Source: Acidobacteriota bacterium
GTDB taxonomy: Bacteria > Acidobacteriota > UBA6911
Reading direction: 5' to 3'
NCBI GenBank assembly: GCA_016929335.1
Contig: JAFGIY010000003.1
Location: 1-64,000, forward strand
Length of the DNA stretch: 64,000 nt
Shown in pieces: positions 1-64,000 of this stretch (its first letter is position 1; each line of letters opens with the position of its first letter). The notes under the pieces were generated by a model. That model was not told where the DNA came from, made no database searches, and was given only the letters and a program-made list of their open reading frames with translations. Position numbers and translations under genes: made by a program.

Positions 1-10
1 CGAAGGCTGG
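1..10 (-). repeat. Edge fragment of the CCA-adjacent repeat after tRNA-Gly
   Basis: On the minus strand the ten bases after the tRNA-Gly discriminator read CCAGCCTTCG, identical to the start of the repeat that follows tRNA-Tyr (244-281) and tmRNA (12315-12362). The window edge cuts the copy, so its length is unknown. Confidence 0.6.
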
Positions 11-83
11 AGCGGGAGACGGGACTCGAACCCGCGACCAATAGCTTGGAAGGCTATGACTCTGCCAACTGAGTTACTCCCGC
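11..83 (-). tRNA. tRNA-Gly (anticodon TCC)
   Basis: Read on the minus strand this is a 73-nt cloverleaf. The 7-bp acceptor stem is GCGGGAG/CTCCCGC, the discriminator is T, the T-arm is GCGGGTTCGAGTCCCGT-like, and the anticodon loop CTTCCAA gives TCC, which reads Gly. CCA is encoded directly after it (plus positions 8-10) and is followed at once by GCCTTCG, the start of the repeat also seen after tRNA-Tyr and tmRNA. Confidence 0.95.
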
Positions 84-86
84 TCT

Positions 87-240
87 TTTTGCTGTCCGCC
101 TTCGCCAAGGCTTCGGCGGACAAGTCCTCTTTTGCCCAACTCCCGCAGGAAAGCCCTTCCTTGCCCAACTCCGGCGGACAGATCCGCCCTTATCCAGATT
201 CGGCGGACCAACCCGCTTTTGCTCAACTGCGGCGCACAAG
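87..240 (-). repeat. Degenerate ~29-bp tandem repeats between tRNA-Tyr and tRNA-Gly
   Basis: On the minus strand the spacer contains about four imperfect units of 29-30 bp. Each has a purine-rich GGCAAAAG-like start, then GTCCGCCG (or a variant), then a GAGTTG/GAATCTG-like end. The last unit ends in an imperfect palindrome, GTCCGCCGAAGCC/GGCGAAGGCGGAC, at about 94-122. The short reading frames across it are repeat translations, not genes. Confidence 0.65.
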
Positions 241-243
241 CTA

Positions 244-281
244 TCGAATGGCTCGCCAGCCGAAGCTTCAGCGAAGGCTGG
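244..281 (-). repeat. Half-palindrome repeat abutting the CCA of tRNA-Tyr
   Basis: Directly after the tRNA-Tyr discriminator the minus strand reads CCA, GCCTTCGCTGAAGCTTCGGC, TGGCGAGCC. This matches the left arm, loop and first bases of the right arm of the tmRNA-linked palindrome at 12315-12362, with two base changes up to the loop. It then diverges, so only about half of the palindrome is left. Confidence 0.75.
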
Positions 282-366
282 TGGAGAGGGGAGGATTCGA
301 ACCTCCGTAGTGCCGAAACACGCTGGGTTTACAGCCCAGTGCCATTAACCGCTCGACCACCTCTCC
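282..366 (-). tRNA. tRNA-Tyr (anticodon GTA)
   Basis: An 85-nt class II tRNA with a long variable arm. Acceptor GGAGAGG pairs with CCTCTCC, the discriminator is A, and the anticodon loop CTGTAAA gives GTA (Tyr). CCA is encoded at plus positions 279-281 and is shared with the start of the adjoining repeat. Confidence 0.95.
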
Positions 367-541
367 TGATATATTCAAGGCATGGAAACTTTCTGCAATG
401 CTTTGGTCATCCGCCAAAGTGGAGTCCAGGGAGCTTACAGATGAGCCGGAACCGGCTCAGTTAATAGCTTCTAAAGAACCTGCCGAATCTTGGGCCCGCC
501 TATCCCAAAGCCGGCTATTGCTTCACATTCCTCTTTTCTGG

Positions 542-614
542 AGCTGGCGAGAGGATTTGAACCCCCGACCCGCTGATTACAAATCAGCTGCTCTACCAGC
601 TGAGCTACGCCAGC
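542..614 (-). tRNA. tRNA-Thr (anticodon TGT)
   Basis: A 73-nt cloverleaf on the minus strand. Acceptor GCTGGCG pairs with CGCCAGC, the discriminator is T, and the anticodon loop TTTGTAA gives TGT (Thr). CCA is encoded at 539-541. Unlike the Gly and Tyr genes it is not followed by the GCCTTCG repeat. Confidence 0.95.
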
Positions 615-775
615 GTTGACAAAGTTTTAACTCTAGCATGTGAGGAACGACTCTGCAACTCAAAAAGTTTATCTTTAACAACAATAAAAAGAACTTACCT
701 CCTGCCCAAGAGCATCATTATCTCATTCAACCGGATGAATGCGAAAACCACACGATTGTCGTCTCGTATGGCAAG

Positions 776-1936
776 CTATTTCGGCAATAAACCGAGCCGA
801 GAAAGAATCCTATAGAGTAAAGCACGGCGAATCCGGTTCAGATGCTCAACTTCAGCCTGCAGAGCAAGAGCCCATTTGCCGCGATCGTCGAATTCCTTCT
901 CTTTCTGATGCAAAAGGTCCAAAAGATCGATGATCCGCTGATCCCGGTCGGCAATCTCCGTCCGCATTTCCTGCTGAAGACTTCGGATAGCCTGGTCCCT
1001 GGATACAACCTCCTGTACCAGTTGGTCCTGGAGATCCTGGATTGTCCGATCACGCTGATGAATCTCCTCGTCCATTCTGGCCCGCTCCTCGTCCATTCTG
1101 GCCTGGAGATCGCGGATCACCTGATCCCTCTCACTGATTACCGCCTCAAGGTCTTTAGCCCAAAGGCCAAGTCTGCCAATTTCCTCGTTGAGCTTGATTA
1201 CCTCCTGTTTCCATTCGAAAATCAGTCCATCTGTCGAGTCCAGGAAAGCCGAGTGCGACGGCATCTGTTCCGAAAGCTTCGACATGCTGCAAACGGCAAG
1301 ATAATACATGGGTTCAGTCATCTCAGCATTTGAAGCGGCCGTCTTTTCCAAAAACACCTCGGATGAAGACCCACAGGAAATACTGGAAATCAAAGATCCG
1401 GCGCGTATTTGTTGTCCGGCTATTTCCACAAAGCGAAAATGCTGCTTCAGGAGACTTACAAACTCGTCCGGATACAGCTCTCGCGTATGAAAAGGATTTA
1501 CATACTGCCTTGCATCGGAGTAAGCAGCTTTGTTTGGAGTAGAAATCAATACCACCCCGTTCGCACTGCTTACGCGGGAAATTTCTCGAAGAAGCTCTTC
1601 TTGATCCTTTATATGCTCCAGCGCTTCCATCGTCACCACAACATCGATTGAGCCGCTTCGAAACGGCAGTTGTGTGGCATTTCCCCGCAAAAAGGTCAGA
1701 TTGTCGCGCTGCCAATTCTTACAGGCTCCCTGGATAGTATCGTCGTCCAGATCCAATGCCCACACGCGGCGGGCATGGCGCGCCAGAAGCGCCGCACCAT
1801 AGCCGTTTCCGCAAGCGAGATCCAGAACTTCATTGTTCTTGGCCCATCGCAATGCAAAATAGTACCTGTGAAGATGCTCATAGGCGATCTGACATCCTCC
1901 TTCTCCGGGGATGAAACGCTCACCTGTGAAATTCAT
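776..1936 (-). CDS. SAM-dependent methyltransferase with C-terminal coiled coil
   Basis: 386 aa. Residues about 1-190 form a class I SAM methyltransferase: motif I is VLDLACGNGYG (37-47), then an acidic loop LDLDDD and an SIDVVVTMEALEHI block. Residues about 235-370 are a long coiled coil with repeated RDQxIxDLQ units. It is the last gene of the minus-strand polysaccharide block and overlaps the lipoprotein gene upstream by 4 bp, so the two are probably cotranscribed. In polysaccharide loci, methyltransferases with coiled-coil tails (WbdD is the known case) terminate glycan chains and measure their length. That role here is inference; the acceptor is unknown. Confidence 0.8.
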   Translation of the reverse strand: MNFTGERFIPGEGGCQIAYEHLHRYYFALRWAKNNEVLDLACGNGYGAALLARHARRVWALDLDDDTIQGACKNWQRDNLTFLRGNATQLPFRSGSIDVVVTMEALEHIKDQEELLREISRVSSANGVVLISTPNKAAYSDARQYVNPFHTRELYPDEFVSLLKQHFRFVEIAGQQIRAGSLISSISCGSSSEVFLEKTAASNAEMTEPMYYLAVCSMSKLSEQMPSHSAFLDSTDGLIFEWKQEVIKLNEEIGRLGLWAKDLEAVISERDQVIRDLQARMDEERARMDEEIHQRDRTIQDLQDQLVQEVVSRDQAIRSLQQEMRTEIADRDQRIIDLLDLLHQKEKEFDDRGKWALALQAEVEHLNRIRRALLYRILSRLGLLPK

Positions 1937-2574
1937 GGGGCGGCCTTCCTCTGCATCAAACGCAAGGAACTCAATGCCAGCCAGTCCGCTACCAAATCTC
2001 CCTGCGGACCGCCTGAAACATCGATTTCCAATTGATCATCTTCACCGACATCGAGCGGGAAGAAGAGCGGAATCCAGTCTCTGTCTTCTGCTCTTCGGCC
2101 GGGATCAAAATAGCGGTTGCCGATGAAATACCGTTTCCCCGCACGACTCAAGAATACGTCCATATGAATGCCGTCGCCGATGTTATACACCGGAGTCGCC
2201 AGCCCTCGCAGCGTCAGATCCCCGGACATTCCCTTCAGTGATATGCGCACAGAAACGGGCGCGATTAAGACCAAGGCGTCTTTGCTCAAACCTTTTCTCA
2301 TTACGGGTAAAGACCGGTTCAAATTCTGATCCGGCACCGCAGAATCAGCGGGCAGGAATTTGGAGGTCAGTTCCATGCATCCGGCGGCATTTGATTCCAT
2401 CCCGTCGGGCTTTGAACACCCTGTAAAAAAAACTGATACGGCAATCGAAAAAATAAAAAGAATCAGCCGTGGATTGCATGGTAGCGTTCGAATAAAGCCA
2501 TGCCCGGGAAACCATCTCCGCGATATGCCCCAATTCCCGCGAACATCTCTTCGCGACAGTATTCCACGTCTCAT
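1933..2574 (-). CDS. Putative lipoprotein of the polysaccharide locus
   Basis: 213 aa, family not recognised. A hydrophobic stretch (about residues 36-50) ends in FTGC, which fits a lipobox with lipidation at Cys. The segment before it is unusually long and basic (about 35 residues), so the true start may lie further in. The remaining ~160 residues are mixed alpha/beta, with no motif I can name. It ends 4 bp inside the methyltransferase gene and follows two GT39-like genes, so a cell-envelope role is likely but unproven. Confidence 0.6.
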   Translation of the reverse strand: MRRGILSRRDVRGNWGISRRWFPGHGFIRTLPCNPRLILFIFSIAVSVFFTGCSKPDGMESNAAGCMELTSKFLPADSAVPDQNLNRSLPVMRKGLSKDALVLIAPVSVRISLKGMSGDLTLRGLATPVYNIGDGIHMDVFLSRAGKRYFIGNRYFDPGRRAEDRDWIPLFFPLDVGEDDQLEIDVSGGPQGDLVADWLALSSLRLMQRKAAP

Positions 2575-2619
2575 CGGGATTTCACGACCTCATTATTGCC
2601 ATTATATTCTTCATCATTA

Positions 2620-4728
2620 TTAATATGCACAGGTCAAAACAGACTGGGCGAATGCTCCGGTTCCGGTTGATTCTCTTCCCGCATGAGAGTAGTCGAATTC
2701 CAGAGCTCCATGTTGGGCTGGCTTTAAGGCCAGCACTATCTGTTTCCATGGCCTGTCTTCTTTCTTTGTGCCCGGCTGAAGCACCATGTCGGACTCGGCA
2801 AGCACGTTGCCTTCGCCATCCAGCTGGCGGACCTTAAATGCGAATGAAGTATTCGTGCCTTCCTGATAGGAATCCGGAGAAATGCCGCACAGCAGCTGCA
2901 ATTGCATCGGATTGAGTGCGGAAAACGGGTAGAGGATCCGAGTCCCGGCTTTTGCCAGAATGGCCAGCGGCGATTTTCCCTCAAGGTTCAAATAGCCCGG
3001 CCACGGCTTTATACCGGAACCTGCGTCAATCTGCGCAAAAGGAAGCCGCTCGACCATGTAATTTACCTGAAACACCTCGATCTCCTCCAGGTTCTTGCGC
3101 GAATAGGAAAACGGTATCAATCCCCATCCGGTTGAATAAAATCCTGCCGGAGTCTGCCAGTCGAGAATTCGAAGCGGCGTCTTTGGAAAATACTGAAACG
3201 ACTTAATCGGCATCATCATGGAGCGCAGGTTGGCCGGAACATCATAGGGGGCAGCCAGCTTCGGGATTGCCACAAAGCTGCCGCCGCGGACCTGTGATTC
3301 ATCTGCCGGCAAAGGACTGGTACCCTCTCGTCCCAAATAATACCGGAATCCCCATTCCCCTGCGCTGTAGGATGGCATTCTGCCCGCAACCTGCAATATA
3401 TCCTGCGCGGCACGCGGATATACGCGGGCAAATTCCAGATCCGCGTGTGAGAGCGCCATGCCCCACAAAAGAGAAATTACCAGACTGCCGCTGGCCAGCA
3501 TCGCGGAGTTGAGAAATCGAGTCGGGAGGCGGTATTCCGATATTTCGGATATTTCCAGCTTGCGGAAATAGCATATAAAGAAAGGCGGCAGTATCGGAAG
3601 GATATAACGTGCGGATCCTTCCGTAAGAACAAAAAGACAAAAGAACAGAAAGCCAAAATACCACAATCCAAGGAATTGCTCTTCCGTCTCTCCAAAGCCC
3701 AGCGCGCTTCTCCGGCGGAAAATCGCCATCCAGGAAATTTGCCCCATTTCAAGAATGATAAAAAAACCCCCAGCCAGTCCGGCCACGAAAATGCATTTAT
3801 CGACGAAGCGATACTCCGGAACCTCAAGCTGCACCAGAACAGATGCGATCAGAAGCACCAGAAGGAGCGCTCGCCCTTTCAGCTGTCTTGCAAGAAGGCA
3901 CAAAATGAAGAAGGGGAATACAATAAGCCAGCCCTGGCATTCGAGATTTGAAAACAGCTTGATTCCGAAGGTCTCAAGTGAGAATGACTGGTGCGGCTTG
4001 AAATAGTCCAGGGTGATCCCCCAGAGAAACCTTTTATAGTGAAGGCAATTCAGCAAAAACCAGAGACCGATCAATGTCGGAGGGAGTATTAATGTAATCC
4101 ACCCCTTCCGTCCCCCTCTTTTACGCAGGTTATAAAATCCCAGCAAAGGAATCAGCGCAAATGACTGGTAGCCGGTAAACATCGCTGCCAGCTGGAAGCC
4201 GGCGCTTGCAGCGTACAGGCTCGTCTTTTTCAGATCCGTGGCATACAGAAAGCAACACACGGCGCCAAGCCACCAGGCCAGCATCGGCATGTCGGTCATG
4301 AGCGTATGCTGCATGACAAGAAACAGCGGCGAACAGGCCAGTAATGCCGAAGGCCACAAAGGTCTGTCGAGAAAGCGCGCGCAGATAAAATAGAACGATA
4401 AAACGGCAATAATGGGATAAAGAAGAGCCGGGAGATGGTAGATCCATTCCTTTCCGGGACCCTCTCCGAAAAAACACATGATCGCGGCTAAAAAATAGGT
4501 CTGAAGAAGCGGATGTGAATGAGATCCAAGATCAGGCCAACGGACTCCCTGGAATATGTAGGGAGTATCGTTGGGAAACAAAAGGTTGCTCTGAGCATTT
4601 CTGGCCATGTCCATATAGAAGTTGTCGTCCATGTGGAATGGCTGATTCAAAAATGGAATCGAGCAGGCGACGACAATCAAAACGAGGATTGCCAGATCCG
4701 TTCCCTTCACTGCGTGGTTGGTTTTCAT
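2620..4728 (-). CDS. Membrane glycosyltransferase, GT39/ArnT-like
   Basis: 702 aa with about ten or more hydrophobic membrane segments. After the first segment comes a periplasmic loop, FHMDDNFYMDMAR, whose acidic pair is typical of polyprenyl-phosphate-sugar-dependent glycosyltransferases of the PMT/ArnT superfamily. A soluble domain of about 230 residues follows the last membrane helix. Such enzymes move a sugar from a lipid-phosphate donor on the outer face of the inner membrane. The neighbouring GT2 gene at 7209-7997 resembles the enzymes that make such donors. The acceptor cannot be told from sequence. Confidence 0.8.
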   Translation of the reverse strand: MKTNHAVKGTDLAILVLIVVACSIPFLNQPFHMDDNFYMDMARNAQSNLLFPNDTPYIFQGVRWPDLGSHSHPLLQTYFLAAIMCFFGEGPGKEWIYHLPALLYPIIAVLSFYFICARFLDRPLWPSALLACSPLFLVMQHTLMTDMPMLAWWLGAVCCFLYATDLKKTSLYAASAGFQLAAMFTGYQSFALIPLLGFYNLRKRGGRKGWITLILPPTLIGLWFLLNCLHYKRFLWGITLDYFKPHQSFSLETFGIKLFSNLECQGWLIVFPFFILCLLARQLKGRALLLVLLIASVLVQLEVPEYRFVDKCIFVAGLAGGFFIILEMGQISWMAIFRRRSALGFGETEEQFLGLWYFGFLFFCLFVLTEGSARYILPILPPFFICYFRKLEISEISEYRLPTRFLNSAMLASGSLVISLLWGMALSHADLEFARVYPRAAQDILQVAGRMPSYSAGEWGFRYYLGREGTSPLPADESQVRGGSFVAIPKLAAPYDVPANLRSMMMPIKSFQYFPKTPLRILDWQTPAGFYSTGWGLIPFSYSRKNLEEIEVFQVNYMVERLPFAQIDAGSGIKPWPGYLNLEGKSPLAILAKAGTRILYPFSALNPMQLQLLCGISPDSYQEGTNTSFAFKVRQLDGEGNVLAESDMVLQPGTKKEDRPWKQIVLALKPAQHGALEFDYSHAGRESTGTGAFAQSVLTCAY

Positions 4729-4857
4729 CGGCGCATATCTGCTTCAATCACAGGGCAGCCTTCGAAATCACCTCCGGCGATATAGATACCCGCGTTCCCA
4801 TCGGCTGATTATGCATCCTGAACGCGTCACTCCATACCGCTGGAACAGGTGCAGCAT

Positions 4858-6453
4858 TTATAACTGCTTCGACGGCTGCTCCCTGAAAATGTAATAAAGC
4901 CTGGCTCCATCGCCGGTAGGCAGCTGATAGAGCTCGACCAGGCGAAAGATATCCGGATTATCAACTATCATCTGATTCAGCTCGCTACTTGCTCCGGTTG
5001 TCCAGGGCATCCCCTGATCGTGCTCGGTCATAAGAACATAATTGTACCCGTCGTAGGATTGGATCCCATTCGCTGCAGATTTCAAATGACTCACACGAAC
5101 CGGCACGCCGCGCAGCCTTGCATAATAGGCGAAATTGGATTCGTTGAAAAATGGCAGATCAGGCACCAGCGCCAGTGTCGGTTCGATATTTTTCCCCTTC
5201 GAATCCTCGGCGATTCTCCTGATAACCGCATCCTGCTTCCAATCCTCGGCTTTTGGCATACCAAAGATATCAAAGTAATCCTGAAGGTATAGATTCCAAT
5301 CCCAGCGTAGCGATCCCTGATATCCGCGGAGAATTATCGCGCGCTCAGGCAACCACGAGATGCCGAAGTTGGACAAGTACACTTGAAAACAAAGCAGAGC
5401 AACAAGAACAACCTGAGCAAGCCGGTTCCACAATGTCGCTTTCCACGATGCGATCCATGCACCGGAGATGATTGAGAACAGCCCGATCAGAGGCAGGGTG
5501 AACCGAGGATCTTTGGTCCGTAACAGGGTCATGATCAACCAGCCGCCTGCAATGGCAAGTGCGAGAAATCCCCAGTCCTTTATCAGTTTCTTTCTCCAGA
5601 CAAAGATGCAGGCAAAGCACAGGACGGCGAATAGTATTCCAAACAGCTGATAGCCTTCGAGAAGCCGCAGATAATAAATAAATGACTGGAATGAAAAGAC
5701 GGGCGGCTCCCCTTCCAGCGCGCCGATCTTCGCATTCTCTCCGAAGTGCCGCACCAGTAGAGGGAGATTGGGAAGGTACCATAATCCTGACGCAACTCCG
5801 GAGATGATCAGGGCATCAGCAAGATGAATGAGTCGCGTCTGATTTTGCCAGACGCGCGATTTATAAAACACATAAGCAAGAGGAGTGAGAATGAATCCGA
5901 GGAAAAACCATTTGGACAGGAGTCCAAAAGCCATAATTATTCCCAAAAACACGCTCCAGCTCCGTGATTGAAATCCATGGGTTTTGCGCAGCGCAACGAG
6001 AGCAGCGACAAACCAGGCAGCAAGCCAGTAGTCGAGCACTGTCTCACGGGAAATCCAGATCAGATAAGGAGTCAATACCGTCAGCAGGCAGGCCCAGCAT
6101 GCCGCAATGGGTCCGGCCAGATCTTTTGCCAGTTCATAAACAGCCCATAGCAGGATCAATGTAGCCGGAATATTGGCAAGCACCGCGATATGCGGGCCCG
6201 GATGAAAAATCAGAAACGCTGCTGCAATCATCCAGTGAACAAAAGGAGGATAATGGCCGGACCGTTCCCATGGCCTGAAATGATCGGCAGAAGCAGGGCG
6301 GGTGCTCTCCGTGTAATTGAGCGCGTACGTTTGATGAAGAGCCATATCCCAAACCGGCGGGCGAGTGTCGCGATCGAGCCAGATAATCTGGAATCCCCAT
6401 AGGAGCGCCGTCAAAAGACAGACTGTAATGAGTCGGCTCTTATCAGATACCAT
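4858..6453 (-). CDS. Membrane glycosyltransferase, GT39/ArnT-like
   Basis: 531 aa with an N-terminal signal-anchor-like helix, the loop IIWLDRDTRPPVWDMALHQT with an acidic residue after helix 1, and many hydrophobic helices. A short hydrophilic C-terminal domain follows. The architecture is that of polyprenyl-phosphate-sugar glycosyltransferases. It is a diverged second copy relative to 2620-4728 and belongs to the same minus-strand block; the 129-bp gap between the two holds no gene I can see. The donor and acceptor are unknown. Confidence 0.8.
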   Translation of the reverse strand: MVSDKSRLITVCLLTALLWGFQIIWLDRDTRPPVWDMALHQTYALNYTESTRPASADHFRPWERSGHYPPFVHWMIAAAFLIFHPGPHIAVLANIPATLILLWAVYELAKDLAGPIAACWACLLTVLTPYLIWISRETVLDYWLAAWFVAALVALRKTHGFQSRSWSVFLGIIMAFGLLSKWFFLGFILTPLAYVFYKSRVWQNQTRLIHLADALIISGVASGLWYLPNLPLLVRHFGENAKIGALEGEPPVFSFQSFIYYLRLLEGYQLFGILFAVLCFACIFVWRKKLIKDWGFLALAIAGGWLIMTLLRTKDPRFTLPLIGLFSIISGAWIASWKATLWNRLAQVVLVALLCFQVYLSNFGISWLPERAIILRGYQGSLRWDWNLYLQDYFDIFGMPKAEDWKQDAVIRRIAEDSKGKNIEPTLALVPDLPFFNESNFAYYARLRGVPVRVSHLKSAANGIQSYDGYNYVLMTEHDQGMPWTTGASSELNQMIVDNPDIFRLVELYQLPTGDGARLYYIFREQPSKQL

Positions 6454-6472
6454 GATTTGTCAATCTCCGCAT

Positions 6473-7192
6473 CTAATCCAGCTTCGTGGCGCGAATTCTA
6501 AATCCGAGGGAATAGTTCTTTGCTCTATCCAATCCATCCATGAAATAGAGGATGAGCGGAAATAAAAATCCGAAGAACGGTGCCAGGACCGCAAAAAGAA
6601 TCCACCGCCAGCCCCCCTGAAAAAAGCTCAGAAGCCCCACCGATCGGCGGGCACACACCCAGAAAAATCCCCCGATCGGATCTAAAATATCAAGCTGGAA
6701 AGAAGTGGATTCAAACAGAGAGCGAGCACCATAGCGGGTAAACCTGAAATAGTCATGCGGAGCCTGATGCTCTTCCCAAAGGAACGGGATCACCATTACA
6801 AGCGATCCGCCACGATTCAAAACACGCGCGAATTCCTGGATCACATGCCGGGGATTCCGCGTATGCTCCAGTACCACCATGCATAAAATGCAATCCACCG
6901 AATTGTGGCGCAGGGGAATGCTTTCCAGGTCGCCGCGGATATCCAGGCGGGAATAATCCCAGCTGCTATCACCGCAGCCCACATCCATCGCGACATAACG
7001 ACCCCGCTTAAAATGCACTCTATGCCGGGCTTCTCCGGCCCCTGCATCGAGCACGATCTGCCCGTCCTTCAACCGATCGGAGGCTTGCCTGACTTCGGAT
7101 TCAATCAAATCCTGTACGGGATCCAGACAGGCAATTACGCTGTGAGGAAGTATCCGTTCGGCAAGGGCTTTAAGCCGTGGATTCAGTTTCAT
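6473..7192 (-). CDS. SAM-dependent methyltransferase
   Basis: About 239 aa from the chosen ATG (MKLNPRLKAL). A start 60 bp further upstream would overlap the preceding GT2 gene. Neither site has a strong ribosome-binding sequence. SAM motif I is VLDAGAGEARHR, followed by DVGCGDSSWD and a VDCILCMVVLEHTRNP block typical of class I methyltransferases. The C-terminal 60 residues contain two hydrophobic segments, suggesting membrane attachment. It sits between GT2 and GT39-like genes, so a glycan or lipid-linked sugar is a likely substrate. Confidence 0.8.
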   Translation of the reverse strand: MKLNPRLKALAERILPHSVIACLDPVQDLIESEVRQASDRLKDGQIVLDAGAGEARHRVHFKRGRYVAMDVGCGDSSWDYSRLDIRGDLESIPLRHNSVDCILCMVVLEHTRNPRHVIQEFARVLNRGGSLVMVIPFLWEEHQAPHDYFRFTRYGARSLFESTSFQLDILDPIGGFFWVCARRSVGLLSFFQGGWRWILFAVLAPFFGFLFPLILYFMDGLDRAKNYSLGFRIRATKLD

Positions 7193-7208
7193 TGGAAAAT
7201 TGCGCCCG

Positions 7209-7997
7209 CTACACGTGGAATATGCTTCCGTGATGATACTTGCTGACGACATCCGTCAGCTTGCGATCAAAAAAACGGAAATGGATCAGGCCAAGACGCT
7301 GGAGAAGAAATCGCAGCATCACGCCGACCGTTTTTATTCCATAAATAGTGCTCACCTTAAAATTTACGCTGGATGCTTCCGGAAAATACCGGGCCTGGAC
7401 GGGTACTTCTTTGATTCTGAATCCCATATAGACTGCCTGGGCAATCATTTGGGAATCGAAGACAAAATCATCGGAATTCAGCAGAAAGGGTACGGTAGTC
7501 AGGAATTCCCGGCTATAGGCGCGGAAACCGCTATGACAATCCGTGAGATCTGTTCTGTAGATGATATTTTCCGCCGTCGTCAGCACCCGATTGGCCAGGT
7601 ATTTATACAGGGGCATGCCCCCTTCGAGGGCTTTCCCGTTAAGAATGCGGGAGCCCATAACCATAGCCGCTTCCCCGCTGAGGATGGGCTCAACCAGCTC
7701 AGGCACGAGCTTCGAATCATACTGGTGATCCGGATGCAACATCACTACTACATCTGCGCCTTCTTTCAACGCTTCGAGGTAGCAGGTCTTCTGGTTTCCT
7801 CCATAGCCGCGATTCTGAATGTGAATGACCACAGACAGCCCAAGAGACCGGGCGACCTCAACCGTTTGATCCTGGCTGACATCATCCACGAGGATTATTT
7901 TCGCGACCTTTTCCTTGGGAATATCCAGGTAGGTTTTTTCCAGGGTCCGGGCCGCATTATAGGCGGGCAGGACAATCACAATTTTAGGGTTTAACAT
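7209..7997 (-). CDS. Glycosyltransferase family 2 (DPM1/polyprenyl-phosphate type)
   Basis: 262 aa. The N-terminus has the GT-A nucleotide-binding pattern IVIVLPAYNAARTLE, then IILVDDVSQDQT, and a metal-binding region LHPDHQYDSK. MGSRIL and DCHSGFRAYSRE match the core of dolichyl- and undecaprenyl-phosphate mannosyl- or glucosyltransferases. There is no C-terminal membrane pair, so this is the short, soluble or peripheral form. A role in making lipid-phosphate sugars for the two GT39-like enzymes downstream is a reasonable inference. Confidence 0.88.
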   Translation of the reverse strand: MLNPKIVIVLPAYNAARTLEKTYLDIPKEKVAKIILVDDVSQDQTVEVARSLGLSVVIHIQNRGYGGNQKTCYLEALKEGADVVVMLHPDHQYDSKLVPELVEPILSGEAAMVMGSRILNGKALEGGMPLYKYLANRVLTTAENIIYRTDLTDCHSGFRAYSREFLTTVPFLLNSDDFVFDSQMIAQAVYMGFRIKEVPVQARYFPEASSVNFKVSTIYGIKTVGVMLRFLLQRLGLIHFRFFDRKLTDVVSKYHHGSIFHV

Positions 7998-8005
7998 CTT
8001 TATTT

Positions 8006-8998
8006 TTATACGTGATACAAATCGGTTTTATACAGATCCGCGCGCTTTTGAAACCAGCGTACTGTCATGGACAAACCATCTATCAGCGAAACTTCCGGCT
8101 GCCATTTCAGCCGCTCTTTCGCATACCTGTTGGAGGCAAATAATCGCTCAACCTCGCTGGATCTGGGGCGGCGCCGCTGGATGTCCGCCACAACCTTCAG
8201 TTTCCTGCCAAGGACACGTCCAATAATGTCGACCAGTTCAGAAATTGCATATTCGCGCTGTGAACCCAATTGAATGGTCTCACCTTCAACTCCCGGCGCC
8301 GTTGAAGCCGCGACAAATCCCCTCGCCGTATCTTTCACGAAAGTCAAATCCCGTTTCGTCTCCAGGCTGCCCAAACGCACTAAATTTGCTTGCAGCGCCT
8401 GAACAATTATGGTCGGGATCACGGCCCGCGGTGATTGTCTCGGCCCATAGGTATTGAAGGGCCGGAGTATGACAACAGGAAGCCGATAGGTTCGATAAAA
8501 GCTCTCGGCGAGTTTATCGCTCCCAACCTTGGCCGCTGCATACGGAGATTGGGGACTCAGCGGATGTTTTTCGTCCATAGGCACATACTGCGCGGTCCCG
8601 TAAACTTCGCTGGTGGATGTCTGAACCAATCTTTCCACTCCGGATTCAAGGCTGGCCTGGAGAACATGCAGGGAACCCAGGACATTCGTCTGAACAACAT
8701 CGGCAGGATTCAGATACGAGTAGGGTATTCCGATGAGTGCACCGAGATGGAAAACGCGATGACATCCGCGAACTGCTCTGCGGACGGCTTCGCAATCCCG
8801 GAGATCGCCCGTCACCACATCGATATTCTTGAGACTCCTCTTGCCGAGATCTTCCAGCATCCCCCAGTCGTTTCTGGAATTGTAATGAACAAATGCGCGC
8901 ACTTCCGCCCCCTCGGCAAGGCAGAGTTCGCAGAGGTGGCTGCCGATGAATCCACCGGCCCCGGTGACAAGAACCTTAGATTGCGCAAGCTTTTTCAT
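8006..8998 (-). CDS. NAD-dependent sugar-nucleotide epimerase/dehydratase (extended SDR)
   Basis: 330 aa. Rossmann motif VLVTGAGGFIGSH at residues 9-21, the active-site TSTSEVYG segment, and YAAAK with catalytic Tyr and Lys, all typical of extended short-chain dehydrogenases. LRPFNTYGPRQSPRAVIP is the signature of the dTDP-glucose dehydratase/UDP-sugar epimerase group. It acts in the cytoplasm on nucleotide sugars feeding the glycosyltransferases around it. Exact substrate specificity cannot be assigned by eye. The gene ends 9 bp before the GT2 gene, so the two are probably one transcript. Confidence 0.88.
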   Translation of the reverse strand: MKKLAQSKVLVTGAGGFIGSHLCELCLAEGAEVRAFVHYNSRNDWGMLEDLGKRSLKNIDVVTGDLRDCEAVRRAVRGCHRVFHLGALIGIPYSYLNPADVVQTNVLGSLHVLQASLESGVERLVQTSTSEVYGTAQYVPMDEKHPLSPQSPYAAAKVGSDKLAESFYRTYRLPVVILRPFNTYGPRQSPRAVIPTIIVQALQANLVRLGSLETKRDLTFVKDTARGFVAASTAPGVEGETIQLGSQREYAISELVDIIGRVLGRKLKVVADIQRRRPRSSEVERLFASNRYAKERLKWQPEVSLIDGLSMTVRWFQKRADLYKTDLYHV

Positions 8999-9117
8999 GG
9001 CACCAACCTTGGAGAGCAGGACGAGCCATCATCCTACCCTAGGTCCATCATTGGCCCAAACGGAATTTAGGCGGCAGATATTTATTTCCGATTCCGAAGC
9101 AGAACTCCGGCCGCCGA

Positions 9118-9852
9118 TCAGGAAATTCCCGAATTAAGAAGATATTTTGCCGCCACAGCCTGAAAAGTATAAGCCGGAGTACCTCCCTGCTTCAGCTGCC
9201 TGAGGACTTCCAGATCTGTTTTCCACGCGATATCGCCGGGAGCTATGAGGCAAATGGCATTAGGTTCAGGCTTGTTGCGGAACTGGTTATCCTTAAAGTA
9301 GTAATAATCGTCGCTTATCTCGGTAGGATAAATATGCATCAGCGGCGGTATGTCGTTGGGCTTGAACCATAGCTTGATTTCCCGCTCGGCTTCTTCCGGC
9401 GTGGCAGAAGCGTGAATGAGATTATCGATGCGCTCTCCTATCACCTTGCCATCCGGCCCTTCAATTGGAACAATAGTCCCCAACGCACGGATGCATCCGG
9501 GTTTGTCTTTTCTTGCAACATGAGGATTGGTTGGCCCCGCGATATCCCGTATTCTTTTGACGGCGTTTGAACCCTGATAAACAATCGCGATGACTCTTCG
9601 CTTCCATGGCTCATCCGGATAATGGATGTTCCCCATTATGTACTCCAGTAAAGAGGGGAAAAACACCTTTCCAAAATGCTCTGCATAATGCTCCTCGGCG
9701 AGCATTTTGCTGACATACACAATTTTGGTTCCGGAAAAATGAAGCCCGGTATGGAATTCGGATAATTGGGACAGCAGATAGCCCGTCAGTGAGTTTTTTA
9801 ATGCGTCTGGCTTGATAAGCACAAGCGTTTGTTCAAGTTTTCCATTGCTCAT
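9118..9852 (-). CDS. Nucleoside-diphosphate kinase-like protein with long C-terminal extension
   Basis: 244 aa from the ATG preceded by AAGGAATAGATAT; an upstream in-frame start is less well placed. TLVLIKPDAL, LAEEHYAEHFGKVFF, GPTNP and NLIHASATPEEAEREIKLWF are the nucleoside-diphosphate kinase blocks, and the His of NLIHAS is the phosphohistidine. Usual family length is about 140-150 aa. Here there is extra sequence before GPTNP and about 85 residues after the catalytic block. It lies in the polysaccharide region, where an NTP supply for sugar activation would make sense. Start chosen by ribosome-binding site. Confidence 0.85.
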   Translation of the reverse strand: MSNGKLEQTLVLIKPDALKNSLTGYLLSQLSEFHTGLHFSGTKIVYVSKMLAEEHYAEHFGKVFFPSLLEYIMGNIHYPDEPWKRRVIAIVYQGSNAVKRIRDIAGPTNPHVARKDKPGCIRALGTIVPIEGPDGKVIGERIDNLIHASATPEEAEREIKLWFKPNDIPPLMHIYPTEISDDYYYFKDNQFRNKPEPNAICLIAPGDIAWKTDLEVLRQLKQGGTPAYTFQAVAAKYLLNSGIS

Positions 9853-10133
9853 ATATCTATTCCTTTTCGATGAAGAAACCAATTATTGCACGTGATGCCG
9901 CTCTGCCGCCCCAAAAAAGTATGAAGTTACCACGAATAAAGGCAAATACCAGAATTTATAATCCCTTTCATTCTGCGCGCCTGTTGGCAGCAACCGGCAT
10001 CTTCAAAAATTCGTGAAGACCACGCGCTGTCAGCCTTCAGCATTCAGCAGTCCGTTCTCCGGCTATTTGCACTCTGTTTCAGCCATCTCGCGAGTCCAGA
10101 CTTCTTTGTAAAACGCAGGGAAGTCCTGAGGGA

Positions 10134-11117
10134 CTAACTGCTCCGAGGATTAAGCCGGGCATATGTCCACAGTGTTCCTCCCAATCCGGCCATACTCTCG
10201 AAATACGCCACCGGAAGCGAGAGCAAAAACAGGCCAAAATAGGCAGTTTCCAGGAGACCGTTGCATACTGGAGCGGATACTGTCAGGCGCCCCTTTCTCC
10301 CGATAGGATCCAGCCAGGGGGCTAAACTGGAGGCAATGGACGCAGGATTGTCGCGCAAAGAAAAGCGCGAAAGAATTTGAAACTCATACCCCATTTCTTG
10401 AAGCAGGGAACCAAGGGCTTTGGGAGAATAATTTATCACATGGCGCGGCACGTCAATGCCGTGCCAACGGCTCCCGAAGAAGCGCGCCTGAGCGGAGGTG
10501 ATATTGGGAACCTGTATTACAAGCGTTCCTCCCGGATTAAGCAGATCGCCGGCATATTTAAGTCCCAGCCTGGGATCGGGAAGGTGCTCCAGAACGTGGA
10601 ACATCGTGATGAAATCAAACCGGTTCCCTTCCCAAATATCCTCGCCGATTCTGCCCTGACGCGCAGGATAGCCGTATTGTTTTTTCACAATCTCTACGGC
10701 GCGAGCCGACACGTCCATCCCATGCGGGATAAAACCATGAAATTGCGCACTGTGGAGAAAGGATCCGCTCCCGCAGCCGACGTCCAGAAGCCTCTTGCCT
10801 TTTGCTCCATTTTTGCGGGCACAAAAATCCAGAAAACGGACATGATCCTTGATAACAAACTCCCGGTAAGATTTCTCCAGACTATGGAACAGCCGCGCTA
10901 TCACGCCCCGGGAGGTTGATTCTTCCGACCACCAGTATTCCGCGGGATAATAATCGGCGAGGGCGGACTCCTCAGGAAGCGGATCCAGAAATACACAGGC
11001 GCAGGATAAACATCGAAACAGACTGAATTTGCCCCGCGCAAGGCCGAATAAACGGTCTATGCCTTGAAAACAGGCTATACAATCCGGAGTGCGGCAAATG
11101 GGACAAGCAATGCTCAT
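10134..11117 (-). CDS. SAM-dependent methyltransferase with N-terminal zinc ribbon
   Basis: 327 aa. Cysteine pairs C5/C8 and C36/C39 form an N-terminal zinc ribbon, followed by DPLPEESALADYYPAEYW, a block common to small-molecule and sugar methyltransferases of this type. SAM motif I is LLDVGCGSGSF, later FDFITMFHVLEHLPDP. The C-terminal 60 residues carry a hydrophobic stretch. It overlaps the GT2 gene upstream by 4 bp (ATGA), so the two are translationally coupled. The likely target is a sugar or other polysaccharide component. Confidence 0.85.
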   Translation of the reverse strand: MSIACPICRTPDCIACFQGIDRLFGLARGKFSLFRCLSCACVFLDPLPEESALADYYPAEYWWSEESTSRGVIARLFHSLEKSYREFVIKDHVRFLDFCARKNGAKGKRLLDVGCGSGSFLHSAQFHGFIPHGMDVSARAVEIVKKQYGYPARQGRIGEDIWEGNRFDFITMFHVLEHLPDPRLGLKYAGDLLNPGGTLVIQVPNITSAQARFFGSRWHGIDVPRHVINYSPKALGSLLQEMGYEFQILSRFSLRDNPASIASSLAPWLDPIGRKGRLTVSAPVCNGLLETAYFGLFLLSLPVAYFESMAGLGGTLWTYARLNPRSS

Positions 11118-11842
11118 CCCCGTTTCTCCTGAGTTTCTGCAAAATTCAGGTTTGAGGATGGCTTTAATCCGAGACCGAATCGTTTCAGAAACAAGAAACG
11201 GAGGTTGCGAAAACCATCCCGCCAGGGCTGCAGTTTGATCTCTCCCATACGGTTGGAATAATCAATATAGATTTCTTTGAATCCGATGCGCTTCCTGATG
11301 ATGGCTTCGATCTTGATCTCTTCACTGAAAGCCATGCCGTCGCTGACAAGACGCATCTCTTCAAGGCTTGAGCGCTCGAACACCCACATGCCGGATTGCG
11401 AATCCCGGATCCAGCAGAAGTAGAGAAAGGACATCACAAGGCTCAACACTTTGTTTCCGAGCCAATGCTTAAACGACATGGCATTGTTGTTTTTAAGCGG
11501 GAAACGGGAAGCGGACAGGAAACGGACGCCGGAGTGCAAGAAAGCTTCAAGGAGATAGGATATGGCATCGGGAGGATAGGAATGATCTCCGTCCAGCGTG
11601 ACGATGATGTCTCCCTTTGCCTGCAGCAGCCCGGTTTTATAAGCCCGGCCGTACCCCCGGACTTTTTCGTGCAGAACGCGAGCCCCGAGACCCGCCGCCA
11701 CCTCTGCTGTTCTGTCTGTGGAATCATTGTCGACAACGATGATTTCATCCACGAAAGAGGGCATGCGCATCAACACTTTGGCAATACCTCTCTCTTCGTT
11801 AAGGCAGGGGATAACCACAGTTATACGACGGTCTCTGTACAC
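11114..11842 (-). CDS. Glycosyltransferase family 2
   Basis: 242 aa. ITVVIPCLNEERGI starts the GT-A fold, followed by EIIVVDNDSTDRT and the metal-binding DXD in LDGDHSYPPD. The fold continues to SASRFP and RDSQSGMWVF, a pattern shared with polyprenyl-phosphate glycosyltransferases. The C-terminus is soluble and basic. It is the first gene of the minus-strand block, running away from tmRNA, and overlaps the next gene by ATGA. Confidence 0.88.
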   Translation of the reverse strand: MYRDRRITVVIPCLNEERGIAKVLMRMPSFVDEIIVVDNDSTDRTAEVAAGLGARVLHEKVRGYGRAYKTGLLQAKGDIIVTLDGDHSYPPDAISYLLEAFLHSGVRFLSASRFPLKNNNAMSFKHWLGNKVLSLVMSFLYFCWIRDSQSGMWVFERSSLEEMRLVSDGMAFSEEIKIEAIIRKRIGFKEIYIDYSNRMGEIKLQPWRDGFRNLRFLFLKRFGLGLKPSSNLNFAETQEKRG

Positions 11843-11917
11843 AACCGCGGATCATATCCCAGGGGCTGTTCCGTCGCAAGGCATCATCTGTTTCCAGTTA
11901 TTGGAAATCTTTGAGCC

Positions 11918-11946
11918 TTGGAGTTTCAACAATGCAGCGTTATAAT
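11918..11946 (+). promoter_or_regulatory. Promoter of ssrA
   Basis: A -35 box TTGGAG (11918-11923) and a consensus -10 box TATAAT (11941-11946) are spaced 17 bp. Transcription would start near 11953, about 12 nt before the mature tmRNA 5' end, which RNase P would then trim. Confidence 0.7.
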
Positions 11947-11964
11947 TAGCTCATCCTAAAGAAT

Positions 11965-12315
11965 GGGGGTGAACTGGATTCGACGGGGGTCAAGAGGCAG
12001 TAGAGGCATGCCGAGTTGTCCGCGACTCGTAAAAATCGTGGAAATAAACATAATTGCTGACGAACAGTTAGCTCTGGCTGCTTAAGCAGTCACGTCCCGC
12101 CGCTCTTGCCTACGGGGGCGGACCGGGGCGTCACATAGTAGGCTAGGCTGGGATTCGAGCTCTGGGATCTTTAGCCGAAACCAAAGGGGCTAGCGGGTGC
12201 GCGCTCCTGCCAATCCGAACGTTGCGCTCGCGAAACTTAAACGGATTGGATACGCATGTAGGCTCTATTCGCTGAAGGCTTTCGGACGCGGGTTCGATTC
12301 CCGCCACCTCCACCA
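11965..12315 (+). ncRNA. ssrA: Transfer-messenger RNA (tmRNA)
   Basis: 351 nt. The 5' end GGGGGTGAACTGGATTCGAC and the 3' end with T-arm GGGTTCGATTCCCGCC and encoded CCA form the alanine-tRNA-like domain (acceptor GGGGGTG/CACCTCC). The tag reading frame in the body ends ADEQLALAA followed by TAA (12078-12080). Upstream in frame it reads VEINII, and the exact resume codon is uncertain. It is one-piece and not permuted. It rescues stalled ribosomes together with SmpB, which is not in this window. Its CCA touches the palindromic repeat that follows. Confidence 0.97.
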
Positions 12316-12362
12316 GCCTTCGCTAAAGCTCCGGCTGGCAAGCCGGAGCTTTAGCGAAGGCT
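12315..12362. repeat. Perfect 22-bp palindrome abutting tmRNA CCA
   Basis: Left arm 12315-12336 and right arm 12341-12362 are exact reverse complements with a 4-base loop GGCA. The left arm begins with the last A of the tmRNA CCA and continues GCCTTCGCTAAAGCT. The same start follows the CCA of tRNA-Tyr and tRNA-Gly. There is no T-run after the stem, so a simple intrinsic terminator is unlikely. Further downstream (12363-12410) are more GTCCGCCG-type repeat pieces like those between tRNA-Tyr and tRNA-Gly. Confidence 0.85.
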
Positions 12363-12431
12363 GCCCGCCGTAGTCCGCCGAAGCAAAGCGGATGCGGACG
12401 AAGGAGGGCGCCAACCTCAGCTGACTCCGAA

Positions 12432-12548
12432 ATGAAATATGTCTACCTCCTTCAAAGCATCTCTAACCCCAAACAACGCTACATCGGACCCACGAAAATG
12501 ACCGGAGAATGGTCCGCTAATCCCTATTGTCACAACCTTCCCAGTTGA
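12432..12548 (+). pseudogene. Remnant of a GIY-YIG endonuclease gene (UPF0213 type)
   Basis: The frame opens MKYVYLLQSISNPKQRYIG, a good match to the start of small GIY-YIG nucleases: YVYLL is the GIY-equivalent strand and RYIG the YIG-equivalent. It then loses similarity and stops after 38 codons, against about 80-95 in intact members. The catalytic Arg helix and Glu are missing. It lies about 70 bp after the tmRNA-linked palindrome, and its end overlaps the -35 box of the vapBC promoter. Confidence 0.7.
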
Positions 12549-12588
12549 CAGCCACGGCTTGCATTCATAGAATGTGAATGGTGAATGC
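12545..12588 (+). promoter_or_regulatory. vapBC promoter with palindromic operator
   Basis: TTGACA (12545-12550) and TAGAAT (12568-12573) are spaced 17 bp, a near-consensus promoter. An inverted repeat GCATTCA (12561-12567) / TGAATGC (12582-12588) flanks and overlaps the -10 box, and a nested pair CATTCA/TGAATG lies at 12562-12580. Toxin-antitoxin operons are normally repressed by their own complex at such palindromes. Confidence 0.65.
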
Positions 12589-12606
12589 ATTCGGGAGGTA
12601 CAAATC

Positions 12607-12858
12607 ATGGGGTATCTGACGGTGCGCGATATTCCCGGCGACGTAGACAAAGCGCTGAGATCCGAGACGCGCCGGCGGGGAAAGTCCCTCAATCAGACGG
12701 TAATAGATCTGTTAAGGCAGGCTTTAGGCTTGAGCTGGAATTCTCCTCAAGCTAATGGGCTCGAAAAGCTTGCCGGGACCTGGAGTCAGGAAGAGCTCGA
12801 CCAATTTGAGAGTGCCACCGCCGTTTTCGAACGAATTGATGAGGAGGAATGGCGGTGA
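12607..12858 (+). CDS. vapB: Ribbon-helix-helix antitoxin, FitA/VapB type
   Basis: 83 aa from the ATG preceded by GGGAGG. The N-terminus, LTVRDIPGDVDKALRSETR followed by GKSLNQTVIDLL, is a ribbon-helix-helix DNA-binding fold of the FitA-like group. The acidic C-terminus (WSQEELDQFE to DEEEWR) would wrap the toxin. It overlaps the toxin gene by 10 bp. It is expected to neutralise the PIN toxin and repress the promoter at 12545-12588. A start 33 bp upstream is possible but lacks a ribosome-binding site. Confidence 0.85.
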   Translation: MGYLTVRDIPGDVDKALRSETRRRGKSLNQTVIDLLRQALGLSWNSPQANGLEKLAGTWSQEELDQFESATAVFERIDEEEWR

Positions 12859-13253
12859 ACCGAATCTGCCTGGACACCTCTGCATACAGCCATTTCAGGC
12901 GGGGGGATTCTTCCGTTGTCGAAATGATAGGGAGGGCACGATGGGTCGGGATTCCATCAGTCGTGCTTGGCGAATTAAGGACTGGCTTTCTTTTAGGGCG
13001 CCAGGCAGCAAAGAATGAAGATGAACTGCGCCAATTCCTGCACCATCCACTGGTTGAGGTACTTGACGTCGATGACGACGCAGCCCGCATCTATGCGGAC
13101 ATCATGGTCGCGCTTCGCAAAGCCGGCACGCCGGTCCCCACAAATGATATCTGGGTTGCTGCCGTTTCCGCTCGAGACGGCGCTACTGTTCTCACCTACG
13201 ACGAGCATTTCCGGCTCATTCACCGCGTTGGATCAACCATTCTTTCCGGCTGA
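12849..13253 (+). CDS. vapC: PIN-domain ribonuclease toxin
   Basis: 134 aa. PIN-domain acidic residues are visible: D9 in LDTSAY, E42 in LGELRTGF, D100 in PTNDIWVAA and the later Asp in LTYDEHF. These bind Mg2+ and cut RNA; many VapC toxins cleave tRNA or the 23S sarcin-ricin loop. All four acidic positions are kept, so it may be active. It is translationally coupled to the antitoxin by overlap. Confidence 0.9.
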   Translation: MAVNRICLDTSAYSHFRRGDSSVVEMIGRARWVGIPSVVLGELRTGFLLGRQAAKNEDELRQFLHHPLVEVLDVDDDAARIYADIMVALRKAGTPVPTNDIWVAAVSARDGATVLTYDEHFRLIHRVGSTILSG

Positions 13254-13296
13254 TTCAAAAATAAAAGGCAGCTATACCCTGTAACTCCAAGCCATT

Positions 13297-14262
13297 TTAT
13301 AGTCCGGAGCGCTGTAGTACTTCTTCGACTGTAATGTTCTCGAGGCAGGTATGTTTGCTGTCGCCTGCGACGCATCCTGCACAGCCGTGCGTGTCCCTGA
13401 TTACAATCACATCTTTACCCAACGGCGCCCAATGCAGGGGCAGAGTTGGGCCGAACAGCACTACTGCACGTACTCCCAGCGCAGCGGCCAGATGAGTGAT
13501 TCCGGAGTCATTGCCGACAAAAAGGCCGCATTGCCCAAGAATAGAGGCCAGCAGATTGAGAGGAAGAGATTCCGCAAGAATGGTATCCGCTGCAGAAAAA
13601 GCTTGAGCAATTTGTTTCCCGAGCGCCTGCTCTGCAGGACCTTCGATAATCACCAGTTTGTATTTTCCGGCAAACAGCAGATGCCGTCCAAAGGCAATGA
13701 ATCGACTGGGCGGCCATCGCTTTGCACTGGATCCCGCGCCCGGATGCAGAGCGATCAGCGAATCGCGCCTATTCCAGCCATGATCCAGAAGCCATTGTTC
13801 CCCCTCCCGGCATAATTTAGGATCAAGTATGATCCGGGCCGGAGTTGGAATCGCCTCCGACGGAAGCGCGGCGCCCAGCGCATCAATAAACAGCTGCGAT
13901 ACGTGCTTCGTTTCGCCGGGCTTTGGACGCCAGGCTGCAACGAGGACGTTGGGATGAACTGCACTGAAGTTCCGGACAAACGCCGGATCTCCTGAACCTG
14001 TCCAGGATATGATCCGGTCAAACGCCCGCCAGAATCGCACATCGGATTCCGGCAGCGGATCATGGGCGTACAAGCGGTGAAGCGGAAGCATTGAGAGTGA
14101 CAAGTAACTATCGGTATAGCCCGACGCGATGGCGGCAAGATGATCGATATTGCCCGCGAGGGTTATTCGTGCAAACGGGCAATGCTGCCGCATCAAAGCT
14201 ATGGCGGGAAGGGAGAGGAGAGTGTCTCCCAGCCCGCCCGGATGAAGGAATAGGGTCTCCAC
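13297..14262 (-). CDS. Glycosyltransferase family 9 (heptosyltransferase-like)
   Basis: 321 aa. The start LFLHPGGLGDTLLSLPAI carries the GxGD element of ADP-heptose:LPS heptosyltransferases, and the C-terminal half has IALHPGAGSSAKRWP and FVGNDSGITHLAAALGV, the donor-binding blocks of GT9. The GTG start overlaps the TAG stop of mrp by one base. GT9 enzymes add heptose to the lipopolysaccharide inner core at the cytoplasmic face. A Cys-rich tail, HGCAGCVAGDSKHTC, is seen at the end. The donor sugar is not certain. Confidence 0.87.
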   Translation of the reverse strand: METLFLHPGGLGDTLLSLPAIALMRQHCPFARITLAGNIDHLAAIASGYTDSYLSLSMLPLHRLYAHDPLPESDVRFWRAFDRIISWTGSGDPAFVRNFSAVHPNVLVAAWRPKPGETKHVSQLFIDALGAALPSEAIPTPARIILDPKLCREGEQWLLDHGWNRRDSLIALHPGAGSSAKRWPPSRFIAFGRHLLFAGKYKLVIIEGPAEQALGKQIAQAFSAADTILAESLPLNLLASILGQCGLFVGNDSGITHLAAALGVRAVVLFGPTLPLHWAPLGKDVIVIRDTHGCAGCVAGDSKHTCLENITVEEVLQRSGL

Positions 14263-15356
14263 TATTCGATGGTCATTGTGTTCTGATTGTTCATATTCGC
14301 TATGCTGACCTGTGCCGCTGTTCTTTCCGCTACCTGAACGAATGCCTGGGCTACAGGGGAATCGGGCTCCATGGCGACCACAGGTTTGCCTGCATCACCG
14401 CCTTCGCGAATCGATACATTGATCGGCACTTCGCCAAGAAACGGGACATCATATTTTGCTGCAGTCGCGGCTCCCCCTCCGTGACTGAAAATATGGGTGC
14501 GCTTATTGCAGTGCGGGCACTGGAAATAGGACATATTCTCAACAATTCCCAGAACATCGACGTGGACCTGGCGGAACATCTGAATTGCCTTGCGCGCGTC
14601 CAGCAAAGCTACATCCTGAGGAGTGCTGACGACGATTGCTCCCGTGAGTGGAACGGTCTGAGTCAGGCTGAGTTGGACGTCGCCGGTTCCGGGTGGAAGG
14701 TCGATCAGGAGATAATCCAGTTCTCCCCAATCCACCTGGCGTATGAACTGCTGAATGACGCTGTGAAGCATGGGGCCGCGCCAGATCAGAGGAGTGTCGT
14801 CACCGGTTAAAAAACCCATCGACATGACACGAACGCCGTAATTCGACAGGGTCTGAATGCGATCCTCAATCGCGTGAGGCCGCCCCTCGATGCCCATCAT
14901 CAGCGGCACATTGGGCCCATAAATATCCGCATCCAGGAGACCGACGGCAGCACCGCTCTGGGCCAATGCAACGGCAAGGTTGACGGTAACGGTGGTCTTG
15001 CCGACTCCCCCCTTTCCGCTGCCGACTGCAATAATATTTTTAACCCCCTCGATGGCCTGCTTGCCGGCAGCGGCACGACCGTGGGAAACAGCAGATGTCA
15101 TTTTGATTTGAACATCGCGGACACCTTCCACGCCGAGGACGGCGTTGCGTGCCCACTGCTCCATTTCATTTTTTACAGGACAGGCCGGAGTCGTCAATTC
15201 TATGGTGAATGAAACGACGCCGTTGTCGATCTTCAGGTCTTTGACGAAATTGAGCGCGACAATGTCTTTATTCAGGTCCGGATCGTTGACTGTTCTCAGA
15301 GCATTAAGAACAGCCTGCTCCAGAGCCTTGTTATCATTGGTCATGTTTGAACCCAT
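14262..15356 (-). CDS. mrp: Mrp/NBP35-type Fe-S cluster carrier ATPase
   Basis: 364 aa from the ATG preceded by GGAAATAGAAAGT; longer frames run back into the DUF2905 gene. An N-terminal MIP18/DUF59 domain (about residues 5-85, with the Cys of TPACPVKNEM) is followed by a deviant Walker A P-loop GSGKGGVGKTTVTVNL and Walker B LLIDLPPGTGD. The cluster-binding CxxC is in YFQCPHCNKR. It acts in cytoplasm as a homodimer that carries [4Fe-4S] clusters to apoproteins. IspH, the AprAB-like pair and other Fe-S proteins in this window are possible clients. Confidence 0.93.
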   Translation of the reverse strand: MGSNMTNDNKALEQAVLNALRTVNDPDLNKDIVALNFVKDLKIDNGVVSFTIELTTPACPVKNEMEQWARNAVLGVEGVRDVQIKMTSAVSHGRAAAGKQAIEGVKNIIAVGSGKGGVGKTTVTVNLAVALAQSGAAVGLLDADIYGPNVPLMMGIEGRPHAIEDRIQTLSNYGVRVMSMGFLTGDDTPLIWRGPMLHSVIQQFIRQVDWGELDYLLIDLPPGTGDVQLSLTQTVPLTGAIVVSTPQDVALLDARKAIQMFRQVHVDVLGIVENMSYFQCPHCNKRTHIFSHGGGAATAAKYDVPFLGEVPINVSIREGGDAGKPVVAMEPDSPVAQAFVQVAERTAAQVSIANMNNQNTMTIE

Positions 15357-15361
15357 ACTTT

Positions 15362-15577
15362 CTATTTCCGGAAAATGCAACAAATCAAAGTGAGCAGAAC
15401 GCTCAAAATGATGCAGGTTGTTAGTGGGAAGTAAAACGAGAAATTTCCGCGCTTCACATGAATATCGCCGGGCAGGCGACCTAAGTGCAAAAACGAAAAG
15501 AATTGCGTGTAGGTCAACAACAGCCCCGCAGCCAGCAGAACAGCGCCCAGAATTATCAAAACGCGTGCCAAATTCAT
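15362..15577 (-). CDS. DUF2905 family small membrane protein
   Basis: 71 aa with two hydrophobic helices separated by the loop LGRLPGDIHVKRGNFSFYFP, the conserved block of DUF2905. Length fits the family (about 65-75 aa). The function of the family is unknown. The gene ends 5 bp before mrp, so the two are likely one transcript. Confidence 0.85.
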   Translation of the reverse strand: MNLARVLIILGAVLLAAGLLLTYTQFFSFLHLGRLPGDIHVKRGNFSFYFPLTTCIILSVLLTLICCIFRK

Positions 15578-15624
15578 ACAACCAATTTTAATGGATCGGA
15601 GAAGGATTACGAATGGCGATTTCT

Positions 15625-15750
15625 CAGTTGGCAGTCAGCAGTCGGCTGTCGGCAGTGGCTTTTATAATGATGAAGAAAAGGCCAATCAACCGAATGATCC
15701 AAGTTATCGACCCCTCACTGCCGACTACTGACTAATGACTGCTGACTAAA
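15625..15750. repeat. Inverted pair of CAGTCGGCAGT-type arms at the sucD 3' end
   Basis: The left arm (15625-15658) is built of GGCAGTCAGCAGTCGG-like units, and the right arm (15716-15750) reads CACTGCCGACTACTGACTAA and onwards, the inverse. About 57 bp lie between them. The TAG stop of sucD (15746-15748) lies inside the right arm. The arms belong to the same family as those at 41796-41841, 42240-42282 and 49718-49858. Confidence 0.75.
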
Positions 15751-16612
15751 TCAGTTTGGCCATTGTATCGCCGATATCGGCCGGACTCAGTGCCACATGG
15801 ATGCCGCATTGCTGCATGGCCTCGATCTTCTCGGCTGCCGTCCCTTTGCCTCCTGAAATGATGGCGCCTGCATGCCCCATGCGTCTTCCCGGAGGCGCCG
15901 TGCGTCCCGCGATAAAGCCGACTACGGGTTTTTTCATATATTCTTTGATATATTTTGCAGCCTCTTCCTCCGCAGTACCGCCGATTTCACCTACCATAAC
16001 GACGGCTTTAGTCTCCGGATCCTGATTGAACAAAGTCAGGGCGTCTATGAAGTTTGTGCCGATAACGGGATCTCCGCCGATGCCGATGCAGGTGGATTGC
16101 CCGATATTCCGTCCCGTGAGCTGATGGACGGCTTCATACGTCAAGGTTCCACTGCGCGAAATGACTCCAACGTTGCCTTCCCTAAATATCTGCCCCGGCA
16201 TGATGCCGATTTTGCATTTCCCGGGAGAGATGATTCCCGGGCAATTAGGTCCGATCAAACGGCTCCCGGAGCGGGAAATCAGTGTCATGGCGCGGACCAT
16301 GTCCATTGTCGGAATGCCTTCCGTGATACAGACGATCAGCGCGACATTCGCAGTAGCCGCTTCCATAATGGCATCGGCGGCAAAAGCGGGAGGAACAAAG
16401 ATAACCGTTGCGTTCACGCCTTCCTTCTCAACCGCTTCCTCGACCGTGTTAAAGATCGGAACACCTTCATGAGTGGTCCCTCCCTTTCCGGGAGTGATAC
16501 CCGCCACCACCTTTGTTCCGTAAGCCTTGCATTGCTGGGCATGGAAAGAACCTTCTTTGCCCGTAATGCCCTGAACCGCCAAACGAGTGTTTTTATCGAC
16601 CAGTATAGCCAA
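15746..16612 (-). CDS. sucD: Succinyl-CoA synthetase, alpha subunit
   Basis: 288 aa, normal family length. N-terminal CoA-binding Rossmann domain ([20 protein letters not shown]), then [11 protein letters not shown] and the active-site His in [16 protein letters not shown], which is phosphorylated in the reaction. The alpha-beta complex converts succinyl-CoA, ADP or GDP and phosphate to succinate, CoA and NTP in the TCA cycle. It lies 11 bp after sucC. Its last codons and stop fall in a dispersed repeat arm. Confidence 0.97.
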
Positions 16613-16623
16613 TGCATTCCTCC

Positions 16624-17781
16624 TTACTTGGCAAGTGCAACAACTTTTTCCGCGGCGTCTTTCATTCCCTCCGCAACCGTGAACGTGAGTCCCGAATTTC
16701 GCAGGATGTTCTGTCCTTGTTCGACGTTGGTGCCTTCCAGACGTACTACGACAGGAATACGGACTCCGATAGATTTGGCAGCTTCCACGACGCCGTTTGC
16801 CACAACATCACAGCGCACGATTCCGCCGAAAATATTAATGAGGACTGCTTTGACATTGCGGTCGCCCAGAAGAATTTTGAACGCATTCCGAACCTGACCG
16901 ACCGTTGCTCCGCCGCCGACGTCCAGAAAATTGGCCGGATTGCCGCCCGCCAGCTTGATGATATCCATGGTCGCCATGGCTAGTCCGGCGCCGTTGACCA
17001 TGCATCCGATGGTTCCATCCAGGCGGATATAATTGATGCTGAAGCGCGAAGCTTCTATCTCAAGCGGATCCTCTTCATAAAAATCCCGCAGTGTCAGCAG
17101 ATCTTTATGCCGATAGAGCGCATTATCATCAAAGTTCACCTTGGCATCCAAAGCATAAAGCTTTCCGGTTTCCGTCAGAAGAAACGGATTAATTTCCACA
17201 AGCGATGCATCGACAGCTTCGAAAGCACGATAAAGAGCCGCGATGATTTTGGTAGTAGGCGTCAGCAACTCCCCTGTCAGCCCCAACCGGAAAGCAAGCT
17301 TTCGGAGGGAGAAGGGTTGAAGCCCTATGCTGGGATCGACAAATTCTTTGAAGATCAGATGAGGAGTTTCCGCAGCAACTTTTTCGATATCCATGCCGCC
17401 CGCAGGAGAAGCCATAATTACAGGACGCTGGCTTCCGCGGTCCACAACGATTCCCAGATAAAATTCCTTTTTGATCGGCAGGCCTTCCTCGATAAGAACC
17501 CGCCTTACTTTCCGGCCTTCCGGCCCGGTTTGATGCGTAATAAGAGTCATTCCAATCATCTTGCCGGCGATTTCTTCGGCTTCCGCCGGGGTGGATGCGA
17601 GCTTGACTCCGCCTCCTTTTCCGCGCCCTCCGGCATGGATCTGTGCTTTTACCACTACAGTCTCGCCTAGGCGTACGGCAATCTCGTAGGCCTCATAGGG
17701 ATTCGAGGCAATTTCCCCACGAGGAATAGGAACACCAAACTGCGATAATACCTGCTTCGCCTGGTACTCATGTATTTTCAC
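16624..17781 (-). CDS. sucC: Succinyl-CoA synthetase, beta subunit
   Basis: 385 aa, normal length. [20 protein letters not shown] opens the ATP-grasp domain; [19 protein letters not shown] is the nucleotide-binding loop; LEINPF-type [10 protein letters not shown] and the C-terminal [11 protein letters not shown] form the CoA-ligase domain. It is first in the sucCD operon. Its 5' leader (17782-17986) contains a C-run/G-run pair (17804-17825) that could fold, but no known riboswitch was recognised. Confidence 0.97.
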
Positions 17782-17986
17782 GATGATTCCTCGTTCCCAG
17801 GAAGCCCCCCTACGGGTCCCGGGGGATCTGTTGAAGGAGTCAGGAATTGCCTGAAACAGTAGGGAGTTTCAGGTCTGGCGGGGTATTGTATTGCACACAC
17901 CTAAGTCGTTCAAATGAAAATGTGTTCACAATCTCCGCTTCCTGAGACAGGAAGAATTATCAACAAAAGGCTCCGGACAAAAAGAC

Positions 17987-18364
17987 ATGCGGATTCGGTC
18001 TGAAGAACTCATCCAACGATTCACTCTCTGGAAGATTGTTAACCTAAACCTGATTTTCATTGTACTACCGCTGTTTTCCAAGCTTGGAGGTGACGTAAAA
18101 GCCCCTGTTGTTCTGGATCAGCCTCTTCCCTTTTATACAGATGCAGCGCGCAAGGTTCGCATCGAAGGGACTGTTCTGCTTCAGCTTGTGGTTCGCAAGG
18201 ACGGGAAGCCGGATAGATTTAAGGTTCTGAAAAGCCTGGGTTACGGCCTGGACGAATCGGCAATCTTTACTGTTAGGGATAAATGGCGATTTAAGCCTGG
18301 AACATATAAAGGCGAACCCGCTGATGTGCAGATCATGGTCGAGACATCATTCAAACTTTATTAG
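17987..18364 (+). CDS. TonB C-terminal domain protein
   Basis: 125 aa. One N-terminal hydrophobic segment (about residues 17-31) could anchor the protein in the inner membrane or act as signal peptide. Residues about 40-125 match the TonB C-terminal fold: QPLPFYTDAARKVRIEGTVLL, VVRKDGKPDRFKVL, LDESAIFTVRDKWRFKPGTY. The Pro-rich linker of true TonB is absent, so this is a short stand-alone TonB-C protein, not a full energy transducer. The ribosome-binding site is weak. It is the last host gene before the phage-like element. Confidence 0.8.
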   Translation: MRIRSEELIQRFTLWKIVNLNLIFIVLPLFSKLGGDVKAPVVLDQPLPFYTDAARKVRIEGTVLLQLVVRKDGKPDRFKVLKSLGYGLDESAIFTVRDKWRFKPGTYKGEPADVQIMVETSFKLY

Positions 18365-18387
18365 TCTGGGAATGGCTGTAAGTTGAA

Positions 18388-18429
18388 GTAGCGCTACAGG
18401 GAATCGAACCCTGGTTTGATGGCTGAGAA
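18388..18429 (+). repeat. attL: 42-bp copy of the tRNA-Glu 3' part
   Basis: Exact duplicate of 34258-34299. It starts with GTAGCGCTACAGGGAATCGA and covers the acceptor, T-arm, variable region and half of the anticodon arm of tRNA-Glu, but without the 5' half. It marks the left edge of the integrated element. Confidence 0.93.
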
Positions 18430-18560
18430 GCAAAAAGGAATGAAAGATTCTAAGTCATTGATAAAGCGGCGGAAAGCTGATTTTACGCGGGTTTCAGGGG
18501 AAAACACGGGGTGCATATCTTGCCTCGGGATTCCTGAGTTTTCCCCTATTATACGGATTT

Positions 18561-18670
18561 ATTTCCCTACAAATTTCCCTACAATAGAATAGGTTGTATG
18601 GTTGCTCGAAACAGGTTGTATGGTTGGCGGTAAAAAGATGGAGGATTTATTTCCCTAAAATTCCCTACAC
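18561..18670 (+). promoter_or_regulatory. TTCCCTA paired boxes and 14-bp direct repeats near attL
   Basis: TTCCCTA occurs at 18563-18569 and 18575-18581 (12-bp step) and at 18651-18657 and 18661-18667. A matching pair with the same 12-bp step lies near attR at 34162-34168 and 34174-34180. Between the left pairs, AGGTTGTATGGTTG occurs at 18591-18604 and 18613-18626, a 22-bp (two-turn) step. The placement near both ends fits integrase arm-type or excisionase binding sites. The rest of the 18430-18797 gap holds no gene that I can see. Confidence 0.55.
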
Positions 18671-18797
18671 CGGCTTGTGCGTCTGGCGGTAGAATGAAGT
18701 GATCCAAATTGCTCGGCTAGGCTTGCAACCGAAAACCGGCTACGTCCTGGCCGGCCGCCGGGCATCACAAAAAGGACAGTCATAAGGACGGTGACAA

Positions 18798-19463
18798 ATG
18801 GCCAGACCGAAAAAAATCAGCTGTTCAATCTTAATTGATCACCTTAAAGCTGAAATCGATCAGCGATACAAAAATCGAGACTCGGGCGATTGGAGAAAAA
18901 ATTCCGCGCTACTCAATAATCCCGATTTTCTGGCTCGAAGTCAGAATGATCGCTGGTTCACTATGAATCACCTGCTTTCAATGAAGGACGGCAGAGCCAC
19001 ACTGCAGGCACTGTGTGATCTCCAAAAACCATTGAATAGCGCACGGGAAATTGAAAACTTTTTAAAATCAGAACTAAAAAGCACAGGGGCGCATCTTTAT
19101 ATTGGGGCGAGTTGGGCCTACGATTGCGAACATTTAGGACATTTGATTTGGCTTTTTCAGAATACAGATAGAAAACAGAAATCACCTGGAGCCCCCGCAT
19201 ATAGCCTGGGAAAGAATATTGCACGCGTAATGCAATTCGGCAGCGATTTCAAAGATTTATCCAAACTCAAAAAATTGCAAAAGCTTCTTAATGACAAGCG
19301 ACAATGGAACCCCGTGCTGCACAAACACGGCTATTGGAATTTGGAATACGCAGAGCAGTTATCAAAAGTTATAAAGGCCTTTGAAACGTATAAAAATCAA
19401 AAGAAATCACTCGGCGAAATTCGGGACCAAAAGTCCCATATTTCCGCCCGAAGCAATTATTAA
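18798..19463 (+). CDS. Hypothetical protein of the integrated element
   Basis: 221 aa, family not recognised. Mostly charged and helical, with Trp- and Tyr-rich middle (HLYIGASWAYDCEHLGHLIW) and a basic C-terminus. No signal peptide, membrane segment or known catalytic motif is visible. The start is the first ATG after AAGGACGGTGACAA. It is the first gene inside attL, alone, with regulatory-looking DNA on both sides. This position is often used by superinfection or defence cargo genes in prophages, but nothing in the sequence proves that. Confidence 0.75.
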   Translation: MARPKKISCSILIDHLKAEIDQRYKNRDSGDWRKNSALLNNPDFLARSQNDRWFTMNHLLSMKDGRATLQALCDLQKPLNSAREIENFLKSELKSTGAHLYIGASWAYDCEHLGHLIWLFQNTDRKQKSPGAPAYSLGKNIARVMQFGSDFKDLSKLKKLQKLLNDKRQWNPVLHKHGYWNLEYAEQLSKVIKAFETYKNQKKSLGEIRDQKSHISARSNY

Positions 19464-19498
19464 AAATATTTTCCCTCATAACTCTACTTCCATCAATA

Positions 19499-19552
19499 CG
19501 TTAGCGTAACGCCTAATTTTTATCTCCGGCGAAAATTGACTCGAATTTTGCC
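19499..19552 (+). promoter_or_regulatory. Two small inverted repeats upstream of the element's early operon
   Basis: CGTTAGCGTAACG (19499-19511) is a 13-bp palindrome, and GGCGAAAATT/AATTTTGCC (19528-19537 and 19544-19552) is a near-perfect pair with a 6-bp spacer. Both lie between the isolated gene 18798-19463 and the operon starting at 19613, where a phage-type operator would be expected. No clear -35/-10 pair was identified. Confidence 0.35.
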
Positions 19553-19612
19553 GACGCGCATACATACCGCGTGGATGGCAGGACCAACAAAACCATCCGG
19601 AAAAGAGATAAA

Positions 19613-19990
19613 ATGGAAACTCTCAGCAAAATGCGCGATATAGAATATTTGATCGAGCGCCAGCACTCCATAGGTATCGCCGATGACCTAGTGCGGTCAT
19701 TCTTAGCGGATGATCGCGCGTGGGAGCTGATCTTGTCGATATGCCGGGATGCTACATCCTACGCGACTGCGGAGCAGATCGAGGACCGCATGATGCAGTG
19801 GATAGTTGCCCAAAAAGTCGAACACAAAAACTCGCTAGGCAGACCCGCATCACTGGAGAGCGTTCGCGCAAAATGCCGGCTCATGGCGCACTCGATCGTA
19901 TCCTATCGGCGGCGGGCCGGGATCGATGGTACTAACGGCAACGGGCATTCCTGCCAATGCTCCGATGACAACGGCCACAATAGGAAGTAG
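19613..19990 (+). CDS. Hypothetical protein, early operon of the element
   Basis: About 125 aa from the ATG preceded by GGAAAAGAGATAAA; a GTG 42 bp upstream is also open. The family is not recognised. The C-terminal part (GRPASLESVRAKCRLMAHSIVSY, then RRRAG) looks like a helix-rich, basic, possibly nucleic-acid-binding region, ending in a polar GNGHSCQCSDDNGHN tail. It is followed after one base by the HTH gene. Likely regulatory or replication-accessory by position only. Confidence 0.65.
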   Translation: METLSKMRDIEYLIERQHSIGIADDLVRSFLADDRAWELILSICRDATSYATAEQIEDRMMQWIVAQKVEHKNSLGRPASLESVRAKCRLMAHSIVSYRRRAGIDGTNGNGHSCQCSDDNGHNRK

Positions 19991-19991
19991 C

Positions 19992-20252
19992 ATGCGACCT
20001 ACCCCTGCGGGAAGTAATATAAATAATCCCAATCCAGCTCAACCCGAAATTCTCACAGTCCGCCAGGTAGCGGAATTGCTGGGCATCAGCGAAAAGGCGG
20101 CTCGATGCCGAGTCAGCCAGGGCTTGCTCCCCTTCCGGCGCTGGGGCGGATCGCTGGTTTTTCTCCGCAAAGAAATTCTCGCATTTCTCGAAGCCTTGCC
20201 GGGCACCAGCCTTAAAGATGCTACCGAAAACGCGGAGCGGAGGATTGAATAA
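19992..20252 (+). CDS. MerR/excisionase-like helix-turn-helix protein
   Basis: About 86 aa from the ATG preceded by AGGAAGTAGC; longer in-frame starts would overlap the previous gene. The core ILTVRQVAELLGISEKAARC followed by SQGLLPFRRWGGSLVFLRKE is the winged helix-turn-helix of DNA-binding excisionase/MerR-like proteins. It could act as Xis for the tyrosine integrase or as an early regulator. Its stop overlaps the next start (ATGA type), consistent with an operon. Confidence 0.82.
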   Translation: MRPTPAGSNINNPNPAQPEILTVRQVAELLGISEKAARCRVSQGLLPFRRWGGSLVFLRKEILAFLEALPGTSLKDATENAERRIE

Positions 20253-20608
20253 TGATGAGGATGCCCTTCGGCAAGTATCGCGGCTGTTACATCTCCAGCT
20301 TGCCCAATGATTATTTGCGCTGGCTGCTTGCTCTTCGAGACCTCCGCGAGCCATTAGCTAGAGCGATCCGAGAAGAGGCGGCAAGCCGTTGTGGCGGGCC
20401 GGATGATACCGATGAGTCGGAAGATCCATTCCGCAGCATAATCCCGGAGCCCGAGGTGTTGAGTCTTGCGGATCGAATTATCCGCACGGGCTATAAACGT
20501 CTGGCATCACAGATGCATCCGGACACCGGAGGAAGCCACGACGGTATGATTCTTTTAAATATTGCAAATCATTTTTTACGCTCCCAGCTCCGAGGGCTCA
20601 ACCAGTGA
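20252..20608 (+). CDS. DUF3820 protein with J-domain-like C-terminus
   Basis: 118 aa. MPFGKYRGCYISSLPNDYLR to LRWLLALRDLREPL is the DUF3820 block (also called putative quorum-sensing-regulated virulence factor). The C-terminal half contains YKRLASQMHPDTGGSHDGM followed by LNIANHFLR, which resembles helix II, the HPD loop and helix III of a DnaJ J-domain. Such DUF3820-J fusions occur beside phage primases. A role in recruiting a chaperone to replication is speculation. It overlaps its neighbours on both sides. Confidence 0.75.
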   Translation: MMRMPFGKYRGCYISSLPNDYLRWLLALRDLREPLARAIREEAASRCGGPDDTDESEDPFRSIIPEPEVLSLADRIIRTGYKRLASQMHPDTGGSHDGMILLNIANHFLRSQLRGLNQ

Positions 20609-22464
20609 CCGCGCCGGCGATGAAAAAACTCCACGAACTCCCCGGATTCCGCCAAGTGGCGAAAAACCAGTATGAGGCGAGATGTCCGGGGCATGAGGAT
20701 AAGAGAGCTTCTCTATCCATCGGCCTCGGCACGGACGGGAAGATTTTGCTTGATTGCAAGGCGGGATGCAAAACCGATACGATCTTGCAAAGCCTCGGGC
20801 TATCCATGCGGGATTTGTTTCCAGAAAATAACGGCAACGGTCATCATCCGGAGCGGCAGATCATCGCAACGTATGACTATCGCACGACAGACGGCACACT
20901 GAGTTATCAGGTTGTGCGGTTCGAGCCGAAAGATTTTCGCCAGCGGAAACCCGATGGTGCCGGCGGCTGGATTTGGAATGCCAAAGGGCTAAAGCGACTC
21001 CCCTACAATCTGCCCGAGATCGACGCAGCTACCGAGGTTTTCATTGTAGAAGGCGAGAAGGACGTTGAATCACTACGCAAGATCGGCCTGACGGCAACCT
21101 GCATCGCGGGCGGCGCGAAGTCTCCGGACTGGCCGACGGTATCACAATACTTCCGGGCCGATCAACATATCACCATCATTCCGGACAATGATGGGCCGGG
21201 TGAAGGATACCAGGCGAACGCGGGCGCGGCGCTATGCGGCAAGGTTGCATCAATTAAGGTTCTGCGGCTCGAAGGATTGCCAGAAAAAGGCGATGTATCC
21301 GACTGGCTTGTCGGCCGCGATCCGGAAGCGGCCGCAGAGGAGCTATCTCGATTGAGCGAGGCGGCGCCGGAGTGGCAGCCGGCAGAATCGAATCCGGAGC
21401 AGGCCGTGGGATTCCAGCCGCCAGCACATTGGCAATTATACGATGTTGCTGACCGGTTTGGTTGGAAATGTCCGGATTTGGAGCCCGTCATTGAAGGCAT
21501 TTTGGCCAAGGGAAATCTGCTATGGCTAGCAGCGGAAACGCAAACCGGGAAAACTTTATTCATGCTTTGGGTGTGCCTGCATCTGCTCAATAAGGGAACC
21601 TTGTTTGATCGCTTCGCAGTCACGCCCGTCAAGAAGATCCTGTATGTTGCATGCGAGGATCCAGCTCGAAGATTCAAAGCCCGATTACTCGATATGACGG
21701 ACGCAGCAATAGAGGCGGGGCGGTTCGTGGTTTATGTTGCTCCGGGGCTTTCGATTTTTGATTCGCTCTGCTTCCTGTACCTCGAAGAAATGGTCCATGA
21801 TGGCGGATTTGATCTTTTGGTTATTGATACCTTCCAGGCAACGACGATGGGCGTTTCATCATTCGACGATGAGAAGCTGTCTGTAGTCATTCGGCGACTG
21901 CTCGATCTCACCCGGAGGCTTGGAACCACAGTTATAGTCAATGATCATTTCCGCAAAACGCAACAGAACAAGAAACGAGTGGAGCTTGATTCCAATGACG
22001 TCAAAGGCAGCGGCGGCAAGCTCCAGAACGCGGATGCCTACCTGCTCATGGACCGGCAGAACGGCAAGCTTCGAGTTGTGGGTAAGTCCAAAGAGTGGGA
22101 TAGGCCGATAGGTTTTCTGCTCGATATCTCAGCTCAAGGCAGCACGGGCAAGAAGTTTACATATGCGGGCGATCTGGATCAGATGGCCAACGACATGAAA
22201 AAGATGGGCGAAGAGAACAAGTATCGAGTGCTCGAAGCCTACGATTTTTCTGAGTGGCGCTCGCGCGCGGATGTTGCAGATCGAATATCTATGAGCGCTT
22301 CCACGGTTGCGAAGCATACGGCCGTTTTGCTCAAAAATGCGGAATTGGAGCAGCAAGGGATCGGCCGCAATACCAAATATCGGCGCTTATCGTCCGATGC
22401 GACCGTCCGAAGTGAAGACACCCCTCGGACGAATAACCACAAAGGTTTATATGACAATAATTAA
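20605..22464 (+). CDS. Primase-helicase (CHC2 zinc, TOPRIM, RepA-like AAA, winged helix)
   Basis: 619 aa from a GTG overlapping the previous stop; an ATG 15 bp in is the alternative. Zinc-binding Cys/His are C27, H30 and the Cys pair of LLDCKAGCKTD. TOPRIM elements are FIVEGEKDVESL and IIPDNDGPG (about residues 145-200). An AAA_25/RepA-type ATPase follows, with Walker A AETQTGKTLF and Walker B LLVIDTFQ (about 300-480). The C-terminal ADVADRISMSASTVAKHTAV is a winged helix. It is likely to start replication of the element, with the TCGGACGA repeats at its 3' end as a candidate origin. Confidence 0.9.
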   Translation: MTAPAMKKLHELPGFRQVAKNQYEARCPGHEDKRASLSIGLGTDGKILLDCKAGCKTDTILQSLGLSMRDLFPENNGNGHHPERQIIATYDYRTTDGTLSYQVVRFEPKDFRQRKPDGAGGWIWNAKGLKRLPYNLPEIDAATEVFIVEGEKDVESLRKIGLTATCIAGGAKSPDWPTVSQYFRADQHITIIPDNDGPGEGYQANAGAALCGKVASIKVLRLEGLPEKGDVSDWLVGRDPEAAAEELSRLSEAAPEWQPAESNPEQAVGFQPPAHWQLYDVADRFGWKCPDLEPVIEGILAKGNLLWLAAETQTGKTLFMLWVCLHLLNKGTLFDRFAVTPVKKILYVACEDPARRFKARLLDMTDAAIEAGRFVVYVAPGLSIFDSLCFLYLEEMVHDGGFDLLVIDTFQATTMGVSSFDDEKLSVVIRRLLDLTRRLGTTVIVNDHFRKTQQNKKRVELDSNDVKGSGGKLQNADAYLLMDRQNGKLRVVGKSKEWDRPIGFLLDISAQGSTGKKFTYAGDLDQMANDMKKMGEENKYRVLEAYDFSEWRSRADVADRISMSASTVAKHTAVLLKNAELEQQGIGRNTKYRRLSSDATVRSEDTPRTNNHKGLYDNN

Positions 22465-22598
22465 ATCGTCCGAGGGCGCAAATTTAAAAATCGTCTTAGC
22501 TCATACGCATACGAGTAGGGCGATTCCCGCTGCTTCAAAAGCGGAATCGTCCGAACGAGGTATATCACTATATAAGCTCGGACGAATACCTCGGACGA
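22390..22598 (+). repeat. Cluster of TCGGACGA/TCGTCCGA boxes (candidate origin or operator)
   Basis: Six exact 8-mers in 209 bp: TCGTCCGA at 22390-22397, 22466-22473 and 22547-22554; TCGGACGA at 22425-22432, 22578-22585 and 22591-22598. CCGTCCGA at 22403-22410 is one base off. Several are extended to CCTCGGACGA. They span the 3' end of the primase gene and the gap after it. An imperfect hairpin with CGATTCC/GGAATCG arms lies at 22521-22549. A frame at 22451-22816 covers the gap but is low-complexity and unconvincing. Confidence 0.7.
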
Positions 22599-22805
22599 AA
22601 TACAAAAAATTGGATTGTAACAAAGAAGGCGGGAAAAATCCCACCCGACGAACGCCCAACCCGGAAGCCATAAAGGCGGCAATCCAGCTACACAAGCCGG
22701 GTTTGATGACTACCAAACATCAAAACAGCTCCGTAAACAATAGCAATGATGGCACTTATAAACCAGCTCCCGAAAATGTGGGGAATTACAAAGGGAAATT
22801 GAACG

Positions 22806-23243
22806 ATGCAAAGTGATCGACGTCCCTATTCTCGAACAGGTCTAAATAGCTTAAAAGCCCGGGTTAGGCTCAGAGGTTTGCACGCACTTGACGCCCGGAC
22901 AGCCTCAGCTCGAGCCCTGATCGCCTGGCAAAAAGAACTTTTTAAGGCTCTCGGGGGCGAAGCGACTTGCAACCCGGAAAAGAAAGCCTTGGTTGACCTG
23001 GCCGTGCGGACCCGGCTTTTTATCGAAAACCTTGATTTCTGGCTTCTCGGCCAACAATCGCTTGTGAGCGCAAAACATCGGGCAATTCTACCGGCATTGC
23101 GCGAACGGCAAGTGCTTGTTGATTCTCTTGCCCGGATGCTCACTCAGCTTGGTTTGGAGGATGCAAATAGCCAAAAGAAGGGCGTTCCCGATATTCGAGA
23201 CTACATGAAAGCGAAGCAGGCCGGCGGAGGGCAGGAAGTATGA
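22806..23243 (+). CDS. Small phage protein preceding large terminase
   Basis: 145 aa, all-helical and basic: RVRLRGLHALDARTASARAL, then ALVDLAVRTRLFIENLDFWL and PALRERQVLVDSLARML. Its place directly before TerL with a 4-bp overlap is that of a small terminase subunit, and proteins of this type often precede TerL in phage genomes. No DNA-binding motif is obvious, so the terminase role is inferred from position. Confidence 0.75.
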   Translation: MQSDRRPYSRTGLNSLKARVRLRGLHALDARTASARALIAWQKELFKALGGEATCNPEKKALVDLAVRTRLFIENLDFWLLGQQSLVSAKHRAILPALRERQVLVDSLARMLTQLGLEDANSQKKGVPDIRDYMKAKQAGGGQEV

Positions 23244-24718
23244 TCGGCCATACCTACTCATTCCAGACCGATGAGAATTTTTTCGGCGGTATCCATCCCA
23301 GAGCGGAGAGTTGGGCGGCCTGGAATACCGTGTTCAAAGCGATGGATGGCGACGAACTCTCACCGGCCGAGTGCGAGATATGGCGAGAAATTACAGCGTT
23401 GGATTACATGCCCGGAAAGATCCGCAGAAACTTCCTAATGCTTTGCGGGCGCCGAGCTGGGAAGGATTTAACGGCAGCTCGCTTAGCAATCGGCCAAGCG
23501 TACAATGATGACCATCTACCTTATGCAGCCCCAGGAGAGAAAGTCTTTGACCTAGTGATATCGCTTAATCAGCGCAGCAACCGCGTTTTTCTTGATTACG
23601 TGAAAGGCTTTATTCACCATTCGCCAATTCTCGCACAGGAAGTCATCCATGAGACACAGCAGGAAATTCACCTTCGGAATCAGGTGGTTATCGCCGGCTA
23701 TCCCTGCTCTCACGCAGCACCCCGAGGATTGACCGTCAAAATGTTTATCCAGGACGAAGCTGCATTCTTCCGGCAGTCCGGAGTTGTGACGGATGTCGAA
23801 GTGTTTCGGAGCGTGCGTCCATGCATGGCGAGTATTCCAAATTCCCGATTCTTCATCCTGAGCAGCCCCTATGTAAAGCAGGGGCTTGTCTATGATCTCT
23901 GGCGACAATATTACGGCGTCGAGAATGATTTCATCACCGTTATACAAGCTCCCACAACAAGGATGAATCCGACCATCAGCTCTGAATTCCTGAAACAGGA
24001 ACAAGAGGCCGACCCGGAGGCATACCGCCGGGAATATCTTGCCGAGTTTATTGACAGCATTTCGTCTTTGTTCACGCCCGAAGCTATTCGTGGATGCGTA
24101 ATGGAAGGCATCCGAGAGATTTCTCCTACTCCTGGAATCTGGTACTTCGGTTTTGTGGATGCAGCAAGCGGCGGACCCGGAGGCGATTCAATGAGCTTGG
24201 GCATTGCCCATAATCAGGACGGCCAAGTTGTACTTGATGTCAGCCGGGAAGTTCTGCCTCCGTTTCAGCCCTCAGCGGTAGTTGAGGAGTTTGGAGAAAT
24301 ACTCAAATCATATCGGCTATCGAGTGTGACCGGCGACAGGTTTGCGGCCGGCTGGTGTGCAGAGCAGTTTAACCAGTGCGGCATTGCCTATATTCCCAGC
24401 GAGCTGAGCAAGAGCGAAATTTACCGGGAAATCATCGCGCCAGTGAATTCCGGCAAGGTCCGCCTGCTCGATTCCAGGAAGTTGATTCAGCAATTCGTAA
24501 GCCTGGAGCGGAGAGTTACCCGAGGCAGCAACCAAGAGACCATTGACCATCCGCGGGGTGCTACTCAACACGATGATTTGGCAAACGCTGCTTCGGGATG
24601 TTTGGTCTTGGCTTCCGAAGGCGGATCGGGCCGAGTCGGCGAAGTGTCGATCGCGCGGGCTTCCTCGGGCGGCCGGAGCGGTTTTATTGGCGGACACATT
24701 ACACGGTTTGATTTTTAA
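23240..24718 (+). CDS. Phage terminase large subunit
   Basis: 492 aa. The ATPase has Walker A GRRAGKD (70-76, Lys 75) and Walker B FIQDEAAF with D172 and E173. The C-terminal RNase H-like nuclease has acidic residues in GFVDAASGGPGGDS and in ATQHDDLANA. It packages DNA by cutting and pumping concatemers into a prohead. The protein looks intact. No portal gene, its usual partner, follows it here, which is odd. Confidence 0.93.
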   Translation: MIGHTYSFQTDENFFGGIHPRAESWAAWNTVFKAMDGDELSPAECEIWREITALDYMPGKIRRNFLMLCGRRAGKDLTAARLAIGQAYNDDHLPYAAPGEKVFDLVISLNQRSNRVFLDYVKGFIHHSPILAQEVIHETQQEIHLRNQVVIAGYPCSHAAPRGLTVKMFIQDEAAFFRQSGVVTDVEVFRSVRPCMASIPNSRFFILSSPYVKQGLVYDLWRQYYGVENDFITVIQAPTTRMNPTISSEFLKQEQEADPEAYRREYLAEFIDSISSLFTPEAIRGCVMEGIREISPTPGIWYFGFVDAASGGPGGDSMSLGIAHNQDGQVVLDVSREVLPPFQPSAVVEEFGEILKSYRLSSVTGDRFAAGWCAEQFNQCGIAYIPSELSKSEIYREIIAPVNSGKVRLLDSRKLIQQFVSLERRVTRGSNQETIDHPRGATQHDDLANAASGCLVLASEGGSGRVGEVSIARASSGGRSGFIGGHITRFDF

Positions 24719-24732
24719 TCAAAGGAGAAAAT

Positions 24733-25350
24733 ATGACCCCGATGGAAATTCAGAACACGATTGACGATTTAAAAAATCAGCAATCGGGCATCGACAGCCA
24801 GCTCACCCAGACTCAAGGGCGGGCTTCCTCAATCGAAGAGCAACAGAGACAGCTCAGCGTACCTGCTTTTAACGGTGATGATGGAGCCTTGAAGAAATTC
24901 GAGGAGCTTTCAGAGGAAACAATTCGGCTTGCTCAGCGGGAGAAGGGCCTGCTCTTTGCATCGGGCCGGATCCGGGAGCAGCTCCAGGACGCCGAGACCC
25001 GGTTGCAGGAAGCGGAGCGATCCGAGAAGCGGGTCGCACAGCAGCACTTAGCCGATGAGATTCTCTCGCAGGTTGCGAAGGCACAAGCGGCGCTTAATTC
25101 CTATGCGCGATTCATCGACGAAATAGCCGGCTTTGCCAGTCAGATTGAAGTGATCGACCGGCAGCTTGGCGGCCATTTCGATTCAGGGAGCGTATCCCGG
25201 GTGCTGGGATGGCAAGTGGAGCAGGAGCTTCGCCGGCGCTTTCCGGGTTTTATGTGGGGCGCAATCTGCTATCGCCGCGATTTCAATGCAGCGGAAAGTC
25301 TGCGGGCGCACCTCGAACAGTTTCAGGAGCCCGAAGTTAAAATGGCGTAG
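24733..25350 (+). CDS. Coiled-coil phage protein
   Basis: 205 aa. Residues about 5-130 are a heptad-rich coiled coil rich in Gln and Glu (IDDLKNQQSGIDSQLTQTQ, then RIREQLQDAETRLQEAERSE). A globular C-terminus with Trp and Arg follows. It starts 14 bp after TerL, with a good site AAAGGAGAAAAT. The family is not recognised. It occupies the usual portal position but has no portal-like features; a scaffold or connector role would be a guess. Confidence 0.75.
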   Translation: MTPMEIQNTIDDLKNQQSGIDSQLTQTQGRASSIEEQQRQLSVPAFNGDDGALKKFEELSEETIRLAQREKGLLFASGRIREQLQDAETRLQEAERSEKRVAQQHLADEILSQVAKAQAALNSYARFIDEIAGFASQIEVIDRQLGGHFDSGSVSRVLGWQVEQELRRRFPGFMWGAICYRRDFNAAESLRAHLEQFQEPEVKMA

Positions 25351-25386
25351 CTTGAAATAAACACTTTCAGAACAGGAGATTGAATC

Positions 25387-26064
25387 ATGCAAGTAACAGA
25401 AATCACATCAGTTTTGAGTTCGGTCGTCATGGCGGCCGATGGGGATCTTTGGGCTGACGCGCTACCCTTCGGCAACTATCCGGCTTGCCTAATCCAGATT
25501 GTAAAATCCGGCACGGTCAATGTCGCAAGCTTGGCAATAAAATCCGGGCCGACGAAGGAAACGGTTTTGGCTGTGGATCATGCATCGGCAGTTATCGACG
25601 CCAGTTCATCGAAAACGGTTTACGTCCCGCGCCTTGGGAGTTTTTTGCAGGGCGAAATCAGTTCATGGTCTGGCAGCGGCAGCCTGGATATTTCAATCAT
25701 GCCGGTTGCCTACCGAAGCCTCTCAGAGCAAGTCCTTCCTGCCAAGTATATTCTGGGGAGCGTTTCCAAAGGCGCAAACGGCACCTTGTGGACAAACCCG
25801 ATACCGATTGATCCGTATCCGGCGGCGATCGTCAATATCCAAAAAACCGGCTCGATTTCAGCCGGCACACTGACACTTTCAACGGGCGCGGATCCGCTGA
25901 GCCTGGCAACGGTCGATGACAGCAACGCGGTTATTGATTGCCATACGGCGTCCGTTCAGAAATACGTCAGCAATCTGAATAAGTACCTGCAGGCGACGAT
26001 CGGCAGCTGGAGCGGCACCGGCAGCATTTCAGTCACGATTGAGTTACTAGGCTTCCGGTCGTAA
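25387..26064 (+). CDS. Phage protein with two duplicated beta-rich domains
   Basis: 225 aa. Residues about 17-112 and 122-225 are copies of one domain: GDLWADALPFGNYPACLIQI matches GTLWTNPIPIDPYPAAIVNI, then HASAVIDASSSKTVYV matches SNAVIDCHTASVQKYV, and SSWSGSGSLDISI matches GSWSGTGSISVTI. The family is not recognised. The beta-rich, Ser/Gly-rich make-up suits a virion surface or decoration protein, but that is inference. A good ribosome-binding site (AACAGGAGATTGAATC) precedes it. Confidence 0.75.
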   Translation: MQVTEITSVLSSVVMAADGDLWADALPFGNYPACLIQIVKSGTVNVASLAIKSGPTKETVLAVDHASAVIDASSSKTVYVPRLGSFLQGEISSWSGSGSLDISIMPVAYRSLSEQVLPAKYILGSVSKGANGTLWTNPIPIDPYPAAIVNIQKTGSISAGTLTLSTGADPLSLATVDDSNAVIDCHTASVQKYVSNLNKYLQATIGSWSGTGSISVTIELLGFRS

Positions 26065-26088
26065 GGCCGGGAGTGAGGAGGAAAAAGT

Positions 26089-26850
26089 ATGAACATCGAA
26101 AGCATTATTCAAGAGGCAGTGAAAAAGGGAGTGGAGGGAGTCGCAGAATCCAATAAGCAATTGCAGCAGAGTTTTTCAGAGTTTCAGCGGGCGGCGGTTG
26201 AGTTTCAGGAAAGGCGGCGGATTGACGGCATAGTGCGGAAATATCGTGTCAGTCCGCAAATGGCCGCGTCGATGGCTGGCGTTGAATTGAATGATCGGGC
26301 CGAGCAGCTCGCCAAAGAGCGGGGCATTTCGTTTGGAGAGGCGCTCAACGAAGCTTCGCAGTTGCCGGAATTTGCCGAAACTCCGAAGCCGGATCTTCCG
26401 CCGATTGTGGCCGAGTTTTGCGAGAGACACCCGGAAATGACAGGTTATTCCGTGGATCCGGCTTCGATCGCGGTCAATGCCGAAATTGAGCACTTGGCGA
26501 GAGTGGGAAAAATCACCTTCGGGGAAGCGCTGGATATTGCGAACTCTGCAGCATTCGGGGAAGCGCCCATAAGCCCGGAGGTTGAGGCTGGAAAGCGCAA
26601 GGCCACAAAGGAAGCTCAAGCCCGCGAGCAGGCCCGCGATGCCCTCCGCAAAAAGCACAATCTGCCCGGCGAAAAGATCATGGATAGCGGAAAAGGCATC
26701 CTGGTGATGATCCGGGCGGGCGAGATTGAAAAAAGCAAGTATGACCGGCGCCAGGAAAAAAGCACGATCACCTATGAGGCGGCGCTCGAACAAGCCTGGA
26801 AAGAGCTTTCGGCTGAGGGCTGGAAGTCCCTGCCGGCGGAGTGGAAATGA
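26089..26850 (+). CDS. Hypothetical phage protein, helical, with internal repeat
   Basis: 253 aa, not recognised. The N-terminal 50 residues are a coiled coil. Two related segments follow: AEQLAKERGISFGEALNEAS and IEHLARVGKITFGEALDIAN. The C-terminus is charged. It has a strong ribosome-binding site (GAGGAGGAAAAAGT) and overlaps the next gene by ATGA. The 'TFGEAL' segments resemble short helical units found in some phage scaffold or protease-adjacent proteins, but no assignment is made. Confidence 0.75.
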   Translation: MNIESIIQEAVKKGVEGVAESNKQLQQSFSEFQRAAVEFQERRRIDGIVRKYRVSPQMAASMAGVELNDRAEQLAKERGISFGEALNEASQLPEFAETPKPDLPPIVAEFCERHPEMTGYSVDPASIAVNAEIEHLARVGKITFGEALDIANSAAFGEAPISPEVEAGKRKATKEAQAREQARDALRKKHNLPGEKIMDSGKGILVMIRAGEIEKSKYDRRQEKSTITYEAALEQAWKELSAEGWKSLPAEWK

Positions 26851-27152
26851 TCGTTTTAACGCTTATCAATTCGGATGAAGTGCATGTCTCGGGCTTGCCC
26901 TGGCGAATGGCATGGAACTGCATCAAAGACAATCGGGGAAAATTCAGACACAAACACGGGATTTTGATTTTGCCCCTTAATTACCTCCCGGCTTTGGCGC
27001 GAAGGCTTCGGAGAGAAGCTGACCTCGGCAAGGATAGGAAATTGCGTTTTCGCTTCGAAGCTTATCCCGATTCGGCTCCGAATTGGGCTCAAGTGTTCGT
27101 GGAAAATTTCGGAAATGACAAATTTCGTTTTCTGGAGAATAGGCCCAAATGA
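26847..27152 (+). CDS. Small hypothetical phage protein
   Basis: About 101 aa; ATG overlaps the previous stop as ATGA, and its own stop overlaps the next gene the same way. MIVLTLINSDEVHVSGLPWR is followed by a basic helical middle and an aromatic C-terminus. No known domain was recognised. Position between two structural-looking genes suggests a morphogenesis function. Confidence 0.7.
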   Translation: MIVLTLINSDEVHVSGLPWRMAWNCIKDNRGKFRHKHGILILPLNYLPALARRLRREADLGKDRKLRFRFEAYPDSAPNWAQVFVENFGNDKFRFLENRPK

Positions 27153-27682
27153 TCAGAATTGACATATCCGATGCAATTCAATCTCTCGATCGATTGCGCC
27201 AGGTTATGCAGCGTCCACAACCATTCCTGCAAATCATCGCCAACAAAATGCAGCGGCGGGCGCGGATCAGCTTTGAGAAGGAGCAATCGCCGGAAGGCAA
27301 GGCATGGAAACCTCTGAGCCCGCGATATGCAGCATGGAAGACAAAACACATGTCCGGTCGCGGGATACTCCGCAAGAGCGGTCAGCTTGTCAAAACAATT
27401 TTCACCGGCACAACAGCACGCTCGGCTTATATATCGACGGCGAACCTTCCGCATGCGGCCAGGCATCAATACGGATTCAACGGGACGGAGACGGTTCGCG
27501 CTCATATCAGAGTGGCGCACAAGCGGCGGTCCATCAATGTCAGGGCTCATTCGGTATCGGCATTCTCGCGCCATGTCAGCATCCCGGCGCGGCCTTATCT
27601 TGGTTTTCCACCGCAAGACCAAAGAGAAGCCGCGGAAGAAATAGCGATCGAGGCGGAAAAGATTTTCGAGGGGAAAAAATAA
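27149..27682 (+). CDS. Phage virion morphogenesis protein (Mu gpG / P2 gpS-like)
   Basis: 177 aa. The block RRARISFEKEQSPEGKAWKP to LSPRYAAWK, then GRGILRKSGQLVKTI and ARHQYGFNGT, matches the phage virion morphogenesis/tail completion family (Mu gpG, P2 gpS). Members act at tail completion or head-tail joining. The basic C-terminal RPYLGFPPQDQ is the usual end of the family. Confidence 0.87.
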   Translation: MIRIDISDAIQSLDRLRQVMQRPQPFLQIIANKMQRRARISFEKEQSPEGKAWKPLSPRYAAWKTKHMSGRGILRKSGQLVKTIFTGTTARSAYISTANLPHAARHQYGFNGTETVRAHIRVAHKRRSINVRAHSVSAFSRHVSIPARPYLGFPPQDQREAAEEIAIEAEKIFEGKK

Positions 27683-27697
27683 CAGGGGGAAAAAACT

Positions 27698-30124
27698 ATG
27701 TCAGGACGCGCGGGCGTTGTGCGAATCGAGGCTGAATTTGATGAAAACGAGGCTGTGAGTGGAATTAATCAGTTGCGCGGCTCCATTCAATCCCTGCCTG
27801 GAACGGCACAGGAAGCGAAATCGGAATTCCAAAAGCTTTGGGACGAAGTGGCGAGAAGCCGGGATGTAACTGATAAGGCCACGTCGGCAACAAAAGACGC
27901 GGCTGAATCCATCGGGAATATGGCTTCTAAAGGGACGTTGTTGACAGGCGTATTAACAGGATTGTCAACGCTTGCGCTTCCGGCTATTACGCTTGGCATC
28001 GGTCTTGTGGTTTCGAAATTCATTGAATGGCAACAGGAATCCGAGAAGGCCCGCGAGGAAAATGAAAAATTCAATCAATCGCTCATTGAGCAGAGGCGCG
28101 AACTCGCCAACCTTCGCACAGAATACGATCTGATGGGGATGAAGGGAGCGGCAAGGCTTGAAGAAATAGCCCGGCGGAGCATGGAAGTAACGAAAATGCG
28201 CTTGGATTTACTTAAGGGTAGCCTTCAGGCATTAGAGCTTGGGCAAAAACAAAGCGGCAGAGGCCTTACAAAAGAGGATGTATCAGCCCTTAAAAGAACT
28301 GGATTTTATTTCGGACCCGGCGTCAAGCTTGAGGAAGAGATTGCAGCAACAAAGGAGCTCATAGAAACAACAACTCTTGAATACGAGAAATATGAGCAGC
28401 AACTCGCCAACGCCATGAAACGCGGCACGCAGGAATATGCAGACGCAGAAGAAAAAAAGACAGCAAAAACTCAAAAGGAATACGAAACCCGCCTGAAAAA
28501 CCTGCAAATATACCTCGACGCCACGCGCAAGCTCGAAATCGCCTCCATCCTGGATCCGGCCTCCCGGATCGGAGCGCAGCGCCTGGAAGATCTCGAAAAA
28601 GCCGGTCTATCAATACCCGGCGTAACGTCGGAAGCTGTAGCCGCAAGACAGGCGGCGGTAAATGCCAAGGCCGTCGCGGATCTTCAAAAAATATGGCTCC
28701 AGCAAACGCGGAGCATAAAAACCACGGAGCCGCTTGAAGGCACTTTCGATCAATTCCTCTCCGGCCTGAAAGCCGAAGGCAAATCCGCCGAGGAGTTTTT
28801 GAAGCAGGGCAAGGAAGCCATGCGGGCCTGGGAGCAGGAGCAGGATCGGATTATCAACCTGAACGAAAAAATGGCCCAGGACGCCGAACGCAATTTCGAG
28901 AGAGCGGCAAATGCCATTGAAGGATTCTTCAACCGGGTATTTCTCACGGCCCGGTCATTTTCCGACGTATGGCGTCAGCTCTGGATGCAGATGGCAAATT
29001 TCGGGATCAGCCAGATTGCCAAAATGGTCGCAGCCTGGTGGACCGGGCAGCGCTCCATGTCTCAGGCGAGCTATACGGGCGGCTATGGCGGGGGCGGATA
29101 CGGCGGCGTGACTCAGGGTGTGCAGTCGGTGCTGCAATATGCCAGCGCGGCGCCTGCGATGATGGGCGGGGCATATGGCACCGCCGACATGCTTGCCGGG
29201 ATGAGCGGCATTTCATCGAGCGGCTATGAGGGCCTGGGCGCAACCGGCACGGGTGCGATTTCGGGCGGCGCGAGCATGGGTGCCAATATTTCAAGCCTGC
29301 TCAAATCTCCAGCCGGTCTCGGCATAGCGGGAATGGTCGGGCTTAACTTCATGAACATGGGAATAAACCGCGGCAACATGGCTCTGGCGGGCATCAGCGG
29401 CTTTATGGGCGGCGGCTTCGCGGGATTGGCGCTTGCAAGCAGCGGTCTTCTCGGAACCGGTTTATTGGCTTCAGCTGCATTCCTTGGACCTGTCGGCGCT
29501 CTCGCCGGTCTCGGTGTCGGATTGTTTCTTGCCGCCCGGAAGCGCGGCCAGCAGAAAACGGCATCAACTGCCGTGCATGCCCAATACAACGAGTTGCATC
29601 AACAGATTATAGAGGATTTCCAGCAACATAAGCGCGGATACGACGATGCCGTTTCCAGCCTGACATCGGCTTATGAAAGCTCAGTCATGGCTCTGCAAAG
29701 CATGGGCACGCCGGGTAGCCGGACTATTTCGGAAATTTCCGGATATTACCGTGAAGGGCTTACTCAGATGAAAGCCATACAGGCCAGGCGCGAGGGCAGG
29801 TTATCGACGATCTCAGGATTGCCCGTTCCTGAGTTTGCAGGCGGTTCTGACGGCATTATTCGCAGCGGATCAGGCAATGGCTTTGCCGCAATCATCCATC
29901 CGAGGGAGGCCGTTTTAAACGAAAGAGCGGCGGCAGCCCTGGGTGACGACGCAATCCGTAAATTGAATGCAGGGAAACCTGCAGGCGGGATGGATGTTCA
30001 TCTGCATTTTCCGGATGTGTATGACTCTCGCGGATTCGAGCGCGTATTAACTACAAATATCGACAGTCTGAAAAAAGTCATCCGGCGGGCGGCAAAAGAT
30101 ATAAGCGCTCCGATGCCTGTTTAG
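27698..30124 (+). CDS. Phage tail tape-measure protein
   Basis: 808 aa. An N-terminal coiled coil precedes a hydrophobic stretch (about residues 85-110). A long helical region and a Gly/Ala-rich middle with repeated GYGGGGYGG-like and hydrophobic segments (about 440-620) follow. The C-terminus has FAAIIHPREAVLNERAAAAL, a minor tail/tape-measure signature. Tape-measure proteins set siphovirus tail length, so this protein implies a tail of roughly 120 nm. Tail-tube and tail-tip genes are missing around it. Confidence 0.88.
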   Translation: MSGRAGVVRIEAEFDENEAVSGINQLRGSIQSLPGTAQEAKSEFQKLWDEVARSRDVTDKATSATKDAAESIGNMASKGTLLTGVLTGLSTLALPAITLGIGLVVSKFIEWQQESEKAREENEKFNQSLIEQRRELANLRTEYDLMGMKGAARLEEIARRSMEVTKMRLDLLKGSLQALELGQKQSGRGLTKEDVSALKRTGFYFGPGVKLEEEIAATKELIETTTLEYEKYEQQLANAMKRGTQEYADAEEKKTAKTQKEYETRLKNLQIYLDATRKLEIASILDPASRIGAQRLEDLEKAGLSIPGVTSEAVAARQAAVNAKAVADLQKIWLQQTRSIKTTEPLEGTFDQFLSGLKAEGKSAEEFLKQGKEAMRAWEQEQDRIINLNEKMAQDAERNFERAANAIEGFFNRVFLTARSFSDVWRQLWMQMANFGISQIAKMVAAWWTGQRSMSQASYTGGYGGGGYGGVTQGVQSVLQYASAAPAMMGGAYGTADMLAGMSGISSSGYEGLGATGTGAISGGASMGANISSLLKSPAGLGIAGMVGLNFMNMGINRGNMALAGISGFMGGGFAGLALASSGLLGTGLLASAAFLGPVGALAGLGVGLFLAARKRGQQKTASTAVHAQYNELHQQIIEDFQQHKRGYDDAVSSLTSAYESSVMALQSMGTPGSRTISEISGYYREGLTQMKAIQARREGRLSTISGLPVPEFAGGSDGIIRSGSGNGFAAIIHPREAVLNERAAAALGDDAIRKLNAGKPAGGMDVHLHFPDVYDSRGFERVLTTNIDSLKKVIRRAAKDISAPMPV

Positions 30125-30134
30125 GTGCGCAATT

Positions 30135-30275
30135 ATGGCTAATACCGATGATTCCCTTGAATCGCCTGCCAGACAGAGCCAACCAAATGCCAAGGGCGCC
30201 GCAAACGCGGGCCGATGGCTTGACCTCCTCGGGAGTCAACGGGCGGCCGGAGGATTTCCGGAGCCGGCCGCCTGA
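30135..30275 (+). CDS. Possible small protein after tape measure
   Basis: A 46-codon frame starts 10 bp after the tape-measure stop (MANTDDSLESPARQSQPNAK, then a Gly/Ala-rich end). A weak TTAGGTG precedes it. It resembles nothing known. A 9-bp GC hairpin (30242-30250 with 30264-30272, loop 13) overlaps its 3' end. The rest of the gap to 30433 shows no gene. Confidence 0.35.
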   Translation: MANTDDSLESPARQSQPNAKGAANAGRWLDLLGSQRAAGGFPEPAA

Positions 30276-30433
30276 AAATCTCGCCTCCGCCTTGTAAAAG
30301 GCTGATTGCTTCCATTGGCAACGGCAGCCGCCAGCAGAACTCAAATAGGGATGTATGCCGCTAAGCTTTCGGTTGAGATCGAGGCTCCTGAGGCGGATAA
30401 AGCGAAAGTTGGTCAAAGGGGACACTTTCAGAA

Positions 30434-30721
30434 ATGAAAAACGCCAAGCGTAAGGGATCGCGAAATGAGTATAAGGCAATCCGGATCCTCGAGGCCGCCG
30501 GCTACCATTGCACCCGCGCCGCCGGCTCCCTGGGAATTTTTGATATCATCGCAATCTCAAGGCAAGACATCCGGCTTGTGCAGATAAAGAGCAATCGCAA
30601 TGCTCCGCCTGCAGAGCGCGAAGCAATCCAGAAGTTTTCCGGGATGCCTCAAGGCGCGTCGAAAGAAATCTGGATCTTCGAGGATTACGGAAGGCAACCG
30701 ATCATAACGGAGATTCCATGA
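30434..30721 (+). CDS. Putative PD-(D/E)XK nuclease, Hjc/VRR-like
   Basis: 95 aa. KRKGSRNEYKAIRILEAAGY opens like an archaeal-type Holliday junction resolvase, followed by FDIIAISRQDIRLVQIKSNR, in which Asp and the QxK motif are the expected metal-binding and catalytic positions. It could cut branched DNA made during replication or before packaging. It overlaps the next gene by ATGA. Confidence 0.75.
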   Translation: MKNAKRKGSRNEYKAIRILEAAGYHCTRAAGSLGIFDIIAISRQDIRLVQIKSNRNAPPAEREAIQKFSGMPQGASKEIWIFEDYGRQPIITEIP

Positions 30722-30918
30722 GCCCCAAAGCTGAAGCCGAAATGCTGAAACTCCTGCAGGCGATCGCGGCCGGCGTCGGCTCCATTCTTTCGGAGCTTCG
30801 CGGCCGGCGGGAAGCAGGACAAGACAGAAGTCCAGAGCGCCAGGTTGTTCTTATTCCAGTCTGCCCGACATGCGGGCAACCGCTTGGAAGCGGCAAAATC
30901 AGGCATACATCTGGATAG
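30718..30918 (+). CDS. Small zinc-ribbon-like phage protein
   Basis: 66 aa. An N-terminal helix (AEAEMLKLLQAIAAGVGSIL) is followed by a basic linker and a single CPTCGQPLG knuckle, which may bind zinc with a partner or as a dimer. Overlap with the nuclease gene suggests cotranslation. No named family was recognised. Confidence 0.6.
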   Translation: MSPKAEAEMLKLLQAIAAGVGSILSELRGRREAGQDRSPERQVVLIPVCPTCGQPLGSGKIRHTSG

Positions 30919-30969
30919 GCCCCTGGCGCAATCGTTCAACCTGGGCCGTTATACGAAAGGAAATTTTCG

Positions 30970-31227
30970 ATGGAAGGCGTTAAACTCTGCGGACTCTGGA
31001 AAAACAAGACCAAAGAGGGCAAGCCGTATTTGAGCGGCAAGCTGGGCTCTGCAAAGCTTTTGATATTTCAGAATGAGCGCAAGCAGGCAGCCAATCATCC
31101 GGATTACACAGTGTTCCTTGTCCCTGGCGAGAACAAGCCGAAGGATTCCTCCGGGCAGCAGACAAACAACGGCGCCCCTCCGGATGAAGATGGCTATGAT
31201 CCGCTTGGCCGGGATATCCCTTTTTAG
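30970..31227 (+). CDS. Small hypothetical phage protein
   Basis: 85 aa. KLCGLWKNKTKEGKPYLSGK then LLIFQNERKQ and DYTVFLVPGE suggest a small beta barrel with an acidic, disordered tail ending DPLGRDIPF. An acidic tail with hydrophobic end is also found on single-strand-binding proteins, but the fold here is too short to be sure. A short ribosome-binding GGAAATTTTCG site precedes it. Confidence 0.65.
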   Translation: MEGVKLCGLWKNKTKEGKPYLSGKLGSAKLLIFQNERKQAANHPDYTVFLVPGENKPKDSSGQQTNNGAPPDEDGYDPLGRDIPF

Positions 31228-31240
31228 GAGAGAGCACAAA

Positions 31241-31342
31241 ATGAGCAAATTAGCCTATCGGGGCATTTATCTGCTTGGCATCTTCATTGCGCTTGCCGGC
31301 TGCGCGACACTCGCGGTTATCATGCTTGGCGCAATGCAATAA
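31241..31342 (+). CDS. Small membrane protein
   Basis: 33 aa: one hydrophobic helix after MSKLAYRG, with an LAGC segment that is lipobox-like but followed by more hydrophobic residues, so a single transmembrane helix is more likely. A good site AGGAGAGAGCACAAA precedes the ATG. It is directly followed by a terminator. Whether it is a tiny holin-like protein cannot be said. Confidence 0.5.
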   Translation: MSKLAYRGIYLLGIFIALAGCATLAVIMLGAMQ

Positions 31343-31343
31343 A

Positions 31344-31378
31344 AAGGCCCGGACATTTTCCGCTAATATCCGGGCCTT
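31344..31378 (+). terminator. Stem-loop terminator at end of the structural operon
   Basis: AAGGCCCGGA (31344-31353) pairs perfectly with TCCGGGCCTT (31369-31378), 15-nt loop, followed by AAATTCT. The A-run before and TT after make it work best as a bidirectional or modest terminator. Confidence 0.65.
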
Positions 31379-31437
31379 AAATTCTGACACGTCGGCTTTC
31401 TCGTAAATCTATTCTACCACACACACGGGGAAGCCGT

Positions 31438-31974
31438 ATGAGACCAGCCGGGAATCAATCGCGGGAATGCTGCTTATGCGGCAATCCTGAAGCAGTGCGC
31501 ATCGAAGAAAGAAAGACGGCCGATGACGGAAGCACGGAGACCTGGCGCTTTTGCCGGGAATGCTGGCGCGAGCTGCAACGGCAGCGGGCGGATACCGAAA
31601 ATGCTGTCTGCCGGAAGTACGTTGTTTTTTTGCAGTTCCTTTCAGGGCGGTATCGCATGCAAAGGGCTTTCAATGGCAATCAGGCGAGCAGAGTTATGCC
31701 AAAAATAGCTATTGACACGCTTATGCACAGTATCATATCATCGCATTATGGCAAAACAAAGGATCACCCTGACAGTGGAAGCGGATCTCATAGAACCGAT
31801 GAAAATGCTTGCGGTTGTGGAGAAAAGAAGTGTCAGCGAGATAACGGAAAATCTCTACCGCGAGTATATGGAACGGTTCAAGGGATTTGTGAAAACGATC
31901 GAAAAGGGCAAACAGAAGCTTTAATCTGCCTGGAAACGGAACCGGCAACCGTTCCAGCGGCCGCCGATTCCTAA
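31438..31974 (+). CDS. Zinc-ribbon-like hypothetical protein (C-terminal part doubtful)
   Basis: The frame is 178 codons with a good site (GGGGAAGCC). The first ~60 residues look real: CCLCGNPEAVR, then WRFCRECWREL form two CxxC pairs of a zinc ribbon. The last ~75 codons overlap the RHH gene at 31748-31924 in another frame and have skewed, Cys- and Ser-rich make-up, which suggests a read-through of non-coding frame. The gene may have lost its original stop, or the overlap may be genuine. Confidence 0.4.
   Translation: MRPAGNQSRECCLCGNPEAVRIEERKTADDGSTETWRFCRECWRELQRQRADTENAVCRKYVVFLQFLSGRYRMQRAFNGNQASRVMPKIAIDTLMHSIISSHYGKTKDHPDSGSGSHRTDENACGCGEKKCQRDNGKSLPRVYGTVQGICENDRKGQTEALICLETEPATVPAAADS
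31712..31741 (+). promoter_or_regulatory. Promoter giving a possibly leaderless RHH mRNA
   Basis: Consensus -35 TTGACA (31712-31717), 18-bp spacer, -10 TATCAT (31736-31741). The expected start at about 31748 is the ATG itself, and no ribosome-binding sequence lies before that ATG. Leaderless repressor mRNAs are known for phage lambda cI. Confidence 0.55.
31748..31924 (+). CDS. Ribbon-helix-helix regulator
   Basis: 58 aa. QRITLTVEADLIEPMKMLAV followed by VEKRSVSEITENLYREYMER is a strand-helix-helix as in Arc/CopG/MetJ proteins, with a basic tail (KTIEKGKQKL). It probably dimerises and binds DNA. A strong promoter of its own ends on the start codon, which fits a lysogenic repressor or copy-control protein. 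Its operator may be near the promoter, where TATCATATCAT repeats occur. Confidence 0.75.
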   Translation: MAKQRITLTVEADLIEPMKMLAVVEKRSVSEITENLYREYMERFKGFVKTIEKGKQKL

Positions 31975-32000
31975 CCAAGCATTCCTAAACGGAGGAAAGC

Positions 32001-32711
32001 ATGGCTAAAACGAAATCTATCATCAAACCCGCATTCAGAGAAATCTCAAAAGCATTCTGGTGGCAGCATTGCCAGCGGGATCCCGGAGCGGACATTGATC
32101 CCGCATTGGAGGCCACGCATTGCTCATGCCGTCCAGTGGCACATTGCTGGCATGTTGTGGAGAATCGAGATTTGCCAATTTGCTGCTATTGCGAGAAGAC
32201 CGGACACCTGGGGCGAACTGGTTATATTCAAGACAATTTGTTTCATTCGTTTCTGGAGATTATCCACAGGAATTTTGTTGTTAAAACCTCCGGACCAATC
32301 GATGGACAGGTAATGAAGATTGTGGGCGATGTCCGCTATCCTGGAAGTAATTTCCCGTATGCGATCGAAACCACGGATATCAGATCAGGGCTCAGAAGGC
32401 TATATATGCGTAATTCCTACAGCGGGGCTGAATTTCTCATGTCTCAATTTCTCCGCCATTTGGGAATTCTCAATTATAATCTGGAGGCGCTTAAAACTGG
32501 GAAAATCCCGCACGAATTTCGGGCAGAAGCAATTCAAGAAATCCAAAACCAACTAGGGTTTTTCCCTTCCACGCGCACTATCACAGAAGAGCGCGAAGTG
32601 AAAGACCATTATGCCGACCAGGCGGCAAGGCAATTCAGAGCTTTAACCAGGTCAAAACCGGCGCAACACAAAAAAGCCGGCAAGAGCGCCAAAAAGGCAA
32701 AAAAGCATTAA
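32001..32711 (+). CDS. Hypothetical protein, Cys-rich N-terminus and basic tail
   Basis: 236 aa with a strong site (ACGGAGGAAAGC). An N-terminal Cys/His cluster (HCSCRPVAHCWHVV and PICCYCEKTGH) could bind zinc. A middle with aromatic residues follows, and the C-terminus is Lys-rich (KAGKSAKKAKKH), suggesting nucleic-acid contact. No family was recognised. It stands between the RHH gene and the integrase. Confidence 0.72.
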   Translation: MAKTKSIIKPAFREISKAFWWQHCQRDPGADIDPALEATHCSCRPVAHCWHVVENRDLPICCYCEKTGHLGRTGYIQDNLFHSFLEIIHRNFVVKTSGPIDGQVMKIVGDVRYPGSNFPYAIETTDIRSGLRRLYMRNSYSGAEFLMSQFLRHLGILNYNLEALKTGKIPHEFRAEAIQEIQNQLGFFPSTRTITEEREVKDHYADQAARQFRALTRSKPAQHKKAGKSAKKAKKH

Positions 32712-32753
32712 CCATTCAATCCGGGCTTTTCGGTGCCCTTAGAGGCTGATCCA

Positions 32754-33020
32754 ATGCATATCCAATTTCTACATTCAGAGGAGCTGATAATTGATCCCTG
32801 GCATCCCGTTTGCAAAAACGGCGCCGCAGTTCTTCGCATTGTGGGCACGGGACGGATAATCGATCCGGATATTTTACGCGCGGATCCCAATTCTAAGATT
32901 ATCACCGATGCTCCGCAGCTAGTCTGCATGCTCCTGGGGATTCAATATCCTGATCGGCAGATCAAGGCCAGGAAGAGGCGGCCGAGGGGAACCGCCCCTC
33001 CCCATTGTTTTCCAGACTAA
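32754..33020 (+). CDS. Small hypothetical protein upstream of integrase
   Basis: 88 aa from the ATG preceded by AGAGGCTGATCCA; a GTG 21 bp upstream is also open. Mixed alpha/beta sequence (IDPWHPVCKNGAAVLRIVG), basic C-terminus (KARKRRPRG). Not recognised. It could be an excisionase-like accessory by position only. Confidence 0.5.
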   Translation: MHIQFLHSEELIIDPWHPVCKNGAAVLRIVGTGRIIDPDILRADPNSKIITDAPQLVCMLLGIQYPDRQIKARKRRPRGTAPPHCFPD

Positions 33021-33102
33021 ATGGTTGTTACGTATATCCTATATTACGTCGCGAATTGCGCATGTATTCGAGGGATTCGGTTAAGAAATTGTAAAAGGAA
33101 CC

Positions 33103-33120
33103 GGGGCCCTTCGGGGCCCC
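33103..33120 (+). promoter_or_regulatory. GC-rich hairpin with UUCG tetraloop before integrase
   Basis: GGGGCCC (33103-33109), TTCG (33110-33113), GGGCCCC (33114-33120): a 7-bp all-GC stem closed by C-G on a UUCG loop, among the most stable RNA hairpins. It ends 3 nt before the GGAGG site of the integrase ATG at 33133. It could stop upstream transcription, shield the mRNA 5' end or affect translation; it lacks a T-run. Confidence 0.6.
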
Positions 33121-33132
33121 TGGGAGGAAATC

Positions 33133-34245
33133 ATGGCACGAAAAGGGGATGGAATTTATTTGAGGGGCTCAACCTGGTGGCTTGATGCCTACATCAGCGG
33201 CAAGCGTTACCAGATGCCTCTTGGAAAGAATATCAAGCGGGCTGTGGCTCTTGATCTGGCGTCGATCAAGCGAAGCGCAATCCTAAAGGGCGAAGCCGGC
33301 ATCGGGCGGAAGAAAAAGGATATCGTATTTGAAAAGGCGAAAGAAGAATTCCTGGACGTGGTAAAGGTTAATAACCGGCCGCACACGCTCCGCGGGTATC
33401 AGCAGCACCTTGCTGAGCTGGAAAAGACCTTCGGGAAGGAAAGGAAGCTGAGCGAGATATCTCCCTTCCTGATCGAAAAGCATCGATCGCGCCGGATCTC
33501 CGAAGAGGCCCCCGTTGGATTCAACCGCGAGCTGGGCACACTCCGAACCATGTTTAACTGGTGCATCGATAAGGGCAAATACGAGGGCTCGAATCCCACC
33601 CGGAAGGTGAAGAAAATCAAAGAATCAAGAGGAAATGAGCGCTTCCTTGAACCGGAGGAAGAAACCGGACTTCTTGAGGCATCCGGAGAACCACTCCGGA
33701 CCATGCTCATGTGCGGCATCTATGCCGGGCTCCGGATCCCTTCCGAGGTTCTATCTCTAAAGAAGACCAGCGTCGATATTAAGCACGGATTCTTGACGGT
33801 TGAGGGCGCCTTTGCCAAGAACGGCAAAACCGAGACAATCCCGTTAAATCCTATTTTAAAGAATGCCTTGGCGAAGATCCTGGCAAAACCGAATAACAGC
33901 GAATACGTTTTCGTGAGAGCCAACGGCCAGCCCTACAAAAGCATTCAAAATATCTTCCGGAAGGCTGCAGAAAAGGCTGGGCTTACGAACATTTCCCCTC
34001 ACGCCATGAGACACACTTTTGCATCACGCCTGGGTGAAATGGGATGCGATATCCGGACCATTCAGGAGCTTGGCAGATGGGCCGATATCCGCATGGTTCA
34101 GCGTTATGACAACGTGAGTGAACGAAGAAAGAAAGAAGCGGTTGCTGCCCTTTCCGGGAATTTCCCTACAAAATTCCCTAATGTCTCAGAGCAAAATCAA
34201 AAATCCTACCTAAATCCCGTTGCTGTAAATGATTGTAAAAGTTAA
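33133..34245 (+). CDS. int: Tyrosine recombinase/integrase
   Basis: 370 aa. An N-terminal arm-binding region and SAM-like core-binding domain (about 63-160) precede the catalytic domain. Catalytic residues are visible: R201 in YAGLRIPSE, K in AFAKNGKTE, H290 and R293 in PHAMRHTF, W316 in LGRWAD, and Y325 in QRYDN. It recombines attP with the tRNA-Glu attB. The start follows GGAGGAAATC. Two TTCCCTA boxes lie within its 3' coding end, close to attR. The gene is intact. Confidence 0.95.
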   Translation: MARKGDGIYLRGSTWWLDAYISGKRYQMPLGKNIKRAVALDLASIKRSAILKGEAGIGRKKKDIVFEKAKEEFLDVVKVNNRPHTLRGYQQHLAELEKTFGKERKLSEISPFLIEKHRSRRISEEAPVGFNRELGTLRTMFNWCIDKGKYEGSNPTRKVKKIKESRGNERFLEPEEETGLLEASGEPLRTMLMCGIYAGLRIPSEVLSLKKTSVDIKHGFLTVEGAFAKNGKTETIPLNPILKNALAKILAKPNNSEYVFVRANGQPYKSIQNIFRKAAEKAGLTNISPHAMRHTFASRLGEMGCDIRTIQELGRWADIRMVQRYDNVSERRKKEAVAALSGNFPTKFPNVSEQNQKSYLNPVAVNDCKS

Positions 34246-34257
34246 TGATGGGATTTG

Positions 34258-34299
34258 GTAGCGCTACAGGGAATCGAACCCTGGTTTGATGGCTGAGAA
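34258..34299 (+). repeat. attR: 42-bp repeat inside tRNA-Glu
   Basis: Identical to 18388-18429. It covers the tRNA-Glu gene from CCA base C74 through the T-arm to the anticodon loop (CTC, plus-strand GAG). Integration therefore rebuilt a complete tRNA gene at this end, as usual for integrases of this class. Confidence 0.93.
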
Positions 34300-34330
34300 C
34301 CACCCGTCCTAGCCCCTAGACGATAGCGCC
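34259..34330 (-). tRNA. tRNA-Glu (anticodon CTC), integration target
   Basis: 72-nt cloverleaf on the minus strand: acceptor GGCGCTA with TAGCGCT (one G-U pair), D-arm ATCGTCTAGGGGCTAGGACG, anticodon loop TTCTCAG giving CTC (Glu), T-arm CAGGGTTCGATTCCCTG. CCA is encoded at 34256-34258. It stays complete after integration. Confidence 0.95.
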
Positions 34331-34453
34331 TCAAGTGAAAGGGATACTACCAAACTGCCCTGCCACCGTCAACTTGGAGCTTCCGAATTGAGGATTCGAA
34401 ATTCGAGGTTCGGCCTTTAGCCCCATTCTTAATTGCGCATTTTGTTGAACAAA

Positions 34454-34483
34454 TTTCGATTCCAGCGCTGAGGCGCGTATAAT
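34454..34483 (+). promoter_or_regulatory. Likely promoter of the ispH-hopanoid cluster
   Basis: A perfect -10 TATAAT (34478-34483) with a poor -35 TTTCGA (34454-34459), 18-bp spacer, about 30 bp before the TTG start of ispH. Transcription would start near 34490. Confidence 0.4.
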
Positions 34484-34513
34484 TGCCCCAAAATAACTGA
34501 AGAGGTTAGACCG

Positions 34514-35497
34514 TTGGAAAATAAAAAGGTTGTCCTGGCATTTCCGCGCGGGTTTTGCGCGGGAGTTGTTCGAGCGATTGATATCGTTAATCTGGCTCTC
34601 GAGGCTTATGGGCAGCCTATCTATGTCCGGCGGGAAATCGTTCATAATAAGTTCGTCGTAAACGAGCTTCGACAGAAGGGCATTATTTTCGTCAATGAAA
34701 TCGACGAAGTGCCGATTGGAAGCCGTGTCATATTCAGCGCACATGGGGTTTCACCCGAAATTTCCGCTGCAGCCAAAGCCCGACATCTGAAAGTAATCGA
34801 CGCGACATGCCCATTGGTGACAAAGGTTCACCGGGAAGCCATCAAGTATGCCAGGATGGGATATACAATTATCCTCATCGGCCATTCGGATCATGACGAA
34901 GTCATAGGAACCCTTGGAGAAGCCCCCGGATCCATCACTGTTCTTGATCCTGAAGAGGATATTGACAAGCTTCACGTGCCGGATCCAACCAAGGTTGTAT
35001 ACCTTACACAGACCACTCTCAGCATGAACGACACACGCAATATTGTCGACAAATTGCGCCTGCGGTTCCCCTTGATAAAATCTCCGGCTTCGGAGGACAT
35101 CTGTTATGCCACCCAGCATCGACAGGGCGCCGTATTGGAGCTTGCCCGGAAAGCCGGCTTGATCCTTGTGGTGGGTTCGGCAAACAGCTCCAATTCCTGC
35201 CGTCTGGTAGAGGTAGCGAAAGGAGCAGGAACAACGGCGCACCTCATAGATGACATTGAGGATATACAGCTGTCCTGGTTGAAAGATGTGCGCATAATCG
35301 GATTAACAGCAGGCGCATCGGCGCCCGAAGGCCTGGTTGAAAGAGTTGTGAGTTACTTAAATGGCTTAGGCTATCCTGATGTTGAAACGACCGGCGGCAT
35401 AGTTGAAAATGTTCAATTTTCGCTCCCTCCTGAACTGGTTCGCGCCACGCAAAATACAAAATCCTCCGGCCGGAAGCTTAAAGGAAAAATTCTTTGA
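34514..35497 (+). CDS. ispH: 4-hydroxy-3-methylbut-2-enyl diphosphate reductase
   Basis: 327 aa from a TTG start, preceded by AGAGGTTAG. The three [4Fe-4S] cysteines are C15 (PRGFCAGVVRAI), C99 (DATCPL) and C197 (EDICYATQ). HGVSP and the NSSNSCRL block hold substrate-binding residues. IspH is the last step of the MEP pathway and makes IPP and DMAPP. Its place at the head of the hopanoid cluster suggests coordinated supply of isoprenoid precursor. Confidence 0.96.
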   Translation: MENKKVVLAFPRGFCAGVVRAIDIVNLALEAYGQPIYVRREIVHNKFVVNELRQKGIIFVNEIDEVPIGSRVIFSAHGVSPEISAAAKARHLKVIDATCPLVTKVHREAIKYARMGYTIILIGHSDHDEVIGTLGEAPGSITVLDPEEDIDKLHVPDPTKVVYLTQTTLSMNDTRNIVDKLRLRFPLIKSPASEDICYATQHRQGAVLELARKAGLILVVGSANSSNSCRLVEVAKGAGTTAHLIDDIEDIQLSWLKDVRIIGLTAGASAPEGLVERVVSYLNGLGYPDVETTGGIVENVQFSLPPELVRATQNTKSSGRKLKGKIL

Positions 35498-35637
35498 AAT
35501 TCCGACGAATATTGGAAATAGAGGTCACTTAGGCTATAGTTGACTGTTTATAACTCAGGGGCAGGGACGATTTTGCCGGGTTGAATCAGTTTGACTGCGG
35601 TAATGGCCGCTGGCTTTTGCGGGATCAAGTGGTATTT

Positions 35638-36678
35638 ATGGCTGAAGAATTTACCTTCGTGACGGGAGCAACCGGCTTTATAGGAAGTCATGTTGTGCGC
35701 CAGCTGCTTCGGAGGGGCGACCGGATAAGAATTCTTGCGCGCAACTCGAGCCGTAAATCGAATATCGAGTCTTTCGGCTGCGAAATTGCCATCGGCGATC
35801 TTAAGGACTTAAATTCACTCCTCCGCTGCGTCCAGGGCTGCCGCTTTGTTTATCATGTGGCAGCCGATTACAGGCTATGGGCAAAAAATCCGCAGGACAT
35901 TTACGATAATAATGTGGGCGGAACGCGCAATCTTCTTTCCGCGTGCTGCGAAGCTGCGGTGGAAAAGGTCATTTATACCAGCTCGGTTGGAACGATCGGC
36001 ATGAGGAAGGACGGCCTTCCGGCGGATGAAGACACGCCGGTCAAGCTGGACGATATGATCGGTCACTACAAGCGTTCCAAGTTCATGGCGGAACAGGTTG
36101 CGCGTGAATTCGCTTCATCCGGGCTTCCTGTAACAATCGTCAATCCGACGACTCCCGTGGGCACGGGCGATCTCAAACCGACTCCCACGGGGAAGATTAT
36201 TCTCGAGTCTATAAAAGGCCACATGCCGGGCTACGTGGAAACCGGTCTCAATCTTGTAGGAGTAGAGGATGTAGCACGCGGTCATCTTCTGGCCGAAGCC
36301 AAAGGCCGCATCGGAGAGCGATATATCCTCGGGGGTGAGAACTGGACTCTCGAGGAAATACTCGATGCGCTTATACGCATCCAGGGGAAACATACTCCGC
36401 GATTCCGGATACCGTGGACGCTGGCACTGGTGGCAGGATGCCTGGAAAATTTCCTGATGGGGACCTTGCTGCGTCGCGAGCCGTTCATACCGCTCGAGGG
36501 CGTGCGGATGGCCCGCTATAAGATGTACATCAGCAGCGAGAAGGCAAGACGGGAGCTGGGATATAATCCGGAACCCGTGGAAAAGGCGTTGCGCGAAGCT
36601 GTAGAGTACTTCCGGAATGAGTGGCAGCCGGATTCATTACAGGATCGAGTTTCAAATTTGCGCGCGAACACCATTTGA
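35638..36678 (+). CDS. hpnA: Hopanoid-associated sugar epimerase HpnA
   Basis: About 346 aa from the ATG at MAEEFTFVTG; an upstream TTG would add 19 residues of poor quality. Extended SDR: VTGATGFIGSHVVRQLL, YHVAADYRLWAKNP (a typical HpnA block), TSSVGTIG, and YKRSK with catalytic Tyr and Lys. PTTPVGTGDLKPTPTGKI is also HpnA-like. It is thought to act on the sugar part of hopanoid head groups. Neighbouring hpnD-like and shc support the assignment. Confidence 0.9.
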   Translation: MAEEFTFVTGATGFIGSHVVRQLLRRGDRIRILARNSSRKSNIESFGCEIAIGDLKDLNSLLRCVQGCRFVYHVAADYRLWAKNPQDIYDNNVGGTRNLLSACCEAAVEKVIYTSSVGTIGMRKDGLPADEDTPVKLDDMIGHYKRSKFMAEQVAREFASSGLPVTIVNPTTPVGTGDLKPTPTGKIILESIKGHMPGYVETGLNLVGVEDVARGHLLAEAKGRIGERYILGGENWTLEEILDALIRIQGKHTPRFRIPWTLALVAGCLENFLMGTLLRREPFIPLEGVRMARYKMYISSEKARRELGYNPEPVEKALREAVEYFRNEWQPDSLQDRVSNLRANTI

Positions 36679-36761
36679 TATTTATGGCAGTCGGTATGAA
36701 GGATCAGCAGCAAACCGTTTTTGCAGACAGAGGCAAGCGGAGTTCAATAAACGGCGGGCAA

Positions 36762-37805
36762 ATGCGCGCGGCCGTTTATCGAGGCGCATCTCTTATTTCG
36801 CTGGAGACTGTCCCGGTGCCAAAGATCTCGGAAGGGGAGATCCTGGTCCGGGTGCATGCCTGCGGCGTATGCGGCACGGATCTCAAAAAAATCGAGTACG
36901 GCCTTGTCCCTCCTCCCCGGATCTTCGGACATGAATTCGCCGGTACTGTTGTTGAAACGGGATCCCGTGTGACACGCTTCCGGGTGGGAGACCGGGTGGC
37001 GGTACACCACCACATCCCATGCCGGAAATGCTTCTATTGCCGGAAGAAACTATTCTCTCAATGCGAGTTTTACAGGCGCACCGGTACGACCGCGGGATTT
37101 GAGCCCGCAGGCGGCGGATTCGCTGAGTATGTCCGGGTAATGGATTGGATTGTGGAAGAGGGAACCATTCTAGTCCCGGAGGATATAAGTTTCGAGGAGG
37201 CAAGTTTCCTCGAACCCCTCAATACTTGTCTGAAAGCTCTGGAAACGGCCGAACTTGAATCCGGAGAAGTTGTTGTGGTCTACGGACAGGGACCGGTCGG
37301 GCTTCTTATGATGCAGTCTGCCCGGCGCGAAGGGAACCGGGTTGTAGGACTTGATTTCATCGAGAAGCGTCTGGAAATTTCGCGGGAACTGGGCGCTGAG
37401 GCTGCTCTGAATCCGGAAAAAGACAACGTCATCGAAGCGGTGGCCGGAATGACGGAAGGACGGGGAGCAGACCTGGCAATCGTCGCGGCGGCAAGCCCCC
37501 GCGCCATCGAGGACGCCCAGGGCATCGTTCGAAGGGGCGGTCGCGTTCTGCTGTTTGCACAGACGGTAGCCGGCGAAATGATTCCGGTTGATGCATCCCG
37601 TATTTGCGTCGAGGAAAAGAAGCTCATCGGCAGCTATAGCGCATCGATAGAGCTTCAAGAGAAAGCCGCTCAAATGATTTTCAAACGAGAAATAAATGTG
37701 GCCAGACTCATCAGCCACCGATTCGCACTGGAACTGCTCCCGGAAGGGATTCACCTGGCGTCTCATCCCTCTGAGCATTCGCTAAAGGTCGTGATACAGC
37801 CATGA
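36762..37805 (+). CDS. Zinc-dependent medium-chain alcohol/polyol dehydrogenase
   Basis: About 347 aa from MRAAVYRGAS; earlier in-frame ATGs would overlap hpnA and add unlike sequence. HACGVCGTDLKKIEYG holds the catalytic zinc Cys, GHEFAGTVVETG the zinc His-Glu, and CRKCFYCRKKLFSQC the structural zinc cysteines. YGQGPVGLLMMQSA is the NAD(P)-binding motif. Sorbitol/threonine-dehydrogenase-like enzymes oxidise polyols. In this cluster it may act on a hopanoid side chain, which is inference. It overlaps the next gene by ATGA. Confidence 0.88.
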   Translation: MRAAVYRGASLISLETVPVPKISEGEILVRVHACGVCGTDLKKIEYGLVPPPRIFGHEFAGTVVETGSRVTRFRVGDRVAVHHHIPCRKCFYCRKKLFSQCEFYRRTGTTAGFEPAGGGFAEYVRVMDWIVEEGTILVPEDISFEEASFLEPLNTCLKALETAELESGEVVVVYGQGPVGLLMMQSARREGNRVVGLDFIEKRLEISRELGAEAALNPEKDNVIEAVAGMTEGRGADLAIVAAASPRAIEDAQGIVRRGGRVLLFAQTVAGEMIPVDASRICVEEKKLIGSYSASIELQEKAAQMIFKREINVARLISHRFALELLPEGIHLASHPSEHSLKVVIQP

Positions 37806-38863
37806 GAGAATTGATGAAGGTTACCAGAGAGAAGATGACCGCGGCCGTTCTATACGGGAAGCGGGATGTGCGCATTGAGCAGATCCCGGTCCCGCGAGTA
37901 GAAGCCGGCGAGGTCTTGGTACGGATCAAGGCTGCGTTGACGTGCGGAACGGACCTGAAGGTGTATCGTCAGGGCTTTCACGCACGCATGATCGTCCCTC
38001 CCGCGGTGTTCGGACACGAACTCGCCGGAGTTGTGGAGGAAGTCGGAGAAGGCGTGGAGAGTTTCGCTCCCGGAATGCGCGTGGTTGCCGCAAACTCGGG
38101 ACCGTGCAATAAATGCTTCTTCTGCGAACGGCATCTGGCAAACCTGTGTGAGAATCTCCAGTTCATCAACGGCGCTTATGCTGAGTTCATCAAGATTCCC
38201 GAATCGATTGTCCGCCAAAACCTCCTGATTCTTCCGGACAGTGTCGGATTCCACGAAGCCGCTCTTGTTGAACCTCTCGCCTGCGTCCTCCGCGCCGTCG
38301 AAAAGACCGGGATCGAGGAAGGCGATACCGTCGTCGTAATCGGGATGGGTCCCATAGGGCTGATGTTTGTGCAGATTCTCAAATCGCTGGGAGTCCGGGT
38401 TGTGGCTTTGGGCAACCGCAGTTCGCAGCTTACGGTGGCAAAAATCATGGGCGCGGATCACGTTGTGGACTCCACCCACTCCAACGTGGTTGAACAGGTG
38501 AGGAAGGTGACCAGTGGAAGACGCGGCGCCGATGTGGTCATCGAAGCAGTGGGATTAAAGGAAACCTGGCAGCAAGCCTTGGGCATGGTGCGTCGCGGCG
38601 GCACGATCAACCTTTTCGGCGGCTGCCCTTCGGGCACGCATATCCCGCTGGACAGCACTCTGATTCACTATTCGGAAATCACGATTAAGGCCAACTTCCA
38701 TCACACTCCGCGCCATATACGGGAAGCGCTGGACGCCATCCATCGGGGAAGAATCAAAGCTCAAAGCCTCATTACGGGTGAGGAACGCCTTGCAGCCTTG
38801 GGCGGCGTTCTGGAACGGCTATTGAATCGGAACGGCGATCTTAAAATAGCCATCATCCCTTGA
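37802..38863 (+). CDS. Zinc-dependent medium-chain alcohol/polyol dehydrogenase (second)
   Basis: 353 aa; an inner start at MTAAVLYGK (37835) is equally possible. LTCGTDLKVYRQG, GHELAGVVEEVG and CNKCFFCERHLANLC give the zinc ligands; IGMGPIGLMFVQIL is the NAD(P) site. It is clearly related to its upstream neighbour but much diverged, so this is an old duplication. The pair lies between hpnA and the squalene-type synthase, with tight spacing, so both probably belong to the hopanoid operon. Confidence 0.88.
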   Translation: MRELMKVTREKMTAAVLYGKRDVRIEQIPVPRVEAGEVLVRIKAALTCGTDLKVYRQGFHARMIVPPAVFGHELAGVVEEVGEGVESFAPGMRVVAANSGPCNKCFFCERHLANLCENLQFINGAYAEFIKIPESIVRQNLLILPDSVGFHEAALVEPLACVLRAVEKTGIEEGDTVVVIGMGPIGLMFVQILKSLGVRVVALGNRSSQLTVAKIMGADHVVDSTHSNVVEQVRKVTSGRRGADVVIEAVGLKETWQQALGMVRRGGTINLFGGCPSGTHIPLDSTLIHYSEITIKANFHHTPRHIREALDAIHRGRIKAQSLITGEERLAALGGVLERLLNRNGDLKIAIIP

Positions 38864-38904
38864 AGCCGTTTTGAGATATTCCCCCTCAATCCCCGGAGAG
38901 GTGC

Positions 38905-39795
38905 ATGGGACCGGAACTGCTCGCATCCTATAAATCCGCCGAATCCATAGCTCGCAGTCGCAGCAATTTTTACTATTCGTTTGTCGTTCTGCCCTCGGAA
39001 AAACGGCGGGCGTTCTGCGCGGCTTATGCCTTCATGCGTTGCTGCGATGATATTTCGGACGGGAAGGCCGATCCGGAAGCCAAACGCCTCATGCTGAAGG
39101 ACTGGCGCTCTCAGTTGGAAGCGGTTTACGCAGGCAAGCTGCGGAACCATCCGATCCTCCCCGCTTTCCATGATACGGTGACCCGGTTTTCGATTCCTGC
39201 GCAATACTTCCACTGGATCCTCGACGGAGCGGAAATGGATTTGGTCATCGACCGATACGAGACGTTTGAGGATCTCTACAAATACTGCTTTAACGTCGCT
39301 TCTGCGGTGGGGCTGGTCTGTCTTCACATTTTCGGCTTTTCGGATGAACGCGCCAAAAAGTATGCCGAGCAATGCGGCGTCGCACTTCAATTAACGAATA
39401 TTTTGAGGGACGTGAAGGAAGATGCCGAGAGCGGACGCGTATACCTGCCGGTGGAGGATCTCAGAAAATTCAATTATACGGCGGATGAGCTTCGAAGGTG
39501 CGTCGCCGATGAACGATTCCGGAGACTCATGAAATTTGAAGCCGAACGGGCGCGGGGATATTATGCAGCGGCGCGCGAGCTTTTCCCGCTGATAGAGGCT
39601 TCCAGCCGTCCGGCCTTGTGGGCGATGATAAAAATCTATGAGCGCATACTCGACAGGATCGTTGAACAGCAGTATGACGTATTTCGCAATCCGGTACGCC
39701 TGGCCGGCACCGAAAAGCTATCCATTGCTCTGAAAGCGCTCGCCATGCGCTTTGTCGGCAAGCCTGGATTCAGGACACAGGCAACAACTTCCTAA
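38905..39795 (+). CDS. hpnD: Squalene/phytoene synthase family (HpnD-like)
   Basis: 296 aa. First aspartate motif CCDDISD (D48, D49, D52) and second motif LTNILRDVKED. AYAFMRCCDDISDGKADPE and GRVYLPVEDLRKF are typical of the HpnD/HpnC branch. HpnD joins two farnesyl diphosphates to presqualene diphosphate; HpnC and HpnE then give squalene. Only one synthase is present and no HpnE here, so the remaining steps must be encoded elsewhere or this enzyme does more. Not separable from HpnC with full certainty. Confidence 0.88.
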   Translation: MGPELLASYKSAESIARSRSNFYYSFVVLPSEKRRAFCAAYAFMRCCDDISDGKADPEAKRLMLKDWRSQLEAVYAGKLRNHPILPAFHDTVTRFSIPAQYFHWILDGAEMDLVIDRYETFEDLYKYCFNVASAVGLVCLHIFGFSDERAKKYAEQCGVALQLTNILRDVKEDAESGRVYLPVEDLRKFNYTADELRRCVADERFRRLMKFEAERARGYYAAARELFPLIEASSRPALWAMIKIYERILDRIVEQQYDVFRNPVRLAGTEKLSIALKALAMRFVGKPGFRTQATTS

Positions 39796-39811
39796 AAGGT
39801 GACATTTGATC

Positions 39812-41824
39812 ATGACGATTGAAAACAAGTCCGGCGGTCCATTCAACCAAAATCCCCTTCTCGCGAATCCGGCATCCCCTCTTCTGAACCCGACTTCTCG
39901 AACAGAGGACAGCACCGGGCAGAAAGTGCGCGCAGCCTTGTCGCGGGCTACGGAAAACCTGATCTCCATGCAGGATTCGTCGGGATTCTGGTGCGGGGAG
40001 CTCGAAGGAGACTCGATCCTTCAAAGCGAATACATCCTGCTGAAATTCATCATCGAGCAGGAAAGCGACTCCCGCCTTCCCAAAATCGCCAATTATCTGC
40101 GAATGCAGCAGCGGGCGTCGGACGGAGCATGGATCCAATACCCGGGAGGCAGGCCCGACTTGAGTGCGACGGTCAAAGCGTACTTTGCGCTGAAACTATT
40201 GGGCGACGATATCGATGCCACGCACATGAAAAAAGCTCGCGAATTAATTCTCTCTCTAGGCGGAGCCGAACGATGCAACACCTATTCCAAATTTTATCTG
40301 GCAGCCCTCGGCCAGATGCACTACGATTCGGTGCCGATCATTCCGCCCGAACTGGTCCTCCTGCCAAAATGGTTCTACTTTCACCTGGATAAGGTGTCTG
40401 CATGGTCTCGAACCATGATCATGCCGCTGGCCGTCGTTTCAAGCTATCGGCCGGTCCGCCAGTTGCCTGCGCCGAGAAGCATTATGGAGCTTTACGCGAG
40501 CCATGATTATGTGCATCGCCCTTTCGTTGAATTCGAAAAGCAGCTTATTAGCTGGAAAAATCTGTTTCTCGCCGTCGACAAGGGACTCAAACTCCTGGAA
40601 AAAACCAAACTCAACCCGCTGCGGCGCAGCGCTCTTCAGCGGATAGAAGAGTGGATTCTCAAGCGCGCCGACGGCCAGCGCTCGGACGGGCTGGGCGCGA
40701 TTTTTCCTCCGATGGTCTACATCATCATCGCCCTGCGCTGTCTGGGATACTCCATGGAGCATCCACGGGTTAAGGAAGCCGTGCTCCAGCTTGACCGCCT
40801 CATGATTGAGGACGGGGACACCATCCGCCTGCAGCCGTGCTTCTCACCGATATGGGACACGGGCATTGCCGCTTATGCTCTCTGCGAAGCAGGATTCAAC
40901 CAGGAACACGCGTCGATGCGCCAGGCGGTAAACTGGCTGCTTGAGAAAGAATGCCGCCGTTTCGGAGATTGGAAGGCTAATATTCAACAAAAAGTCGAAC
41001 CTTCGGGATGGTATTTCGAATTCAATAATTCCTATTATCCCGATGTGGACGATACCGCCATGGTTACGATGGCATTGATGCGATCCGGTTGCCCGGAAGG
41101 CAAGCCTGCCTCGGATCGCGGGATCAAATGGATTCTTGCAATGCAGAATGAAGACGGAGGCTGGGCGGCATTCGACCGAACGATGAAACGGCCCATACTG
41201 GAGCATATCCCATTCGCAGATCACAATGCGATTCAGGATCCCTCCTGCCCCGATATCACCGGACGAACTCTCGAGTGTTTGGGCCACTACGGCTTTCGCC
41301 CCGATAATCCCGCCGTTCAGAAAGCAGCGCATTTTATCGAATTCGAGCAGGAACCTGAAGGATGCTGGTTCGGCCGCTGGGGAGTAAACTATCTCTACGG
41401 CACCTGGCAGGTCGTCTGCGGCCTTAAAACCGTCGGCGTGGATATGAACCAACCCTGGATTCAAAAGGCAGGCTCATGGCTGCGCAGCATGCAGAAAGGC
41501 GACGGATCTTTCGGCGAATCCGCCGACACGTACGAAGATCCTTCGCTCAAAGGCTCGGGCCCATCCACCGCATCGCAGACCGCATGGGGCACCATGGCGC
41601 TCATGGCTATCTGCGGTCCCAGCGATCCCGACGTAATCAGAGGAATCCAGTGGCTCCTCGATACGCAGCTGCAATCAGGAACGTGGGACGAACCATGGTT
41701 CACCGGCACAGGCTTCCCTCGCGTATTCTATCTCCGCTACCACCTGTATCGGCTTTACTTCCCGATTATGTGTTTTGGACGTTGGCTGAGGGAAAGCAGT
41801 CGGCAGTCGGCAGTCTGCAGTTAG
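39812..41824 (+). CDS. shc: Squalene-hopene cyclase
   Basis: About 670 aa from the ATG with AAAGGTGA at correct distance; a TTG 6 bp earlier is too close to that site. The catalytic acid motif is PDVDDTAM with D411, D413 and D414, and QW repeats are seen (for example QNEDGGWAAFD, MQKGDGSFGES, QLQSGTWDEPW). It cyclises squalene to hopene in the membrane. The natural protein end appears replaced: the last codons (SSRQSAVCS) are translated from the dispersed CAGTCGGCAGT repeat arm, and the stop lies within it. Confidence 0.96.
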   Translation: MTIENKSGGPFNQNPLLANPASPLLNPTSRTEDSTGQKVRAALSRATENLISMQDSSGFWCGELEGDSILQSEYILLKFIIEQESDSRLPKIANYLRMQQRASDGAWIQYPGGRPDLSATVKAYFALKLLGDDIDATHMKKARELILSLGGAERCNTYSKFYLAALGQMHYDSVPIIPPELVLLPKWFYFHLDKVSAWSRTMIMPLAVVSSYRPVRQLPAPRSIMELYASHDYVHRPFVEFEKQLISWKNLFLAVDKGLKLLEKTKLNPLRRSALQRIEEWILKRADGQRSDGLGAIFPPMVYIIIALRCLGYSMEHPRVKEAVLQLDRLMIEDGDTIRLQPCFSPIWDTGIAAYALCEAGFNQEHASMRQAVNWLLEKECRRFGDWKANIQQKVEPSGWYFEFNNSYYPDVDDTAMVTMALMRSGCPEGKPASDRGIKWILAMQNEDGGWAAFDRTMKRPILEHIPFADHNAIQDPSCPDITGRTLECLGHYGFRPDNPAVQKAAHFIEFEQEPEGCWFGRWGVNYLYGTWQVVCGLKTVGVDMNQPWIQKAGSWLRSMQKGDGSFGESADTYEDPSLKGSGPSTASQTAWGTMALMAICGPSDPDVIRGIQWLLDTQLQSGTWDEPWFTGTGFPRVFYLRYHLYRLYFPIMCFGRWLRESSRQSAVCS

Positions 41825-41841
41825 TGAGTCGTTAGTGAGTT
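41796..41841. repeat. Left CAGTCGGCAGT arm, spanning the stops of shc and the four-helix gene
   Basis: Reads GCAGTCGGCAGTCGGCAGTC, then TGCAGTTAGTGAGTCGTTAG. It shares a 17-bp core (AGTCGGCAGTCTGCAGT) in inverted orientation with 42240-42282. The shc stop (41822-41824) and the four-helix stop on the other strand (41821-41823) are both inside it. Confidence 0.85.
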
Positions 41842-42183
41842 GGATAGGCCGTTTATTAGTCTACCTACTTCTGCTGCCTTGGCCATGAGAGCTGTGGTCC
41901 TGTCAGGTCTGATGTAACCCAGCGCTTCTGAGAGGAGAATTTGTGTCTCGGCCTCTTTCAACGATCCCAATGCAATTGAAAGGCAGTGGCGGAATATGCT
42001 TGGAGATTTTCTTCCCTCCCCCTCCGCAATGTTCGATGGGATTGAAACGCAGGCCCTCCTGAGCTGGGCCGTAATCCCGTATTTTTCTTCCTGCGGGAAA
42101 CACACTGTCTCAGCATACACAGCCAACGCTAATTCAAACGCTTTCTTCCAGGCAATCAGGTCCCGATAATTCCTCGCCGCCAT
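41821..42183 (-). CDS. Four-helix-bundle protein (23S rRNA intervening-sequence type)
   Basis: 120 aa from the ATG preceded by GAGGAGGCTGCA. NYRDLIAWKKAFELALAVYA, then ITAQLRRACVSIPSNIAEGE and EAETQILLSEALGYI are the conserved blocks of the S23/IVP four-helix family. These are small proteins found inside 23S rRNA intervening sequences or scattered singly; their function is unclear. The gene is enclosed by inverted repeat arms and its stop lies within one arm. It is convergent with shc. This looks like a small mobile cassette. Confidence 0.9.
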   Translation of the reverse strand: MAARNYRDLIAWKKAFELALAVYAETVCFPQEEKYGITAQLRRACVSIPSNIAEGEGRKSPSIFRHCLSIALGSLKEAETQILLSEALGYIRPDRTTALMAKAAEVGRLINGLSNSLTTH

Positions 42184-42239
42184 TGCAGCCTCCTCAATCA
42201 TTACTAATTGAGAATCCCTTCTTTTGATCAAAACTTTTT

Positions 42240-42282
42240 CCCACTGCCGACTGCAGACTGCCGACTAACGACTAAAGACTAC
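42240..42282. repeat. Right CAGTCGGCAGT arm (inverted) of the four-helix cassette
   Basis: Reads CCCACTGCCGACTGCAGACT, then GCCGACTAACGACTAAAGAC. It is the inverse of 41796-41841, 56 bp upstream of the four-helix start codon and about 65 bp before asd. Confidence 0.85.
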
Positions 42283-42346
42283 CCGCCCCAACTACGCGCT
42301 TGTCGCTACACTCGCGTTATGCGAAAATGCGAATCTTTCGATAATC

Positions 42347-43417
42347 ATGGAGAATAAGAAGGCGATGAGCGTAAAAATACCGGTCGGAATTCTCGGCGCA
42401 ACGGGCGCAGTGGGACAAAAATTCATTAAATTGCTGGAGGATCATCCGTGGTTTGAAATCACGGAAGTCGCGGCTTCGGAAAGGACCTCAGGCAAGCTTT
42501 ATGGCGATGCGGCTTCCTGGAAACAGGTTACGCCCATTCCCGCGGCAATCCATAATCTGGAAGTGAAGCCATGCACGCCGGAGTTGAAATGTCGCGTTGT
42601 TTTTTCGGGACTGGATGCGAACGTTGCGGGTCCGATCGAGGAGGATTTCGCCCGTGCCGGATACATTGTTCTCAGCAATTCGAAGAACCACCGGCTGGAC
42701 GAAGATGTTCCTCTCGTCATTCCGGAAGTGAATCCTGACCACCTGGGACTGATACCGGTTCAGCGGCAGAACCGGCAGTCGAAAGGATACATAGTCACAA
42801 ACTCCAACTGCACCACCATGTTTCTGGCAATGGCGCTTGGGCCGATTCATAAAGCTTTCAAAGTCGAAAAGGTTTTTATGGTATCGATGCAGGCAGTGTC
42901 GGGAGCAGGCTATCCGGGAGTTGCTTCATTGGATATCCTCGGCAACGTGATCCCCTATATCGGCGGTGAGGAGGAAAAAGTCGAAATTGAAACGCGCAAA
43001 ATTCTCGGCACTTTCAACGGCAAGACGATCGATCTTGCCGAATTCCCGGTAAGCGCGCAATGCAACCGTGTTGCCGTCGAAGATGGACATACGGAATCTG
43101 TTTCCATCAAGCTGGCGAAAAAAACGACCGCAGCAGAAATCGCCAGTCTGCTTGAGAATTACATCGGCGTGCCGCAGAAGCTCCGGCTGCCCAGTGCTCC
43201 TGAAAAACCCTATCTGGTAATGGAGGCACAGGACAGGCCACAGCCTCGCTTTGACGTAAACCGCCACAAGGGTATGGCGACCTGTGTCGGACGGATTCGG
43301 CCGTGCTCGATTTTTGATTTTAAACTCACCCTGATGGGCCATAACACTGTCCGCGGAGCGGCGGGAGCTTCCATCCTGAATGCGGAGCTGCTCAAAGCTC
43401 AGGGACTCCTGGAATAG
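42347..43417 (+). CDS. asd: Aspartate-semialdehyde dehydrogenase
   Basis: 356 aa; a second ATG 18 bp in (MSVKIP) may be the true start since neither has an ideal ribosome-binding site. VGILGATGAVGQKFIKLLE binds NADP, and the catalytic Cys is in NSNCTTMF. MVSMQAVSGAGYPG and the C-terminal GHNTVRGAAGAS fit the archaeal/fungal-type branch of the family. It reduces aspartyl phosphate to the semialdehyde. It is first of asd-lysC-dapB-dapA and 3 bp upstream of lysC. Confidence 0.94.
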   Translation: MENKKAMSVKIPVGILGATGAVGQKFIKLLEDHPWFEITEVAASERTSGKLYGDAASWKQVTPIPAAIHNLEVKPCTPELKCRVVFSGLDANVAGPIEEDFARAGYIVLSNSKNHRLDEDVPLVIPEVNPDHLGLIPVQRQNRQSKGYIVTNSNCTTMFLAMALGPIHKAFKVEKVFMVSMQAVSGAGYPGVASLDILGNVIPYIGGEEEKVEIETRKILGTFNGKTIDLAEFPVSAQCNRVAVEDGHTESVSIKLAKKTTAAEIASLLENYIGVPQKLRLPSAPEKPYLVMEAQDRPQPRFDVNRHKGMATCVGRIRPCSIFDFKLTLMGHNTVRGAAGASILNAELLKAQGLLE

Positions 43418-43420
43418 ACT

Positions 43421-44794
43421 ATGATCGTCTGCAAATTCGGTGGTACATCCGTTCAGGATGCGGAAGCGATGACGCGTCTTGCGCAAATTATTAGTGCAAG
43501 GTGCAAGCAACAGCCCATTATCGTAGCATCCGCTATGGGCAAAACAACGAATCAGTTGCTTGAAGTGGCACAGACCGCTGCAAAGGGCAAACGGCAGGAA
43601 GCGCTTGATCTGCTTGCCAAAATAAAGGAGAGGCATCTCAGGGAAGCACAGAAGCTGGGTATCGCCGTCACGGAAGATTGGGTTTACGAGACGATCAACA
43701 CATACTTCAAAGAGATGCGTGACCTCGTGAAGGGCCTGGCAGCTCTGTGTGAACTCACTCCCCGGATCATGGATGCCATTGCCAGCTATGGTGAGCGCCT
43801 GTCCACCGCCATCCTGACGCAGGTGCTGGAAAATAACGGTATGCCGGCTCAGCTCATGGATGCAAGGCAGTGCATTATCACCGATGACAATTTCACTCGG
43901 GCCGGCGTTTTATTTGACCTTACGGATCGTGCGATCGTGGAATGCCTGAGGCCCGTAATCAAGGCCGGAAAAATTCCGGTTTTTCAGGGATTCATCGGCC
44001 GCACCGGCAGCGGAGCAACAACCACCATCGGACGGGGCGGCTCCGATTACACTGCTGCCATCATCGGCGCCGCTCTGGAAGCGGACGATATCCAGATTTG
44101 GACCGACGTGGACGGCATCATGACCACCGATCCGCGAATGGTCAAGGAAGCTCGCCGGATTCGCGTTATCTCCTTCGATGAAGCAGCGGAGCTCGCCTAC
44201 TTCGGAGCAAAAGTTCTCCACCCTGCAACCATAATCCCGGCTGTGCGCAAGAGGATTCCGGTTCATGTACTGAACAGCTACAGGCCGGAGCAGGAAGGCA
44301 CCCTCATTACCGAGGAAGCGCCTCCGTGCGAAAATCCAGTTAAGGCCATCGCGTTTAAAAGCGGGATTACGGTTGTCAATGTGGCATCCACACGCATGCT
44401 CATGGCATATGGCTTTCTGAAGAAGATCTTCGAGATTTTTGACCACTACAAGGTGCCCGTGGATGTAGTCTCCACATCGGAAGTATCCGTATCCCTGACG
44501 GTGGATGATGCGTCTGCTCTGTGGGATATCATCACCGAACTGAAAAAAATCGGTGAGGTCAATGTTGAGGGTTCCAAGTCCATCATTTGCTGCGTAGGGG
44601 ATAATTTAAAAAATATTCCCGGAGTACTGAGCATCGTTTTCGGCGCCCTTCAGGATCTGCAGATACAGATGATTTCCCAGGGAGCCTCAGCCATCAATAT
44701 CACATTCGTCATAGACGACGATAGACTTCCGGAAGCGGTGAGGGGACTGCATGATGCCATTTTTGCCAGAGTCGATCCTCACATTTTCGTCTGA
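43421..44794 (+). CDS. lysC: Aspartate kinase
   Basis: 457 aa. VCKFGGTSVQD opens the kinase domain; GFIGRTGSGATTTIGRGGSDYTA and DIQIWTDVDGIMTTDPR complete the ATP/aspartate site. Two C-terminal ACT domains (about 310-457) are the usual site of feedback by lysine or threonine. It makes beta-aspartyl phosphate, the substrate of asd upstream. Length matches the monofunctional family. Confidence 0.95.
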   Translation: MIVCKFGGTSVQDAEAMTRLAQIISARCKQQPIIVASAMGKTTNQLLEVAQTAAKGKRQEALDLLAKIKERHLREAQKLGIAVTEDWVYETINTYFKEMRDLVKGLAALCELTPRIMDAIASYGERLSTAILTQVLENNGMPAQLMDARQCIITDDNFTRAGVLFDLTDRAIVECLRPVIKAGKIPVFQGFIGRTGSGATTTIGRGGSDYTAAIIGAALEADDIQIWTDVDGIMTTDPRMVKEARRIRVISFDEAAELAYFGAKVLHPATIIPAVRKRIPVHVLNSYRPEQEGTLITEEAPPCENPVKAIAFKSGITVVNVASTRMLMAYGFLKKIFEIFDHYKVPVDVVSTSEVSVSLTVDDASALWDIITELKKIGEVNVEGSKSIICCVGDNLKNIPGVLSIVFGALQDLQIQMISQGASAINITFVIDDDRLPEAVRGLHDAIFARVDPHIFV

Positions 44795-44846
44795 CAGCAT
44801 TGGGTAGATGCTCTCTGAAATAATCCGTCCGTAAGGAGGTTCACCG

Positions 44847-45551
44847 ATGAGAATCGCGCTGGTTGGCTATGGCAAGATGGGCAAACTGATCGAGGCGATT
44901 GCTTTGCGCGAAGGTTGGGAGGTCGATCCCAAGCTGGATATCAACGAGAACGTCAAGGGGAGCGGCATCACATCTTCTTCCATGGAGGGAGTGGATGTCG
45001 CCATCGAGTTCAGCCAGCCCGACTCGGTCGTATCCAATATAGAAGCGATCGCGAGCGCAGGAGTCAGTGTTGTGGTCGGCACTACCGGATGGTCCGATCA
45101 ACGCACCAGAGTGGAACGAATCGTCCGCGATGCCGGGATCGGTTTGATATACGGATCCAACTTCTCACTCGGGATGAATCTCTTCTTTGAAATCGTTTCT
45201 AATTCGGCCCGGCTTGTCGGAATGCTTCCGCAATACGACGCCTATCTTTCCGAAGAGCATCATCGCGCAAAAAAAGATGCACCGTCCGGAACCGCTCTGA
45301 ACCTGCTCGATATGATGAGGCCGCACCTGAGCAATCCCAATCCCGGCATTGCCAGCATACGCGCAGGCTGGATCCCGGGGACTCATGTCATCGGCTTCGA
45401 CAGCGAGGCCGACACCATTGTACTGGAACACCGGGCGCGCAGCCGCCAGGGCTTTGCGGAAGGAGCCATTCTCGCCGCGCGCTGGATTGCAGGGAAAAAG
45501 GGATTTTTCGATTTCAGGCAGGTATTCCGCGAAATTGTCGGGATAAAATAA
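44847..45551 (+). CDS. dapB: 4-hydroxy-tetrahydrodipicolinate reductase
   Basis: 234 aa, shorter than the usual ~270. ALVGYGKMGKLIEAIA binds NAD(P)H, and GTTGWSD and SEEHHRAKKDAPSGTAL hold the catalytic His and Lys. A strong site (AAGGAGGTTCACCG) precedes the ATG. It reduces the DapA product toward diaminopimelate and lysine. Its TAA ends on the first base of a 24-bp inverted-repeat arm. Confidence 0.93.
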   Translation: MRIALVGYGKMGKLIEAIALREGWEVDPKLDINENVKGSGITSSSMEGVDVAIEFSQPDSVVSNIEAIASAGVSVVVGTTGWSDQRTRVERIVRDAGIGLIYGSNFSLGMNLFFEIVSNSARLVGMLPQYDAYLSEEHHRAKKDAPSGTALNLLDMMRPHLSNPNPGIASIRAGWIPGTHVIGFDSEADTIVLEHRARSRQGFAEGAILAARWIAGKKGFFDFRQVFREIVGIK

Positions 45552-45662
45552 ATTCGAGATTCGAAATTCGAGATTATAAGCCGGAATCTTGAATTTGCAG
45601 TTTTCCGTCGGGAAAATATTCGCGGTTTTTGATTTCGGATCTCGAATTTCGAATCTCGAATT
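45551..45662. repeat. Perfect 24-bp inverted repeat between dapB and dapA
   Basis: Arms 45551-45574 and 45639-45662 are exact reverse complements, built of two AATTCGAGATTCG-like 12-bp units, with a 64-bp loop. The left arm starts on the last base of the dapB stop. A single related copy (ATTCGAAATTCGAGG) lies near ispH at 34395. The pair could fold as a long hairpin in the mRNA ahead of dapA. Confidence 0.88.
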
Positions 45663-45675
45663 AAAGGGGGACCTT

Positions 45676-46566
45676 ATGGGAAATCTTGAAGGACTTAAAG
45701 GCTGCGGTACTGCGTTGATTACGCCGTTTCTTCCAGACGGGAATGTGGATGAAAAAGCGCTCGCATCAATGGTGCACTGGCAGGTCCAGGAAGGGATTCA
45801 TTTTCTTGTGCCATGCGGGACCACGGGCGAAAGCCCCACGCTGAAGCATGACGAGCACCTGGCCATTGTCGACATTACGGTGCGGACGGCAGCGGGACGC
45901 GTGCCGGTTATAGCAGGAGCAGGCGGAAATGATACGGCAAAAATCATCACCCTCATCGCGGAGCTGAAAAAACTCGGCGCGGACGGAATCCTTTCGGTTT
46001 CTCCCTATTACAACAAGCCGACCCAGGAAGGAATCTACCAGCATTTCCGTGCGATTGCGGAATCGACCGATCTGCCCATAATCGTTTATAACGTTCCCGG
46101 CAGAACCGGTTCCAACATCCTGCCGGATACGCTCCTCCGATTGGCGGAAATTCCGAACATCGCGGGAGTCAAAGAGGCCAGCGGAGATATTTCTCAGATC
46201 GGGGAGATTTGCACGAAGGCGCCTGCCCGATTCCGCGTGTTTTCCGGTGACGATTCTCTGACGCTTCCATTGATTGCGCTGGGTGGCCACGGAATCATCT
46301 CGGTCGCTTCCAACGAAGCACCCGGTATGATGTCCCAATTCACCGCTGCGTGCCTGGACGGACGCTGGGATGAAGCCCGTAACTGGAATCGAAAGCTTTA
46401 TCCGCTCATGAAGATCAATTTCGTGGAGACCAGTCCGATCCCTGTCAAAGCTGCTCTCTCCATGATGGGGAAAATTCAGGAAGTATACCGGCTCCCCCTC
46501 GTTAAGATATCCGATGGGGCCCGCCAGAAAGTCGCGTCGGTATTGTCGGGACTCGGCCTGATTTAG
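45676..46566 (+). CDS. dapA: 4-hydroxy-tetrahydrodipicolinate synthase
   Basis: 296 aa from the ATG preceded by GGGGGACCTT; the longer open frame begins inside the repeat. Schiff-base Lys is K166 in GVKEASGD, with Y138 in IIVYNVPGRTGSN and the CGTTGESPTL loop all in place. It condenses pyruvate and aspartate semialdehyde. It is the last gene of the lysine/diaminopimelate cluster. Confidence 0.96.
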   Translation: MGNLEGLKGCGTALITPFLPDGNVDEKALASMVHWQVQEGIHFLVPCGTTGESPTLKHDEHLAIVDITVRTAAGRVPVIAGAGGNDTAKIITLIAELKKLGADGILSVSPYYNKPTQEGIYQHFRAIAESTDLPIIVYNVPGRTGSNILPDTLLRLAEIPNIAGVKEASGDISQIGEICTKAPARFRVFSGDDSLTLPLIALGGHGIISVASNEAPGMMSQFTAACLDGRWDEARNWNRKLYPLMKINFVETSPIPVKAALSMMGKIQEVYRLPLVKISDGARQKVASVLSGLGLI

Positions 46567-46573
46567 GTTAAGC

Positions 46574-46804
46574 AGGGGTAGAGAGGTAGAGGGGCAAAGG
46601 GGTAGAGGGGTAGAGGGGTAGAGGGGTAGAGGGGTAGAGGAGTAGAGGAGTAGAGGAACGGGAATAAAGGATGAGCATAGAAGAAAAATACCAATCAGGA
46701 TTTTCACTTTCCCTTTCCTCCTTTACCCCTCTACCCCTTTGCCCCTTTACCCCTTTACCCCTTTGCCCCTCTACCCCTCTACACCTTTACCCCTTCCTTC
46801 CTCC
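46574..46804. repeat. GGGGTAGA array and its inverted CCCCTCTA partner
   Basis: From 46574 to about 46656 the plus strand is a run of GGGGTAGA/GGGGCAAA 7-8-bp units. From about 46716 to 46804 it is the inverse (CCCCTTTA/CCCCTCTA units). About 59 bp lie between. Each arm holds more than four G4 tracts with short loops, so both strands could form G-quadruplexes, and the two arms could pair for some 75 bp. No gene is present between dapA and the GTG at 46846. Confidence 0.85.
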
Positions 46805-46845
46805 TGCCGCTAAGTAGTTGCTCTCCGGGCAAAAAGGGAGGATAC

Positions 46846-48132
46846 GTGGCATTTATTTATCCATTCCGGGGTTTTCGTTACAACAAAGATATCGCAGGAG
46901 ATCTCAATCAGGTTATTGCGCAGCCATACGATAAAACCACGCCTCCCATGCAGGACGAATACTATCGGCGTTCTCCCTTTAATGTGGTTCGAATAACGCT
47001 CAACATCGAGAAAAGGAAAAATCCCGATACAGAATATCCCGAAGCAGGTGCGGTCTTCAGACAATGGATCCGACAAAGAGTGCTGGAGCAGGATTCGCTT
47101 CCGGCAATCTATGCCTATCATCAGGAATACGCCGTCGAGGGAAGCCGCAAGCTTCAGAAGGGCTTTGTCGCGCTGCTGGACCTGAAAAATCCGGGAGCCG
47201 GAATTATTCCGCATGAACAGACCTTGGCCGCTCCCAAGCAGGATCGCCTTCAGTTGATACGAAGCATCGAAGGCAATGAAGACCTTATTTACATGCTGTA
47301 TTCGGATGATCTGCTGACCGTTAACGGGGCCATGGACAAAAGCATTTCCGGCCGGGCGCCGGAAATCGATGTGTCGGACGAATACGGCGCTCGACACCGC
47401 CTCTGGGCAATCACCGATTCGGTGGTAATCCAAAATATACAAAACCACATGAAACCCAGAGAGCTTTTTATTGCGGACGGCCACCATCGATTTGAAACTT
47501 CGGTCAATTATGTGAAGGAATGCGAGCAGCGGCACTGGCGGCCTTCGGCGACAGAGTCCTTTGACAAACGCATGGTGGCCTTCATCAACATTGCGGACGG
47601 GGTTACCATTCTTCCGACTCATCGTCTGGTTCGAGATCTGCCTTCCTTTGATGTCCGATCATTTTTAAATGACGCCAAAGAGCATTTTTCCGTTGAGACC
47701 GTTCCATCTGCAAAAGAGCTCCAGAGGAAAATGAAAGAGGAACAGGACGGGCATGTCTTCGGATTTTATCCTGCTGGTCTGAAACAATTCTATCTGCTGC
47801 GCCTTACAGAAAAGCCGCAGGGAGATGCGGATGAGCTTCAGCGTCTCGATGTGAGCATTCTCCATACGCTGCTTCTGGAGAAATGTCTGGGAATTGACGA
47901 GCATCATCTGGAGGCTCAGGCACATGTGGATTATGAGCGCGAACCCGAGGCCTGCATCCGGCTGGTCGACGAGAAGAAATATCAGGCCGCATTCTTCCAG
48001 AATCCTCCAACCGCAGAGCAAATGCAGCGCATCGCATCGCTCGGCAGGCGCATGCCGCAAAAGTCCACAGATTTCTACCCGAAGCTTCTGACCGGCCTCA
48101 TTTTTATGAAGATGGAAATAGAGAAGAAATGA
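46846..48132 (+). CDS. DUF1015 family protein
   Basis: 428 aa from GTG preceded by GGGAGGATAC. YPFRGFRYNKDIAGDLNQVI, AQPYDK, IPHEQTLAAPKQDRLQLIRS and ELFIADGHHRFETSVNYV are the conserved blocks of DUF1015. The strong HHRF block suggests an enzyme, and members often lie near serine and one-carbon genes, but the reaction is not established. It is followed closely by gcvT. Confidence 0.88.
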   Translation: MAFIYPFRGFRYNKDIAGDLNQVIAQPYDKTTPPMQDEYYRRSPFNVVRITLNIEKRKNPDTEYPEAGAVFRQWIRQRVLEQDSLPAIYAYHQEYAVEGSRKLQKGFVALLDLKNPGAGIIPHEQTLAAPKQDRLQLIRSIEGNEDLIYMLYSDDLLTVNGAMDKSISGRAPEIDVSDEYGARHRLWAITDSVVIQNIQNHMKPRELFIADGHHRFETSVNYVKECEQRHWRPSATESFDKRMVAFINIADGVTILPTHRLVRDLPSFDVRSFLNDAKEHFSVETVPSAKELQRKMKEEQDGHVFGFYPAGLKQFYLLRLTEKPQGDADELQRLDVSILHTLLLEKCLGIDEHHLEAQAHVDYEREPEACIRLVDEKKYQAAFFQNPPTAEQMQRIASLGRRMPQKSTDFYPKLLTGLIFMKMEIEKK

Positions 48133-48186
48133 CTGTTGCGCTTGATATTCCCGGGCTTTGTATTCAATCTAACAGGCTGTACACTG

Positions 48187-49293
48187 ATGAACGATATGGA
48201 AATTAGAAAGACTGCGTTAAACACCCTTCATCGCCAGATGGGCGGGCGAATGATATCTTTCGCCGGATTTGAAATGCCGGTTCAGTATGAGGGTCCGCTG
48301 CCGGAGCATCTTGGAGTCAGAACGCGCGCCGGGATTTTTGATGTGAGTCACATGGGGGAGCTGGAGGTAAAGGGCTCGAATGCACAGGAAAGCATGCAAA
48401 AGCTCACCTGTAACGACATCCGCCTGTTGGCCGTGTCTCAATGCCAGTACTCCGTCCTGACTACACCCAAAGGAGCCTTCATCGATGATATTGTCATTTA
48501 TCGCATGGCTCAGGATCACTTCTTTATCTGCGTCAATGCCGCGAACCAGGAAAAGGATTTCCTGTGGATTCGCGAAAACGCTTATTCCAACACAGAGGTG
48601 AATTTCCGGAGTGACGATTTTTCGCAGATATCGGTCCAGGGCCCGCGCGCTATGGAAATCCTCCGGCCGCTGACCGATATCCATCTTGCCGAAATGAAAT
48701 ATTACTGGTTTGCTCGCGGTGCATTTGCCGGGGTTGAAGCCATCGTATCCAGGACAGGCTATACCGGCGAGGACGGATACGAAATCTACTGTGATCCTTC
48801 AAAGGCGGAGTCGGTCTGGACTCAAATCATGGAGTCCGGAAAGCCTTTCGGGCTTGTGGCAGCCGGCCTTGCAGCGCGTAATACGCTGCGACTGGAGGCT
48901 AAAATGCTTCTTTACGGAAATGATATGGACGAAACCACATCCGTTCTTGAAGCCGGACTGGGCCGCATATGCAAAATTGATAAAGGCAATTTTATCGGCC
49001 GGGAGGATCTGCTCCGGCAATCCGAATCAGGGATAAAACGTATCCTTGCAGGGTTCGAGATGATAGACCGGGGAATTGCACGAGACCACTATCCGGTGGA
49101 ATTCAATGGCGAACGCATCAGTGCAGTCACCAGCGGGAGTCCGGCTCCTTTCTTGAAAAAGAACATTGGCCTTGCCTATCTGCCGGTATCTTGCTCAAAA
49201 GTGGGGATGCAACTTGATATCATTATTCGTGAAAAACCGGCTAAGGCTCAGGTAGTTACAACACCTTTTTACAGGAGAGCGCCATCCAATTGA
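48187..49293 (+). CDS. gcvT: Glycine cleavage system T protein (aminomethyltransferase)
   Basis: About 368 aa from MNDMEIRKTAL; a TTG 51 bp upstream is open but the extension is unlike the family. GGRMISFAGFEMPVQYEGPL, GIFDVSHMGELEVKG and SRTGYTGEDGYEIY are the folate-binding blocks. It transfers the aminomethyl carbon from lipoyl-H to tetrahydrofolate. It pairs with gcvH just downstream; the P-protein genes are not in the window. Confidence 0.94.
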   Translation: MNDMEIRKTALNTLHRQMGGRMISFAGFEMPVQYEGPLPEHLGVRTRAGIFDVSHMGELEVKGSNAQESMQKLTCNDIRLLAVSQCQYSVLTTPKGAFIDDIVIYRMAQDHFFICVNAANQEKDFLWIRENAYSNTEVNFRSDDFSQISVQGPRAMEILRPLTDIHLAEMKYYWFARGAFAGVEAIVSRTGYTGEDGYEIYCDPSKAESVWTQIMESGKPFGLVAAGLAARNTLRLEAKMLLYGNDMDETTSVLEAGLGRICKIDKGNFIGREDLLRQSESGIKRILAGFEMIDRGIARDHYPVEFNGERISAVTSGSPAPFLKKNIGLAYLPVSCSKVGMQLDIIIREKPAKAQVVTTPFYRRAPSN

Positions 49294-49330
49294 CGGGCCT
49301 GTGAAATCAGATAATCGCGAAGGAGACCGA

Positions 49331-49720
49331 ATGTATTCTGAAGACTATCTGTACACAAAAGACCACGAATGGATCCTTGTTCAAGATAACGTTGGGATAA
49401 TCGGTATAACGGATTATGCCCAACACGAACTGGGCGATGTCGTCTATGTCGATCTTCCCGAGGTCGGCGATACTTTCGACGCAAATGAGCCATTCGGCTC
49501 GGTGGAATCGGTCAAGGCAGTTTCGGAAATCTTCTGCCCGGTCAGCGGAGAGGTCCTGGAAGTAAATACAAAATTGGAGGAAAGTCCGGAATTGATCAAT
49601 CAGTCGCCACATGAAAAGGCCTGGATGATTAAGATCCGCCTATCCAATCCCGATGAAATCAAGGAACTGCTCAACGCCCAGGAGTACGAGGAGTATCTTC
49701 AGGAGCAGGCGGAGAGTTGA
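49331..49720 (+). CDS. gcvH: Glycine cleavage system H protein
   Basis: 129 aa from the ATG after AAGGAGACCGA. The lipoyl Lys is K62 in GSVESVKAVSE. KDHEWILVQDNVGIIGIT and LGDVVYVDLPEVG are the H-protein fold. It carries the lipoyl-bound aminomethyl group between P, T and L proteins. Its TGA (49718-49720) begins a degenerate repeat arm. Confidence 0.96.
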   Translation: MYSEDYLYTKDHEWILVQDNVGIIGITDYAQHELGDVVYVDLPEVGDTFDANEPFGSVESVKAVSEIFCPVSGEVLEVNTKLEESPELINQSPHEKAWMIKIRLSNPDEIKELLNAQEYEEYLQEQAES

Positions 49721-49858
49721 TAGTCGCCGGTCGGCAGCCGCCAGTTCTGGACGAGCCATCATTAGCCACGAATCCATAGTTGAATCGGCTGCCACCTGTC
49801 ATTCTCCATATCTCAAAGCATCCCCAGTTGACGACTGCAGACTGCCAGCTGAGAGATT
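49718..49858. repeat. Degenerate CAGTCGGCAGT inverted pair after gcvH
   Basis: A left arm (49718-49748; GTCGCCGGTCGGCAGCCGCC) and a right arm (49825-49858; ACGACTGCAGACTGCCAGCT) are related inverted copies, less perfect than elsewhere. About 76 bp lie between. The left arm starts at the gcvH stop. Confidence 0.6.
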
Positions 49859-49935
49859 GACTGCGGAATAATCAGGCCTCAGAATACGCAAATTGTTTAC
49901 AGATGTCACCGGACTGAAGGAGGTCCGTTCAAAAT

Positions 49936-50466
49936 ATGGTCGAGAAAGCGGAAGATGGTGAAACATCGGAGGGAGAAAAAAAGAAGAACAGATTAGGAAA
50001 AGCCGCAAAAGTCTCGCTCGGTGTTCTTGGCGGGCTATCCCTGCTGATGGGATATATCAGTGCTGCAGGGATGGAAGAGTCCGAACGTGAAGTCGAAGCG
50101 CGCAAACCCATCGATGACTTTTTTGCCGCTCTTAACGCGCGCGATATTGAAGGCTGCAGGCGTACGCTGCACTACCCGAACTTGCAGATTGCCGGAAATG
50201 AAGTGATCATATTGGATGATCCGGAATCATTCCAGATAGACTTTCAACTCCTAGGCAACGAAGGCTGGACATACAGCACTCTCGATTCCTGCTCCATGCG
50301 GCAGAGCTGCGATGAAAAAGTCCATTTTGAGGTGCAGTTGAGCATGCACCGGGCAAACGACTCGCGCTATGCAACGTATCAGGCTCTCTGGATTGTGACA
50401 AAAAAGGAAGGCGTCTGGGGTATTCAGTGCCGATCCATCTTCCCCAGCGGCGTTCGTTCCTCCTAG
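49936..50466 (+). CDS. Membrane-anchored NTF2-like hypothetical protein
   Basis: 176 aa. A charged Lys/Glu-rich N-terminus, one hydrophobic segment (VSLGVLGGLSLLMGYISAAG) and then a domain beginning PIDDFFAALNARDIEGCRRT, which looks like a SnoaL/NTF2-like fold. The membrane segment could be a signal anchor. Function unknown. It is preceded by GGAGG at 49919-49923. No operon partner. Confidence 0.65.
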   Translation: MVEKAEDGETSEGEKKKNRLGKAAKVSLGVLGGLSLLMGYISAAGMEESEREVEARKPIDDFFAALNARDIEGCRRTLHYPNLQIAGNEVIILDDPESFQIDFQLLGNEGWTYSTLDSCSMRQSCDEKVHFEVQLSMHRANDSRYATYQALWIVTKKEGVWGIQCRSIFPSGVRSS

Positions 50467-50625
50467 TGCGGCTCGCTATAAATCTCTTTGCATATCGTAT
50501 GACTGTACCGGCTGCAGTCGAGCCATTTCGAAGATAATAGCCCAGCCACGAATTCGCACAAATCTCACGAATCGGCACCGCAAATGTAAGGGCAGCGCTT
50601 CGGGCTGTTCCTGAAAACCTGCACC

Positions 50626-50913
50626 TTATTTAACGGAGTTCAGACGGTCCCGTATTCCCTGAGGAATTGTGGGCGGATGGTTAGCCGCAGCCAGATTATT
50701 CTCAGCTACAGTCAAAAATTTGGCATGGTAATCCACTGCGCTCTTTAAAGATGCCAAAGAATACGTCCTGCTGGAACCAAAGGGAGGGAACGGAAGCGAC
50801 TGAGATTCCTCAAGATTGCCTTCTGTGGAAACTCCATTTATAAGCTCTTTTTTTTCAATGGTTTTTGGTGATTCTACAAGTGATTGCGGGATGTTTGCCG
50901 TGTCTATTCTCAT
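50626..50913 (-). CDS. Small hypothetical protein
   Basis: 95 aa with a strong site (AGGAGGAATGC). MRIDTANIPQSLVESPKTIE then a Ser/Pro-rich middle and a helical end (YSLASLKSAVDYHAKFLTVA). Not recognised. It is not clearly a FlgM-like anti-sigma factor, though the MRID start is similar. It stands alone, 117 bp from the glyA-like stop in the same direction. Confidence 0.6.
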   Translation of the reverse strand: MRIDTANIPQSLVESPKTIEKKELINGVSTEGNLEESQSLPFPPFGSSRTYSLASLKSAVDYHAKFLTVAENNLAAANHPPTIPQGIRDRLNSVK

Positions 50914-51030
50914 GCATTCCTCCTGGTCCTGGAACTGGGATTCTGAGCGCAGGACACAAAGCCGTTGACGGACATTGTGTCATCAAACCCTCAGAATCCC
51001 TTATTCCTTTGCACGAAGCATGCCAACCGG

Positions 51031-52500
51031 CTATATGCGTTTCAGCGCTTCCGCGAAACCGATAGAATACTCGTGTCCGGGAAGAATGCTCTCGAAGAGT
51101 CGGGGAGCCAGGCGCATTGTCTGTTCGAAAGTAAGACAAAACTCCATGGTGCGGAATTTTTCCCGGAATTCGGCGATTTCGGCAGCTAAATTCTTATTCT
51201 GCAGCACGATACCAGAGACAAAACGGGCGAGGCCGTCAAAATCACTCTCTTTCATGCCGAATCTCGTCATTTCCTGAACGCCCATCCGGATGCCGCTGGG
51301 ATGATAGAAGGTCGCATCGCCCGGCAATGCCTGGTAATTGGTGATGATGTTATTCGCTTCCAGACGCGATGCGATCTCCTTTGCGTCTCCAAAAGCGTTT
51401 ACACGGATAATTACCTGATGCGTATGGGTATATCCATCCGCTTCGCCGCCTTCTACGGGGATGCCGTAAGTCGCGCAGGAGCGCGCAAAGGCGCGTGCAT
51501 TCGACAGCACCTGGGTTTGATAGGAATTCTTGAACGCGTTCATTTCAATGGTAGCGGCAAGCATCGCCAGCTGTGTGCCCAGATGATGATTGCTCGTAGA
51601 TCCGGGGAATGTGCGGGCCACAATTTCGTTCCATAATCTGCGGAAAGGAGCATCATCCGGTATTCTGGAGGCTATGATGCCCCGCTGCGGGCCCCAGAAT
51701 GTTTTGTGCGTCGAGCCTGTGACGATCTCCGCCCCTTCTGCCAGCGGCTCCTGGAAATGCGATCCCAGGATACCCAGGACGTGGGCCGCATCATACATCA
51801 TCAGAGGCATATAGGTCGGAGTGCCGTTCAGGTAAGTGCGAAGCTCCCGGATGGGCTCCGGATGAAGGAACATGCTTTTGCCGAACACGATCAGCGTCGG
51901 ACGATGCTTGTCCACCAGGGCAATCATTTTTTCGGCATCCATTTTGTATGGATTCTGTTCATTTTTGGGGAAATTGATTATCTGGTCTTCGGCGAAGTTG
52001 AACAATGCGCCGTAAGGTTGTGCAGAAAGGTGTCCGCCATAATTGAGATCGTTGTTCATGACGCATTTCAAACGTCCGGTCGAGCTCAGAGAAGGAAATC
52101 CCCCGGGATTGGAAGACAAGAATTTTACCAACCCTTTGAAGACGATTTCGTTGGCCATCTGGCCGCTCACGGGCCGCGTCTCCACATGATTACCGCCGAT
52201 AAATTCGGCAAATTCGGACTTCAGGCGCTGTTCCATCTGGTATATAAAATCAGCTCCCTGATAGTAATAAACCTGGTCTCCCTTGAGCGCTCCTGTTCCT
52301 TTGAGCGATTCAATCTCCTTTTTGAGAGCGGTCTTATGCTCGGCGTATCGTCCCGACGGATCGCTGATTTCGCAAAGCTTTACGAATAATGAAGGCGTGT
52401 TTTCGGAAGGGATGAGATTAAAGCACTTTCTCTGACGCCATAGGTTATTGTCTGTAATTTTATCGGCAAGCTCACTCAGTTTTTGCTCCAGTGAATTCAT
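51031..52500 (-). CDS. glyA: Serine hydroxymethyltransferase-like PLP enzyme
   Basis: 489 aa against about 415-430 for usual GlyA. FNLIPSENTPSLFV, GRYAEH, VETRPVSGQMANEIVFKGL, MYDAAHVLGILG and VTGSTHKTFWGPQRG (PLP Lys after TH) are SHMT blocks, and SGIRMGVQEMTRFGM fits the C-terminal end. An insertion at about 60-95 and an extra ~65-residue C-terminal tail are unusual. The expected reaction is serine plus THF to glycine plus methylene-THF. gcvT and gcvH nearby agree, but a different hydroxymethyl donor cannot be ruled out. Confidence 0.85.
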   Translation of the reverse strand: MNSLEQKLSELADKITDNNLWRQRKCFNLIPSENTPSLFVKLCEISDPSGRYAEHKTALKKEIESLKGTGALKGDQVYYYQGADFIYQMEQRLKSEFAEFIGGNHVETRPVSGQMANEIVFKGLVKFLSSNPGGFPSLSSTGRLKCVMNNDLNYGGHLSAQPYGALFNFAEDQIINFPKNEQNPYKMDAEKMIALVDKHRPTLIVFGKSMFLHPEPIRELRTYLNGTPTYMPLMMYDAAHVLGILGSHFQEPLAEGAEIVTGSTHKTFWGPQRGIIASRIPDDAPFRRLWNEIVARTFPGSTSNHHLGTQLAMLAATIEMNAFKNSYQTQVLSNARAFARSCATYGIPVEGGEADGYTHTHQVIIRVNAFGDAKEIASRLEANNIITNYQALPGDATFYHPSGIRMGVQEMTRFGMKESDFDGLARFVSGIVLQNKNLAAEIAEFREKFRTMEFCLTFEQTMRLAPRLFESILPGHEYSIGFAEALKRI

Positions 52501-52528
52501 CTTCTATCTCCAGTTTTAAAAATGCGGG

Positions 52529-53347
52529 CTATGGATTGGGATGCACGCCTTTAAGTTTTTCGGCCACGACGGCAATATCCGAACGGCTGGACATATCCAG
52601 GACAGCGCCCTGACAGTGCAGCACCTTGAAATGCTCATCCAGGCTGTCGATAGCAAATTGAACCGCATCTGTCAATTCCAGTTCTCCGCGCGCCGAGGGT
52701 CGGATACTCCGGCATGCGCGAAAAATCACGGGCGAAAAAACCCAACAATTCATGCTGACATATAAGGGAAGGCTCAGTTCGCGCACAACCGCCTGCGTCG
52801 GCTTTTCAAGAATCCGTTCCAGATAGCCATCCGGACTCACTTTCGCCAGGGCAAATTTCAGCACCCGGTCTTCCGGGATATTGCTCTCGGCGACCAACCG
52901 ATCACGGTCAAACAGGGCAATTCCCGCTTTTCCCACTGCTCTCATCGCGCGGAGAACGGGTACGGGATAATGGTTGTCCGAATTGATAACCAGAAACGAT
53001 TCATTTCCGACGAAAGATTTCGCTGCCAGAACGGCGTCTGCCGTTCCCAAAGGCTCCTGCTGAACGGCAAAATCAATCTGTATCCGTCTTGGTGGTGACT
53101 GGACCTGATAATAGTCCCGTATGATCTGGTGTTCGGGCCCGATGATCAGGCACACCCGGGAAAAGCCGGCATCCGCAAGCCCGCTCAATACATAATCCAG
53201 GAACGGCCGGCCTATCGGTATCATTGCTTTGATGCCCGCTCCTGCAACAGCAAGCTGATCCTTGCTTAAGGAAGCCGATTCGTCGGCCTTTCGCATCCGC
53301 GTGCCAAGCCCCCGCGCCATGATCACAGCTTTATCGATTCGATCCAT
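52529..53347 (-). CDS. Nucleotidyltransferase (sugar-1-phosphate or similar)
   Basis: 272 aa from the ATG preceded by GAGGAGTGGTGCAA. AVIMARGLGTRMRK is the nucleotide-binding loop, PIGRPFLDYVLSGLADAGFS, VQQEPLGTADAVLAA and VINSDNHYP with its metal Asp complete the fold. The A-R-G-L start instead of A-G-G-x-G is a variant. It follows the glyA-like gene on the same strand by 28 bp, so the two could share a transcript. The substrate sugar is unknown. Confidence 0.82.
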   Translation of the reverse strand: MDRIDKAVIMARGLGTRMRKADESASLSKDQLAVAGAGIKAMIPIGRPFLDYVLSGLADAGFSRVCLIIGPEHQIIRDYYQVQSPPRRIQIDFAVQQEPLGTADAVLAAKSFVGNESFLVINSDNHYPVPVLRAMRAVGKAGIALFDRDRLVAESNIPEDRVLKFALAKVSPDGYLERILEKPTQAVVRELSLPLYVSMNCWVFSPVIFRACRSIRPSARGELELTDAVQFAIDSLDEHFKVLHCQGAVLDMSSRSDIAVVAEKLKGVHPNP

Positions 53348-53420
53348 TTGCACCACTCCTCGGGCGATGATCATACAACGGAAATGGGGAAGGCATTAGC
53401 AGAAATAGCGCGTTGTTGAT

Positions 53421-53526
53421 AGAATACAGAATAGAGAATAATGGATTTCAAACGCAGCCACAGGTCGCACTGCTCCCTGATCTGATTTCCGTATTCTTTA
53501 TTCTGAGTTCTGCATTTTGCATACTG
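53421..53526. repeat. AGAATACAGAATA inverted pair
   Basis: Left 53421-53443 (AGAATACAGAATAGAGAATA) and right 53491-53526 (GTATTCTTTATTCTGAGTTC) are imperfect inverse arms made of 6-8-bp GAATA units. About 47 bp lie between. They fill the gap between two divergent genes. Confidence 0.65.
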
Positions 53527-53545
53527 ATTCCCGTTACAGGCAAAC

Positions 53546-54988
53546 ATGGAACTTGTCGCTGCAAATCCTTCGGAAACCGCAACAGGGCTGGATTTCTGGA
53601 TGGATCGTGTGCTTCAGGAGTGTGACAGGGCCCGGAATGAAATGGCCCCGGAACCTGTTCATGACCTTCGAGTAGCGTTAAGGCGCTGCAGGTCCATTGC
53701 GGATGTTTTTACGGCATTCGACTCCCATCCGGAATGGCAGCAGATGAAGAATGAAGGGAAAAAGCTTTTTGCACAGCTTGGAGCTCTTCGCGACACGCAA
53801 GTCATGCTGGAATGGATTCATCGGCTTGCCGCCGTCGAGAACGATATTCCCCTCATCCTTAATGATTTCCTTTCGAACGAGGAGGCACAGCTCAAGGAAA
53901 CCGCCTTCGAAGCACTGCAGGATTTCAGCCGGAAAAAATGGACTTCATGGGCCCGGAAGCTCTCCAGAAGAGCACAGCGAATCCCTTTGGAAGAGATGGC
54001 GCTGCGCCATCTGGCTCTCGAACGCTGGACTGAAGCATACGAGTTGCATCGTCAAGCCCTGCGAAACCGCACCCATGTTTCCTATCACCGGCTTAGAATC
54101 GGTCTTAAAAAGTTTCGATATGTTATTGAGAACTTTTTGCCGTCGCAGCATGAGTCCTGGGGTGGAGACCTGCGTCAAGTGCAGGATCTCCTGGGTGAAA
54201 TGCATGACCTTCACGTCTTGTGGCAGACCGCGATAGCTGTTAAAGCATTTCCCAATGAGGCGGTCAGGACGAATTGGCATCGGCAGATATCGGAAGCAAT
54301 CAGGATAAGGCTTGAGGGATATCGCCGGATGATGCTGGGGCAAGAGTCTCTATGGAAGGTTTGGCGTTCCGATCTTCCGGGCGCCGAGCGGATCCGCATC
54401 GCAGCCTTGTCCCGTTTGCGCGTATGGGCTTCGTTTCGAGATCCCGCCTTTGCCCACTCGGAGCAGGCGGCGAAACTTGCGCTGCAGATCTATGATGGAT
54501 TGGATTCGATGGGTTTTCTCCAAAGCATCCGGTTGCCGGAACCTCGCTTTCTGCTTGAGGCTGCTGCGTTAGCCCATGACGTTGGAAAAGACAAGGTCCA
54601 AAAGAAGCATGAAATCGCTTCCTACAAAATGATTCGCAAATTCGGATCTTCTCCGGGCTGGAGCGCCGACAGTTTGAGATGTATCGCCCTCATTGCCCGA
54701 TTCCATCGCGGGGCCCTGCCCCGCTCCGATCAAAAAGCACTGTCTCACCTCTCCTCCGCTCAACGGGAAGCGATCATTCTGCTGGCAGGGATCCTGCGCC
54801 TTGCGAACGCATTTGACAGCCCGCATCACCGGCGAATTCGCAGACTTACGCTGAGTCAAATGGAGGATACCATTTACATCCAGGCGTCCGGCTATTTGGA
54901 AAATGACAAATCGGCGGAGAATCTGGCTGCAGCCAGACATCTGCTGGAGACTGCGTGCAGGCGCCCGATTCTGATCCGACAATCCTGA
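53546..54988 (+). CDS. CHAD domain fused to an HD-type domain
   Basis: 480 aa. Residues about 30-270 are a CHAD domain: VHDLRVALRRCRSIADVF and HRLRIGLKKFRYVIE carry the conserved His and basic helices that bind polyphosphate. The C-terminal part (about 310-450) has AAALAHDVGKDKVQ, the HD dyad, and LRCIALIARFHRGALP as in the C-terminal domain of Ppx/GppA phosphatases. This suggests a polyphosphate-linked phosphohydrolase. The fusion is a compact regulator or enzyme; the exact substrate is unknown. Confidence 0.87.
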   Translation: MELVAANPSETATGLDFWMDRVLQECDRARNEMAPEPVHDLRVALRRCRSIADVFTAFDSHPEWQQMKNEGKKLFAQLGALRDTQVMLEWIHRLAAVENDIPLILNDFLSNEEAQLKETAFEALQDFSRKKWTSWARKLSRRAQRIPLEEMALRHLALERWTEAYELHRQALRNRTHVSYHRLRIGLKKFRYVIENFLPSQHESWGGDLRQVQDLLGEMHDLHVLWQTAIAVKAFPNEAVRTNWHRQISEAIRIRLEGYRRMMLGQESLWKVWRSDLPGAERIRIAALSRLRVWASFRDPAFAHSEQAAKLALQIYDGLDSMGFLQSIRLPEPRFLLEAAALAHDVGKDKVQKKHEIASYKMIRKFGSSPGWSADSLRCIALIARFHRGALPRSDQKALSHLSSAQREAIILLAGILRLANAFDSPHHRRIRRLTLSQMEDTIYIQASGYLENDKSAENLAAARHLLETACRRPILIRQS

Positions 54989-55060
54989 CCGTGTGGGTTC
55001 CCTTCCTATAATTTCAATCGAGAACTCCCGCGGCGACAGCATGAATGCGCAAGAAGTCCG

Positions 55061-56386
55061 CTACAGGACAGGCTTTCTGCCAATACTATAGTAGATAAAG
55101 CCCAGATCCTTCATTTTGTCGGGTTCGAAGATATTTCTTCCGTCAAAAACGAGCGGGTATTTTAGTTTTGACTTCATAGAGGTGAAATCGGGATTCCGGA
55201 ACTCATTCCATTCCGTGACAATCAGCAGAGCATCGCTTCCATTCAGTGCCGCATATTCATCCTGGGCGTACTGAATGGAATCCTTGAAGTAGAATCGTGC
55301 GTTTGGCATCGCCACCGGATCATAGGCGGAAACCTTCGCGCCCAGATCCAGCAATCTTCTTATAATAGCCACCGATGGAGCTTCCCTCATATCGTCCGTA
55401 TTCGGCTTGAAAGCCAATCCCCAAACGGCCAGTTGCCTTCCCTGTATATCCTTATTGAAATGCTCGAGTATCCGTTCGACCAGCAGCAATTTCCGTGCTT
55501 GATTAAGCCGATCTACGACCGTCAGGATTTGCATTTCTGAGCCCATTTCTATGGAGGCGCGTATCAGTGCATTGACATCTTTCGGGAAGCAGGATCCTCC
55601 ATAACCTATGCCGGCAAAAAGGAACCGTTTGCCGATTCTATTGTCCGTCCCCATCCCAATCCGGACCAGGTCGACATTGGCACCCACTTTCTCACAAAGG
55701 TTCGCCAACTCATTCATATAGGTAATTCTCATTGCGAGATAGGAATTGGACGCATACTTGGTCAGCTCGGCACTTACGGGATCCATTTCAATGATCGGAT
55801 TTCCCTGGCGGACGAAGGGTTCGTATAGCGTTTTCATCTTCTCGAGTGAGGCTTTGCTGTCCGAGCCGATCACAATACGATCGGGACGCATGAAGTCTTC
55901 CAGGGCGAAACCTTCTCTCAGGAACTCAGGATTGGAAACAATATCAACGTCCGGGATCCCCCCGTTTGTGAAAATCGCTTTGACGGCCGAAGAAGTGCCA
56001 ACCGGAACAGTGCTTTTATTAACGATGACCTTATTCCTTCCGCCGCCGGACTTTTTGAGTATTGAGGCAATTTCTCCGGCTGCAGAGAAAACATAGCTCA
56101 GATCGGCGGATCCATCCTCCCCCTGAGGCGTAGGCAGGCAAAGGAAAACTATCTCCGCATTCTCTATCGCAACCGCCAAGTCGCCGGTGAAAGACAGGCG
56201 TTTCTTTGCGATATTACGATAGAAAAGAAGCTCCAGCCCCGGCTCGTAAATGGTCAGTTCAGCTTGATTCAGTTTTTCCAGTTTTGACGGGTCATTATCG
56301 ACGCAGATAACATGGTTCCCTGTTTCGGCAAAGCACGTTCCTGTAACGAGCCCGACATATCCTGTGCCGATTACTCCAATATTCAT
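55061..56386 (-). CDS. ugd: UDP-glucose/GDP-mannose dehydrogenase family
   Basis: 441 aa from the ATG after CCGGAGGCGCT. MNIGVIGTGYVGLVTGTCFA binds NAD; the catalytic Cys is in GYGGSCFPKDVNALI; VNKSTVPVGT and AVWGLAFKPNTDDMREAPS are family blocks. It oxidises UDP-glucose (or a related UDP-sugar) to the uronate for surface glycans. Symbol ugd is the likely one; a UDP-GlcNAc or GDP-mannose enzyme is possible. Confidence 0.9.
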   Translation of the reverse strand: MNIGVIGTGYVGLVTGTCFAETGNHVICVDNDPSKLEKLNQAELTIYEPGLELLFYRNIAKKRLSFTGDLAVAIENAEIVFLCLPTPQGEDGSADLSYVFSAAGEIASILKKSGGGRNKVIVNKSTVPVGTSSAVKAIFTNGGIPDVDIVSNPEFLREGFALEDFMRPDRIVIGSDSKASLEKMKTLYEPFVRQGNPIIEMDPVSAELTKYASNSYLAMRITYMNELANLCEKVGANVDLVRIGMGTDNRIGKRFLFAGIGYGGSCFPKDVNALIRASIEMGSEMQILTVVDRLNQARKLLLVERILEHFNKDIQGRQLAVWGLAFKPNTDDMREAPSVAIIRRLLDLGAKVSAYDPVAMPNARFYFKDSIQYAQDEYAALNGSDALLIVTEWNEFRNPDFTSMKSKLKYPLVFDGRNIFEPDKMKDLGFIYYSIGRKPVL

Positions 56387-56852
56387 AGCGCCTCCGGAAT
56401 TGTGAGGCTTATCATAGCGCAAACCTGCAGCGCTTGACAGCCGGGAGAGTGGCTTCGCGAGCGATTCTTGATGTCCGAAGAAAGCCCCGTCTCCGATGAA
56501 AGCTCTGCGATAACGGCCGAATCCAATCTTAGCTTGTAATGCTTTTATTGATCCGCTAAGATCAAGAAATCCGATGCCTTTGGCATTTCTGTATCAGTCG
56601 GTCGGGTAGCGGCTGCAATCGGTTGGGCACGTTTCGATACGGTTATTCGGCAGTTCCTGTGCAATGGAAAATGGAAGTCTTGCTGGGCTGCCCTATCCGC
56701 TATCGGGCCAGTTGAGGTTTAAGCACCAGCAAGGGATTCTGAAAATCGAACGGGGTTGTTTTTATCCATCTTTGAATTTTAACAGGAACTCCGGGATAGC
56801 CGGGTTTTCCTTCTTCAATTTCACTTGAGTTATCAAGACAAATAGAGGCCCT
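56387..56852. other. Gene-free stretch between ugd and the RRM gene
   Basis: 466 bp with no convincing gene and no recognised riboswitch. It has several GATAACGG- and CGGTT-like pieces (for example around 56505-56645) and an A/T-rich end before the RRM gene. It presumably contains two divergent promoters, but no clear -35/-10 pair was found. Confidence 0.5.
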
Positions 56853-57227
56853 ATGCCGAACAAGCTTTTCATTGGGAATCTGCCTTTTAACGCAACAGAT
56901 GCCGAACTAACAGATCTTTTTGCAGCGGCCGGCATCCTGATCGCAAATGTCAAGGTGATGCGCGATCAGGAGACGGGTCGTTCAAGAGGCTTTGCGTTTG
57001 TCGAGCTGGCACCTGAAGCCGACATGGAATCCGCCATTAACCAGCTGAATGGGAAAATGCTGGGAGGGCGCGCCTTGACCGTAAATGAAGCACGGGAACA
57101 AAAGCCACGAAATATCGGCGGCGGAAGCGGCGGAGGATTCGACCGCAATCGCGGCAGATTCGGCCGCCGGAACGGGCCGCGAGGCGGCGGAGGCGGCAGA
57201 GACAACCGGCAGCACAACGGCTTTTGA
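56853..57227 (+). CDS. Glycine-rich RRM RNA-binding protein
   Basis: 124 aa. One RRM: KLFIGNLPFNATDAELTDLF has RNP2, and RSRGFAFVEL has RNP1; the helix-strand pattern fits residues 3-82. The tail is Gly/Arg-rich (GGGSGGGFDRNRGRFGRR and GGGGGRDNRQ). Such RRM-Gly proteins are known in cyanobacteria and several other phyla, often cold-induced. They may act as RNA chaperones. AGAGG precedes the start. Confidence 0.93.
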   Translation: MPNKLFIGNLPFNATDAELTDLFAAAGILIANVKVMRDQETGRSRGFAFVELAPEADMESAINQLNGKMLGGRALTVNEAREQKPRNIGGGSGGGFDRNRGRFGRRNGPRGGGGGRDNRQHNGF

Positions 57228-57422
57228 TATCGAGAGCTCCGTTCCCAGAGATCTTATCCATATATCAATCTGCCCGCTGAAATGCAGGGGGGTGCAGTTG
57301 TGTTCATCCATGAATTCCTGCACTGTTCAGATCGATTTTATCCCGGATTGCACAGTCGGCCGTTCAACAGCGGTTGAGCCTTGGTCAGCCTTTCAAGTCC
57401 GGAAACAGATACCGGATTCTCA

Positions 57423-57761
57423 TCAGCAGATCGGGGGCTTGGTGTTGGGAGCCGGCGGATTTTTCATACCGATGCGGAAAAACTCTCCCGTTTCTTTTCG
57501 CTTCCAGCCCACGCGCTGGCTCAAAGGATGTTCCATTCGAATGGCGCCGGGAGACGGGCAATGAGCGACACAGCTTCCACAGAACCAGCATTCATCCGGA
57601 TATACTACGATAGGGGGTTCGCCCTTTTTCGGATTTGGCATCAATACATCTGTGCGGCACACTTCGACGCACTCCAGGCAGCCGGTACAGAGATCGCCGT
57701 CAAACAGGATTGCCTTGCATGCTGACGGCGGATTTTTTACCAGATAAGCTTTTTCTGCCAT
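57423..57761 (-). CDS. 4Fe-4S ferredoxin (AprB-like)
   Basis: 112 aa from the ATG after GGAGGTTGTGAAC. Two clusters: CTGCLECVEVCRTDV, and CWFCGSCVAHCPSPGAI; spacing like adenylyl-sulfate reductase beta subunits and partner ferredoxins. It starts 26 bp after the flavoprotein gene, so both are one operon and probably one complex: ferredoxin feeds or takes electrons from the FAD. Confidence 0.88.
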   Translation of the reverse strand: MAEKAYLVKNPPSACKAILFDGDLCTGCLECVEVCRTDVLMPNPKKGEPPIVVYPDECWFCGSCVAHCPSPGAIRMEHPLSQRVGWKRKETGEFFRIGMKNPPAPNTKPPIC

Positions 57762-57787
57762 GTTCACAACCTCCGAATACTTTGCCA

Positions 57788-59776
57788 CTATAGTTCGCAA
57801 TGCTTCCTGTAGTTTTCCTCGCAGCTTGGCGCATAGGGAGGCAGGAGCCAGTATCTCATCGGAAGCTCGCCGACTTTAACGCTGTTGTTTTCCTGCCGGA
57901 TCGTGACAATCTTGTTCCATTCCGGAGGATCCGGCTCGGGATAGTCCAAGCGCTTAAAATCCAGGAGCAGGCTGCTTGCCTTGCGGGCAAGGGATGCCTG
58001 CATAATGATCTCTCCTATCGTCATGTGCGTCTGGCATTCAAGAATCCTGCATAATTCATGTGGATTTCTGGCAAAGGCGGTCGAGGCCTCGCTTTCCCGG
58101 ATGCTGCGGATCCACCGGAGACCCATCTGCAGTATCTGTTCGCTTTTGAATTCTCCGCAATAATCCTGCATGATTCGGCACAGTCCCGCTCTCAGTTCTT
58201 TCCATCCAATTCCGTCGTTTCGCATCACCGGCGCATAAACACGAGCCTTTTCCTCGGCAACCTGTTTTCTGTCGATCAATCCCGGATTTGCGTTCCGCGC
58301 GCAGGAAGCAGCCTTTCTTCCCGCGTATCTGCCGGTAGCTGCGGCATGGGAATGAGTTCCTCCGGAATATTGCTGGCTTCCGGCGACATATAATCCTTCA
58401 ATATTGGACTTGAGGTCCCAGTCAAACACGATACCTCCGCCCCCGCCGAAGGCTCCTTCGCGCCACTGCCGCGGCCCGTACGTTTCCCATGCCGGTCCAT
58501 GGCCGTATTGTTCCGGAGGCATGACAGGCAGCTGAAGCATGTCCTTGTCGGGATCGAATCCGGCCTTGCAGTAATTTTCATATATGATGCTGCACTTCCC
58601 TTCGTTGTAGATCATCAATCCCCAGATCGCCCTTCGTTCATGCTCGGGCATGCCCGGCAGATCTGCATAGAGAGGCAGCGCATACTCGCCTTTTGCAATG
58701 CGTTCCGATAAATCCGGGATCAGAGTCGGCGCCCATATCGAGTAATCGCCCATGCGGCCATAGAGCGAAAATTTTTGGCCGGGCGCCGGGCGATATCGTT
58801 CGGAAACCGTTTTGAGCATGTTGCCGTCCCTGTCCACATACGGGATTTCCTTGCCGTTCGCGTCGACGATTGTGCAGGCGAACCATGTATTATTATGATC
58901 GCCGGTCCCATAAGGAGGATATCGGAAGAAACCGCTTGAAAGGACCCGCCCGCTTCTTTCCATTAAAGCCAGTTCAGCGCCTGCATTCCATGCCATCGCG
59001 GTGCCGTCGCCCGAGTTGTTGGGATCGTTGAAAATCGAGCCGAAGCCGGCCAATTCGGTGGAGAAAACCCATTGCCCGGCAAAGACAGACATGGAAAGGA
59101 TCGCCGTTTTAGCGTTGAAAATATAGAACTCGCCGGTCCGCACATTTACTCCCGTAGCGCCCACCAGCCGCGCTCCCTGCTTCCCTCCCTCCGTCAACAG
59201 GCTGGTCACCATGATCCGGTCGCAAATCTGCACGCCTAACCGTCTGAGTTCGTTGTAGAGAGCGACTTTGATATGGGCGCCGCCGTTGACGCGGATGCAG
59301 GTTTTGTTGACATAATCGTATGCGAACAGGAGCTTTGTTTTTCCATCCCTGAACTCCGCTCCGACGAACTGATCATCGACGTCCCGCACCTTCACTCCCA
59401 TTTTCTCCACATCCATAAGGGCGTCGTAGCTTTCATTGCATTGAATGTAGCTGGTGATTCCGTTGCCGAATTCGCCATACGAATAATCGCCGAATACCCG
59501 CACCGCTTCCATCATCTCGTCCGGCGTAACCTTGGAGCAGGGATTTGTGCAGGCGGCATGCCAGTGATCCACACCGGCTCCTCCCGAGCCGCTCCGTATG
59601 ACAGGACCCTTGTCGACCACAACAACCTTCGCTCCGCGCCTGGCGGCATGAACAGCAGCATGGCACCCGGCAATACCGCCCCCCAGGACGAGCACATCAG
59701 CACGCACCTCATTTTCTTTGCCATAGCTAACAGGATAGGGCCACGGCATTGCCTGAGCATCGTTGAGGTCGGACAT
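57788..59776 (-). CDS. FAD-dependent oxidoreductase, AprA/FrdA-like
   Basis: 662 aa. VLVLGGGIAGCHAAVHAARR binds FAD, GPVIRSGSGGAGVDHWHAA follows, and GLYVAGSQQYSGGTHSHAAA and the C-terminal helical domain match the succinate dehydrogenase/fumarate reductase/APS-reductase superfamily. It does not have the full active-site set I could assign to AprA. The next gene is the ferredoxin 57423-57761. Substrate unknown. The ribosome-binding site is AAGGAGGGAATCGCA. Confidence 0.85.
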   Translation of the reverse strand: MSDLNDAQAMPWPYPVSYGKENEVRADVLVLGGGIAGCHAAVHAARRGAKVVVVDKGPVIRSGSGGAGVDHWHAACTNPCSKVTPDEMMEAVRVFGDYSYGEFGNGITSYIQCNESYDALMDVEKMGVKVRDVDDQFVGAEFRDGKTKLLFAYDYVNKTCIRVNGGAHIKVALYNELRRLGVQICDRIMVTSLLTEGGKQGARLVGATGVNVRTGEFYIFNAKTAILSMSVFAGQWVFSTELAGFGSIFNDPNNSGDGTAMAWNAGAELALMERSGRVLSSGFFRYPPYGTGDHNNTWFACTIVDANGKEIPYVDRDGNMLKTVSERYRPAPGQKFSLYGRMGDYSIWAPTLIPDLSERIAKGEYALPLYADLPGMPEHERRAIWGLMIYNEGKCSIIYENYCKAGFDPDKDMLQLPVMPPEQYGHGPAWETYGPRQWREGAFGGGGGIVFDWDLKSNIEGLYVAGSQQYSGGTHSHAAATGRYAGRKAASCARNANPGLIDRKQVAEEKARVYAPVMRNDGIGWKELRAGLCRIMQDYCGEFKSEQILQMGLRWIRSIRESEASTAFARNPHELCRILECQTHMTIGEIIMQASLARKASSLLLDFKRLDYPEPDPPEWNKIVTIRQENNSVKVGELPMRYWLLPPYAPSCEENYRKHCEL

Positions 59777-60075
59777 TGCGATTCCCTCCTTGCGGATTTT
59801 TGGAACAGATAAAAAGCCAACTGCGGCTCAGGCAGTCACTATAGCTCAATCTTTCCCGGATCAGAAAACAAAACCGGGCGGAGATGTGCGAGCATTCGGA
59901 TCTGCAACCTATGGTTCCGGACCCGGTCAATAATCTGATCACGGAATGCAGGCAAATCCGGCTATCACAAAATGCTTGTCAAAACTGAAAGCTTTTTTAA
60001 TCTTGAAATTCTTCATGAGGGCGAAACTAACTGCATCGGTATAGCTAAAAGCCTGATCGGGTCCATCGTGCGTTT

Positions 60076-60309
60076 TTCGCTTCTCCGCCCTTCTTTGGCT
60101 TTCTGCAGGGCGCCGCTCAGCAGTCCGCCTTCCATAGGACTCCATGGAATCAGGCCGAGGCCGAATTCGCGGCATGCGGGAATCACTTCCATCTCGATGG
60201 TCCGAGTCGCCAGGTTATAGAGGCTCTGTTCCGAAACCAGTCCCATGAAGCAACGCCGCTGCGCTTCACATTGCGCCCGGGCGATGTGCCAACCGGCAAA
60301 GTTGCTGCT
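60076..60309 (-). pseudogene. Aldo/keto reductase fragment
   Basis: The minus strand has SSNFAGWHIARAQCEAQRRC, GLVSEQSLYNLATRTIEMEV and EFGLGLIPWSPMEGGLLSG, an internal part of an aldo/keto reductase (about 78 of 320 residues). Both ends are missing: upstream the frame turns into unrelated sequence exactly where the opposite-strand gene fragment begins, and downstream similarity stops near EGRRSE. Confidence 0.75.
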
Positions 60310-60642
60310 GACGGCATGGAAACAGGCCGCAAAATCTGGAATCTCGACAAGGCAATCTGGGTCCTGCAAGGCCGCCATCGCGACCAGGAAGTCTTTCCGG
60401 ACTACGTTTATGACAAGCCATCGGAGGGACATATCATGCCCGTCTACCGGAACGGAAAATGGGAATATGCCGCAAACGCCGGCCGGAAACTGGACAGGGC
60501 AAAGTTCGAAGAATGGAAAACCAGGTTCTACAACTTCGAAGGCTGGAACCCCTCGAACGGCAGGCCCAAACGCGCCACGCTCGAGTCTCTGGGCTTAAAG
60601 AAAGTTGCAGACGTGCTGCAGTCTAAAAGCAAATTAGGCTAA
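60298..60642 (+). pseudogene. C-terminal fragment of aldehyde:ferredoxin oxidoreductase
   Basis: About 114 codons: KVAADGMETGRKIWNLDKAI, then WVLQGRHRDQEVFPDYVYDK and a normal-looking end (KVADVLQSKSKLG). This is the last part of a tungsten-dependent aldehyde oxidoreductase of about 600 residues. The rest is absent. It is joined within about 10 bp to the opposite-strand aldo/keto reductase fragment. No other copy is in this window. Confidence 0.75.
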
Positions 60643-60676
60643 CAATCCATTCTTGGAGTCTTGGAGCCCTTGATTC

Positions 60677-61309
60677 TTAGAGTTGATCAAAATCCCGAAT
60701 CAGGACCGATCGGAGTTTCCCGGTGATGAGGTCGATGGCGGCTTCGTTAAAACCGCCTTCGGGAATGATTTTGTCGGCGTAGCGCATGCACGGCTCAACA
60801 AATTGCAGATGCATGGGCCGGACCGTCGTGAGGTACTGCTCGATCACCGATTCCACCGTCCGTCCCCGGACGCGGATATCCCGTTCGAGCCTGCGCACGA
60901 AACGGATATCGGCTTCGCAATCCACGAATATTTTGAGATCCATCAGGCTGCGCATCCGCGCGTCGTAGAAGATCAAAATGCCTTCGACGATAATCACAGG
61001 CAGAGGATCAACACGAATGGTCTCCTGCCTGCGCAAATGCGCGACGAAATCATAGACGGGCCGATCAACGCTATTGCCGGAGCGGAGATCTTCCAGATGC
61101 TTCAGCATCAGTTCGTTGTCGTATGCATCGGGATGATCAAAGTTGACCTGATGCCTCTGATCAAGAGGCATGGCGGTCAGGTTACGATAATAAGAATCCT
61201 GCTGTAAATAGGCAACATTCGATTCGCCGATCGAAGAGATGATCTTCCGCGATACCGTTGTCTTGCCCGATCCTGTGCCGCCGCTGATTCCTATAATCAT
61301 AGAGGGCAT
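60677..61309 (-). CDS. udk: Uridine kinase
   Basis: 210 aa. P-loop GGTGSGKTTVS (residues 10-20), then LQQDSYYRN, NFDHPDAYD and PVYDFVAHLRRQET are the Udk blocks. It phosphorylates uridine and cytidine with GTP/ATP in pyrimidine salvage. Length matches the family. No tight operon partner; the response regulator lies 35 bp upstream on the same strand. Confidence 0.95.
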   Translation of the reverse strand: MPSMIIGISGGTGSGKTTVSRKIISSIGESNVAYLQQDSYYRNLTAMPLDQRHQVNFDHPDAYDNELMLKHLEDLRSGNSVDRPVYDFVAHLRRQETIRVDPLPVIIVEGILIFYDARMRSLMDLKIFVDCEADIRFVRRLERDIRVRGRTVESVIEQYLTTVRPMHLQFVEPCMRYADKIIPEGGFNEAAIDLITGKLRSVLIRDFDQL

Positions 61310-61344
61310 TGCGGCATCGACTGCCGATGCCGACGGCTCCGCTG

Positions 61345-61746
61345 TTATTGGGATGCTTCCAGTTTATGACCGGCCTGTTCCAGAAAGGCAACCACTCGAT
61401 CCGCCAGTTCCTGAAGTGAAAGGGAGGCTTTGACTAGATACCCGGCCGCCCCCAATTCCTTTGCCTTCTGCATATCCGCCTCGATCGATGAATTCGAGAG
61501 GATCACAACGGGGATGCCGCGTGTCTGTTCATCCTTCTTCAGTTCTATCAGAGTTTCAAGCCCGTTCATCTTCGGCATCAGCATATCCAGAAGGATAATA
61601 TCCGGCGACACCGATCGCGCCTGTTGGAGGCCTTCTTCCCCGTCGTTGGCGGTAAGCACAATAAAGCCTCTCTTCTTCAGGCCTGTTTCACAGGCTCTTC
61701 TCAAAAACCTGTCATCTTCAATCAAAAGGACTCGAGTGTTATTCAT
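61345..61746 (-). CDS. Single-domain response regulator
   Basis: 133 aa, receiver domain only. D54 is the phosphoacceptor in DIILLDMLMPKMNG; D11/D12 bind Mg2+, and S84 and K106 (GYLVKA) complete the site. There is no output domain, so it may signal by protein contact. Its start abuts the stop of the histidine kinase, making them a likely pair. Confidence 0.93.
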   Translation of the reverse strand: MNNTRVLLIEDDRFLRRACETGLKKRGFIVLTANDGEEGLQQARSVSPDIILLDMLMPKMNGLETLIELKKDEQTRGIPVVILSNSSIEADMQKAKELGAAGYLVKASLSLQELADRVVAFLEQAGHKLEASQ

Positions 61747-63675
61747 TTATGCCTCTTGAATCGGAAGCGGAAGGGTGAAGGCGAATGTGGAACCAACACC
61801 TTCCTCGGAGGTGCACCAGACTTTGCCTCCAAAGCGTTCCACTATAAGGCGGACCAGATAAAGTCCCAGTCCCGTGCCTTCGGTTTCTACCGCCACAGCA
61901 TTTTCCGCTCGATAAAACTTCTCAAACAACTTGCCGAGATCCGACTGGGGAATTCCGATTCCCGTGTCTTCGACTTCCCATCGCAGGTGGCCGTCCTCGC
62001 GGCGTGCTGCAATTCTAATCTTTCCTCCCCGTGGAGTATATTTCATTGCGTTTGAGATAAGGTTCAGAATCGCTTGCCGGAGCATTTGTTTATCCGCAGT
62101 TATCCGCGGCAGATCATCGGGAATCTCAGCCGACAGAACCTGGACTTTCTCCTGTATCAGCGGCGAAATCTCTGCGAGCACCTCTTTTGTCAGCCCTGCA
62201 AGATCGATGGGCTGGAGGGAAATTTCGAGTTTGCCGCGCTCCAGTCGCGAGGAATCAAGCAGATCATTCACCAATCGGATGAGCCGATCCGTGGAAGCGC
62301 GCGCATCCTGAATAAATGACAGCACATCCTCGGAATTTTCTCGCTCATTCATAGCCAGTTCCAGCATCCACTTGATGCCGGAAAGAGGAGTCCTCAATTG
62401 GTGCGAAACGAACGACACAAAATCGGATTTCATCTTCTCGGCTTTTTTGCGTTCCGTGATGTCGCTCACCACGCCAATGAGCCGGACGGGATCGCCGTTT
62501 TGATTTCGAATTGCCGTAGCCCGGTCCCAAATGGTAAGGCAGGCGCCTCTTCCGTCGATGATTCGGTACTCCTCGGAATAGGGCGCTCCTGTTTTAAAAT
62601 GATTTCTGAGAGCTGCCCGGACACGTTCCCGGTCATCATGATGAACCATTTTTGAAAATTCCCGGCGTGTTCTGGGCAGAACCTCATCTCCTCCCCATGT
62701 CCTTCGGAACATCGCGCCAAAAAATTCCACACTGTCTTTGGCCAAGTCCCAATCATAAACAATGTCACTGGCGCATTCTGAAGCTATGCGGAAACGTTCC
62801 TCCGAGTTTTTCAACGCATCCAATAACCGCGCGTTATGGACGGCGCCGGCGGCATTATCGGCAAAGAGGGACAGCAGGCGCGCGTCCGCTTCGGTAAAAG
62901 CGCGACTGGTTCCGACGACCTCATGCACGCCCAGTACGCCGATCAATTCGCCCCTGCGAACCATTGGCACACAAACCGTCGCGCCAATCGGCAGTTGCCT
63001 CAGGGGTTTCGAACGATTGGGCCAATTATGATAATCGTTGACGATCAAGGGCTGAAGGGTTTCAGCAACAAGTCCGGCAAGCCCTTCCGTGCGGGACAGG
63101 CGGGTTCCGATAGGCATTCCAACACCGGACTCCACGGCAATCTGGAAATCATCCTGCTCTTTCTCATAAAGAAAGATGGCGCAGCCTGCTGCGGCGAGCA
63201 GCGTTTTGGCCTTTCCTGCAATGGTATTCAGCAGCGAGGACAAATCGTGCTGCGATGAAACATCCTGAGTAATATCGTAGAGTGCAGCGATTTCTATCGT
63301 GCGCTGCTTGGCTTCCTGGAGTATCTCCTCGTTTCTGCGTGCATCAATGCTTGCCTGTCTGGCCATTTTGAAACCGTAGAGGATGGCGCCCGCCAGCAAA
63401 AGCAGGCCAAACCAGTTCAGGAAGAAGTTGAATCTGTTCAGAAAAATGGAGCCGTACAATCCCTTGCGGAACAACTCCGTCTGCATGACGGCAATTTCTT
63501 CCCAAAGCCATGCGTTCAGGTAAATACAGACTGAAATAAGCAGGGCTGCGCCTATTGCCAGAATACAGTAAGTTCGGCTTAGCTTGAGGATAGGCGGTTT
63601 CACGGATCCCTTCCGGCCGTTTGATTGCAGCAGAAAAGCTTTGAAGCGGACATACCAGGTACTAAGGGGATTCAT
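61747..63675 (-). CDS. Membrane sensor histidine kinase (GAF-PAS-HisKA-HATPase)
   Basis: 642 aa. Two transmembrane helices (about residues 36-56 and 83-103). A GAF domain (about 150-285, ALYDITQDVSSQHDLSSLLN on), a PAS domain (about 290-415, ending DITERKKAEK), HisKA with phospho-His in SFVSHQLRTPLSG, and HATPase boxes NLISNAMKYTP, DTGIGIP and GTGLGLYL. The stop touches the start of the response regulator. The signal is unknown. Confidence 0.94.
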   Translation of the reverse strand: MNPLSTWYVRFKAFLLQSNGRKGSVKPPILKLSRTYCILAIGAALLISVCIYLNAWLWEEIAVMQTELFRKGLYGSIFLNRFNFFLNWFGLLLLAGAILYGFKMARQASIDARRNEEILQEAKQRTIEIAALYDITQDVSSQHDLSSLLNTIAGKAKTLLAAAGCAIFLYEKEQDDFQIAVESGVGMPIGTRLSRTEGLAGLVAETLQPLIVNDYHNWPNRSKPLRQLPIGATVCVPMVRRGELIGVLGVHEVVGTSRAFTEADARLLSLFADNAAGAVHNARLLDALKNSEERFRIASECASDIVYDWDLAKDSVEFFGAMFRRTWGGDEVLPRTRREFSKMVHHDDRERVRAALRNHFKTGAPYSEEYRIIDGRGACLTIWDRATAIRNQNGDPVRLIGVVSDITERKKAEKMKSDFVSFVSHQLRTPLSGIKWMLELAMNERENSEDVLSFIQDARASTDRLIRLVNDLLDSSRLERGKLEISLQPIDLAGLTKEVLAEISPLIQEKVQVLSAEIPDDLPRITADKQMLRQAILNLISNAMKYTPRGGKIRIAARREDGHLRWEVEDTGIGIPQSDLGKLFEKFYRAENAVAVETEGTGLGLYLVRLIVERFGGKVWCTSEEGVGSTFAFTLPLPIQEA

Positions 63676-63860
63676 TCCGGGCCTCCATCCGGCGTTTTCA
63701 TTGTAGTTGGGAAGTCCAATCAGGTCTACAAATGAAATGCAGGAGGTATTGCAGGCAAGCTGACGTCTGTGAACTTGCCGGCCGGATCATGCAGATTCGA
63801 CAAGATTTTTCCCGGACTCTTTCGCCCGATAGAATGCGCCGTCACCGGCAAGCAGCAATC

Positions 63861-64000
63861 TCAGACGCGTTGTTCACGAGCCAGTCCCACAAATTCCGGC
63901 AAGACATTCTTCATTTCAGTTTCAATGGAAGCCAGCAATTGCTCTGCGTGAGCCAGTTCTTGTCCCCGTCCCATCATTTCCAGCTTCAAAGCCATTTCCC
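63861..64000 (-). CDS. Partial gene: C-terminus of an Hpt-like domain protein
   Basis: The minus-strand frame is open to the window edge and ends with TGA at 63861-63863. Reading ALKLEMMGRGQELAHAEQLL, then ASIETEMKNVLPEFVGLA resembles the last helices of a histidine-phosphotransfer (Hpt) domain. It may be the C-terminus of a hybrid kinase or a stand-alone Hpt. Its place just upstream of the sensor kinase supports a phosphorelay role. Confidence 0.55.
   Translation of the reverse strand, partial: EMALKLEMMGRGQELAHAEQLLASIETEMKNVLPEFVGLAREQRV

Follow-up and report, generated by a model that had tools for sequence, protein, structure and literature searches.

Palindromes directly behind tRNA and tmRNA genes look like the worn front ends of a small element encoding a GIY-YIG nuclease

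What is the sequence that follows three different RNA genes of one genome without a gap, and how might it have come to lie there? In the 64-kb window analysed here, which is the whole of the stretch presented and begins at base 1 of contig C83 in the 6.5-Mb draft genome of the host, the heptamer GCCTTCG stands directly after the CCA of tmRNA, tRNA-Tyr and tRNA-Gly and is absent after tRNA-Thr and tRNA-Glu. These junctions had been noticed in a sequence-only reading of the same DNA, and the gene ends called by ARAGORN bear them out. An Rfam scan of the window at gathering score gave nothing beyond tRNA, tmRNA and one int-alpA RNA (18710-18775; 36.7 bits, gathering score 35.8). The features that concern us are listed below; genomes are labelled G (G000 being the host), host contigs C and loci L.

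1-7, minus strand: first 7 nt of hairpin 1 at tRNA-Gly
8-83, minus strand: tRNA-Gly (tcc), putative third target (ARAGORN)
94-121, minus strand: hairpin-2 type palindrome GTCCGCCGAAGCCTTGGCGAAGGCGGAC
256-281, minus strand: hairpin 1 remnant at tRNA-Tyr, CCAGCC-TTCGCTGAAGCTTC-GGCTGG, CCA included
279-366, minus strand: tRNA-Tyr (gta), putative second target (ARAGORN)
539-614, minus strand: tRNA-Thr (ARAGORN)
11965-12315, plus strand: tmRNA (ssrA), putative target, with its encoded CCA at 12313-12315 (ARAGORN; Rfam RF00023, 196.1 bits)
12314-12363, plus strand: hairpin 1 of the tmRNA copy, with perfect 23-bp arms (12314-12336 and 12341-12363) and a 4-nt loop
12364-12409, plus strand: hairpin 2 of the tmRNA copy (CCCGCCGTAG...GAAGGAGGGC), imperfect
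12432-12548, plus strand: decayed GIY-YIG ORF of the tmRNA copy, 38 codons to a stop
34256-34330, minus strand: tRNA-Glu (ARAGORN)

The palindrome behind the tmRNA is perfect, as first described, but it consists of 23-bp arms at 12314-12363 rather than of 22 bp at 12313-12362, and it starts within the gene, its outermost pairs being formed with the C and A of the tmRNA CCA. Folding of 12313-12362 gives -45.4 kcal/mol (z -8.35). The tRNA-Tyr copy, described earlier as a left arm plus loop, is instead a short hairpin, of whose element the palindrome at 94-121 is probably the rest. At tRNA-Gly the GCCTTCG does abut the CCA, but the copy is just 7 nt long (positions 1-7) because the contig begins there. 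Downstream of the two tmRNA hairpins, the first 19 codons of the decayed ORF (12432-12488) are homologous to intact copies, as judged from an alignment to G003, a relative in the host's genus; taken alone, the decayed ORF has no Pfam match.

The words that make up these hairpins are poor guides to their distribution. GCCTTCG occurs 25 times in the window against 14.3 +/- 4.1 in shuffled sequence, AGCCTTCGCT has 25 hits in the host genome against 34 for its reversed control, the 15-mer singled out in the sequence-only reading has 11 hits at up to three mismatches against 7.7 by chance, and the hairpin core at the same tolerance has 23 hits in the host genome against 18 for the reversed control. 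Short words being common by chance, the signal lies in position and structure and not in the word. A repeat of high copy number was rejected, as AGCCTTCGCT is without over-representation in the host genome.

At zero or one mismatch the hairpin core gives 9 hits in 6 places, or 7 places with the contig-cut Gly copy included (C83:98 being merged with the Tyr copy 140 nt away). Five of the seven are at a CCA, so that copies lying elsewhere, a majority of which was to count against a link with tRNA ends, are the minority; these other two are on C71 and C246. Counted by gene, the hairpin is found at 5 of 49 host RNA genes, namely the tmRNA and 4 of 48 tRNA matches (Tyr, Gly-tcc, Phe-gaa and Gly-ccc), with four more tRNA flanks (Asn, one Asp and two Leu) cut by contig ends; tRNA-Ser(cga) of the host is without such a hairpin. 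Remnants of a small ORF lie downstream of the hairpins of tRNA-Phe and tmRNA, and the tRNA-Phe remnant alone matches Pfam GIY-YIG with 27.2 bits (cut-off 22.6). No intact nuclease ORF was found in the host genome. Six host contigs (C83, C160, C82, C245, C145 and C50) end in or near a tRNA gene, as if repeats had broken the assembly, and some copies may therefore be missing. Of the two places away from a CCA, C71:6891-6910 (L074) is an isolated copy (ACCAGCC...GGCTGGT) between apparent rplE and rpsN genes, and C246:10020-10149 (L078) is a compound intergenic palindrome with several hairpin-type units, away from any tRNA.

Relatives of the host carry what the host appears to have lost. Intact hairpins followed by a GIY-YIG ORF of 80-83 residues stand behind tmRNA in G008 and G023, behind tRNA-Ser(cga) in G003 and behind tRNA-Ala in G026. 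The tmRNA copy of the window and the tRNA-Ser copy of G003 are identical in 145 of 179 columns, from the CCA through both hairpins to codon 19. On this comparison the window palindromes look like the worn front (5') end of a nuclease-coding element of ~370 bases. Where intact, the element consists of hairpin 1, hairpin 2 and a sole gene for a GIY-YIG nuclease mostly of 79-80 residues, with a median length of 370 bp (322-786 bp in 53 copies). Within the host's class there are 11 matches in 9 of 38 genomes, with a tRNA or tmRNA directly upstream of 7.

To place the element more widely, 84,980 species genomes were scanned with an alignment of five intact-copy proteins and the best 80 of at least 557 relatives were kept, selected by protein similarity alone; the titles of their records name 13 bacterial phyla, and many are metagenome bins. 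An intact same-strand tRNA or tmRNA, as called by ARAGORN, lies upstream in 59 of these best 80 loci, 79-543 bases before the ORF. A contig-cut tmRNA end is found in three more (L140, L172 and L190, with L140 resting on 8 nt at a contig start), and a 3' fragment of a tRNA or tmRNA ending in CCA in 13, which were judged by eye and measure 17-30 nt in nine cases and 7-12 nt in four (L185, L208, L215 and L217). Three loci are too near a contig end to read (L170, L196 and L210), and two are away from tRNA ends (L161 and L169). Rfam searches of 20 loci lacking an ARAGORN tRNA returned tmRNA matches alone and no other RNA gene as a target. The partners in 58 intact cases are of 12 kinds: tmRNA 16, Ala 10, Ser 8, Tyr 7, Val 5, Leu 5, Pro 2 and five singletons, so that tmRNA is apparently preferred. 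That the element targets the tRNA 3' end, as the sequence-only reading proposed, is strongly supported by these loci, 75 of the best 80 nuclease relatives standing behind intact, contig-cut or fragmentary ends. Its companion suggestion, an element born from a tRNA, is not supported, as copies behind different tRNAs share no tRNA sequence before the CCA.

The association is also seen genome by genome. Twenty-four genomes hold 10 further strong copies, with a tRNA upstream of 9 (in one case the copy is the second member of a tandem, at a distance of 1.3 kb) and a tmRNA fragment upstream of the tenth, whereas of 16 controls, which the analyst chose from the 28 weak hits to other GIY-YIG ORFs there, 2 lie within 500 nt of a tRNA, one of these two with a hairpin. 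Copy number is low, at 1-5 strong matches per genome in these 24. Genome searches used a protein alignment (A3) built from 42 of the 80 loci, L146 and L179 having been excluded because of internal stops. In each genome only the top 18-19 first-look candidates were scored, and the prevalence figures are accordingly lower bounds. The element is present in at least 16 of 297 genomes of the host's own phylum, in 21 copies, of which 13 follow an intact tRNA or tmRNA and 2 a fragment, with 2 at contig edges and 4 elsewhere (L346, L357, L364 and L365). An alphaproteobacterial sample (the class of Brevundimonas), centred on a genome that carries the element, has it in at least 20 of 289 genomes; 17 of its 22 copies follow an intact gene, 4 follow short CTCCGCCA-type remnants recognised by eye, and 1 is at a contig edge. 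Some loci occur in more than one of the 80-locus and whole-genome sets. Three loci lie on viral contigs, none behind an intact tRNA and two behind what by eye is a 3' remnant of tmRNA or tRNA-Ser, and a single query protein, compared at E<=1e-5 with 72,556 plasmid and 50,697 phage records, had no match there.

A GC-rich hairpin directly behind an RNA gene might be no more than the gene's ordinary terminator, with the ORF a chance neighbour, and in G003 and G005 the same place behind the tmRNA is indeed occupied by what reads as an ordinary terminator. There, however, the hairpin described here is absent, and it is present in just 4 of 30 tmRNA flanks read, which refutes the notion of a normal terminator common to relatives. 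Hairpin 1 is followed by CCCGCCG in the tmRNA copy and by CGAGCCA in the Tyr copy, with no T-run in either; the relatives have hairpin 2 and an ORF of near-constant length next; most host tRNAs are without the hairpin; and, among the GIY-YIG ORFs examined, linkage to tRNAs is specific to one nuclease clade. We regard the terminator explanation as very improbable, and return to the hairpins as parts of an element.

The architecture of the front end is conserved in pairing. Upstream of the ORF, 53 of 58 copies contain the reverse complement of the 8 nt after the CCA, at a tolerance of one mismatch, and in 42 of these 53 that arm continues with TG, which is complementary to the CA of the tRNA; the nine-base arm including that CA has its reverse complement in 49 of 58 copies against 2.1% in shuffled sequence. 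L178 was excluded from the arm tests because CCA is absent at its called tRNA end. Hairpin 1 covaries. Among the 40 of 58 copies that could be placed by the hairpin-2 anchor (the other 18 being excluded), the first base after the CCA is paired in 37, as GC in 13, TA in 14, CG in 7, AT in 1 and wobbles in 2, against a mean of 17.3 and a maximum of 27 in 1000 shuffles. Arm position 7 is paired in 36 of 40 (shuffled mean 24.3, maximum 31), and at arm positions other than 3 and 7 pairing never exceeds the highest of 1000 shuffles, pairs 1-2 being fixed by the anchor's requirement for TG. Six apparently misplaced copies (L149, L153, L159, L200, L203 and L206) are counted in this test.

Both boundaries can be read from copies behind different tRNAs. 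Two copies in G064, one behind tRNA-Ala(ggc) and one behind tRNA-Val(cac), agree at 20 of 20 bases after the CCA, at 196 of 231 at the ORF end and at 14 of 60 past the stop; given this shared stretch, the element begins with the base next to the CCA and ends with the stop codon. ORF length is nearly constant: of 72 ORFs, 44 have 80 codons and 17 have 79. Right after the stop the sequence information of these 72 ORFs falls to ~0.03 bit. No target-site duplication was seen at the copies compared.

The product is a nuclease of minimal size. Two intact copies score 59.3 and 56.5 bits against PF01541 (cut-off 22.6), and in 42 aligned proteins (80 columns) Y5, Y17, G19, R27, H31 and E63 are invariant, which we take to be the GIY-YIG active site. 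A predicted structural model (pLDDT 96.2) has HIGLE, SLX1 and UPF0213 as its nearest solved folds (three matches, E<=0.001), to which sequence comparison also points, and no NCBIfam model matches any of the 42 members. SLX1 enzymes are structure-specific endonucleases that cut branched DNA, and the predicted SLX1-like fold would suit an enzyme acting on hairpins or cruciforms. A separate DNA-binding domain is absent; the catalytic domain fills the whole ~80-residue protein, in which there is little room for sequence recognition. With pN below pS in 38 of 38 ORF pairs (identity >=72%) and dN/dS at or below 0.14 in 31 of 36 computable pairs, the substitution patterns indicate that the ORFs are under purifying selection. 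In a tree of 75 of the 80 proteins phylum requires 19 changes (minimum 12, shuffled 38.5) and tRNA partner 29, the latter a raw count with no shuffled reference. Since the tree is fairly phylum-like, with few supported forks, spread between phyla may be rare.

Occupied and empty versions of the same site, whose comparison had been suggested from the outset, are found in Brevundimonas, where a site between tRNA-Ala and trhO occurs in filled, worn and empty states. It is filled in B. lenta (L301), has hairpin remnants in L302, L305, L308 and L319, and is empty in L303 and L309. Altogether 28 Brevundimonas loci were read: 1 filled, 4 remnant, 2 empty behind tRNA-Ala and 1 with a 1.3-kb insert. 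In 9 of the rest a tRNA-Arg lies a short gap upstream, without a hairpin, and in 11 no same-strand tRNA is within reach. Empty and filled sites are ~80% identical, and the insertion is therefore not defined to the base. In the filled or worn loci L301, L305 and L308 the start codon of trhO is apparently a GTG overlapping or derived from the last bases of the element (TGGTGA), and in the empty sites it is ATG.

At a tRNA-Tyr site in Bradyrhizobium one flank is preceded by two element types, and also by versions of 119-125 bases with both hairpins and no ORF. An empty version of this site was not found in the 24 loci read, of which the 10 with tRNA-Tyr all show the hairpin and 14 are without the tRNA.

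Larger insertions at the same tmRNA end raise the question of whether the unit is merely passive cargo of tRNA-integrating islands, marking the att sites of tyrosine-integrase elements. In G082 a 548-residue ORF whose translation reads as a phage-type tyrosine integrase comes after an intact tmRNA, and ~9.7 kb further on there is a second tmRNA 3' end, directly followed by the hairpin and the GIY-YIG ORF; in G162 the intact tmRNA and the displaced 3' end are ~33 kb apart, and in G163, G164 and G165 the tmRNA is on another contig than the element. These islands, together with the 13 of 80 loci behind a tRNA 3' fragment, are what a cargo would be expected to leave. From the duplicated tmRNA ends of G082 and G162, however, the islands seem to have moved a resident element, along with the old tmRNA 3' end, to their far side, and in the 59 of 80 loci with an intact tRNA the element lies directly behind it. 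We consider passive carriage by islands highly unlikely.

Since hairpin 1 includes the CA of the tRNA in its pairing, a role in RNA processing is the most serious rival to a mobile element. The ORF could encode a host or domesticated RNase that frees the tRNA from this hairpin, as a regulator or addiction module. The conserved CA pairing, the coincidence of the left boundary with the exact tRNA 3' end and the purifying selection on the ORF would all agree with such a function, and one paper mentions a prokaryotic GIY-YIG protein of the Slx1 cluster fused to a TrmH-like tRNA methylase (PMC1564403). Against this, five RNA genes of the host, the tmRNA among them, are followed by hairpins although its genome yielded no intact ORF; presence is patchy (16/297 and 20/289 genomes); the tRNA partners are unrelated; and worn and empty sites exist. 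We judge an RNase function unlikely, if somewhat less so than the terminator or the island cargo.

The explanation that we favour, and hold to be likely, is that the window palindromes are decayed copies of a minimal selfish, homing-like mobile element directed to the tRNA 3' end. The unit encodes one nuclease and reaches a precise site, which tRNA and tmRNA have in common and whose occupation does the tRNA no harm; this argues for a selfish element. Its mobility we infer by comparing sequences, from the anatomy, the boundaries, the covariation of hairpin 1, selection, presence and absence, and related copies behind different tRNAs. In the scheme we propose, the SLX1-like nuclease would cut tRNA genes at their 3' end, guided by a sequence or a foldable structure common to tRNAs and tmRNA (the T-arm, acceptor strand and CCA), and the break would be repaired by copying the element from another copy in the fashion of homing, with hairpin 1 perhaps marking its left end. 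Landing right behind the CCA would keep the tRNA intact, at a site available in every cell, and the tRNA promoter could serve the ORF. Copies would later lose the ORF and survive as hairpins, as those of the window may have done.

Several known systems share parts of this design, but of each kind considered the element lacks a defining feature that was examined. Free-standing GIY-YIG homing endonucleases of the phage Seg type are likewise single intergenic nuclease genes with this catalytic domain, present or absent at one site, but the element described here encodes ~80 residues with no added DNA-binding domain, occurs at 12 kinds of tRNA or tmRNA (58 copies) rather than at one allele, has conserved hairpins in front, is nearest in fold to SLX1, HIGLE and UPF0213, and is absent from the phage records searched. 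REP/RAYT and IS200/IS605 systems also combine stem-loop DNA with a small cognate nuclease and leave ORF-less hairpin copies; theirs is a Y1 HUH enzyme and not a GIY-YIG nuclease, and the present element differs further in its low copy number and its tRNA 3' ends. Integrative islands and prophages at tRNA ends use the conserved 3' end and leave the tRNA intact, but such islands carry a copy of the 3' part of the tRNA, whereas the element, at ~370 bp, is without integrase or att repeat and starts after the CCA; the duplication in G082 belongs to another island. Single-domain GIY-YIG nucleases of the SLX1/UPF0213 kind share the fold and catalytic residues, and the literature searched on them gave no link to tRNA ends or mobility. 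An archaeal palindrome also lies at a fixed distance behind tRNA genes, but 10 bp from the tRNA end; in the available parts of its source it is suggested to be a maturation signal and no nuclease is mentioned.

The GIY-YIG domain, palindromes and tRNA-end sites are thus each known; their combination in one element was not found described in the literature searched, which included the available parts of PMC5217627 and PMC1564403 and lay mostly outside subscription journals. If our reading is right, this would be among the smallest autonomous mobile elements, with one 80-residue enzyme and two hairpins, in 5-7% of genomes (lower bounds from two samples), and would account for a set of palindromes and of small annotated 'GIY-YIG nuclease' genes. 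It would open the questions of how a minimal nuclease locates the tRNA 3' end, how tRNA maturation tolerates a hairpin that pairs with the CCA, and whether a lone GIY-YIG nuclease moves stem-loop DNA. Such a nuclease might also serve as a compact tool for inserting DNA behind tRNA genes without harm to them. More tentatively, as a possibility that we rate somewhat below an even chance, single-domain SLX1-like GIY-YIG nucleases may form a class of enzymes, so far not recognised as such, that mobilise stem-loop DNA, with a different palindrome for every branch; the branch described here would be directed to tRNA and tmRNA 3' ends, and others would drive repeats such as TCATTCCGGGGC.

Other palindromes lie, by eye, less than ~200 nt upstream of several single-domain GIY-YIG ORFs that are not at tRNAs (among L257-L270), for example TCATTCCGGGGC...CCCGGAATC, GTCATTGCGAGGAGCG...GAAGCAATC and CATCCTGAGGAGC...GAAGGATGAGG. 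The TCATTCCGGGGC repeat stands before the GIY-YIG ORFs of L264 and L268, and with at most one mismatch it occurs 256 times in G063 (Bradyrhizobium) and 115 times in G060, against 11 times in each for the reversed control.
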